This document shows, in pieces, positions 1 to 36,207 of a DNA stretch of 36,207 nt (positions are counted from its first letter, which is position 1; each line of letters starts with the position of its first letter). The translations under genes and the position numbers were made by a program. Below the pieces are notes generated by a model. That model was not told where the DNA came from, searched no databases, and saw only the letters and a program-made list of their open reading frames with translations. Origin of the DNA: Protofrankia sp. CiT1. Lineage in GTDB: Bacteria > Actinomycetota > Actinomycetes > Frankiales > Frankiaceae. The DNA is taken from assembly GCF_917627385.1 (NCBI RefSeq), contig NZ_CAKJTL010000151.1, forward strand, positions 1 through 36,207. The letters run 5' to 3'.

Positions 1-2
1 GA

Positions 3-587
3 TTACGACCGGTGGTCGTGGCCGTCCACCATCACGAAGACATGATCCGGGAACACTTCAACGGCGAACTTTCCAGGGCTGACCTCCTGTTCGTCCACAC
101 CAACCAGCGCGGGACAGGTTCCGACCTGTTGGAATGTCTGGGCTCCGTCCCAACCGATGTCTTTATGGTCTGGAACGGCGACACGATAGTAGAACTTGAC
201 GTGCCCGACCTGCTAAGCCACGGCGAACGGGCCGAAGGCAGCGCGGTCATCGTCCTCACACAACGTCTGGACGCACCCAACAACGGCGCATGGTATGTCG
301 ATGCGGGCAGGACCGTCGTTGCCTCTCTTGAGGCCGTGCCGAAACCTGCCGCACCGGTCGATTTCACCTGGCGTGGCAGTAGCACGGGCGTCCTTCTACT
401 CAGTAAATCGCTGCTGTCCGCCTACCAGCCAGGACAGGCTCCCGATCTCTATTCGTCGATCCTTCCCGTGCTCATCGCCCGCAGGAAGTTGAAGGCGTAT
501 GACAACGGACGCCGGTACTTCATCGACTTTGGAACGCCACAGAATCTCGCGCGTATCGACCACAAGCAGGTTGCTTCTTGGGTTTGA
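3..587 (+). CDS. Sugar-1-phosphate nucleotidyltransferase, 5' end outside the window
   Basis: This is the C-terminal part of a nucleotidyltransferase of the NTP_transferase superfamily, which activates a sugar-1-phosphate with an NTP. The reading frame is open to the window edge and already codes for conserved sequence (RPVVVAVHHH) before the first possible GTG at 12. The gene therefore starts upstream, and the N-terminal G-x-G-T-R loop is missing. Visible family signs are VWNGDTIVELDVPDLL, where the conserved Asp binds metal and nucleotide, a central GSSTGVLLLSK strand, and the closing YFIDFGTPQNLARI typical of HddC-like and mannose-1-phosphate guanylyltransferase-like enzymes. The exact sugar and nucleotide cannot be read from the sequence. 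It may belong to the surface-polysaccharide functions encoded further right. A small hairpin follows the stop codon directly. Confidence 0.8.
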   Translation, partial: LRPVVVAVHHHEDMIREHFNGELSRADLLFVHTNQRGTGSDLLECLGSVPTDVFMVWNGDTIVELDVPDLLSHGERAEGSAVIVLTQRLDAPNNGAWYVDAGRTVVASLEAVPKPAAPVDFTWRGSSTGVLLLSKSLLSAYQPGQAPDLYSSILPVLIARRKLKAYDNGRRYFIDFGTPQNLARIDHKQVASWV

Positions 588-603
588 CGGGCACCTTGCC
601 CGT
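587..603 (+). terminator. Short hairpin at the stop of the nucleotidyltransferase gene
   Basis: A perfect 6-bp inverted repeat (ACGGGC / GCCCGT, 5-nt loop) begins on the last base of the TGA stop. There is no U-tract, which is common for actinobacterial terminators. The stem is short, so the call is tentative. Confidence 0.4.
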
Positions 604-699
604 GTAAACGGATCGGGTCAGGGTGAAAAAGGGAGGCACCCGATTGCGCGTTGCCGGTGGACACGGTGACGTTGCTCAAGGTCGCCCGACGAGATCCGC

Positions 700-733
700 C
701 TTACCGTGCACGGCGAGAGCCAGGCACGGTAAG
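700..733. repeat. Perfect 10-bp inverted repeat upstream of the DUF574 remnant
   Basis: CTTACCGTGC at 700-709 pairs perfectly with GCACGGTAAG at 724-733 across a 14-nt loop. It lies about 70 bases before the GTG start of the truncated methyltransferase. It could be a terminator, an operator or an RNA hairpin; the sequence alone does not decide. The rest of 604-801 shows nothing recognisable. Confidence 0.5.
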
Positions 734-801
734 CCCTTCGACCTGGACCCCTGGTCACGACGTCGCCAACGAAATTCCCAACTTGCAGGAGAACCCGTCG
801 C

Positions 802-1215
802 GTGAGCACGGAAACGTTCGACACCACGGTTCCGCACCCGGCGCGGCTGTGGAACTACTATCTCGACGGAAAGGACCATTTTGCCGTCGACCGGGCCGCC
901 GGGGAAGCCTACAAGAAATGGTTCCCGGCGGTCGTCGAGATAGCCCGTGCGACCCGCGCGGCGATGACGCGGGTCCTAACCTACCTGACGGCCGAGGCGG
1001 GGGTGCGGCAGTTCTTGGACGTCGGCGTCGGACTGCCGACGGCGGTCAACGTCCACGACGTCGCGCAACGGATCGCGCCGGAGTCCCGGGTCGTCTACGT
1101 CGACGACGACCCGCTGGTGGCGGTCCACGCCCGCGCGCTAGCGATACCGGATGAGTTGTATCGGTGTGGCCGACAACGCGGCCAGGGGGCGCCTGGACGC
1201 GGCGAGCCGGAATGA
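802..1215 (+). pseudogene. Truncated DUF574 (Methyltransf_19) SAM-dependent methyltransferase
   Basis: The first ~115 residues match the start of the actinobacterial DUF574 SAM-methyltransferase family. They include the opening DTTVPHPARLWNYYLDGKDHFAVDR, the helix VVEIARATRAAMTRVLTYL, the SAM-binding strand and loop FLDVGVGLPTAVNVHDVAQ, and VVYVDDDPLVAVHARAL. Intact members are about 260-280 residues. Here the match stops after ARAL (near 1143), exactly where an interspersed repeat begins, and the rest of the frame is repeat-derived. The C-terminal half of the Rossmann fold is therefore missing and the product is unlikely to be functional. The GTG start at 802 has GCAGGAG about 10 bases upstream. 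Such genes often sit next to XRE/DUF397 pairs in actinomycetes; none is present here. Confidence 0.75.
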
Positions 1216-1224
1216 CGATCTCAA
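1144..1224 (+). repeat. Interspersed repeat family R1, copy A
   Basis: A stretch of about 80 bases recurs elsewhere in the window. Positions 1144-1210 match 4190-4256 (opposite strand) at 62 of 67 positions without gaps. Positions 1199-1224 are identical over 26 bases to 5779-5804. A weaker plus-strand copy lies at 4253-4298. One frame of the copies reads MS(C/G)IG(V/L)A(D/E)NAARGRLDAAS. This copy replaces the C-terminal half of the DUF574 gene. Confidence 0.75.
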
Positions 1225-1233
1225 ACGCGCTCC

Positions 1234-1279
1234 AAGAGGCCCCGGCAACAGGGAGCGTGGATCAAAGAGCGGGGCTGGG
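1234..1279 (+). repeat. Interspersed repeat family R2, copy 1
   Basis: The segment contains CCCGGCAACAGG followed by GCGTGGATCAA and AGAGCGGGGCTGG. It closely matches 28813-28858, and in part 11418-11441 and 32657-32697 (both inverted). It directly follows an R1 copy. No coding function is apparent. Confidence 0.7.
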
Positions 1280-1351
1280 GCACGCGCCGCGCGTCATCGC
1301 TCCCTGTCCATCGCCGCGCGATGCGCGGCTACCCCGGCTCATCGGTCAACA

Positions 1352-1379
1352 CCCCCAGAGCCAGGTCACAGGCTGGGGG
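1352..1379 (-). terminator. Imperfect hairpin over the stop of the ketopantoate-reductase-like gene
   Basis: CCCCCAG(ag)CC at 1352-1362 pairs with GGCTGGGGG at 1371-1379, with a 2-nt bulge and an 8-nt loop. It spans the last codons and the TGA stop of the minus-strand gene, so it could act as a terminator without a U-tract. Confidence 0.4.
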
Positions 1380-2385
1380 CTAGTTCCACCATCCGTTCCA
1401 CGTCGTTGCGGTAGGACAAAAGGCAGGGCATGGGAACGTCGAGCCGTTCCCCCGTCCGGATGACGTCATCGTAGATCTCGTACAGTTCCGCGGGCGCGTA
1501 CCGGCTGCGGTTGACCGAGATTCGCTGGGGCAGCTCTCCGCGAAGCATGAGCCGTACCGCCGGTGCCACCGTCGACGGCGGAAGCACGAACGGCCGGGCG
1601 TCCTGCGCAAAACGCACCTCCGCCCCGCGTGCAACGCATACCTGCATGGCTTCCCGGCCCGCATGCAGCGCGTCGTAGACAGCTCGGTTGCTGCGCGTGA
1701 AACGCTCGAATCCACGGGCACGGGCAGCACCGCATATCCATGCGGTGATACTGGCGAAATACACCCACAGCCAGTGCTCCATGTTGGGACGGATCTCCGG
1801 CCGGAAACCGGCTTCCGCGAAGAACGCGGCGAAGCGGCCCAGATTCTGCTCGGCGATGTCCGTCATCGTGTCGCCCGTTGCGATGTCACCCGTGGCCGCT
1901 CCGGGTGCCGCCCGCCCGGACATGCTCGGCCCGAGCACGATCCCGCCCTCAAGGGCGCCGGTCAACACGTTGTTGATGATGCCGCCACCGGCCCGGGGAG
2001 CGCCCAGCACGTACTGGTCCTTGCCCAGACAGGAATCGATGAAGTCCAGCCCACGCCAGTTGTGGTTCAGGAACAGCACGGTGGCCGCGCCAAGGTTTCG
2101 CGCGAGCCCGGGCAGGACGTCCGGGGTCTGGGTATGCCGGACGGCAAGCACAACGAGCTCGACGCCATCCGCCGGACGCAGCTCGGTGACAACACGAGGA
2201 TGGAAACGCTCGGTGACCTCCCGGCGGCGCCTGCCCCGGACGTCGAGAATACTCAGATCGATCCCGTCGGCCCATCGGTCCACCTGCTCCGGCCGGACCA
2301 GCAGGCTGACCTCGTGCCCGGCCCGTGACAGCGCCCAGGCATGCAGCGTACCGATCACTCCACCACCGAACACCAGAACACGCAT
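1366..2385 (-). CDS. Ketopantoate reductase (PanE/ApbA) family oxidoreductase, divergent
   Basis: The 339-residue protein starts with the Rossmann motif MRVLVFGGGVIGTLHAWALSRAGHEVSLLVRP, typical of NADPH-dependent 2-dehydropantoate 2-reductases. ELVVLAVRHTQ follows, and an all-helical C-terminal domain fits the family's length. The ATG at 2385 was chosen because it begins exactly at the dinucleotide-binding strand; the 22 upstream in-frame codons look non-coding. Where classical PanE has W-x-K-L-x-x-N with the catalytic lysine, this protein reads WVYFASI by my alignment, so the lysine and asparagine appear to be missing. A role in pantothenate synthesis is therefore doubtful, and it may be a paralogue acting on another 2-keto compound. 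It lies 125 bases downstream of the TIR-domain gene on the same strand; that gap shows nothing notable. Confidence 0.7.
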   Translation of the reverse strand: MRVLVFGGGVIGTLHAWALSRAGHEVSLLVRPEQVDRWADGIDLSILDVRGRRRREVTERFHPRVVTELRPADGVELVVLAVRHTQTPDVLPGLARNLGAATVLFLNHNWRGLDFIDSCLGKDQYVLGAPRAGGGIINNVLTGALEGGIVLGPSMSGRAAPGAATGDIATGDTMTDIAEQNLGRFAAFFAEAGFRPEIRPNMEHWLWVYFASITAWICGAARARGFERFTRSNRAVYDALHAGREAMQVCVARGAEVRFAQDARPFVLPPSTVAPAVRLMLRGELPQRISVNRSRYAPAELYEIYDDVIRTGERLDVPMPCLLSYRNDVERMVELAPSL

Positions 2386-2510
2386 GGCATCCAGTATCCG
2401 AATCGGGTGGGACGTTCGGCAGAGTCGATGGCCTGTCCGCGGGCAGCACAAAGACCCACCTGGCGATGGCCTTCCCGCGATCGATGGAAAGGCCTGTTAC
2501 CTTTCCCCGC

Positions 2511-4022
2511 TCATCCGTTCGGGCCGGGAAACGGCGGCGGGCCAGCCGGTCGATAACGACCGGCAAGCGATCTTTTCACCTGTTCGACGAGTTCAGTTGC
2601 CGCGGCCTCACGCGGGAGGCCAACGAGATCAATGGCAACGATACCCCGCAGCAATCCGTCCGGCTTGCATTCCGCCACCCGCACCGGGATCAGCCTCCGT
2701 CGCATCCCGTCGGGGTCGCGCTGCCACGCGGCATGCCATTCGGCCTGTACCTCCACCGCCTGCAGGTAGTTGTCCGACAGCACCACCAAGGTACGTTCGG
2801 AATACCTGATCGCGTCGTCGAGCCGCCGCAGGTCGTGTTGGCCAGGCAGCGCGTCCCAGGTCTCGATATGCACCCGGTACCCACGCTGCTCAAGCTCCCA
2901 GGCGATCCAGGTGCCCCAGTTCTCGTCCGCCTCGGCGGCGGAGACGAGAAAGTCCCAGCGGGCCGCGTCGGCGGGCTTGTCATCGGTGACCGCCGCGGCT
3001 GGGCGCTCCGCGGCGGCGCGGTCGGTCTCGGCGCCGCGGCCGGCGGCCGGCACCTGCACCCAGGCCGTACCGGAGAACTTCGGAACCTCGACTGTGACCT
3101 CGCGGAACTCCCCTGGGTCCAGACCGCGGAGCTGCTCGGCAACGGTGGCGGCGTACAGCTCGTCGGAGACGATAAGCGCAAGATCTTCGGATGGCGCATC
3201 CGCGAGCACCTGGCGCACCGGCGGGGCGTCCACCAGCCGGGCCGCGACGATAGTCGGCTGGCCAGCGAAGCCGGTACCGTCGACGATCACATCACCGTGA
3301 TGCAACGCCAGCCGCACCCGGACCCGACCGGTGTCGTTACGGGTCCGGTTGAAGGCCCGCAGTGCTATCCGCAGCTCGCGGACGAAATCCGCGGCGAGTG
3401 TCGCCTTGGGGACGCTGACGGCGACAACACCGAGAAAACCGTCGCCCCGGTCCTGTAGCTGGATGGCGTCGGCGGCTATACCGGTCCGCCCGCAGGCCTC
3501 GTCGACGATCTCGCGCAGGCCCCGGCGCCAGGCAAGCTGGACGAGAGTGCCGTGCGCGCTGAACCGCACCGCGTCCAGAGCGAGCACGGTGTACGGCAGC
3601 GGAAGGCCATCGGGCGAGCTGAACCCGCCGGGTACGCCCGCGGCAGCGGCTGGCCCATGGCCAGCGGCGGTTCCAGCGGCGGAGAATCCAGCCGCGAAAT
3701 CCCGCGCCTGCGCGAACACCGGATTCGCCGGGTAGCGCTCGGCAGCGGCGGCGAGAATCCGCCGCCGGCCATCCGGCAACCCGCCGCTGTCGAGAAAGTT
3801 GTTCACCTCCACCCAGAACGCCAGCGGAGACTGTGCCGGCGCCCAGGACGGCTGTTCGAGTCGGTCCACGCCAGCGCGTTCCAGTAACTGGACGGCGCTC
3901 AGCGAAGTGGCGAACGCCCCCGCGAGCGCCCGGATCTCCAGCTCGGTCAGCCGCTCGCTCAAGGCCCCCCCATGAAAAACGCCATCTGCCCGGCCCATCC
4001 CGAGCGGAACTGGACGCGCCAT
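2511..4022 (-). CDS. EAD - class III cyclase-like - TIR fusion protein (candidate defence or conflict effector)
   Basis: Three modules are visible in 503 residues. Residues ~20-105 form a helical effector-associated domain (ELEIRALAGAF, LLERAGV, ILAAAAERYPANPVF). Residues ~143-325 resemble a class III nucleotidyl cyclase. Both metal-binding Asp positions are present (D150 in LALDAVRFS, D194 in DRGDGFLG), as are VRLALHHGDV and R262 in VAARL, but the Asn usual in N-x-A-x-R is replaced by Ile. Residues ~355-487 are a TIR domain (WDFLVSAAEADENW, WELEQRGYRVHIETWD, LVVLSDNYL), and E428 in AEW fits the NADase glutamate. A low-complexity Ala/Pro linker joins the last two. TIR domains in bacterial immunity cleave NAD+, EADs recruit partners by like-with-like contacts, and Pycsar pairs a separate cyclase with a TIR effector. 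A single-chain version of that logic is inference. The start is uncertain: ATG 4022 has no clear ribosome-binding site, and a TTG at 3962 just after a run of seven G (coding strand) is an alternative. Confidence 0.8.
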   Translation of the reverse strand: MARPVPLGMGRADGVFHGGALSERLTELEIRALAGAFATSLSAVQLLERAGVDRLEQPSWAPAQSPLAFWVEVNNFLDSGGLPDGRRRILAAAAERYPANPVFAQARDFAAGFSAAGTAAGHGPAAAAGVPGGFSSPDGLPLPYTVLALDAVRFSAHGTLVQLAWRRGLREIVDEACGRTGIAADAIQLQDRGDGFLGVVAVSVPKATLAADFVRELRIALRAFNRTRNDTGRVRVRLALHHGDVIVDGTGFAGQPTIVAARLVDAPPVRQVLADAPSEDLALIVSDELYAATVAEQLRGLDPGEFREVTVEVPKFSGTAWVQVPAAGRGAETDRAAAERPAAAVTDDKPADAARWDFLVSAAEADENWGTWIAWELEQRGYRVHIETWDALPGQHDLRRLDDAIRYSERTLVVLSDNYLQAVEVQAEWHAAWQRDPDGMRRRLIPVRVAECKPDGLLRGIVAIDLVGLPREAAATELVEQVKRSLAGRYRPAGPPPFPGPNG

Positions 4023-4189
4023 GTTCGCACGTTACGACTGAGGGTACCGAGCCCGGCTGTTGGCAGTTCCGCTCCCCCGCCGCTCCCCTCCGGATCGACG
4101 GACGAGCGGGCAGGCGGGCAGGCGGGCGCTCGGCGAGGCCTGTCCGCCGGGCGCCAAACCGGGACCGCACGGTCAGGAAAGCCAGCTGT

Positions 4190-4256
4190 CCGGCTCGCCG
4201 CGTCCAGGCGGCCCCTGGCCGCGTTCTCGGCCAGACCGATACCACTCATCCGGTAC
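4190..4256 (-). repeat. Interspersed repeat family R1, copy C
   Basis: This is the reverse-strand copy of the R1 repeat, matching copy A at 62 of 67 positions with no indel. Its frame reads MSGIGLAENAARGRLDAAS. It lies in the gap between the M20 peptidase gene and the TIR-fusion gene and meets an opposite-strand copy head to head at 4253. The rest of this gap (4023-4189) holds only a short GCGGGCAG tandem repeat at 4106-4129. Confidence 0.75.
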
Positions 4257-4298
4257 CGGTGTGGCCCGCAGCCGTGCCAGAGGCCGCCTGGACGCGGC
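4253..4298 (+). repeat. Interspersed repeat family R1, diverged copy D
   Basis: About 37 of 46 positions match copy A without gaps, and the parallel frame reads GTGVARSRARGRLDAAS. It abuts the 3' end of the M20 peptidase gene (stop codon at 4305-4307) and forms an inverted pair with copy C. Confidence 0.55.
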
Positions 4299-4304
4299 TT
4301 CCTG

Positions 4305-5441
4305 TCATTGCCTTGTCCGCGTGATCAGCTGAGCCAGCAGGTGGGTGCGGGGGAGCATCCGCGCGACCTCGACGTACTCGGCATCCGTGTGGGCGCCGCT
4401 GCCGACGGCACCGAGCCCGTCCAGCGTCAGGCAGCCCACGGCCGCGGTGTAGTTACCGTCCGAGGCGCCGCCGACGGCGATCCCCCGCGGCGGCTCCTGG
4501 CCCAGTTCCACGGCAATGCTGGCGGCGAGGGCGAACAGTTCGGCGGAGGATTCCGATTCCATCGGCGGCCGTTGCCTGCCGCCCAGCACCTCCAGCCGAG
4601 CTCCGTGTGTCCGGGCGGTGAGCCCCCGCATGAGATCGTCTATCTGATCCTGCGCCGCCAGAGTCGGCACGCGCACGTCCACCAGTACCTTCGCCAGCGC
4701 GGGCACCGTGTTGCGCGTGCTGCCGGCCGACAGCAGGGTGGGCGTTATGGTGGGGGCGCCCAGGATGGAGCCGGTGGTACCCATCGAGGCCGCGAGGCCG
4801 GCGATTGCCAGGACCTGGTGGGCGGCCTCGATCGCGGCGTTGACCCCCCGTTGCGGCTCCAGGCCCGCGTGGGCGGCCTTGCCGTGCACCACCACCTCAT
4901 AATGCGAGGTGCCCTTACGGGCAATCTTGATGGCACCTTCTTCGTTCGCGGCCGCCTCCAGCACGAAGGCGGCCGCGCAACCGCGCGCGGATTCCTCGAT
5001 CAGTTCCCGGGAGGTCGGGGAACCGACTTCCTCGTCCCCGTTGACCAGGACGCACACACCGTCCGGGGACGGCAGGGAGGCCAGCGCGTGGAACATCTGC
5101 ACCAGCCCTGCCTTCATGTCCAGGACCCCAGGGCCGCGGGCGATCCCGTCGAGCAACGACCAGGGGCGGCTCTCCAGGGAGCCCACCGGCCACACGGTGT
5201 CGTGGTGTCCCACCAGCAGCACCCGCGGCGCGCCGAAGATCCACCGCAGGTGGGTCACACCATCGATCACGATCGTCTCCGGAGCCGCGCCCAGCAGCCT
5301 CGCCCCGAGCGCGCCGACAACCTCGGCGCTGCGCGCCACCGCGGCATGGTCGGCCGAGAAGGACTCGCAGCGCACGAGTTCCGCCAGATCGGCCAACATC
5401 GCCGGTAACGCGATCGTGGCTTCCGTGGCCACCAGTCCCAC
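4305..5441 (-). CDS. M20 family metallopeptidase, carboxypeptidase G2 (glutamate carboxypeptidase)-like
   Basis: The 378-residue protein is a zinc-dependent M20 peptidase or deacylase. Metal ligands and catalytic residues are visible in order: the His and Asp of GHHDTVW, the bridging Asp of GVLDMKAG, the Glu pair of NGDEEVGS (catalytic base plus ligand), a Glu in FVLEAAA, and the C-terminal His of GAHTDAEYV. The dimerisation-domain signature GTSHYEVVVHGKAAHAGLEPQRGVNA is intact. The order and spacing resemble carboxypeptidase G2 more than ArgE or DapE, so hydrolysis of an N-acyl or C-terminal glutamate substrate is the best guess. The GTG at 5441 is used; its ribosome-binding site is weak. 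No signal peptide is seen, so it is probably cytoplasmic. A 13-base direct repeat and a palindrome lie 160-195 bases upstream. Confidence 0.85.
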   Translation of the reverse strand: MGLVATEATIALPAMLADLAELVRCESFSADHAAVARSAEVVGALGARLLGAAPETIVIDGVTHLRWIFGAPRVLLVGHHDTVWPVGSLESRPWSLLDGIARGPGVLDMKAGLVQMFHALASLPSPDGVCVLVNGDEEVGSPTSRELIEESARGCAAAFVLEAAANEEGAIKIARKGTSHYEVVVHGKAAHAGLEPQRGVNAAIEAAHQVLAIAGLAASMGTTGSILGAPTITPTLLSAGSTRNTVPALAKVLVDVRVPTLAAQDQIDDLMRGLTARTHGARLEVLGGRQRPPMESESSAELFALAASIAVELGQEPPRGIAVGGASDGNYTAAVGCLTLDGLGAVGSGAHTDAEYVEVARMLPRTHLLAQLITRTRQ

Positions 5442-5812
5442 CCCGTCTCGACCGTCCGCCAGGAAAGCACGCTTCTCCCTGGCTGTGAATCCGCCACTGA
5501 CACGACAAGGATGATCCGCATAAGCATAAAAGCCGCCGCCGACCCGATGCGACCGAATACATAAGGCCTAGGCAGCAAGAACACCAGACAGCTGGATATC
5601 GATGATCATCGAGTCGTTGAAGCGAGTCATTGAAGTAGTGAATAAAACCATACCGCGGGCTGCCGGCCAGCGTCAGGCATATCAACCTGCCGGACACGTT
5701 TCCCGATGTTGCGCGGGGATTCGCCCCAGCCTTCAGCACAGTAATCCACAAGCAGTGCTTCAGCGCGTTCGGCTCGCCGCGGCGAGCCGGAATGACGATC
5801 TCAACAGCGCTC
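5442..5812. other. Intergenic region with palindrome, direct repeat and R1 copy
   Basis: No gene is supported here. Positions 5500-5660 are AT-rich for this genome. They hold the perfect 14-bp palindrome TCGATGATCATCGA (5599-5612) and a direct repeat of period 13, GAGTCGTTGAA (5611-5621) and GAGTCATTGAA (5624-5634). This would suit the promoter and operator region of the minus-strand M20 gene. The right end (5770-5804) is occupied by an R1 repeat. Confidence 0.5.
5770..5804 (+). repeat. Interspersed repeat R1, copy B, with a perfect 20-bp palindrome
   Basis: Positions 5779-5804 are identical to 1199-1224 over 26 bases. Positions 5770-5789 form a perfect 20-bp palindrome (arms CGGCTCGCCG and CGGCGAGCCG). 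The copy lies 9 bases beyond the stop codon of the SulP-carbonic anhydrase gene, so it could also act as that gene's terminator. Confidence 0.65.
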
Positions 5813-8317
5813 TCAGGCTGGAGCCCGCGAAGCTGCCGCCGGTGTGTCCCAGCGGCGGGGTGAACGACGGCGCTGCGGTGGCACCGCGGCCAGCGCGTCG
5901 GAAGGGTCGACAAAACGGCCTGTTGTCTCGTCAAGAACCCAGGTGTGCGCGGCGGGAATGTCGAAGTAGAGACCCACAAGCTCGAGCGGACCCCGGTCCA
6001 GCGCACGCCGCACGGCCGGGTGCCCGCGCAGGTGCTCAAGCTGGAGCACGACGTTCGCTCGGCCCAGCTGTTCCAGGGGCGACAGCGTCTCGGTACCCGG
6101 CAGCGGTGTCCGGGCCAGTGCTCCGTGCGCGTGGGTCAACCAGCCCGCCAGCGCGGAGTCAGGCTCCTGATCGATAGCGCCGGACAGCAACGCCGTCATG
6201 GCGCCGCATCCCGAGTGCCCGCACACCACGATCGAGGGCACCCGCAGGACGTCGACGGCGTAGTCGAGCGCGGCGGTCACAGACAGATCGCCCGTAGGCC
6301 CGCCAACGAGCGGGCCGTCCGACGAGACGAGCGGCACGATGTTACCGACGTTGCGGACAGTGAACAGATCGCCAGGTCCGCTACTGGTGATGATGTTCGG
6401 GACAACCCGGGAGTCGACGCAGGTGAGGAACAGCGCGCTGGGGCGCTGACCATCCGCGAGATCCCCGAGGGTGCCGCGCAGCAGCGGAGCGGCCCGGCGG
6501 TGGAACTCGGCGACCCCCACCAGCATCGTGCCGACCGGGTGAACATGACCATCAGCGACATCCACCGTACCTGTCGCATCCGGACCGCCGTCGGCCGTCA
6601 CCGGCGCGGCCGCACGGTGCGCCTCTCCGTGGGAGGCTGCCAGCTCCTGCCACTGCGACCAGGGCGCGAACCAGCGCGGCAGGTGCGGAACCACGGTCCG
6701 GCGCCGGTGGGGCTGGTCCGTACGCGGCCGCCGGAACCACGCGTGACCGATCTCGTCCACGCTCACCTGGCCGCCGGTCCGCTCATACTCGGCGCACCAG
6801 GCATGCAGATGCTCGAAGGCCGCGTGGTCGAGGTAGTCGACCACGAGCTCGATCGACACACAGGCCCCGGTGGGAACCCGGCCAAGAACCCGGGCGAGAC
6901 GCGGCAGCGAGAGAAAGCTCAGGGTGCCCTCCACATCCACCCGCCACGTCTCCCCCGTCTGGACGAGATGGATGTTCGACCACAGCACCCGGCGGAGAAC
7001 CAGGCCGAGCGCGGTGAGCATCCCGAGCACGACGCCCTGGAGCAGGTCGAGCGCGACGACACCGACGAGTGTGACAACGTACACGGGCAGTTCGCCGTGT
7101 CGCTGTACGTGGCGCAGATGGGAGACATCCACCAGCCGGACCCCGACGACGACGAGCAGGCCGGCCAGTGCGGACAGCGGAATCCACTCGACCACTCCGC
7201 CGAGAAACACCGCGAACAGCGCCACCCACACGCCGTGCAGGATCGCCGACGCCCGTGTTCTCGCTCCGGCCGCGACGTTGGTGGAACTGCGCACGATCAC
7301 ACCGGTAACAGGCAGACCGCCGGCGAGACCCGACAGGACGTTGGCTGCCCCCTGCCCGAGAAGCTCACGGTCGAGGTTGATCCGGCCCTGCGGCGCCCGG
7401 CCATGGGCGGCGGCCAGCTTCTCCACCGCCACAGCGGACAGCAGGGACTCCACACTCGCCACGATCGCGATGGTGAGGACACCGAGGATGATGCCGGACC
7501 AGTCCCCGTCGGGAAAGACCGGCAACGACACCGAACTGATGATCGACCCAGGCAGGTTGACGCGGGGCGGGTCCAGGTGGAGTGCGGCGGCGAGGACGGT
7601 CCCGACGACGACCGCGGCGAGCGGCCCGGGGATCGCGCGCAACCCGCCGGGCAGTCCGCGGACCAGCCGGGGCCACAGCACGATGACGGCGATCGTGACG
7701 GCTCCGATCAGGGCCGCGGCGCTGTGGCTGACGACGATCTGTCCGGGCAGGGCCATGATGTTGTCGATGACGTGGGAGTCCGGCTCACCGCCAAGGATGA
7801 CGTGCAGCTGGCCGAAGGCGATGGTGAGCCCGATCCCACCGAGCATGCCGTGCACGATCGCGGGTGACACGGCGAGCGCGGCGCGGGCGACCCGGCTGAC
7901 GCCGAAGAGGATCTGGACCACACCGGCGGCCGCGGTCACCGCGCATGTGACCCGCCACCCGTACGTGGTGATAAGACCGGCGACGACCACGGTGAGCCCA
8001 GCCGCAGGCCCGCTGACCTGCAGGGACGCACCTCCGAGTGCCCCCACGACGATCCCACCGATCACGGCGGCGATCAGCCCAGCGGCGACCGGCGCGCCCG
8101 TGGCGACCGCGATGCCCAGGGAGAGCGGCATCGCGACCAGGAACACCACCAGCGACGCCTGCAGGTCGGGTCGCAGCGCGGCGATCCGGCGCATGCGGTC
8201 CGGGCCGTGGGTGTTCGGGTCATGGATGGCGGTCCCCGGCACCGGCGGGGAGTGACTGTGCTGCGACAACGACGGCGACGACTCTGACGGCGGTGATGAT
8301 GGTGTGGGAACGGCCAC
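5813..8317 (-). CDS. SulP family anion transporter fused to a beta-carbonic anhydrase
   Basis: The 834-residue membrane protein has a disordered Ser/Pro-rich N-terminus (1-40) and a SulP/SLC26 transporter domain with about 10-12 membrane segments (~50-440; SLQVSGPAAGLTVVV, GRINLDRELLGQGAANVLSGLAGG). A STAS-like segment (~455-525) and a beta-carbonic anhydrase (~590-815) follow. The zinc ligands are present: C633 with the Asp-Arg dyad in CVDSR, then H701 and C704 in CGHSGCGAM. The family logic is bicarbonate uptake coupled to CO2 hydration at the membrane; substrate specificity is inference. GTG at 8317 is the start because GAGGAGGG sits 3-10 bases upstream. The 3' end abuts an R1 repeat. An inverted repeat about 170 bases upstream may be an operator. 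Confidence 0.92.
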   Translation of the reverse strand: MAVPTPSSPPSESSPSLSQHSHSPPVPGTAIHDPNTHGPDRMRRIAALRPDLQASLVVFLVAMPLSLGIAVATGAPVAAGLIAAVIGGIVVGALGGASLQVSGPAAGLTVVVAGLITTYGWRVTCAVTAAAGVVQILFGVSRVARAALAVSPAIVHGMLGGIGLTIAFGQLHVILGGEPDSHVIDNIMALPGQIVVSHSAAALIGAVTIAVIVLWPRLVRGLPGGLRAIPGPLAAVVVGTVLAAALHLDPPRVNLPGSIISSVSLPVFPDGDWSGIILGVLTIAIVASVESLLSAVAVEKLAAAHGRAPQGRINLDRELLGQGAANVLSGLAGGLPVTGVIVRSSTNVAAGARTRASAILHGVWVALFAVFLGGVVEWIPLSALAGLLVVVGVRLVDVSHLRHVQRHGELPVYVVTLVGVVALDLLQGVVLGMLTALGLVLRRVLWSNIHLVQTGETWRVDVEGTLSFLSLPRLARVLGRVPTGACVSIELVVDYLDHAAFEHLHAWCAEYERTGGQVSVDEIGHAWFRRPRTDQPHRRRTVVPHLPRWFAPWSQWQELAASHGEAHRAAAPVTADGGPDATGTVDVADGHVHPVGTMLVGVAEFHRRAAPLLRGTLGDLADGQRPSALFLTCVDSRVVPNIITSSGPGDLFTVRNVGNIVPLVSSDGPLVGGPTGDLSVTAALDYAVDVLRVPSIVVCGHSGCGAMTALLSGAIDQEPDSALAGWLTHAHGALARTPLPGTETLSPLEQLGRANVVLQLEHLRGHPAVRRALDRGPLELVGLYFDIPAAHTWVLDETTGRFVDPSDALAAVPPQRRRSPRRWDTPAAASRAPA

Positions 8318-8481
8318 GCCACCCTCCTCAAGGACGGATCAGCACCGGACAGGACGTCGCGATGAAGATCGCCCTTGAGGGTGTCGCGTGGTGACGACGA
8401 CCGTGCAGGTCATAAGGGCCGACCAATGGGCTCCCGCGCCCGCATCCGACCGCCAGTCCGAATCCCGATCAGCAACAGATT

Positions 8482-8529
8482 GGTGTCACCTATAGTATTG
8501 ATGTTACCCCTAGCATCAATGTGATCACC
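8482..8529. promoter_or_regulatory. AT-rich inverted repeat, possible operator upstream of the SulP-carbonic anhydrase gene
   Basis: ATTGATG (8497-8503) and CATCAAT (8514-8520) form a perfect inverted repeat around a 10-base spacer. Outer near-complementary arms GGTGTCAC (8482-8489) and GTGATCACC (8521-8529) extend it. The stretch is strikingly AT-rich for its surroundings. It lies between the ends of alaS (8617) and the minus-strand transporter (start 8317), so it most likely serves the transporter promoter. The rest of 8318-8616 shows nothing recognisable. Confidence 0.5.
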
Positions 8530-8616
8530 GTATTGGTTAACGAAGAGGGCTCGGCGCGAGTTCCCGGATATGATCCTTCACCCAGACGGACCGAAGACCG
8601 GACACGGCCCGACCAG

Positions 8617-11343
8617 TCAGACAGCCGCCACTCGTTCCGCGACGGACCGACGGACCGCCGCGAGCGCGTCCGTGATCGCGGCCGCGTCAGTGCCACCGCC
8701 TTGAGCAAGATCATCTTTGCCGCCGCCACCACCACCGAGGATCTTCGCGGCACCGCGGACGAGCTCCCCGGCCTTGACCCCGCGGTCACGCGCGGCGCCG
8801 CTCGTGCCCACCACGATGACCGGGCGCCGGTCGACCGCAGCCGCCACCGCGACGACCGCCGGACGCTCGGCGGGGACCCTGCCACGGATGTCAAGGACGA
8901 GCCTGCGCAGATCATCCGCGGAGGTGCCATCGGGCGCCTGGTGGGTAACCAGCGCAACCCCGCCGACGTCCTCGGCCCCGCTCGCGAGGCCGCCCGCCGC
9001 GGCCAGCACCGCGGCCGCCCGCAGCTTCTCCAGCTCCTTCTCGGCCTCGCGCAACCGTGCGAGCACCCCGGCGAGGCGCTCGGGCACTTCGGCCCGTGGC
9101 GCCTTGAGCACATCGGTGACCTGTGCGACGAGCACGGCCTCGCGGGCCAGGTAACGGTAGGCGTCCAGGCCCACGAGGGCCTCGACCCGCCGGACCCCCG
9201 CGCCGACCGACGACTCGCCCAACAGCTTGACCAGGCCAAGCTGCCCGGAGCGGCGGACATGCGTGCCACCACAGAGCTCACGGGAGTACTCGCCGATGGA
9301 GACGACCCGCACCCGGTCGCCGTACTTCTCGCCGAACATGGCGATGGCGCCGGTCTGGCGTGCCTCGTCGGCGTTCATCACCTCGGCGTGGACATCGAGA
9401 TCCTCGATCAGCACCTGGTTGATCGTCTCTTCCACGTCGGCCAGCACCGACGCCGGCACCGCACCGGCGCAGGAGAAGTCGAAACGGAACCGGCCAGGCG
9501 AGTTCTCCGAACCGGCCTGCGCCGCCGTCGGGCCGAGCGCGTCCCGCAGCGCCTGGTGAGTCAGGTGTGTGGCGCTGTGCGAGCGCGAGATCGCTCCCCG
9601 TCGGTCCAGGTCGATCTCGGCCCGCGCGTTCGCCCCGAGGACGACCCCGCCCGAGCGCACCCGGCCACGGTGGACGATCAGCCCTGGCAGGGGCTTCTGC
9701 ACATCGAAGATCTCTATCTCGGTACCGTCATCGAGGCGGACCACGCCGGTGTCGGAGAGCTGGCCACCGCCCTCGGCGTAGAACGGCGTGCGGTCGAGCA
9801 CGACCTCGACGTCGCTGCCCTCGCCGGCCTCATGGGCGGGCGACCCGTCCACCAGCAGCCCGCGGACGACGGCGGGCTCGGCGACGGTTCCGGTGATAGT
9901 CCCGGCGGCTGTCCCGCCGGTGGTCCCGGCCGCGATGTCGTAGCCGGTGAACTCCGATGGGCCGGCCGCGGCCAGCATGTCCCGGTACGCTGAGGTGTCC
10001 ACGTGCCCGGTCTTCTTCGCGCGGGCGTCGGCCTTGGCGCGCTGGCGCTGCTCGCCCATGAGCCGGCGAAAGCCCTCCGCGTCGACGGTCAGACCCTGCT
10101 CAGCCGCCATCTCCAAGGTGAGGTCGATCGGGAACCCGAAGGTGTCGTGCAGCTGGAACGCCCGCTCACCCGTGAGGACCCCGCCGCCCGCCTTCCTCGT
10201 CTCGGCCGCAGCCAGGTCGAAGATGGACGTCCCGGTGCGCAGCGTCTGGAGGAACGACGCCTCCTCGGCGGTAGCCACCGAGTCGATCCGCAGCCGGTCG
10301 GTGACAAGTTCGGGATACTGGGGGCCCATCGCCTCGATCGTGGCCGCGACCATCTCCCGCATGGTCGCGTCATGGGCGCCGAGCAGGCGCATGTTGCGGA
10401 TCGCGCGGCGCATCATCCGGCGCAGCACGTAGCCACGCCCCTCGTTACCCGGCAGCACACCGTCGCCGATGAGCATCACCGAGGTGCGCACATGATCAGC
10501 TACCACCCGCAACGACACATCCGAGCGCTGCCCGGCGCCGTAGCGGGCGCCGGTGAGTTCCGACGCCCGGTCGAGGATCAGCCGGGACGTGTCTGTCTCG
10601 TAGAGGTTGTCGACCCCCTGGAGAACCGCGGCGAGGCGCTCCAGGCCGAGGCCGGTGTCGATGTTCTTCGACGGCAGGTCACCGAGGATCGGGTAGTCCT
10701 TCTTCGAGGTCCCCTCACCCCGGATGTACTGCATGAAGACCAGGTTCCACAGTTCCAGGTAACGCTCGCCGTTCACAGCGGGGCCCCCGTCGATCCCGAA
10801 CTCCGGGCCACGGTCGTAGTTGATCTCCGAACAGGGTCCGCACGGGCCGGGCACACCCATTGACCAGAAGTTGTCCTCCATGCCGAGACGCTGGATGCGC
10901 TCGGCGGGCACCCCGACCGTGGACCGCCAGATGTCAGCGGTCTCGTCGTCGTCGAGGTAGACGGTGACCCACAGGCGGCTGTCGTCCAGGCCGTACCCGC
11001 CCGCCGAAACCGGCGTGGTGAGCAGTTCCCAGGCCAGCGGGATAACGGTCTCCTTGAAGTAGTCCCCGAAGGAGAAGTTTCCGCACATCTGGAAAAAGGA
11101 ACCGTGCCGGGTCGTCCTGCCGACCTCTTCGATGTCGGTGGTGCGCACGCATTTCTGGATGCTGGCCGCCCGGGGGTACGGCGGGCTGACCTCGCCGAGG
11201 AAGTACGGCTTGAACGGGACCATGCCCGCGTTCACGAGCAGCAGCGTGGGGTCGTCCGCGATCAGGGATGCCGACGGCACGACGGTGTGCCCGCGCTCGG
11301 CGAAGTAGCGGAGCCAGCGGCTCGCGATCTCAGCGGACCTCAT
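8617..11343 (-). CDS. alaS: Alanyl-tRNA synthetase
   Basis: The 908-residue cytoplasmic class II synthetase charges tRNA-Ala. The actinobacterial catalytic core is clear from the start: [54 protein letters not shown] and [15 protein letters not shown]. The editing domain has the zinc motifs HSATH and CGGTH, and the C-Ala domain ends with a Gly-rich loop and [11 protein letters not shown]. Length is normal for the family. ATG 11343 is favoured over GTG 11346 because GAGGAAGG is better spaced for it. In many actinobacteria alaS is followed by ruvX, mltG and aroE; none of these is downstream here (the next gene is the SulP fusion), so this is either a rearranged locus or a second copy. Confidence 0.97.
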
Positions 11344-11417
11344 CACAAGCCTTCCTCACCGGTGGAGCGACGATCCCCGACCATCGTAGCCAGCCGGCAG
11401 CCGCCACCGGCGGGCCG

Positions 11418-11441
11418 CGGCCCCGCCCCTTGATCCACGCC
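11418..11441 (-). repeat. Partial inverted copy of repeat family R2
   Basis: Read on the minus strand, GGCGTGGATCAAGG followed by GGCGGGGCC matches the centre of the R2 copy at 28813-28858. It lies in the alaS upstream gap (11347-11461), which is otherwise featureless. Confidence 0.5.
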
Positions 11442-11461
11442 GGCTGATATTTGTGAACACG

Positions 11462-11802
11462 TCAGCGGGCCGCTGGCCGGTTTTCGGCGCTGGGCCGACC
11501 CGGTCTCGCCAGATCTACGCCGTGTTCAGCACGTTCTTTCTCCTCGCCGACCCGACGTCCAGGCCCGGTTCGTGCTGCCTTGGCGTGCGCCCCGTCCGGC
11601 AGCGTCAACCAGACGAAGAACCCGCCGTCCGGCCGGGTCCAGGTCGCACCGAGCGGCATCGCCTCGTCCAAGGCGTCGAGCATGAGCGGTCCGTACGGGT
11701 TGTCCTCACCCACCGGTACCCCCGGTCGGCGGCACAGGTCGATCACCTCGGCCCGCCGCGGCGCCGTCAGCGTGATCCGCTGGGATTCTGGAGCGTCGGC
11801 AC
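11462..11802 (-). pseudogene. Remnant of a fold-type I (MocR/2-aminoadipate type) aminotransferase
   Basis: Two separated pieces of an aminotransferase are readable. The upstream piece encodes VPTLQNPSG, then after a one-base loss near 11777 ITLTAPRRAEVIDLCRRPGVPVGEDNPYG, the conserved region before the PLP lysine. It is joined directly to a C-terminal piece, MLDALDEAMPLGATWTRPDGGFFVWLTLP. The roughly 100 residues that normally lie between them, including the PLP lysine segment, are gone. The frame then continues into unrelated sequence to a stop at 11462. A frameshift plus an internal deletion makes this a dead gene. No mobile element is visible at the breakpoints. The flanking 11803-11957 shows nothing. 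Confidence 0.7.
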
Positions 11803-11957
11803 CCTATCTGGAAACGCTCCTTGTCAGCTGTTCCCGGCCAAGCCTTCTGCCAGCTGGTTTTCCGACATGTGATCATTCGGTTACGAACGCGCTGACGGCA
11901 GCCGACAACCAGGACCGCCGGCCCGGTCCCGGCTGCCCGGTCGCCTGCCAGCCGCGC

Positions 11958-11983
11958 CTGTCATCGGCATCTGTCATCGGCGC
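11958..11983. repeat. 13-base tandem duplication over the stop codon of the DUF4012-like gene
   Basis: CTGTCATCGGC occurs at 11958-11968 and again at 11971-11981 (period 13). The minus-strand TGA stop (11974-11976) lies inside one copy. It is one of four such tandem repeats at gene ends in this window. Confidence 0.7.
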
Positions 11984-12660
11984 AGCAGCCCGCTGGCGAG
12001 ATCCAGCATCTGCGCCGTCCGAGCGAGGGCCTCGCTCAGCCGCACAGCCTCGGTGACCGCCTTCTCGATGCCGACCAGCCGCCCGATCGCACCGCAGGCG
12101 GACGTGCGGCCAGCTTCCTGGCGGAACTGCCCGACAGCGGCCCGCGCGGTGTCGATCGAGCCACGGACCCCGATGAGCCGTGACACCAGGCTGGGCCTGA
12201 CGCCAGGCGTCCCGGCCGGGAGGAGGGCCTCACCAACCGTGGCAATGGCCGGCAGCCCGACCGCGGCGAAGTCGTTGACCGCCACCGCCATCAACCGCGT
12301 CGTCTGAACGGGGCAACCGACCAGCGGTACCCGGGCAGCCAGCGCAAAGACCAGACCGCCGGTGAGACGCCTGGCCGCGGCCGTCTCACGGATGACCTCA
12401 TTCGTCGTCTGGCGCAACCGGGCCACGGACATCCCGCGACCAGCGGACAACTCACGTTCGAGCTGACCGAGCTGGGTCTGGGCGATCCGCAGGTGTGACT
12501 GCGCCAGCCGGCCGCGAACCGCTACCCAGGCGGTGGCCACGGCAACCAGCAACAGCACGATCACAGTCGCGGCCGCCAGGACGTGAAGCCTCGAGAAGCG
12601 CCGGCCCCAGCGGGACCACGGGCACCGGAGGCTCGTCCCGGTGGCCAGCCCCGGTTTCAT
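11974..12660 (-). CDS. N-terminal half of a DUF4012-type exopolysaccharide-cluster membrane protein
   Basis: The 228-residue protein has one N-terminal membrane anchor (LHVLAAATVIVLLLVAVATAWVAV, ~26-49) and a helical extracytoplasmic part. The segment ALAARVPLVGCPVQTTRLMAVAVNDFAAVGLPAI resembles the region that precedes the DUF4012 domain in actinobacterial polysaccharide-cluster proteins. Those are usually around 600 residues; here the stop comes just where the DUF4012 domain should begin. It may be a 3'-truncated gene or a stand-alone version of the stalk region. It starts 3 bases after the stop of the tyrosine-kinase gene (two tandem TAGs precede the ATG), so the two are probably co-transcribed. 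Assignment to the DUF4012 group is moderate. Confidence 0.55.
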   Translation of the reverse strand: MKPGLATGTSLRCPWSRWGRRFSRLHVLAAATVIVLLLVAVATAWVAVRGRLAQSHLRIAQTQLGQLERELSAGRGMSVARLRQTTNEVIRETAAARRLTGGLVFALAARVPLVGCPVQTTRLMAVAVNDFAAVGLPAIATVGEALLPAGTPGVRPSLVSRLIGVRGSIDTARAAVGQFRQEAGRTSACGAIGRLVGIEKAVTEAVRLSEALARTAQMLDLASGLLRR

Positions 12661-12663
12661 CTA

Positions 12664-14325
12664 CTAGCGCTTGCGCCGGTGGGATCCGGTCGTTTTCGCG
12701 TCAAGCGCCAACGGGGTCGTCAGCTCCGCCGACAGATCACCGCCAGCCCCGACGCCGCCAACCGGATGCTCCATGGTGCGCGATTCGGCCGCATCGTCAG
12801 CTGGGCCCCCAGCGGCACCGTCGGGATCGTCAGTCGACTCACGCTGGGTAGCGATCCTTATGCCCTCACCGTGGCCCGCGCCGCTTCTCCCCGGGTCGAC
12901 CACGCTCTGCTGGGCAACGGCTCGGTGTCTGTTCCGCCGGCCCGGCCCCATCCTGATCTGGGTGTACCCGCTGTAGGAGGGATAGCCGTAGTACATAGCG
13001 TCCAGCCCTCTGGTGGGAATCATGTTGTGTACGACCCCCAGCACCCGCGCGTCCACCGCCCGCAGCACCTCGGCGGCCCGGGCCAGCTGTTCCCGCCGGG
13101 TCCGGCCGTTGCGGACGACCAGCAGGGTGCCATCCACCTGCGCGGCGAGCACAGCCGCGTCGGTGACCGGGAGCAGCGGTGGGGCGTCGATGAGCACGAT
13201 GTCGAAGTGGCCGGACAACTCGCGGAGCACCTCGCCCATGCCGCGGGACCCGAGCAGCTCGCTGGGGTTGGGTGGCAGCGGCCCGCTGGGCAGGACCTCC
13301 AGCCGGCCACCATCATCACCCCATGGCAGCAGCACGTCATCAAGATCAACAGCACCGATCAGCACGGAGGTGAGACCGGCGGCGGTCTCGATCCCGAGGT
13401 ACTCTCTGAAGGACGGTCTGCGCAGGTCCGCCTCGACCAGCGCCACTCGTGCTCCGGCCTGCGCGAGAATGATCGCCAGGTTGCAGGTCGTCGTTGTTTT
13501 GCCCTCCGCGGACGTGGCGCTGGAGACCAGGATGACGCGCGCCGGCATGTCCACATCGGCGAACCGCAGGTTTGTCCGGAGCTGGCGAAACGCCTCCGCG
13601 CGCGCTGACTGCGCGTCCAGCGGCCCCACCAGGGGGTAGCGTGCGCCCGCGGTATCGAAGGCGATCGCGCCGAGCGTTGCCAGGCCGGTCGCCGCGGTGA
13701 TGTCGGCGTCGGTCCTGACGCTCGTGTCGAGCCGCTGACGGAGCACAGCCGCACCGATGCTCACGAGCAGGCCCAGGAGGGCACCCAGGGAAATGGCCCG
13801 TACGGGTTTCGGCGACACGGGCTCGGTCGGCAGCTTCGCCTTCTCCCACACGTTCACCCGCACCGACGGCAACTTGTCGGGAGCCGGCGTCTCGATCTGC
13901 GCGACAGCCTCGGAAAACACCTCGCCCACCGCGTCCGCGAGCGCCTGAGCGCGCCTGGCGTCGCCATCCGTCACGATGATCCGCAACAGCACCGTGTCCG
14001 GGACAGCTTCGGCCTTGATCTTGGCCTGGAGGCTCCGCGACGGCACATCAAGACCGAGCCTGGCGACGGCCCCCGCGGCGATCCGATCACTGGCCACAAG
14101 ATCGACATAGGACTTCACCCGCTGCTGGGACAGCAGACCGCCCTGATAGGCCGATGCCGCGCTGTCGGTGCCGTCTGACGACACCACCACCAGAGTCTCC
14201 GCGGCGGCGTAGGCCTTTGCCTCCCGCCAGGTGGCAGCCGCGGCGACCAGAACGCCAAGCATGACGCAGACCACCAGAAGCGGCCAACTCCGGCGGAGCG
14301 CTCTGACGTAGTCCCGAAGTTCCAC
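12664..14325 (-). CDS. Wzz chain-length determinant fused to a BY-kinase (capsular tyrosine kinase)
   Basis: The protein controls polymer length in surface-polysaccharide synthesis through an inner-membrane Wzz domain with a cytoplasmic autophosphorylating kinase. The Wzz part (~1-200) starts ELRDYVRALRRSWPLLV and has membrane segments near 14-32 and 178-195, with the Pro-rich stretch LPTEPVSPKPVR before the second. The kinase carries Walker A (SATSAEGKTTTT, ~269-280), Walker A' (LVEADLRRPS, ~296-305) and Walker B (IDAPP, ~379-383). A Tyr cluster, MYYGYPSYSGY (~444-454), is the likely phosphorylation site, followed by a charged disordered tail. The GTG at 14325 is chosen because it yields the family start; TTG 14328 is equally placed behind GGAGAGGA. 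It is divergent from the dehydratase gene, with about 118 bases between them. Confidence 0.9.
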   Translation of the reverse strand: MELRDYVRALRRSWPLLVVCVMLGVLVAAAATWREAKAYAAAETLVVVSSDGTDSAASAYQGGLLSQQRVKSYVDLVASDRIAAGAVARLGLDVPSRSLQAKIKAEAVPDTVLLRIIVTDGDARRAQALADAVGEVFSEAVAQIETPAPDKLPSVRVNVWEKAKLPTEPVSPKPVRAISLGALLGLLVSIGAAVLRQRLDTSVRTDADITAATGLATLGAIAFDTAGARYPLVGPLDAQSARAEAFRQLRTNLRFADVDMPARVILVSSATSAEGKTTTTCNLAIILAQAGARVALVEADLRRPSFREYLGIETAAGLTSVLIGAVDLDDVLLPWGDDGGRLEVLPSGPLPPNPSELLGSRGMGEVLRELSGHFDIVLIDAPPLLPVTDAAVLAAQVDGTLLVVRNGRTRREQLARAAEVLRAVDARVLGVVHNMIPTRGLDAMYYGYPSYSGYTQIRMGPGRRNRHRAVAQQSVVDPGRSGAGHGEGIRIATQRESTDDPDGAAGGPADDAAESRTMEHPVGGVGAGGDLSAELTTPLALDAKTTGSHRRKR

Positions 14326-14443
14326 CAACAGACCTGTCCTCTCCGGGCAAAACATCCTAGTTATCGCAGCACGACGCTGCGCAACCAACATACTCGCTCC
14401 GCATCCATGTACTTACCATCAGTAGTTATTACGCTGTGGAGTC
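14326..14443. promoter_or_regulatory. Divergent promoter region of the polysaccharide genes
   Basis: The 118-base gap between the divergently read BY-kinase and dehydratase genes contains an AT-rich stretch at 14405-14440 (TACTTACCATCAGTAGTTAT). Both genes must be driven from here. No convincing -35/-10 pair can be named. Confidence 0.4.
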
Positions 14444-16378
14444 ATGCAGAAACAGAAGACTTTTGGCCCTCAAGAGCTCCGGTGGTGGCGGGCCGTCGCC
14501 CGGCTGTCCCTGTTGGACCTGCGCTGGCGGGTCGGCCTCCAGATCGGTGTCGACGCGGCGTGCCTGGTACTCGGCCTGAGTGCGGCCTACCTCGCCCGGT
14601 TCGGCCAGCCGCCCGTGGCCGACGCCGGATTCTGGGTGATCGCCGTTCTCGCGGCCTGCCTGCTCTACGTCACCGGCACAGCTCTGCACCTCTACCTTGG
14701 GCGCTACCGGTTCGGCGGCTTCGACGAGGTACTCGCCCTGACCTGCTCGGTCGGGCTGGCCACGCTCGGGATCGTCGTCGTCGACGCCGGCATCAGCCGG
14801 CCCGGGCCGCTGCCGGTGAGCGTCCTGCCGCTGGCGGGCGCGGTCGGTCTCGTCGCGATGTTCGGCATCCGTTACCTGTGGCGACTGGCCGAGAAACGCG
14901 GCCGGCGCCCACAGCGCCCCGATGCCGAGCCGATCATTGTTTTCGGTGCGGGTGACGGTGCCGACCGCGTGCTGGCCTCGATGCTGCACACCCCGGACAG
15001 CCCGTACCGGCCGGTGGCCCTGCTCGACGACGATCCCCGCACCTGGAACCTGGCCCTGAGCGGGGTGCGGGTACGCGGCGGGCGGGAGGACATCGCCACG
15101 GTCGCCAGCCAGACCGGCGCGCGTACCCTGCTGGTGGCCATCCCAAGCGCCGACGCCACGCTGCTACGGGAGATCACCGAGGTCGCCGAGGAGGCGGGCC
15201 TCACCGTCAAGGTGCTCCCGCGGGTGGTGGATCTCATCGACGGGCGCGTGGACGTGCGTGACATCCGCGACCTCGACCTCACCGATCTGCTGGGGCGTTG
15301 CCAGATCCAGACCGACGTCTCCTCGGTTGCGGGCTATCTCACCGGTAAACGCATCCTGGTCACCGGAGCCGGCGGCTCGATCGGTTCCGAACTGTGCCGC
15401 CAGATCCACCGCCACCAACCCGAAAAAATGATCATGCTTGACCGGGACGAATCAGCCCTGCGGGCCGTCCAGCTGTCCATTCACGGCCAGGCGATCGCCG
15501 ACGACGAAGCCGTGGTGCTGTGTGACATCCGGGACGTCGAGGCTGTCGACGCGCTGTTCGACCGGCACCGTCCGCAGGTGGTCTTCCACGCCGCCGCACT
15601 GAAACACCTGCCGCTGCTGGAACGCTTCCCCGGCGAGTCGATCAAGACCAACGTCTGGGGGACGCTCGCGATCCTCGACGCCGCCGTCGCTGTCGGCGTC
15701 GAACGCTTCGTCAACATCTCAACCGACAAGGCCGCGAACCCGACGAGTGCCCTGGGCTACTCCAAACGAATCACCGAACGCCTGACCGCCCACGTCGGCC
15801 AGCGTGCGCGTGGGGTATTCGTCAGTGTCCGGTTCGGTAACGTCCTGGGCAGCCAGGGCTCCGTACTGAGGATCTTCGCCAGCCAGCTGGCGGCCGGCGG
15901 TCCGCTCACGGTCACGCATCCGGATGTCACCCGTTACTTTATGACCGTCGAGGAAGCCGTGGAGCTTGTCATCCAGGCCGGCGCGCTGGGTGGGAACGGC
16001 GACGTCCTCGTGCTCGAGATGGGCCAGCCCGTGCGAATCGCCGATGTCGCCAAACGCCTCGCGGCCCGGGCTGCGCGCCCCGTCGAGGTGATCTACACGG
16101 GGCTCAGTGCCGGCGAGAAACTGCACGAGGAGCTCTTCGACGACAACGAGCACGACATCCGCCGCCATCACCCCCTGATCTCCTACGTGTCGGCGCCGCC
16201 GGTCGAGCGGCGGCACATCCTCGATCTCGACCCGTGGGGACAGCCGGAAAGCGCCAGGACCGCACTGCGCCAGCTCGCCCGCTGCGAGGATCTCGGCGTC
16301 CAGCCGCGGTTGGAGGCCGAGATACCCGTCCAGCCCCGACCGGGCCAGACGCCCACCGCGGTCGCCCACGAACAGTGA
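14444..16378 (+). CDS. Membrane-bound nucleotide-sugar 4,6-dehydratase (CapD/WbpM type)
   Basis: The 644-residue enzyme would convert a UDP-N-acetyl sugar to the 4-keto-6-deoxy sugar, the first step to modified sugars in surface glycans. About four membrane segments lie in 30-148 (for example FWVIAVLAACLLYVTGTALHL). A nucleotide-binding-like domain (IIVFGAGDGADRVLASML, ~164-181) is followed by the catalytic extended SDR domain with TGAGGSIGSELCRQI (~307-321). The catalytic segment reads STDKAANPTSALGYSK: Ser and Lys are present, but the classical Tyr position is Leu437, just as the large WbpM/PglF enzymes carry Met there. The nearby Tyr439 is out of register. The ATG at 14444 follows a short GTGGAG. 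The stop lies in an 18-base tandem duplication. It converges on the DegT-family gene after 26 bases. Confidence 0.92.
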   Translation: MQKQKTFGPQELRWWRAVARLSLLDLRWRVGLQIGVDAACLVLGLSAAYLARFGQPPVADAGFWVIAVLAACLLYVTGTALHLYLGRYRFGGFDEVLALTCSVGLATLGIVVVDAGISRPGPLPVSVLPLAGAVGLVAMFGIRYLWRLAEKRGRRPQRPDAEPIIVFGAGDGADRVLASMLHTPDSPYRPVALLDDDPRTWNLALSGVRVRGGREDIATVASQTGARTLLVAIPSADATLLREITEVAEEAGLTVKVLPRVVDLIDGRVDVRDIRDLDLTDLLGRCQIQTDVSSVAGYLTGKRILVTGAGGSIGSELCRQIHRHQPEKMIMLDRDESALRAVQLSIHGQAIADDEAVVLCDIRDVEAVDALFDRHRPQVVFHAAALKHLPLLERFPGESIKTNVWGTLAILDAAVAVGVERFVNISTDKAANPTSALGYSKRITERLTAHVGQRARGVFVSVRFGNVLGSQGSVLRIFASQLAAGGPLTVTHPDVTRYFMTVEEAVELVIQAGALGGNGDVLVLEMGQPVRIADVAKRLAARAARPVEVIYTGLSAGEKLHEELFDDNEHDIRRHHPLISYVSAPPVERRHILDLDPWGQPESARTALRQLARCEDLGVQPRLEAEIPVQPRPGQTPTAVAHEQ

Positions 16379-16398
16379 CGCGCCCACGAACAGTGACG
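16363..16398. repeat. Perfect 18-base tandem duplication over the dehydratase stop codon
   Basis: CGCCCACGAACAGTGACG occurs twice in a row (16363-16380 and 16381-16398). The TGA stop (16376-16378) is in the first copy and is repeated in the second. Confidence 0.95.
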
Positions 16399-16404
16399 CG
16401 CGAA

Positions 16405-17694
16405 CTACGCCGACGTCGCCACCGACATGACCTTGACGAGCGCGTCGGAGGCGTCGGAGATGTCGGACAGGTCGAGGGCCGGATGCACGAGGAGGGCGAT
16501 CGCCGTACGGCCCAGCTCCCTGGCCACCGGCAGGGACGCCGCGGGGCGCCACCACGCGGGCACGGCCGCCTCCCGATACACCTCCCGAGGGCAGCCCGTG
16601 AAGCAGGGGACTCCCTCCGCCCGGACAGCCGCCACGACCCGATTGCGGTTCCAGCCGTCGTGGAGCAGGTCAGTCCGCACAAACGCATACCAGCGGTAGT
16701 AGGCGTGGCCGACGTGAGAAGGGGGCGAGACCAACCGCAGCGCCGCTACATCGCGGAGCCGCAAGGCGAGCAGCAGGGCGTTGTCCCGGCGCCGCTCGAC
16801 CATCTCCGGCAGGTGCGGAAGCCCTGCCCGGCCTACCGCCGCGGCCAGTTCGTGCATGCGGGCATTCGTGCCGAAGCCGCCATGGGCGAGAGGTGAGCCG
16901 CCACCCTGCTCCCAATCGCGATCATCGAACCCGTCGCCGCCGAAGTCGTCTATTGACAGGCCGTCCGGCTCCAGCCTCGGTTCGGCCCCCGCGTCCACGA
17001 CCGCGAAACGCCGCCCCTGCTCCTTGTATGACCACGCCGCCCGGTACAGCGCCGCATCGTCAGTGGTGACCATGCCACCCTCACCAGCGGTGCTCAGAAT
17101 TCTATCGTAGCCGAATGACCACACACCGATATCGCCTCGTGTCCCAACCGATCGGCCTCGCAGGGTGGCCCCGTGCGCCTGGCCGCAATCCTCGATGACA
17201 GCGAGTCCGCGGGTTCGAGCCAGGCCCCGCAGCGCGTCCACATCCGCTGGCCAACCGGCCAGGTGAACGGCGACGACAGCACGGGTCCGCGCGGTGAGCA
17301 CCCGGCGGATACAGTCAACGGTGATCGTCTGTGACTCAGCGTCCACATCGGCGAACACTGGACGGGCGCCGAGAGCGGCGACGCAGTTGACCGGCGCGAT
17401 GGTCGACCGCGCCGGCACCACCACCTCATCCCCCGGCCCGACCCCGACCACCCGCAGGGCGATCTCCAGGGCAACCGTGCCGTTGGCCACAGCCACCCCA
17501 TGACACGCGCCGACGGCTTCGGCGAACTCGCGTTCAAAACGCCTGCCCTCGCGGCCCGTCCAGTAGCTGACGTCGCCCCTACGCATGGTCGCCGTCGCCG
17601 TGGCGATCTCCTCAGGACGAAAGACGGGCCATCGCGGATACGGCCTGTCACGAACTGGCTGTCCGCCGTCGACGGCTAGCCGGGACGTTGCCAA
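16405..17694 (-). CDS. DegT/DnrJ/EryC1/StrS family protein lacking the PLP lysine
   Basis: The 429-residue protein has the fold of sugar aminotransferases that act after a 4,6-dehydratase. Visible are RRGDVSYWTGREGRRFEREFAEAVG, VANGTVALEIALRVVGVGPGDEVVVPARSTIAPVNC, and VIEDCGQAHGA with D169 for the pyridine nitrogen. In the active-site segment WSFGYDRILSTAGEGGMVTT, residue 198 is Arg (AGA, 17101-17103) where the Schiff-base Lys normally stands. Without it the protein is unlikely to be a normal transaminase; it could be a pseudo-enzyme, a regulator, or a changed chemistry like that of the His-variant ColD. An acidic insert follows (~230-260). The TTG at 17694 is the most plausible start, about 13 bases after AGGGGTGA; no ATG or GTG lies nearby in frame. 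It converges on the dehydratase gene. Confidence 0.82.
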   Translation of the reverse strand: MATSRLAVDGGQPVRDRPYPRWPVFRPEEIATATATMRRGDVSYWTGREGRRFEREFAEAVGACHGVAVANGTVALEIALRVVGVGPGDEVVVPARSTIAPVNCVAALGARPVFADVDAESQTITVDCIRRVLTARTRAVVAVHLAGWPADVDALRGLARTRGLAVIEDCGQAHGATLRGRSVGTRGDIGVWSFGYDRILSTAGEGGMVTTDDAALYRAAWSYKEQGRRFAVVDAGAEPRLEPDGLSIDDFGGDGFDDRDWEQGGGSPLAHGGFGTNARMHELAAAVGRAGLPHLPEMVERRRDNALLLALRLRDVAALRLVSPPSHVGHAYYRWYAFVRTDLLHDGWNRNRVVAAVRAEGVPCFTGCPREVYREAAVPAWWRPAASLPVARELGRTAIALLVHPALDLSDISDASDALVKVMSVATSA

Positions 17695-17926
17695 GATGCC
17701 AATAACGTCACCCCTAGTTTCTTTTATGTCTCTCTTAGCAATATCACAGCAGTTGGGCCACCAGCACCGCCGGGGGTGTCCAGTTGGAATCATCCGCCCC
17801 GCGTGCCATCCCGCGACCGCTGGCGATGTATGAGACCGTCGTCGTTTTACCGTTGTCCCAAGACCCCCGGCCCGGGAGATTGACCAGGTCCGCACATACG
17901 ATCATCCAACGCAGGAGAATGGGCAG

Positions 17927-18511
17927 GTGAACCCTCAGTGGGAATCGCGGCTCCGCGTACGCGACACGACCCGGCCGGAGGCGTTACGCGCTACCAGCTC
18001 GCTCACTCTATTTATGATCATAATCATGACAACGGTCCTGACCGGCTGTGGCGCGGCCACGCCCCGGTCATCAGTCCGGGTCCCGCCCGATCTGATCCCC
18101 CTCTTCCAGGAGGCCGCGACCGTCTACGGTGTGCTCACCGCCGCGCAGCTCGCTGGTCAGGCGCGGGTGGAAAGCAAGTTCAACCGGCTGGCTGTATCCG
18201 CCGCCGGTGCTCGAGGCCTTATGCAGTTCCTGCCCGAGACCTGGAAACAGTTCGGTGTCGACGGTAACGCCGACGGGATGGCGAATCCCCTGGATCCGGC
18301 GGACGCTATCCCGTCCGCCGCGCACTATGAGGCCCACCTGGCCGACGTCGTCCAGAAGCTGCCCGGCGACCGCGTGTCGCTGATTCTCGCCGCGTATAAT
18401 GCTGGGCCCCGGGCCGTCCGTGACGCTGGCGGTGTCCCTGACTTTGGCGAGACCAGGGCGTATGTCGCCAAGGTCCACAGCTGGGCCAGCCGTTTTAATG
18501 ATCAGTTGTAG
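17927..18511 (+). CDS. Lytic transglycosylase (SLT domain) lipoprotein
   Basis: The 194-residue protein has a lipoprotein signal peptide with an unusually long N-region, the hydrophobic stretch SLTLFMIIIMTTVLTGC and a lipobox ending at Cys (~residue 41). The mature part is a compact SLT-type goose-lysozyme fold that cleaves peptidoglycan glycan strands. The catalytic Glu is in ARVESKFNRLAVS, followed by GARGLMQFLPETW, DPADAIPSAAHY and LAAYNAGPRAV, all classic family motifs. GTG at 17927 is preceded by AGGAGA. It is divergent from the DegT gene; the 232 bases between them (17695-17926) hold an AT-rich part near 17710-17750 and no other feature. It would act at the outer face of the membrane, with no evident partner. 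Confidence 0.9.
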   Translation: MNPQWESRLRVRDTTRPEALRATSSLTLFMIIIMTTVLTGCGAATPRSSVRVPPDLIPLFQEAATVYGVLTAAQLAGQARVESKFNRLAVSAAGARGLMQFLPETWKQFGVDGNADGMANPLDPADAIPSAAHYEAHLADVVQKLPGDRVSLILAAYNAGPRAVRDAGGVPDFGETRAYVAKVHSWASRFNDQL

Positions 18512-18536
18512 ACAATCGCTGCCAGGCTTGATTGTC
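18511..18536 (+). terminator. Hairpin at the 3' end of the lytic transglycosylase gene
   Basis: GACAATC (18511-18517) and GATTGTC (18530-18536) form a perfect 7-bp stem with a 12-nt loop, starting on the last base of the TAG stop. It is probably a terminator that insulates fasR. Confidence 0.5.
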
Positions 18537-18702
18537 ACCCTGACGTCCGTCGTGTGCCGCCCGCACATCCCGCGGTCCGCGGGAGACAAGGATCCGGGCC
18601 AGGGCGCATGCGTCAACGACTTGATGGAGGAGACATGTTCGATGGTGGTGAGCGGCGTTCCAGCTCCGGCCCAGCAGCCGGGATCGCTACACCGCGCAGC
18701 CG

Positions 18703-19986
18703 GTGACGCAGCCGGCCACGGGCAGCGACGCTCCTTCGGCCAGGAACGCGGCCGTCGGGTCCCTGCCCGAGCAACAGGTGGCCCCTACCACGGCCGAGGA
18801 GATCATCCGGCGGATAGAACGGTCCAGCGGCATGCTCGCGAGCCGCGCCGTGGTACGCATGCACGACGTCCTGCCCTGGTTCTCGAACATGTCAGCACGC
18901 CACCGGGCCGACATCCAGATGGTGGTGCAGGCTGGGATCTCGTCCTTCGTGGAGTGGTGCCGGCGGCCCGAACACGCCCGGGAGCTGTCCGGAGACGTCT
19001 TCCGGGTCGCCCCCCGCGATCTCGTTCGAGCGGTCACCTTCCGCCGGCTGGTCGATCTCGTGCGGGTGGCTGTCGAGGCGATCGAGGCTGAGGTACCCGC
19101 CCTGGCCGGCCCCGAGCACGAGCAACGGCTGCTGGCCGATGTGCTGCGCTACTCCCGTGACATCGCCTTCGCCGGCGCGGTCGTCTATGCCCGTGCCGCT
19201 GAGGAGCGCGGTGCCTGGGACGCCCGGCTGGAGGCGCTCGTCGTCGACCATGTCGTACGCGGCGAGGTGGAACGGGCGCTGCCGTCGCGCGCGGCGGCAC
19301 TGGGATGGCGCAACCCGCCCGCGGTCGCCGTGATCATCGGGGACGCCCCGGACCACTCCCCCGAGGTCGTCGTCGACGAGGTCCACCGCCTCGGGCGCGG
19401 TGCCGGGCTGGAGGTGCTCACCGGTGTCCACCACGAACGCCTGGTTGTCATCGTCGGGGGTGACTTCGCCACCAGCCAGGCCGCGGCGCGGTCAGTCAGA
19501 TCCGATGACCAGACCCAGCGTGCCCTGCTCGATGCCGCCGCCGCCCTGCTGCCCGCGTGGGGGCCCGGTCCGGTCGTCATCGGCCCGGTCGCGGCCGATC
19601 TGGCCGCGGCGGCATCCTCGGCGCATGCGGCGCTGGCCGCCGCCGACGTGGTCGCGGCGTGGCCGGCCGCTCCGCGACCGGTAACGGCACAGGCGCTCCT
19701 GCCTGAACGGGCGCTGGCCGGCGATACCGGGGCACGCCGAGCGCTGGTGGAGGAGGTCTACAACCCGCTGCGCGAGGCGGGAACACCGCTGCTGGCGACG
19801 GCCGGGGCCTATCTCGACCTCGGCGCCTCGCTGGAGGCCACGGCGCGCGCGCTTTATCTCCACCCCAACACGGTCCGTTACCGACTGCGTAAGGCCGCCG
19901 ACGTCTGCGGTCTTGATCCGACAGATCACCGCGAACGGTTCACCCTGCATGTAGCGCTCATCCTGGGCCGCCTGACCGCGGCCTGA
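18703..19986 (+). CDS. fasR: PucR-type transcriptional regulator of fatty acid synthesis, FasR-like
   Basis: The 427-residue protein has the architecture of actinomycete PucR/CdaR-family regulators: a helical N-terminal half, a central domain, and a C-terminal helix-turn-helix. The PucR C-terminal signature is clear (YLDLGASLEATARALYLHPNTVRYRLRKAADVCGLDPTDHRERFTLHVALILGRL). Its position directly before fabD-fabH-acpP-fabF is that of Streptomyces FasR, which activates this cluster, and the symbol rests on this context. The GTG at 18703 lacks a good ribosome-binding site. A GGAGGAGAC followed by ATG lies at about 18626-18637, but that ATG is in another frame. The gene ends in a small tandem repeat and is followed by 239 bases with inverted repeats before fabD. 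Confidence 0.85.
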   Translation: MTQPATGSDAPSARNAAVGSLPEQQVAPTTAEEIIRRIERSSGMLASRAVVRMHDVLPWFSNMSARHRADIQMVVQAGISSFVEWCRRPEHARELSGDVFRVAPRDLVRAVTFRRLVDLVRVAVEAIEAEVPALAGPEHEQRLLADVLRYSRDIAFAGAVVYARAAEERGAWDARLEALVVDHVVRGEVERALPSRAAALGWRNPPAVAVIIGDAPDHSPEVVVDEVHRLGRGAGLEVLTGVHHERLVVIVGGDFATSQAAARSVRSDDQTQRALLDAAAALLPAWGPGPVVIGPVAADLAAAASSAHAALAAADVVAAWPAAPRPVTAQALLPERALAGDTGARRALVEEVYNPLREAGTPLLATAGAYLDLGASLEATARALYLHPNTVRYRLRKAADVCGLDPTDHRERFTLHVALILGRLTAA

Positions 19987-19987
19987 C

Positions 19988-20009
19988 CACAGGCCGGTCA
20001 CAGGCCGGC
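19988..20009. repeat. 11-base tandem duplication just after the fasR stop
   Basis: CACAGGCCGG plus one base occurs twice in a row (19988-19998, 19999-20009), two bases after the TGA. A less exact GCCTGACC repeat (19970, 19981) spans the stop itself. Confidence 0.7.
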
Positions 20010-20087
20010 CCGCTGCGTAGCCGGCCTGCGGGTTCGGCGCCGGTCGACCCGGACGTCTTGCCATCACTTGTCGCCAGCGTCACGAAA

Positions 20088-20114
20088 TTCCGCTCCAGCG
20101 GAGTAGATGCGGAA
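20088..20114. promoter_or_regulatory. Nested inverted repeats upstream of fabD
   Basis: TTCCGC (20088-20093) pairs with GCGGAA (20109-20114), and CCGCT/AGCGG (20090-20101) nests on the left arm. The site lies in the fasR-fabD gap, where a regulator of the fab operon would be expected to bind. Assignment to FasR is inference. Confidence 0.4.
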
Positions 20115-20140
20115 CAAAGACGCGCGACGACCGAATCATT

Positions 20141-20157
20141 TTGTGGAGACCCCACAA
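20141..20157. promoter_or_regulatory. TTGTGG-N5-CCACAA inverted repeat upstream of fabD
   Basis: A perfect 6-bp dyad with a 5-base spacer sits about 70 bases before the fabD start. It is a candidate operator or promoter-proximal element of the fab operon. Confidence 0.45.
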
Positions 20158-20225
20158 CGGGCTGACGGCACAACGGTGAGTGCCCGCCAGCGACAGACAG
20201 CGGCCGGGAAGGGTTAGGTAGTCCG

Positions 20226-21203
20226 GTGCTCGTTATCCTCGCGCCCGGTCAAGGTGCCCAGACCCCAGGTCAGCTGCAGCCCTGGATCAAGATCGGCGGG
20301 ATTGAGACACGGTTGCGGTGGTGGTCCGAGGCCGTCGGAATCGACCTCGTTGACGTCGGTTGCCACGCGTCCGCGGACACGATCCGGGACACGGCCATCG
20401 CTCAGCCACTGATCGTCGCAACCGGTCTGGTCGCCGCCGAGCAACTGCCTCCGATCAACACGGGAAATATCGTGGTCGGCGGCCACAGCGTGGGTGAGAT
20501 CACCGCCTCCGTGCTGGCCGGCACGCTGACGGCTGAAAGCGCGCTCGTGTTCGTCGCGTTGCGCGGACGCGCAATGGCGCAGGCCGCGGGGCGTGTCGCC
20601 ACCGGTATGACCGCTGTGGTCGGTGGCGAACCGGATGTCGTCATCAACCACCTGGAGCAGCTGGCTCTGACCGCCGCGAACCGCAACGGTGCCGGCCAGA
20701 TCGTCGCGGCCGGCACGATCGAGGCACTGGCCGGCCTCACCGACAACCCGCCGCCCCGGACCCGCCTGCGGCCGCTGTCGGTCGCGGGCGCCTTTCACAC
20801 CCACTTCATGGAACCCGCCCGTGAGCGCCTGGCGCAGGTCGCTCCGGGGCTACGGCCGCGAACTCCCGCGCTGCCACAGGTGTCCAACGCGGATGGAATG
20901 ATCATAAAGACCGGCTCGGATCTGGTCACCCGGCTGGTGAACCAGGTAGCCGCCCCGGTCCGGTGGGACCTGTGCCTGGCGCGGCTGCGTGATCTCGGAG
21001 TGACGGCCGTTCTGGAGCTCCCGCCCGCCGGCACACTGGCGGGAATCGCCAAAAGGGAGTTCCCCGGCGTGCGGATCGTCGCCGTGAAGACCCCCGACGA
21101 CCTGCCCGCAGCCCGTGAGCTGGTCGCCGAATTTGCCGGCGGTGACCCAGTCGGCGACGACGTCGAGGAGACCCTCAGCGGGCTCGTCGGAGTAGCGCGA
21201 TGA
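20226..21203 (+). CDS. fabD: Malonyl-CoA:ACP transacylase
   Basis: The 325-residue enzyme moves the malonyl group from CoA to the acyl carrier protein, supplying elongation units for fatty acids (FAS II). The N-terminal APGQGAQTPGQL loop is present. The nucleophile Ser88 is in VGGHSVGEITA, the conserved Arg in LRGRAMAQAA, and the catalytic His191 in AGAFHTHFMEPA. Its position after fasR and before fabH fits the actinobacterial cluster. The GTG at 20226 is the only start that keeps the typical N-terminus; a GGGAAGGG lies upstream at a longer than usual distance. The stop overlaps the fabH start by 4 bases (ATGA), implying translational coupling. Confidence 0.95.
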   Translation: MLVILAPGQGAQTPGQLQPWIKIGGIETRLRWWSEAVGIDLVDVGCHASADTIRDTAIAQPLIVATGLVAAEQLPPINTGNIVVGGHSVGEITASVLAGTLTAESALVFVALRGRAMAQAAGRVATGMTAVVGGEPDVVINHLEQLALTAANRNGAGQIVAAGTIEALAGLTDNPPPRTRLRPLSVAGAFHTHFMEPARERLAQVAPGLRPRTPALPQVSNADGMIIKTGSDLVTRLVNQVAAPVRWDLCLARLRDLGVTAVLELPPAGTLAGIAKREFPGVRIVAVKTPDDLPAARELVAEFAGGDPVGDDVEETLSGLVGVAR

Positions 21204-22138
21204 CCGGCTCCCGGCTGATGGGGCTCGGGACATACCGGCCCGCCCGTGTGGTTACCAACGACGATCTCGCCAGGCGTGTCGCGACTTCGGACGAATGGGT
21301 TCGCGCGCGGACGGGTATCGCCGCCCGACGCATTGCGGATGCCGACGAGACGATCGTCTCGATGGGGAGCATGGCGGCGGAGAAGGCGCTGGCCTCAGCC
21401 GGCATCGACGCCGCCGATCTCGACATGGTCCTGCTTGCGACCTGCACGAATCCGTCCCAGATCCCTGGTTCCGGGCCGCAGATCGCCCACCGCCTCGGTG
21501 CCGGGCGGGCAGGCGCCCTCGACCTCAACGCGGGCTGTGCCGGATTCTCCTACGCCCTGTCGATGGCGTCCGACATGGTCCGGGCCGGCAGCGCCAGACA
21601 CGTCATGGTCGTCGCGGCCGAACGGTTGTCGGACTACACCGACTGGGACGACCGTTCGACGTGTGTCCTGCTTGCCGACGGTGCTGGCGCGGCGGTCGTC
21701 GGGCCCGCCGTGACCAGGGAGATCGGACCGGCCGTATGGGGCCATGACGGTGGGAAGGCGGGCGCCATTCGCGTTCCGGGGTATGGTGACAACCTGTTTC
21801 GCATGGAAGGCCAGACGGTGTTCCGGTGGGCCATCGCGTTGACACCGATAGTCCGGCGTGCCTGTGAATTGGCCGGCTTCGCGCCAGCCGACATCGCCGG
21901 CGTTGTCCCCCATCAAGCCAATCTCCGGATAATCGATGCGCTGGTAAACGGTATCGGTGCTACAAACGCCGTCATAGCCCGCGATGTCGTTGACGCCGGC
22001 AACACCTCAGCCGCCAGCATCCCACTCGCGTTCAGTCGGCTCCTCGACGGCGGGAGGCTGCAGCCGGGTGATCCGGTTCTGCTGTTCGGCTTCGGCGCCG
22101 GCCTGACCTACTGCGGTCAGGTCGTCCGCTGCCCATAG
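21200..22138 (+). CDS. fabH: Beta-ketoacyl-ACP synthase III
   Basis: The 312-residue enzyme starts each fatty acid by condensing a short acyl-CoA with malonyl-ACP. The catalytic triad is intact: Cys113 in LNAGCAGFSYAL, His238 in VPHQANLRIID and Asn268 in DAGNTSAASIP. The early TSDEWVRARTGIAARR and the C-terminal LLFGFGAGLTYCGQVV are standard. In actinomycetes FabH often prefers branched starters; this cannot be read directly from the sequence. Its ATG overlaps the fabD stop (ATGA). The acpP gene follows after 62 bases. Confidence 0.96.
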   Translation: MTGSRLMGLGTYRPARVVTNDDLARRVATSDEWVRARTGIAARRIADADETIVSMGSMAAEKALASAGIDAADLDMVLLATCTNPSQIPGSGPQIAHRLGAGRAGALDLNAGCAGFSYALSMASDMVRAGSARHVMVVAAERLSDYTDWDDRSTCVLLADGAGAAVVGPAVTREIGPAVWGHDGGKAGAIRVPGYGDNLFRMEGQTVFRWAIALTPIVRRACELAGFAPADIAGVVPHQANLRIIDALVNGIGATNAVIARDVVDAGNTSAASIPLAFSRLLDGGRLQPGDPVLLFGFGAGLTYCGQVVRCP

Positions 22139-22189
22139 GATTCCCCGAAAGTGCCGCCCGGCAGACGGAAGTACCGGGGTAAACCAAGA

Positions 22190-22200
22190 AGGAGAAGTAC
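22190..22200 (+). promoter_or_regulatory. Strong ribosome-binding site of acpP
   Basis: AAGGAGAAG lies 3-11 bases before the acpP ATG. It is the best Shine-Dalgarno in the operon, as expected for the abundant carrier protein, and contrasts with the coupled genes around it. Confidence 0.6.
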
Positions 22201-22449
22201 ATGTCGCAGTCCGACATCCTGGCAGGGCTCGCCGCGATTCTGGAGGAGGTCGCCGGAGTCGACCCGGCCGACGCCACGGCGGACAAGACCTTCATCGACG
22301 ATCTGGACGTGGACTCGCTGTCCATGGTCGAGGTCGTGGTCGCGGCCGAGGAGAAGTTCGGCGTGAAGATCCCCGACGAGGACGTCAAGAGCCTCAAGAC
22401 CGTCGGCGACGCGGTGTCCTACATCCAGCGGGCGGGTGTCGCCGCGTGA
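22201..22449 (+). CDS. acpP: Acyl carrier protein
   Basis: The 82-residue acidic, helical protein carries growing acyl chains on a 4'-phosphopantetheine arm attached to Ser39 in the motif DLDVDSLSMVE. The downstream helix AAEEKFGVKIPDEDVKSLKTVGDAVSYI is typical of FAS II carriers, which argues against a polyketide-type carrier. Its stop overlaps the fabF start (GTGA), so the two are translationally coupled and made in step. Confidence 0.97.
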   Translation: MSQSDILAGLAAILEEVAGVDPADATADKTFIDDLDVDSLSMVEVVVAAEEKFGVKIPDEDVKSLKTVGDAVSYIQRAGVAA

Positions 22450-23672
22450 CCGAGACCCCCAGGCAGGTCGTGGTCACCGGCCTCGGGGCAACCACTCCTG
22501 TCGGCGGCGATGTCGCATCCACCTGGGAGGGGCTGCTCGCGGGCCGCTCCGGGGTCCGCCGCCTCACCGAGGACTGGGTCGAGCAGCTGCCCGTGCACAT
22601 CGGCGCGCCCTTGGCGGTGGAACCCCCGCTGGGCCGGGTCGAGGCCCGTACCCTCGACCGGGTCCAACAACTCGCCCTGGTCGCGGCCAGGGAGGCCTGG
22701 GCCGACGCCGGCACCCCCGACGTCGACCCTGAACGCCTCGCCGCGGTGATCGGCTCCGGCATCGGCGGAGTCCTGACCCTGCTGGGCCAGTACGACGTGC
22801 TGCGGGAGCGGGGGCCGCGGCGGGTCTCCCCGCATGTGGTGCCGATGCTGATGCCCAACGGGCCGGCCGCGACCGTCGGGCTCGCCTTCACCGCTCGTGC
22901 CGGGGTGCACGCCCCGGTCAGCGCCTGCGCGTCCGGCGCGGAGGCAATCAGCCATGCGCTGGACATGCTCCGGGCTGGCCGGGCCGACATCGCGATCGCG
23001 GGCGGCTCAGAGGCGGCGATCCACGCTCTGCCCCTTGCGGGATTCGCCCAGATGCAGGCCCTGTCCCGGCGCAACGACGCGCCCGCCACGGCGTCCCGGC
23101 CGTTCGACAAGGGCCGGGACGGCTTCGTCCTCGGGGAGGGTGCGGGGGTGCTGGTCCTGGAGACCGCGGAGCACGCCCGCGCCCGCGGCGCGCGGGTGTA
23201 CGCCACGCTGGCCGGTTCGGGGATCAGCGCGGACGCCTACCATGTGGCGGCGCCCGAACCCGGCGGGGCCGGGGCGGCGCGGGCCGTGCGCGCGGCATTG
23301 CGCTCCGCCGGGCTCGTCCCGACCGATGTCGTGCACATCAACGCCCACGCCACCTCCACTCCGGCCGGGGACGTCGCCGAGGCCCGTGCGCTGCGGGCCG
23401 CGCTCGGTGCCGCGCTCGACACCGTGACGGTGACCTCGACCAAGTCGATGACCGGGCATCTGCTGGGCGCGGCCGGCGCGGTCGAGGCGGTGTTCTGTGT
23501 CCTGGCGTTGCGGGAGCGGACGGTACCGGCGACCCGTAACCTCGACGCTCTCGACGACGAGATCGACCTGGACGTGGTGTCCATCGATAACCGTGCCATC
23601 CCCACCGGGGCGGTGCTGTCGAACTCGTTCGGTTTCGGCGGGCACGACGTCTGCCTCGCTTTCACACCCTGA
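22446..23672 (+). CDS. fabF: Beta-ketoacyl-ACP synthase II
   Basis: The 408-residue elongating condensing enzyme of FAS II has its nucleophile Cys161 in PVSACASGAEAISHALDM, the first His in NAHATSTPAGD, the Lys in STKSMTGHLLGAAGAVEA with the second His, and a C-terminal SNSFGFGGHD loop. The N-terminus VVVTGLGATTPVGGDVASTWEGLLAG is diagnostic. The GTG start at 22446 overlaps acpP. A strong hairpin begins 23 bases after the stop, so the co-directional accD probably has its own promoter. Only one KAS II gene is present, whereas the mycobacterial cluster has kasA and kasB. Confidence 0.96.
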   Translation: MTETPRQVVVTGLGATTPVGGDVASTWEGLLAGRSGVRRLTEDWVEQLPVHIGAPLAVEPPLGRVEARTLDRVQQLALVAAREAWADAGTPDVDPERLAAVIGSGIGGVLTLLGQYDVLRERGPRRVSPHVVPMLMPNGPAATVGLAFTARAGVHAPVSACASGAEAISHALDMLRAGRADIAIAGGSEAAIHALPLAGFAQMQALSRRNDAPATASRPFDKGRDGFVLGEGAGVLVLETAEHARARGARVYATLAGSGISADAYHVAAPEPGGAGAARAVRAALRSAGLVPTDVVHINAHATSTPAGDVAEARALRAALGAALDTVTVTSTKSMTGHLLGAAGAVEAVFCVLALRERTVPATRNLDALDDEIDLDVVSIDNRAIPTGAVLSNSFGFGGHDVCLAFTP

Positions 23673-23695
23673 CATCCATATACCTGACGACTTCA

Positions 23696-23738
23696 CCCGT
23701 GCGGGCCTGCATGCCTGGTTATTTCAGGTCCGCACGGG
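23696..23738 (+). terminator. 14-bp hairpin between fabF and accD
   Basis: CCCGTGCGGGCCTG (23696-23709) pairs with CAGGTCCGCACGGG (23725-23738), 13 Watson-Crick pairs plus one G-U, around a 15-nt loop. It is the strongest hairpin noted in the window and lies just downstream of the fabF stop. It has no U-tract. It is probably a terminator or attenuator separating the fab operon from accD. The remaining gap to 23947 shows no other clear feature. Confidence 0.65.
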
Positions 23739-23960
23739 CACCCGAGACGGGCACCCGGCACTGAATTCCGGGGCTCCGCGACAGGCCCAGCCGGTCGACG
23801 GCCGCGTGACAATGGCTCGCGCACACGGCCGGAGAACCCAGTGACCTCAAACCGGTCAGCGGCGGCATGACTTTACAGGACCCCGCGGATCGCGACATGA
23901 CCAGCGGGAAGTCGTCTCCTTCGCGCCGCCCGAGACACTATGATCTCAAGGAGACAAAAA

Positions 23961-25352
23961 ATGAGTCTCTCTACGCTCGAACGCATTGACCCACGCATTC
24001 CGTCAGCCCGGCTGACCCAGTTCTTCGATCCTGATTCATTCGAGCCCTTCACCACGGCGGACAGCTCCGGGGTGCTGGCTGGAAAAGGCACCGTTGATGG
24101 CAGTCCGGTCGTCGCCTTCGCCACGGACGCGACCATTCAGGGCGGAGCGATGGGCCGTGACGGCTGTGCGCGGATCGTCCACGCTATCGAGGCCGCGGTG
24201 CGCCTCGACGCTCCGGTGGTGGGAATCTGGCATTCCGGAGGCGCTCGGCTCCAGGAGGGTGTGGCGTCTCTTGACGGTGTCGGCCGCGTGTTCGCGGCAA
24301 CCGTGCGAGCATCCGGGCGGATCCCACAGCTGTCCCTGGTGCTGGGTGCCGCCGCGGGTGGCGCGGCGTACGGCCCCGCGCTGACCGACATCGTCCTCAT
24401 GGGCCCGGATGCCAAAATCTTCGTTACCGGCCCGGATGTCGTACGCACCGTGACCGGCGAGGACTGCACCGCCGACAGCCTGGGCGGAGCCGATGTACAC
24501 GCACGCCGCAGCGGCGTGGTCGCGATCACCTGTGACTCCGACGAGGCCGCCATCGAACGCACCCGGCGGCTGTGCGCGCTCCTTGCCGATCAGGGCGAAA
24601 TCGGACCGGTGCGGGATCGCGACCTCGGCAGCCTTCTGCCGGAGTCACCCCGCCGTGCGTACGACGTGCGCCCGCTGGTCGCGGGCGTCCTTGACGGCGA
24701 GGTGCTCGAACTCCACCCGAAGTGGGCACCGAACATCGTCACCGCGCTCGGCCGGCTCGGTGGCCGCACGGTCGGTGTGGTCGCGAACAACCCGCTGCGC
24801 CGTGGCGGCTGCCTGGACGCGGCGTCCGCCGAAAAGGCGTCCCGTTTCGTACGGATGTGCGACTCCTTCGGAGTACCGCTGATCGTCCTGGTCGATGTGC
24901 CGGGTTACCTCCCAGGCGTCGGCCAGGAATGGGAAGGCGTGGTCCGGCGCGGCGCGAAACTGCTCTATGCGTTCTCCGAGTGCGCTGTGCCCCGCGTCAC
25001 CGTCGTCACCCGCAAGGCATACGGCGGCGCCTACATCGCGATGAACGCCAGCTGCCTGGGCGCAACAGCCGTGTACGCATGGCCAACAGCGGAGGTCGCG
25101 GTGATGGGAGCCGAGGCCGCCGTGGGAATCCTGCACCGCCGCACGCTGGCGGAGGTCCCGGCGCAGCGCCGCTCAACCGTGCTTGCAGAACTCACCGCCG
25201 AACATGCGCGCCTGGTCGGCGGGATCGACCGAGCCGTGGAACTGGGAGTGGTGGACGCCGTGGTGACACCCGCCGACACCCGCGCGGTCATCGCCAGCAC
25301 CCTTGCCGGGGCACCCGCCGGCCGTGGCTCCCACGGCAACATCCCCCTGTAA
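23961..25352 (+). CDS. Acyl-CoA carboxylase carboxyltransferase (beta) subunit, AccD6-like
   Basis: The 463-residue protein is the carboxyltransferase half of a biotin-dependent acyl-CoA carboxylase, which makes malonyl-CoA (or methylmalonyl-CoA) from the acyl-CoA and carboxybiotin. Typical motifs are the oxyanion loops VLGAAAGGAAYGPALTDIVLM and RKAYGGAYIAMN, plus GPDVVRTVTGE and LVDVPGYLPGVGQEWEG. The ATG at 23961 is chosen over an in-frame ATG at 23940 because AAGGAGAC lies just ahead of it. A carboxyltransferase gene at the end of a fab cluster mirrors mycobacterial accD6 and would supply the substrate used by FabD. No biotinylated alpha subunit is nearby. The stop codon lies in a 21-base tandem duplication. 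Confidence 0.9.
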   Translation: MSLSTLERIDPRIPSARLTQFFDPDSFEPFTTADSSGVLAGKGTVDGSPVVAFATDATIQGGAMGRDGCARIVHAIEAAVRLDAPVVGIWHSGGARLQEGVASLDGVGRVFAATVRASGRIPQLSLVLGAAAGGAAYGPALTDIVLMGPDAKIFVTGPDVVRTVTGEDCTADSLGGADVHARRSGVVAITCDSDEAAIERTRRLCALLADQGEIGPVRDRDLGSLLPESPRRAYDVRPLVAGVLDGEVLELHPKWAPNIVTALGRLGGRTVGVVANNPLRRGGCLDAASAEKASRFVRMCDSFGVPLIVLVDVPGYLPGVGQEWEGVVRRGAKLLYAFSECAVPRVTVVTRKAYGGAYIAMNASCLGATAVYAWPTAEVAVMGAEAAVGILHRRTLAEVPAQRRSTVLAELTAEHARLVGGIDRAVELGVVDAVVTPADTRAVIASTLAGAPAGRGSHGNIPL

Positions 25353-25382
25353 GAGCGCCCGATCCCCCTGTAAGAGCGCCCG
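25341..25382. repeat. Perfect 21-base tandem duplication over the accD stop codon, related to R2
   Basis: The units 25341-25361 and 25362-25382 are identical, and each contains CTGTAAGAGCGCCCG. The TAA of the first copy (25350-25352) is the accD stop. The TAAGAGCGCCCGGCAA part also matches the end of R2 copies near 28813 and 32530-32697. Confidence 0.95.
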
Positions 25383-25420
25383 GCAAATCGCCGTCGTCCA
25401 GGTATCACAGCCGGGACGAC

Positions 25421-25437
25421 GGCGCGGCTGCCGCGCC
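25421..25437. terminator. GC hairpin between convergent accD and the FtsH-like gene
   Basis: GGCGCGG-CTG-CCGCGCC is a perfect 7-bp stem with a 3-nt loop. Its position between two converging genes suits a two-way terminator. The rest of 25383-25510 shows only GGTC-rich short repeats near 25480-25510. Confidence 0.5.
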
Positions 25438-25510
25438 CCCGGCGTGAGCGGGTATGGCGCGCGGCAAGCTGCTCGTGCCGGTCAGATCCGATCGGTCCGG
25501 TCTGGTCAGG

Positions 25511-27841
25511 TCAGTCCGGACCCGCCGAGGCCGCGGCCCTGCTGAGATCGGGTAGCCGCAGCTGCTCGGTGGGATGGCCCCGGTGTGCCTGGACGGCACT
25601 GAGGTGATATTCCTCCGCCAGGTCGAGAAAGTCGGGCTCGTGGTAGCGGCGACCATCCAGCGTGGGACCGAGCGTACCCTTCATGATCGCTTCAACATCC
25701 TCGCCGGTAATGGTCTTGTTCGTCTCCAGCGCGTGGGTCACCGCGAGAACCTCCCGGCGATTGTCCGACAGTATGACCTCGGTCCGTTGATACAGCTCCT
25801 GGAGCTTGGCCTCGACCTCATCGGCGAACCCGCCACCGAGGTACCCCGGGCTGCCAGCGGTGTGCGCCGGATTGCCGTCGAGACCCGAGGCCAGCGCCGG
25901 GCGGGACATCAGCGTGCTGCCCATCGCGTGCCTGCCGATGCTGCGGGCGACAAGTTCGGTGGCGGCATGCAGGTCACCGCCGACTCCCTGGGTGTGGTCA
26001 CCGTCGAAGAACATCCGCTCGCCCACGATGGAGGCCAGGAAGGTCATCACATCGATCTCGACCTCGGACCGCCAGTCGACGAACCGGTCCTCCAACGGCA
26101 CCGGAGCCACGAACCCACCGGTGTCCCCGCGGCGCTCGATGCTCGCCATGTCGATGACCATGTGCTTCTGCAACCGGTACATGACCACCGCATGGCATGC
26201 CTCGTGCAGGGCGATGCTGTGGCGCTCCCGCTCCACGTACTCGTGGTCGTCGGGCAGGCCGTGTTCCTTGATTGACTTGGCACGCAGCAGATCAGGCCAG
26301 GTGACGACCTCACGGCCGGCCTTGATGGCCTGGATGAGAGCCTCGTTGACCATGTCCTTGATACTCGCGCCGGTGGCGTAGGGGCTCATCACGGCAAGCC
26401 GCTCGACCTGATCGGGCGTCACCTCGTGGGTGACCTTCGCCAGATAGCCGTTGAAAGTCCGTACCCGGCCCTCCTTGCTCGGGTAGCCCACCTTGTAGAT
26501 GCGGTCGATCCGGCCGGGGCGCAACAGCGCCTCGTCCAGTGACTGCGGCATGTTCGTCGCCATCATGACCATGATTCGGTACTTCGGTGGCGGCTTCGGG
26601 CGCATGCCCAGAGCACGCCGCACGACCCGGTTGAGGAAGCCACGCGGCTTCTTCAGACCCGATATCTCGGTGAGCAGCGCCTGCAGCGTTCCGTCGAAAC
26701 TGGACTGACCACCGCCGCCGCCACCGGGAACCACGAACCGGGCTTCCACCAGTTGCCGGCGCGCCGAGTTGCTCGCGTAGGTCATCCCGTTGCAGGAGCC
26801 GCCGGAGCCGATCAGGCCGGTCCAGCTGCCGTCAGCGTGACCGGACGGCGTCGACCGCCCGAAGTCACCACCGGCGAGCTGACCACGATTGCCCAGAGTA
26901 TCGGCTTCATCAAAGAAAACAATCACACCGCCATACCGCAGGGAGAGTTTGCGCAGCTTGCGGAAAAGGCTCTTCACCTTCATCACACCGACACCGAAGA
27001 ACATGGCCTGAAAGGCGCCCGGGTCGACAAAGACATAGGGTTTCCCAGTCTCACCGGCGACCGCCTCCGCGATCAGCGTCTTCCCGGTGCCGGGCGGGCC
27101 CCACAGCAGGATGCCCCCGGGCACGTACCCGCCCCGGCTTTCGATCTCCTGCGGTTTCTCCAGGTAGAAGACCGCTTCCTTGACCCGGGACAGAACGTGG
27201 TCCTGGCCCCACACGTCGGTGAACCGGGTCTTGATGTCCTCGGGGAAGTACACATCCACACCACCGCGGGAGAGGAACCAGAACAACAGCGCAAACTGCC
27301 CGATGGTGATAAACATGATAAACATGATCTGCACCACGAACGGGGCCGCCCGCCAGATATCGCCGGGCAGCCCAATGATCGCGTTGAACACGGAGTCGTG
27401 CTTGATCCGGGCGTAGACAAACGCGAAGACCGCGGCCGTCGCCACCCATTTCAGGGCACGGCCGATGCGGTAGCGGTTCCAGTCGTTGAGCTGGCGCAGG
27501 CGGCGCTCGAAGCGGCCGAAGACCCTGTCGGTCCAGAAGACGTAATACTCCGACGACCGCTCGCCGATCAACATGTGGATCTGGCGGACAACCTCGATCG
27601 CGATCAGCGCCAACAGCCACCAGCTCGACGACACCTGCTCACGCACGGCGTCGGACCAGCCCATGATCGGATTGTCCGCCGTAGCCGCGGCCACCACGAA
27701 CACGAACAACGCACCGAACAGGACGAGAAACTTTATTCTGTCCCAAAACACCAGAGGCTTGCGCACCGGCGGCGCCGGCTCAGGTTGCGGGGGCACGACG
27801 GGGCCGATCGGGGACGGCTGCGCCGGCGGGGCCTGATTCAT
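25511..27841 (-). CDS. Divergent FtsH-like membrane AAA+ metalloprotease
   Basis: The 776-residue protein has a Pro-rich N-terminus (1-30) and about four membrane segments (~37-54, 74-92, 131-145, 166-190) instead of FtsH's usual two. The AAA+ module has Walker A GPPGTGKT (248-255), the pore loop MFFGVGVMKVKSLF, Walker B VIVFFDEAD (306-314) and the arginine finger RPGR (441-444). A zinc-protease domain follows, with HEACH (546-550) and the third ligand Asp623 in GVGGDLHAAT. Two inserts are unusual: a Gly/Ser-rich ~65-residue stretch after Walker B (319-383), and a basic stretch (398-420). ATPase and protease residues are all present, so it is probably active in quality control of membrane proteins. 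The ATG lies 10 bases after the stop of the lipoprotein gene, implying one operon. Confidence 0.88.
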   Translation of the reverse strand: MNQAPPAQPSPIGPVVPPQPEPAPPVRKPLVFWDRIKFLVLFGALFVFVVAAATADNPIMGWSDAVREQVSSSWWLLALIAIEVVRQIHMLIGERSSEYYVFWTDRVFGRFERRLRQLNDWNRYRIGRALKWVATAAVFAFVYARIKHDSVFNAIIGLPGDIWRAAPFVVQIMFIMFITIGQFALLFWFLSRGGVDVYFPEDIKTRFTDVWGQDHVLSRVKEAVFYLEKPQEIESRGGYVPGGILLWGPPGTGKTLIAEAVAGETGKPYVFVDPGAFQAMFFGVGVMKVKSLFRKLRKLSLRYGGVIVFFDEADTLGNRGQLAGGDFGRSTPSGHADGSWTGLIGSGGSCNGMTYASNSARRQLVEARFVVPGGGGGGQSSFDGTLQALLTEISGLKKPRGFLNRVVRRALGMRPKPPPKYRIMVMMATNMPQSLDEALLRPGRIDRIYKVGYPSKEGRVRTFNGYLAKVTHEVTPDQVERLAVMSPYATGASIKDMVNEALIQAIKAGREVVTWPDLLRAKSIKEHGLPDDHEYVERERHSIALHEACHAVVMYRLQKHMVIDMASIERRGDTGGFVAPVPLEDRFVDWRSEVEIDVMTFLASIVGERMFFDGDHTQGVGGDLHAATELVARSIGRHAMGSTLMSRPALASGLDGNPAHTAGSPGYLGGGFADEVEAKLQELYQRTEVILSDNRREVLAVTHALETNKTITGEDVEAIMKGTLGPTLDGRRYHEPDFLDLAEEYHLSAVQAHRGHPTEQLRLPDLSRAAASAGPD

Positions 27842-27851
27842 GTTCGTTACC

Positions 27852-28562
27852 TCAGGTGATCGGCTTGATCGTGAACGATGTCTGGACCTTCTGGATCTCG
27901 ACCCGATGCCGGTCATAGCACCAGGACGAGCAGGCGAACACAAGCTGGTACAACCTGGTCTGATCACGGTCCAGCAGGCTTGTCTGGTCGACGGTGACGA
28001 GCCCGGTGCCCAGATGGAGCTGGTACACCAGATGAAGACCGTGGACGCCGCCCTCCCGGTGGACGAGATCCTCGGCCAGCAGGAGGAATTCGGGCTCAAG
28101 CCGGGCACGCTCGGGGTTCTGCCGGACCGCCTCCTCCTGCGCCTGGATCTCCTGGTCGATGGAGACGAGCTGGTTGCGCAGGTCATTGGTGGACAACGTG
28201 GCCGCCTCTTCCGGCAGAAGCTGGCGGACCTGCACGAATCCCTTGGGGTCGGCCGCGTCTGGAAGCAGCAGGTTCCTGTCGTCGAACTTCGGCGCGGCGT
28301 CAATCCCCACAACCCACTCACGGGTGGCCAACGTGCGCGCGGCCTCCGGACTGACGTTTCGGGTGTCGATCCCGATGAAGGCGGGTCCGGGCATCAGCTG
28401 ATGCTGCCACGCACTCGGGATCTTGAGAAACGTACCGGCGTCCTTGTTCGTCACATACTGGTAACGAGCCGAGCCACAGCCGGCAAGAAGAACGACAGCG
28501 GCGAGGAGCGCCGGCACAACCAACGCGACGCGTCCCCGTAGCGTGCTGGTTCTCCCGCTCAC
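27852..28562 (-). CDS. Lipoprotein paired with the FtsH-like protease
   Basis: The 236-residue protein has a basic N-terminus, the hydrophobic core VALVVPALLAAVVLL and a lipobox AGCGS, so it should be anchored to the outer face of the cytoplasmic membrane. The mature part begins ARYQYVTNKDAGTFLKIPSAWQ, followed by a charged Glu-rich helix region (~130-165). The C-terminal half contains FACSSWCYDRHRVEIQKVQTSF, with two cysteines that could form a disulfide. No known domain is recognised. The GTG at 28562 was chosen because CTGGAGG lies 6 bases upstream and the signal peptide then has normal length. It is probably co-transcribed with the protease, so a substrate-adaptor or sensor role is plausible, but that is inference. 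Confidence 0.72.
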   Translation of the reverse strand: MSGRTSTLRGRVALVVPALLAAVVLLAGCGSARYQYVTNKDAGTFLKIPSAWQHQLMPGPAFIGIDTRNVSPEAARTLATREWVVGIDAAPKFDDRNLLLPDAADPKGFVQVRQLLPEEAATLSTNDLRNQLVSIDQEIQAQEEAVRQNPERARLEPEFLLLAEDLVHREGGVHGLHLVYQLHLGTGLVTVDQTSLLDRDQTRLYQLVFACSSWCYDRHRVEIQKVQTSFTIKPIT

Positions 28563-28887
28563 GGCCAACCTCCAGAATCTGGTGAGGCTGTGCCTATGGT
28601 GCAGCACAGCCCCCCTGCGTGGCACCTTCTCTGAGAAAACCGCGTGCATGCAATGGGCTTCACGGCCTCGACCAGCCGAGATCCGATAGATCATCCAAAA
28701 AAGTCCACCCGGTACAATCCAGTAACATCGCCGTAGGTGATCGCCTCAACCATCATGCCGTGCCAGCCGCCGACGGTCAGCCCGAACGAGCCCAGCAGTG
28801 TCCGGCCCGACCTAGGAGCGCCCGGCAACAGGGGCGTGGATCAAGGAGCGGGGCTGGAAGTTCGCCGAGGCCTGCCGGCGGCGACCG
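28563..28887. other. Intergenic region with promoter-like AT-rich part and an R2 repeat
   Basis: No gene is supported. Positions 28680-28735 are AT-rich for this genome and include a run of six A on the plus strand; this would suit the promoter of the minus-strand lipoprotein-protease operon. Positions 28813-28858 are an R2 repeat. The 3' end of the GGDEF-EAL gene closes the gap. Confidence 0.5.
28813..28858 (+). repeat. Interspersed repeat family R2, fullest copy
   Basis: It contains TAGGAGCGCCCGGCAACAGG, then GGCGTGGATCAAGGAGCGGG and GCTGG. It matches 1234-1279 closely and 32657-32697 in inverted orientation. It lies 30 bases past the end of the GGDEF-EAL gene. Confidence 0.75.
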
Positions 28888-31521
28888 CTAAGCGGCAAGA
28901 TCCGCGGGTGGCACAGGATACCCGAGGAAGAAGCCCTGCCCCTCGTCACAGCCGAGGTCACGAAGCAACGTGCAGACCTCGTCCGACTCGATGCCCTCGG
29001 CAACCACCCGAAGATCGAGATTGTGGGCAAGATCAATGATTGATCGCACGATCGAGAAATCCTTGGGGCGACGCGCCACGTTCAGCACGAATGATTTATC
29101 GATTTTCAGGTCGTGCACTGGGAGATCACGCAGATAGGCGAGAGAGGAGTATCCGGTCCCGAAATCATCCACGGAGATCCGAATCCCGGCGCGCCCCAAC
29201 TGGGTGATAACGGTCATCGCGTTGCGGGTGTTCACCATCACGGCGCTCTCGGTGAGCTCGAGTTCAAGCGCCTGCGGTGGCATACCGGTCCGCTCCAGTT
29301 CCGCCTGTACGGTCGAGAGCAGCTCCGCGTCGTGCAACATCCGTGCTGAGACGTTCACCGCCACGGGCAGCAACCGACCCGCGTCCCACCATGATCGGGC
29401 CTGGTCCAGCGCGAGCATCAGAACTCGACGGGTCAACGGCCTGACCAGGTTGCTCTGCTCGGCGAACGGAACGAAACGGCCCGGCTCGACCAGGCCGTGC
29501 GTCGGATGCTGCCAGCGAACCAGTGCCTCGACCGCCGTGGTCCGCCCGGTGCGCAGATCGACCTTGGGCTGGTAATGCAGGACCAGCTGGCCGCCCGCGA
29601 TCGCCGAGCGCAGACCACCGAGCAGCTCGAGGCGCTCACGGCGGTTCTGGTCGGCGTCGGGGGCGTAGACGGCCACCCCGACCGACAGCTGTTTGGCCCG
29701 GTACATAGCCACGTCAGCGCACCGCACCAACGTTCCTGGATCACGTCCGTCAGCGGGAGCGAGCGCGATCCCGATACTTCCGTCCACGCTGAGCGGGAGA
29801 GCGCCGACATCGATACGTTCGGCCAGCGCGGCACGCACCCGGCTCGCGGCCGCCAGGGCGTCAGCGGCTCCCCGCGGCGCCGACGGCAACAGGATCGCGA
29901 ACTCGTCCCCGCCGAGGCGGGCGACCGTCGTGGCCGGGCCGGTGGCGCGCCGCAGCCGCGCCGCCACCTCACGGAGCACGTCGTCGCCAGCACTGTGTCC
30001 CAGCGTGTCGTTGATCTCCTTGAACCGGTCAAGATCCATCAATAGCAGAGCCAGCGCGACGCCGTCGATCTCGGTCGCCCGCAACGCCTCTGAGATCCGC
30101 TTATGCAGGAAGACCCTGTTGGCCAGACCGGTCAGCGGGTCGTGCAGAGCCTGGTGGCGGATCTCACGCTCAGCGCCATCCCGTTCGATCGCGGCAGCCA
30201 GCACGTTGGCGACCGACTGGACGAAGTCCGCCTCGTCGGCGGCGAAGGCCCGCGGGTACGGCCCGTGCGCCACCAGCACGGCGTGCCCACGGCCAGCCGT
30301 GCCGATACGGGCGGCGACCCCGAGGGGAGCCGTCCCGTGCCTGACGACCGTGGGGCGATCCGACGCCAGCGCGGCCGCGATGACCGCGGCGACCGGGTCC
30401 GCCCGGTCCGCCTGCTCCACCGGCTCCAGCACCGCGCACTCGGGCAGGTCCAGGGTGACGCGGACCAGCTGGACAGCCTCCGCGAGCAGGTCTGGGACGG
30501 TCATCCCGCCCAGGGCACGCTGACCGAGCTGAGCGACGGCCGCTTGCAGCCGTTCCGCCCGCCGCAGATCCGTGACATCCTGCAACACGAATGCGATCAG
30601 CTCTTGGCGCCCTTCCACGTTCGGGATGACCGAGACCCGTAGCGCCCGCTCCCCGCCAGGCCCGCCGGGATCGGGGTCGGCCCGGCTGACGAGGTTGACG
30701 TCACCGTGCTGCGGACGGCCGGTCCGCGCCGCGGTGGCCACCAGTCCCCACTCGCCGTCCAGCGCGGCTCCCTCCCCGCGCGGACGCAACAGGAATCCCA
30801 GCCTGTCCAGGGGCTCGCCGGCCCGCAGCCGCTCGCCGAGCAGGCGGTCAACGACCCGCGACGTCCGGCGCAGACCCAGCGTGCGGTCGTAGACCGCGAC
30901 ACCGACCGGAAGCTCGTCCGCTGGCGTGCCCCCGGAAACAAGCTCCAACAGCGCCATATGCTCACCGACCGTCTCAGCTCCCAGCCGGCCACGGGTCACA
31001 TCAATAATCGTCCCCGAATTGCCTGAAACCTCACCGTCCGGCGTTCGCAGCACATTGGCACGGATCTCGACACGCCGGTACGCACCGTCGCTGGTCCGGT
31101 AGCGGGCCACATGCCGGCAATGATCGAAACCGCCGGCCACCACCGCCATGAACAGTGCGATCGTCTGGTCGTATTCATCCGGGTGGACGTAGTCGAGGAA
31201 GTGGCTCCCCAGCGACGCGATGACATCGAAACCGGTCACCGTCGTCCATGCCTGGTTGAGATATGTCCAGCGCCCCTCGGCGTCGGTCTGGAAGACGACC
31301 TCGGTGAGGCTGTCGAGGACACCCCGGCCGGAACCATCTATCGCGACGGGCATCAGCCCGTCAGGCGTGGCGTTGCCACGTTGGGCAACAGGCGGTTCGC
31401 GCACATCCCGGCCGTGGCGGCTGTTGCTGTGTCGTGACCTGGCCGGTCCGCCGACGACATCCTGGCGCCCCGCACAGAGCGGCAGCATCGCCGCATCCGG
31501 ATTGTGACCTTGGAGGGACAT
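28888..31521 (-). CDS. PAS-GAF-GGDEF-EAL protein, probably bifunctional in cyclic di-GMP turnover
   Basis: The 877-residue soluble protein has an N-terminal PAS (~66-176; VVFQTDAEGRWTYLNQAW), a degenerate second PAS (~200-318), a GAF-like segment (~325-447), then GGDEF (~455-620) and EAL (~632-875). The cyclase motif is intact (RLGGDEF, 535-541), with MDLDRFKEINDTLGH for metal and nucleotide binding. The usual RxxD inhibitory site upstream of GGDEF is absent. The phosphodiesterase residues are all visible: EALVRW, NVSARML, ELELTESAVM, SVDDFGTGYSSL, DLKIDKSFV, EGIES and GQGFFLGYP. Both activities are therefore possible, with the sensory domains setting the balance. No membrane segment is seen. 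It is divergent from the DUF5995 gene; only 48 AT-rich bases separate the two starts. Confidence 0.93.
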   Translation of the reverse strand: MSLQGHNPDAAMLPLCAGRQDVVGGPARSRHSNSRHGRDVREPPVAQRGNATPDGLMPVAIDGSGRGVLDSLTEVVFQTDAEGRWTYLNQAWTTVTGFDVIASLGSHFLDYVHPDEYDQTIALFMAVVAGGFDHCRHVARYRTSDGAYRRVEIRANVLRTPDGEVSGNSGTIIDVTRGRLGAETVGEHMALLELVSGGTPADELPVGVAVYDRTLGLRRTSRVVDRLLGERLRAGEPLDRLGFLLRPRGEGAALDGEWGLVATAARTGRPQHGDVNLVSRADPDPGGPGGERALRVSVIPNVEGRQELIAFVLQDVTDLRRAERLQAAVAQLGQRALGGMTVPDLLAEAVQLVRVTLDLPECAVLEPVEQADRADPVAAVIAAALASDRPTVVRHGTAPLGVAARIGTAGRGHAVLVAHGPYPRAFAADEADFVQSVANVLAAAIERDGAEREIRHQALHDPLTGLANRVFLHKRISEALRATEIDGVALALLLMDLDRFKEINDTLGHSAGDDVLREVAARLRRATGPATTVARLGGDEFAILLPSAPRGAADALAAASRVRAALAERIDVGALPLSVDGSIGIALAPADGRDPGTLVRCADVAMYRAKQLSVGVAVYAPDADQNRRERLELLGGLRSAIAGGQLVLHYQPKVDLRTGRTTAVEALVRWQHPTHGLVEPGRFVPFAEQSNLVRPLTRRVLMLALDQARSWWDAGRLLPVAVNVSARMLHDAELLSTVQAELERTGMPPQALELELTESAVMVNTRNAMTVITQLGRAGIRISVDDFGTGYSSLAYLRDLPVHDLKIDKSFVLNVARRPKDFSIVRSIIDLAHNLDLRVVAEGIESDEVCTLLRDLGCDEGQGFFLGYPVPPADLAA

Positions 31522-31569
31522 AGCGCAGCATTATCACGACTCTTCATCCAGCTGTAAATGCTTTAAGTT
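31522..31569. promoter_or_regulatory. Compact divergent promoter between the GGDEF-EAL and DUF5995 genes
   Basis: The 48-base AT-rich gap must hold the start signals of both genes. TGTAAATGCTTTAAGTTATG at its right edge is notably AT-rich. No reliable -10/-35 boxes can be assigned. Confidence 0.4.
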
Positions 31570-32532
31570 ATGGCCTGGCTACCATGCCATCCCATGGGAT
31601 GGCTACGAAGCGCAGTCATAACACTACTGATAGTTGCTCCACCGCTGGCCGGGATGCCTGATCGAGCCGCGGCCGAGCCTGCGGGGCATCGATTTCCCCC
31701 ACCTTGCGTAACCGGCTCGCCGGCATGCGTACAGGAAACAGTGACAACTATGCGTAACCGCCTCAGGCCACTAGCGGACTACTGCGACCACCGCGCGGTC
31801 TTCTCCCTCGCCTACCTGCGCACGACTGAGGCATTTCGCGACACCGCCTCACAGCTGGGCTCCTTCGCGGATCCCGAGTGGGTCAACGCCGAGGACGCAT
31901 TGTTCGCCGCGTACTACTTCCGGGCGTTCGACCGGTTCCAGGCGTCTGGCCAGTGGTCGGCGGACCGTCCCGCAGACGTGCCACCAGCCTGGCGGGTGGC
32001 GTTCAGCGCGGCCGCCACAACGACGCTCTCAGCCGCTGGTGACCTGCTGCTCGGCATGAACGCCCACATCACCCGCGACCTGCCGTTCGTTCTCGCCGAG
32101 CTGGGCCTGGTCGGCCCCGGTGGGCGCAGCCACAAGGGCGACCACGACCGCATCAACGCGATCCTGGCGAGCGTGCTGGATCCGTTGCTGGCGGAGGAGG
32201 CAGCCCGTTTCGACCCGCACCTGGATGACGAGACAAACGACTATGGTCTCGGCCGGGACGATCTGTTGGGAATGCTGGTGGCATGGCGGGAACGCGCCTG
32301 GCAAGATGCCGAACGGTTGGTCGCCGCCAGCGGCACCGAAGAGTACGCCGTTGTCGCGCGCGCGATCGAGAGCAGCGCCGAAGCCCGCGCCCGGTTGCTC
32401 TGGGTGCTGCTTGCCGACGAACAACCGGCGGCCACGCCGATGTCCCGGGACGTCTGGTGCGCGCGCCACCGGGTGTCCAGCGCGGCGTCCGAGGCCGCGG
32501 CGACGCCGGTATACCCAGCGGCCGGCCGCTAA
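31570..32532 (+). CDS. Secreted DUF5995 family protein
   Basis: The 320-residue protein has a signal peptide (WLRSAVITLLIVAPPLAG, with cleavage possible after RAAAEP) and a largely helical domain of the DUF5995 type. Conserved features are MRNRLRPLADYCDHRAVFSLAYLRTTE, GDLLLGMNAHITRDLPFVLA and RSHKGDHDRINAILA. The repeated His/Asp pattern could bind metal, but the family's activity is not known to me. The ATG at 31570 is listed; an in-frame ATG at 31594 gives a more standard signal peptide and may be the true start. Its TAA stop (32530-32532) is the first three bases of a MITE-like repeat, so the native C-terminus may have been altered. Confidence 0.75.
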   Translation: MAWLPCHPMGWLRSAVITLLIVAPPLAGMPDRAAAEPAGHRFPPPCVTGSPACVQETVTTMRNRLRPLADYCDHRAVFSLAYLRTTEAFRDTASQLGSFADPEWVNAEDALFAAYYFRAFDRFQASGQWSADRPADVPPAWRVAFSAAATTTLSAAGDLLLGMNAHITRDLPFVLAELGLVGPGGRSHKGDHDRINAILASVLDPLLAEEAARFDPHLDDETNDYGLGRDDLLGMLVAWRERAWQDAERLVAASGTEEYAVVARAIESSAEARARLLWVLLADEQPAATPMSRDVWCARHRVSSAASEAAATPVYPAAGR

Positions 32533-32697
32533 GAGCGACCGGCAATAGGGGACGCGGCGTCGCGGGGCCAGGGTACGCACCTCACCGCGTTGTCGTCGGT
32601 CGACGCCCACAACCAGGGCGTCTTCCTCCTCCGCCTGGCGATCTACGTACCCCACCCACGTTCCTTGATCCACACCCCTATTGCCGGGCGCTCTAAG
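32530..32697. mobile_element. MITE-like element with terminal inverted repeats of the R2 family
   Basis: The left end TAAGAGCGACCGGCAATAGG and the inverted right end (32676-32697) match at 20 of 22 positions, enclosing about 124 bases without a convincing gene. The right half (32657-32697) is a longer inverted R2 copy. The element begins on the stop codon of the DUF5995 gene. No transposase is encoded, so any mobility would need one in trans. No clear target-site duplication is visible. Confidence 0.6.
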
Positions 32698-32711
32698 GCA
32701 CACTTGGTTGC

Positions 32712-33215
32712 GTGGGACATTATCGACACGGCCGCAAGGTTCCAGCATTACCGCCCGCGCAGCACAACGCGATCAGAGCCGTCAGTATCGTGCTGGTCTT
32801 CGCCCTGGTCGCGTTGACCACTTGGCGGCCCGCCCTATTCGCCGCGCCGGCGCTCGTGGTGATTGTCGGGCTCGCCGGCCTGGACCAGTCCGTCGTCACC
32901 GCCGGTGGCCGAGCCCGGCCCGCGGGCACGGGCACGGGCGATCCCCTCGGACGCGGAGCAGCCGAGGGTGTTTCCGGCCTGGATGATCCCGACAGCCACG
33001 CCGACACCGCGGCCATCACCCTGGCGCTGCCTCGCGGGCGGTCAGCCGGTTCTCGTCTCCGGCCGTCGCCCGACGACAGCCGGGCAACGGCTGGAGACGA
33101 CGTGCTCTCCTGGTCGCCCCTGGACGAAGCCGGGCTGGATGATCCGCTCGCCACCCACACGATGGCGATCGACATGCGGGTGCTCCTGGATGACGGCCCT
33201 GCCTGGGTACGCTGA
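32712..33215 (+). CDS. Small hypothetical membrane protein
   Basis: The 167-residue frame has a basic N-terminus, a hydrophobic region AVSIVLVFALVALTTW-x-PALFAAPALVVIVGLAGL (~23-57) that would form one hairpin of two membrane segments, and a long polar, Asp/Arg-rich disordered tail. It is not recognised. The membrane-protein-like composition of the first third argues for a real gene, but the GTG start at 32712 has no clear ribosome-binding site and the tail could be chance coding in GC-rich DNA. It starts 15 bases after the MITE-like element, which could have displaced its original promoter. Confidence 0.45.
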   Translation: MGHYRHGRKVPALPPAQHNAIRAVSIVLVFALVALTTWRPALFAAPALVVIVGLAGLDQSVVTAGGRARPAGTGTGDPLGRGAAEGVSGLDDPDSHADTAAITLALPRGRSAGSRLRPSPDDSRATAGDDVLSWSPLDEAGLDDPLATHTMAIDMRVLLDDGPAWVR

Positions 33216-33236
33216 CCGCTGCTGCCAGCTCTTCTC

Positions 33237-33264
33237 ATCCGCTACGAGCGACCGGCAAGCGGAT
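33237..33264. terminator. Inverted repeat with an R2 core between convergent genes
   Basis: ATCCGCT (33237-33243) and AGCGGAT (33258-33264) form a 7-bp stem whose loop holds GAGCGACCGGCAA, the R2 start motif. It lies 22 bases after the stop of the small membrane protein gene. The rest of 33216-33352 has only a 5-bp GGCTC/GAGCC hairpin at 33317-33329. Confidence 0.45.
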
Positions 33265-33352
33265 TGTTGGCGTACGAATTTGATCTTCGCTGGTAGCGTA
33301 CCGCGCCCGGGAAGGTGGCTCCGGGAGCCGACGGTTCACTTTTCGGCAAGCC

Positions 33353-33616
33353 CTACCCAGCGCTGCCCTGATCACCGTTTTCCCGGGCCATGAGGAGGGC
33401 GAGGACCTGCGCGGTGGCGTGGCGGACCGCGTCCGCGTCACCACCGTCCCGCCCCGCCGCGAGACCGATGAGAAACGCGGTGACCGGAGCGGCGGGCCGG
33501 GCGACGCCGTGCGCGACATCACGCGCGAGATCGAGCACACCGGGGACGTCAAGCTGAGTGGGGTCAAGGCCAAGCGCGCCGGCCGCCGCGGCCACCCAGT
33601 CATCAAGAGCGCTCAC
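33353..33616 (-). CDS. DUF6457 family protein linked to molybdenum cofactor genes
   Basis: The 87-residue helical protein reads SALDDWVAAAAGALGLDPTQLDVPGVLDLARDVAHGVARPAAPVTAFLIGLAAG, the signature of DUF6457. This family usually sits next to, or is fused with, MobA in actinobacteria. Its function is not established; an accessory role in molybdenum-cofactor maturation is inferred from context. The GTG at 33616 overlaps the mobA stop by 4 bases (GTGA), so it is translationally coupled as the last gene of the moaA-mobA operon. Confidence 0.8.
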   Translation of the reverse strand: MSALDDWVAAAAGALGLDPTQLDVPGVLDLARDVAHGVARPAAPVTAFLIGLAAGRDGGDADAVRHATAQVLALLMARENGDQGSAG

Positions 33617-34227
33617 CGAGCCATCCTCGCCCACCGGCGTGCCCGCTCGAGATCCGCCGGCTCGTCGCAGTCCAGCGTGGTGCGCTCATCGGCGGGTACC
33701 GCCACCACCCGTGGGCCGGCCAGCACCGACCGCAGCGCCACCCCGGCAGGCGCGGTGGGGAGCCGCGCCCGCAGCACGGATGTGCGCCATACCCCGGTCA
33801 GGTACTGGCGCCGACCGGCCGGATCAATCAGGAGCGCGCCCCACAGCGGAGCAGCACCGCGCTGGCCGGCTCCGGTGGTCTCCCGGTCAGCGCCGCCCAC
33901 GGCCCGCACGAGCGCGGCGACCGTTCCCGCGGTGAGAAACGGGAGATCGGCCGCAAGCACGGCAACCAGCGGTGCGCTCACCAGCTCCAGCCCGGCGGCA
34001 AGAGCGGCGACCGGCCCCCCGCCGGGCGGCCGCTCACAGGTCCAGGCCACCGGGCGTGCCAGCCGGACCGGACGTACCGGCCCGACCACGATCACCTCGC
34101 GCGCGGTGGCCACCGCCGCGAGAACACAATCAAGCAAGGTCCGGCCACCGACGGTCGCCAGCGGCTTGTCCGCACCGCCGAGGCGGCGGGCCGACCCGCC
34201 GGCAAGCACCACCGCGTCCCAGCTCAT
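33613..34227 (-). CDS. mobA: Molybdenum cofactor guanylyltransferase
   Basis: The 204-residue nucleotidyltransferase attaches GMP to molybdopterin. The N-terminal nucleotide-binding motif is classic (AVVLAGGSARRLGGADKPLATVGGRTLLD), followed by ERPPGGGPVAALAAGLE and VAVLAADLPFLTAGT with the metal-binding Asp. The C-terminal part has LDCDEPADLERAR. A CTP-specific MocA-type enzyme is a possible alternative, but the motif pattern and MoaA neighbour favour MobA. The ATG at 34227 overlaps the moaA stop (ATGA), giving translational coupling. The product is slightly longer than E. coli MobA. Confidence 0.88.
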   Translation of the reverse strand: MSWDAVVLAGGSARRLGGADKPLATVGGRTLLDCVLAAVATAREVIVVGPVRPVRLARPVAWTCERPPGGGPVAALAAGLELVSAPLVAVLAADLPFLTAGTVAALVRAVGGADRETTGAGQRGAAPLWGALLIDPAGRRQYLTGVWRTSVLRARLPTAPAGVALRSVLAGPRVVAVPADERTTLDCDEPADLERARRWARMAR

Positions 34228-35210
34228 CCGCCGATCGCCGACATCGGTCGCGACGGCTGCGCAAAGTCCGGGCCGTTGACACCGTGCCCGGCGCGCTTGC
34301 CCCGGACGGCCGCGGCCCACAGGTGCGCAAGGTCCGCGTCGTCGGCCCCGGCCCGCATCGGCGTGCGCAGATTGGTCTCCGTGTCAGCGAACAGGCAGGA
34401 ACGGAACTGCCCGTCAGCGGTGAGACGGACCCGGTCGCAGGCGGCGCAGAACGGCGCGGTCACCGAGCCGATCACTCCGACCGTTCCGGGCCCGCCGTCC
34501 ACGGCGAACAACTCGGCCGGCGCGCTACCGCGACCGGGCAGCGCGGTGACGGTGAACTCGGACCGGAGCCTGGCGAGGATCTCCGCTCCGGTGACCATCA
34601 CGCCACGATCCCAGCTGTGCTGGGGGTCGAGCGGCATCTGCTCGATGAAGCGCAGGGCGTAGCCTCGCTCCAGGCACCATCGCAGCAGGGACGGCGCCTC
34701 GTCATCGTTGACGTCCCGCAGGAGCACCGCGTTGACCTTCACCGGTGCCAGCCCTGCCGTGGCCGCGGCGGCCAGACCCGCGCACACATCCGCAAGCCGA
34801 TCCCGATGTGTCATCGCCAAATAACGGTCAGCGCGTAACGTGTCCAGCGAAACGTTCACCCGGTCCAGGCCGGCCACGCGCAGCGCGGCGGCAAAACGGG
34901 CCAGCGACGTGCCGTTGGTGGTCATGGACAGCTGGACGCGGGGACGCAGCATCGCCAGCTGGGCGACGAGGTCGACCAGGCCCGGCCGAACCGTCGGCTC
35001 ACCGCCGGTCAGCCTGATCTCGTTCACGCCGAGCCGGGTGACCGCTATCCGCGCGAGCCGGACAACCTCGGCGTCGGTCAGCATCTCCGCCCCCGGCAGC
35101 CAGGCCAGGCCGTCAGCGGGCATGCAGTAGGTACACCGCAGGTTGCAGCGGTCGGTCAGTGAAATCCGCAGATCGGTGGCGACCCGCCCGAAGGAATCCC
35201 GTAACGCCAC
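34224..35210 (-). CDS. moaA: GTP 3',8-cyclase
   Basis: The 328-residue radical-SAM enzyme performs the first step of molybdenum-cofactor synthesis, converting GTP to 3',8-cyclo-H2GTP. The N-terminal 4Fe-4S site is C22-x3-C26-x2-C29 (DRCNLRCTYCMP), the SAM-binding GGEP is in RLTGGEPTVRPG, and the second, GTP-binding cluster is supplied by CAACDRVRLTADGQFRSC. The C-terminus ends in Gly-Gly, as MoaA function requires. The GTG at 35210 gives the usual start before FGRVATDLRISLTD. It is the first gene of a three-gene operon with mobA and DUF6457. The 212-base divergent gap to the polyphosphate glucokinase gene shows no clear regulatory motif. Confidence 0.95.
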   Translation of the reverse strand: MALRDSFGRVATDLRISLTDRCNLRCTYCMPADGLAWLPGAEMLTDAEVVRLARIAVTRLGVNEIRLTGGEPTVRPGLVDLVAQLAMLRPRVQLSMTTNGTSLARFAAALRVAGLDRVNVSLDTLRADRYLAMTHRDRLADVCAGLAAAATAGLAPVKVNAVLLRDVNDDEAPSLLRWCLERGYALRFIEQMPLDPQHSWDRGVMVTGAEILARLRSEFTVTALPGRGSAPAELFAVDGGPGTVGVIGSVTAPFCAACDRVRLTADGQFRSCLFADTETNLRTPMRAGADDADLAHLWAAAVRGKRAGHGVNGPDFAQPSRPMSAIGG

Positions 35211-35422
35211 CGTCTCAGCCTAGAGCGGCGTATCCGGCGTGACGCGAGGGGATCGGGCCGGGATACCGGTGTCACACTCAGATGGGCCGGCGAGGCGTGC
35301 CGATCTATGGTGGAGTGGGCGCGGGCTGACCGGGCAGGCCCACGGTGCCGCGCGCCGCGTGGGAGGCGCTGTGCCCGGGTAGGCCCGGTGCGGGTCGGCG
35401 GCAACAGGAGGGCATAGGCGAA

Positions 35423-36207
35423 ATGCAGGTCTTCGGTGTCGACATCGGCGGTACCGGCATCAAGGGTGCACCCGTCGACATTGACGAGGGCAAGCTCACC
35501 GCGCCCCGCGTCCGGATCCCGACGCCGCAGCCGTCGCGGCCACCCGCCATAGCCAGGACCGTCGCCGACGTCGTGGCCCATTTCGGCTGGACGGGGCCGG
35601 TCGGGGCCACCTTTCCCGCCGTGCTCAAAGACGGTGTCGCGAGGACGGCGGCCAACGTCGACCCGAGCTGGGTGGATACCGACCTGGCCGCGACCCTGCG
35701 AACGGTCCTGCCAGGCGGCGCCACGGTGATTAACGACGCTGACGCCGCCGGAATCGCCGAAATGACCTTCGGTGCCGGCCGTGACGTCGGTGGTGTCGTA
35801 CTCATGACGACGTTCGGCACCGGTATCGGCACGGCGCTGTTCCTGCACGGCCAGCTCCTCCCGAACACCGAGTTCGGTCATCTTGAGATCGGCGGGCACG
35901 AGGCGGAGGCCCGAGCCTCCGAGGCGGCCCGGGAACGCGAAGATCTTTCCTGGGAAAAATGGGCGAAGCGGGTCAGCCGCTATCTGAACGCGCTGGAAGC
36001 GCTGCTGTGGCCCGATCTCATCATCATCGGCGGCGGCGCGAGCCGAAAAGCTGATCGCTTTCTCGACCGTCTCGATGTCCGCACCAAGGTGCTCCCCGCC
36101 CAGCTGCAGAACGACGCCGGGATCGTCGGGGCCGCGCTGTTCGCGGCCGGTGACCAGACCCGTCCCAAAGCGGCGGTGCGAACGCCGCGCCGACGGCCGC
36201 CCGCCCC
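35423..36207 (+). CDS. ppgK: Polyphosphate glucokinase, 3' end outside the window
   Basis: The ROK-family kinase phosphorylates glucose with polyphosphate (and usually ATP), a route typical of actinobacteria. The frame is open to the window edge (261 complete codons). Motifs visible are the phosphate-binding VDIGGTGIKGA at the N-terminus, the catalytic Asp in INDADAAGIAEM, TTFGTGIGTALF for phosphate and polyphosphate binding, and LEIGGHEAE for glucose contact. The family is about 250-270 residues, so only the basic tail is cut. The ATG at 35423 is preceded by AGGAGG (35406-35411). It is divergent from moaA. Confidence 0.93.
   Translation, partial: MQVFGVDIGGTGIKGAPVDIDEGKLTAPRVRIPTPQPSRPPAIARTVADVVAHFGWTGPVGATFPAVLKDGVARTAANVDPSWVDTDLAATLRTVLPGGATVINDADAAGIAEMTFGAGRDVGGVVLMTTFGTGIGTALFLHGQLLPNTEFGHLEIGGHEAEARASEAAREREDLSWEKWAKRVSRYLNALEALLWPDLIIIGGGASRKADRFLDRLDVRTKVLPAQLQNDAGIVGAALFAAGDQTRPKAAVRTPRRRPPA

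Follow-up and report, generated by a model that had tools for sequence, protein, structure and literature searches.

A DegT-family protein with arginine at the Schiff-base position: putative recent inactivation of a diverged UDP-sugar aminotransferase in a Frankia cluster-2 lineage

The window, a 36,207-nt stretch of DNA, comes from a Frankia-like root-nodule symbiont of the Frankia cluster-2 lineage. At 16405..17694 it carries a gene for a DegT/DnrJ/EryC1/StrS-family protein of 429 aa, a member of the Pcryo_0638-like subfamily without the Schiff-base lysine. The initial annotation gave no strand; the gene lies on the minus strand (17694-16405). Its longest open frame runs from 17895 to 16405 and codes for 496 aa, while the TTG start at 17694 gives the 429-aa product. 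Over these 429–496 codons there is neither a stop codon nor a frameshift, in keeping with the earlier description of the frame as otherwise full length, and the locus lacks the disrupted frame expected of a pseudogene.

The start of the gene is unusual. Its Shine-Dalgarno-like run, AGGGG, has no ATG, GTG or TTG at the usual spacing: the TTG follows it after 16 nt and an in-frame ATT (17703-17701, minus strand; candidate start region, 17701..17715) after 7 nt. At the equivalent place in a remnant of the gene in a sister genome, G025 (described below), GAGGAG is likewise followed after 7 nt by ATT. As read directly from the sequence, ATT is a possible true start codon, and the arrangement may result in weak initiation.

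Downstream, the gene converges on that of a membrane-type nucleotide-sugar 4,6-dehydratase (Polysacc_synt_2; 14444..16378, plus strand; PF02719, E=8e-96), the two ends lying 26 bases apart. Beyond the dehydratase, profile searches identified a Wzz-like/ParA-like polysaccharide chain-length and kinase protein (12664..14391, minus strand). On the other side is a gene for a transglycosylase-SLT protein (17927..18511, plus strand; profile search and synteny), which served as the syntenic flank for finding the locus in sister genomes. More distant genes of the window include one at 2511-4022 (minus strand) for a protein that combines an effector-associated domain (EAD1) with a TIR domain, as in conflict systems, and one at 5813-8317 (minus strand) for a SulP-type anion permease fused to a carbonic anhydrase domain.

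Membership of the DegT family is clear from both profile and fold. The protein matches PF01041 (DegT_DnrJ_EryC1) in Pfam with E=1.9e-78 over profile positions 5–355 of 360, and its AlphaFold2 model (pLDDT 87.9) has the type-I PLP fold of sugar aminotransferases, with 7l7x as the best PDB fold match (TM 0.85/0.92). The closest solved protein by sequence is also 7L7X (Pcryo_0638), with E=3e-94 compared to 6e-44 for the next best PDB match; E1 and ColD score far below 7L7X in this comparison. Pcryo_0638 aminates C-4 of UDP-2-acetamido-2,6-dideoxy-4-keto-glucose (PMC8040287). In the subfamily tree, the window protein belongs to the WSFCQDK clade, where it branches from within a group of orthologues belonging to other genera of its family (support 98/94). 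The orthologues adjoin a PF02397 sugar-phosphate transferase in all four cases looked at, and one of the four is also near a PglD-like acetyltransferase. Neither of these partners is encoded in the 36,207 nt of the window. Of the two pathway partners expected for a Pcryo_0638-type enzyme, a 4,6-dehydratase is encoded next to the gene, whereas no N-acetyltransferase is encoded in the window and one PglD_N protein is encoded elsewhere in the genome (C41). The genome contains three other DegT genes, each with the lysine.

The active-site segment VWSFGYDRILSTAGEGGMVTT is present, and the codon of its Arg198 (R265 of the longest frame), at 17101-17103 on the minus strand, is AGA. In pairwise, clade and 105-sequence alignments this residue falls in the column of the Schiff-base Lys (Lys185 of Pcryo_0638), where the SFxxxK motif of PLP-dependent sugar aminotransferases would have its Lys. 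The initial annotation had placed an Arg here on inspection alone, and alignment with 7L7X and homologues confirms it. Among the 105 aligned homologues, the column holds 102 Lys, one Arg (the window gene alone), one His and one gap. The His belongs to L034, whose best match is E1, a Lys-less 3-dehydrase, which indicates that the alignment picks up true exceptions; the gap is the Candidatus Frankia meridionalis remnant. A search of 297 genomes of the class with a DNA pattern for the Arg-bearing motif, restricted to the five-residue spacing from Arg to GEGG, found the window gene and nothing else. Homologues with the same Arg are hence absent from both the alignment and this search. We considered whether another lysine could serve as a substitute and rejected the idea. 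The protein has just two lysines, K223 and one near the C-terminus; the orthologues carry a Lys at K223 in addition to their catalytic Lys, and the alignment places no other Lys in the pocket. These alignments support the view that we are dealing with a DegT-family protein that lacks the PLP lysine and is hence no ordinary transaminase.

The codon itself is informative. AGA was said to be rare in this style of genome, and of the 652 Arg codons in 14 genes of the window it supplies 1.7%. It is a single step from AAA, which makes up 28% of the Lys codons in the window genes (22/79). An Arg of long standing would be expected to appear as CGN or AGG. The Arg thus looks young: from codon use, we estimate odds of about 16 to 1 for a young Lys-to-Arg change against an equilibrated Arg, which suggests that the change is recent.

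Other active-site positions fall into two groups. Asp169 (17188..17190), correctly recognized from the start as the PLP ring-nitrogen Asp, is equivalent to Asp156 of Pcryo_0638 and is kept. Also kept, in Pcryo_0638 numbering, are Trp9, Thr60, Gln159, Ser180, Asn239, Phe335 and Gly337. Together these residues make the contacts to the PLP phosphate and ring and some of those to the uracil (PMC8040287), and the PLP contacts other than Lys (the equivalents of Asp156, Gln159, Thr60, Ser180 and Asn239) are all present. The substrate side is different. Gly195-Tyr196 (17107..17112) replaces an invariant Cys-Gln, the Gln being Gln183 of Pcryo_0638; Ser267 (16894..16896) replaces the uracil-stacking aromatic, Tyr229 of Pcryo_0638, which is Phe or Tyr in all orthologues; and Arg228 (17011..17013) replaces Lys215, a phosphate contact from the other subunit. 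In 7L7X, Gln183 binds the acetamido group at C-2 of the substrate and Tyr229 stacks on the uracil (PMC8040287); the substrate contacts of a Pcryo_0638-type UDP-QuiNAc4N aminotransferase are here Tyr and Ser. In addition, an in-frame insertion of 25 residues (238-262; 16909..16983), modelled with low confidence, is seen in 0/17 subfamily members. The initial annotation had missed the insertion and these further losses.

We also counted the alignment columns that are invariant in 17 relatives. Twenty of 113 such columns are changed in the window protein, compared to 0–6 for each relative in a leave-one-out count. Pocket-specific loss, considered as a sign of a pseudoenzyme, was rejected: 10/39 invariant residues near ligand contacts are lost versus 10/73 elsewhere, with no significant enrichment (Fisher p 0.10-0.26). 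The protein as a whole has an evolutionary rate about 1.7 times that of its sisters. Its terminal branch is 1.26 in the tree, versus 0.66 or less for sisters from the shared node, and relative-rate counts are 68 versus 39 with L150 as sister and L131 as outgroup (chi-square 7.9; 1.5–12.6 over other pairs).

We then turned to the other members of the genus. In G025 (Candidatus Frankia meridionalis; L038/L116), a deleted and frameshifted remnant of the DegT gene occupies the syntenic locus, between the SLT gene and a dehydratase 80% identical to that of the window. G023 and G024 show no trace of the DegT gene at the locus, with the dehydratase, a tyrosine-phosphatase-like frame and the SLT gene present. 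The G026 contig ends inside the dehydratase. In sum, the dehydratase is kept in 5/5 genus members, and an intact DegT copy is found in none of the three others that could be checked. The G024 dehydratase (L066 3538-5407) is frameshifted near its C-terminus, with residues 537-644 in another frame. The tyrosine-phosphatase-like frame (MDRWFNLVGADNVRDLGGL...) lies between the dehydratase side and the SLT gene in G023, G024 and G025 (L038 10258-11013; L065; L066) and is missing from window positions 17700-17927, which implies that the window underwent one more deletion or rearrangement. Gene decay is frequent among cluster-2 Frankia; Candidatus Frankia datiscae Dg1 has 325 pseudogenes, 7% of its genes (PMC4447401).

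The remnant also allows an estimate of selection. Between the window gene and the G025 remnant, dN/dS is 0.17 over 100 codons, a biased sample in that the remnant represents the better-kept parts of the gene; values for neighbouring genes are 0.09–0.30. This likeness to the neighbours indicates that the gene was constrained for the greater part of the period after the two species diverged. With a value of 0.1 assumed for functional constraint, simple arithmetic on 0.17 allows only about 8% of the joint path to have been neutral, again with the remnant biased towards better-kept parts. Two unusual residues, S435C and F445V (longest-frame numbering), are common to the window protein and the remnant, which shows that divergence began before the split, with selection still acting. 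Had the roughly 28 excess replacements accumulated in a purely neutral phase, the frame would have stayed free of stop codons in only some 30% of cases, and indels lower the chance further.

These data bear on the earlier claim that the gene is not a case of simple decay, which stands in part. The intact frame and low dN/dS agree with it; the wrecked copy in the sister species, the loss of 20 invariant residues and the fast evolution do not. The open frame, the dN/dS and the two odd residues common to the remnant speak against long neutral decay, whereas the sister's loss and the AGA codon speak for a recent one. On balance, we favour the view that the window gene is a diverged UDP-sugar 4-aminotransferase that was recently inactivated in a lineage losing it. 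Judged from sequence, the protein is most likely a dead or dying enzyme rather than a new catalyst. The ancestor would have been a Pcryo_0638-type aminotransferase that aminated a UDP-4-keto sugar at C-4. In the Frankia cluster-2 lineage, the gene stands apart from the set of genes alongside which its orthologues function. The substrate pocket would have diverged under selection, followed by the change of the Schiff-base Lys to Arg, recent to judge by its codon, with which transamination would have ended. From what is known of the family, an Arg would provide no internal aldimine and no general base for the 1,3-proton shift, hence no aminotransfer. The product is predicted to fold and would probably still bind PLP or PMP non-covalently. 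Binding without the Lys is suggested by analogy with K-to-A mutants of ArnB, WbpE and perosamine synthase, for which PDB titles give PLP or a sugar ligand as bound. The gene would thus be at an early part of a loss already completed in the sister species. We infer the loss of activity, its recency and the absence of a new function from these patterns.

The strongest competing explanation, also raised in the initial annotation, is that the protein is a selected pseudoenzyme or has altered chemistry, its fold and PLP/PMP pocket being under selection with transamination given up. It might, for example, be a regulatory or partner subunit of another DegT protein, a binder of a sugar nucleotide or cofactor, or the catalyst of a PMP-dependent, Lys-free reaction. 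Much of the evidence for past constraint fits this scenario, namely the intact frame with its low dN/dS over the comparable stretch, the well-predicted fold and the retained PLP contacts. Active-site changes such as Gln to Tyr need several nucleotide steps, the genome has three other Lys-bearing DegT genes, and the 3-dehydratases are a precedent for a DegT fold that works without Lys (PMC8987622). However, the Arg is shared by no homologue, the gene is lost in the sister species and without trace in others, pocket residues are not significantly enriched among those lost, the rare AGA points to a young change, and no DegT partner gene is adjacent. We entertain selection on a non-transaminating protein only tentatively. 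Somewhat less probable still, in our view, is the specific proposal of a selected DegT pseudoenzyme or new cofactor chemistry with Arg for the Schiff-base Lys and the PLP/PMP pocket kept. If true, it would be a natural counterpart to the Lys-less 3-dehydratases. We know of no earlier DegT protein with Arg for Lys that is kept by selection, and this one would be the first. A literature search on Lys-to-Arg DegT proteins and DegT pseudoenzymes found nothing useful.

An error of one base in sequencing or assembly, with AAA read as AGA, would restore the Lys and leave a diverged but working aminotransferase with a changed substrate choice. AGA and AAA are a base apart, AAA encodes 28% of the Lys residues in the window, the genome is a draft of 191 contigs, and a cluster-2 nodule metagenome can contain several strains together (PMC6735867). 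Nevertheless, the Cys-to-Gly and Gln-to-Tyr changes and 17 other changed invariant positions are not explained by a single error, and we consider this improbable. Even less credible is a slow aminotransferase in which the Arg, or another base, transfers the proton from an externally formed aldimine. The PLP contacts are kept, but the Gln183 and Tyr229 substrate contacts are lost, Arg serves poorly as a base near neutral pH, and no relative uses it. A scaffold or partner for the neighbouring dehydratase, one of the roles initially proposed, suits the close spacing of the two genes and the fact that dehydratase and aminotransferase catalyse successive steps of UDP-diacetamido-sugar synthesis (PMC8040287), yet is very improbable: the genes are convergent and not co-transcribed, and the dehydratase, persisting as it does in the four other genus members, three of them checkable and without an intact DegT copy, seems not to need the DegT protein.

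If recent inactivation is correct, the locus would be a snapshot of a symbiont losing a surface-sugar pathway, with the loss of catalytic residues preceding that of the reading frame. An annotation based solely on family membership would then call this gene a working enzyme.

Comparison with known systems helps to define what is distinctive about the protein. Its nearest relatives in the tree are the family orthologues from other genera (L131, L132, L133, L135, L150 and L151), which are 53–57% identical to it, all with the catalytic Lys and all slower evolving. The Candidatus Frankia meridionalis Cppng1 remnant (L038 about 9558-10114; L116) lies in the same place and is ∼78% identical in DNA; unlike the window gene, it has the active-site segment deleted, several frame breaks and an expanded GTGGAC repeat. 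This hexamer expansion (L038 about 10010-10070) codes for (DV)n at the position of GWPADVDALRGLAR in the intact gene.

The best match in sequence and fold, and a member of the same subfamily, is Pcryo_0638 (7L7X), the UDP-2-acetamido-4-amino-2,4,6-trideoxy-D-glucose aminotransferase of Psychrobacter cryohalolentis. The two proteins have the PLP ring Asp and the Gln, Thr, Ser and Asn contacts in common. They differ in Lys185 to Arg, Gln183 to Tyr, Lys215 to Arg, Tyr229 to Ser and the 25-residue insertion, and the window gene, compared to that of Pcryo_0638, has no acetyltransferase or phosphosugar transferase neighbour. Dead subunits of the LCB1 type are Lys-less partners with a PLP-enzyme fold that are kept by selection; relative to these, the window protein has no adjacent partner gene and no evidence of a heterodimer. 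The ColD/E1 3-dehydratases likewise have the DegT fold without a Schiff-base Lys, and ColD-like altered chemistry had been suggested at the outset. The parallel is weak. ColD and E1 carry His and form a separate branch, whereas the window protein has Arg, which no homologue shares, and groups with the Lys-bearing aminotransferases; it has neither the His for Lys of ColD, E1 and SpnQ nor a sequence closest to E1/ColD. An E1-type protein does occur within the taxonomic family of the window organism, in L034, and provides a direct contrast to the protein described here.
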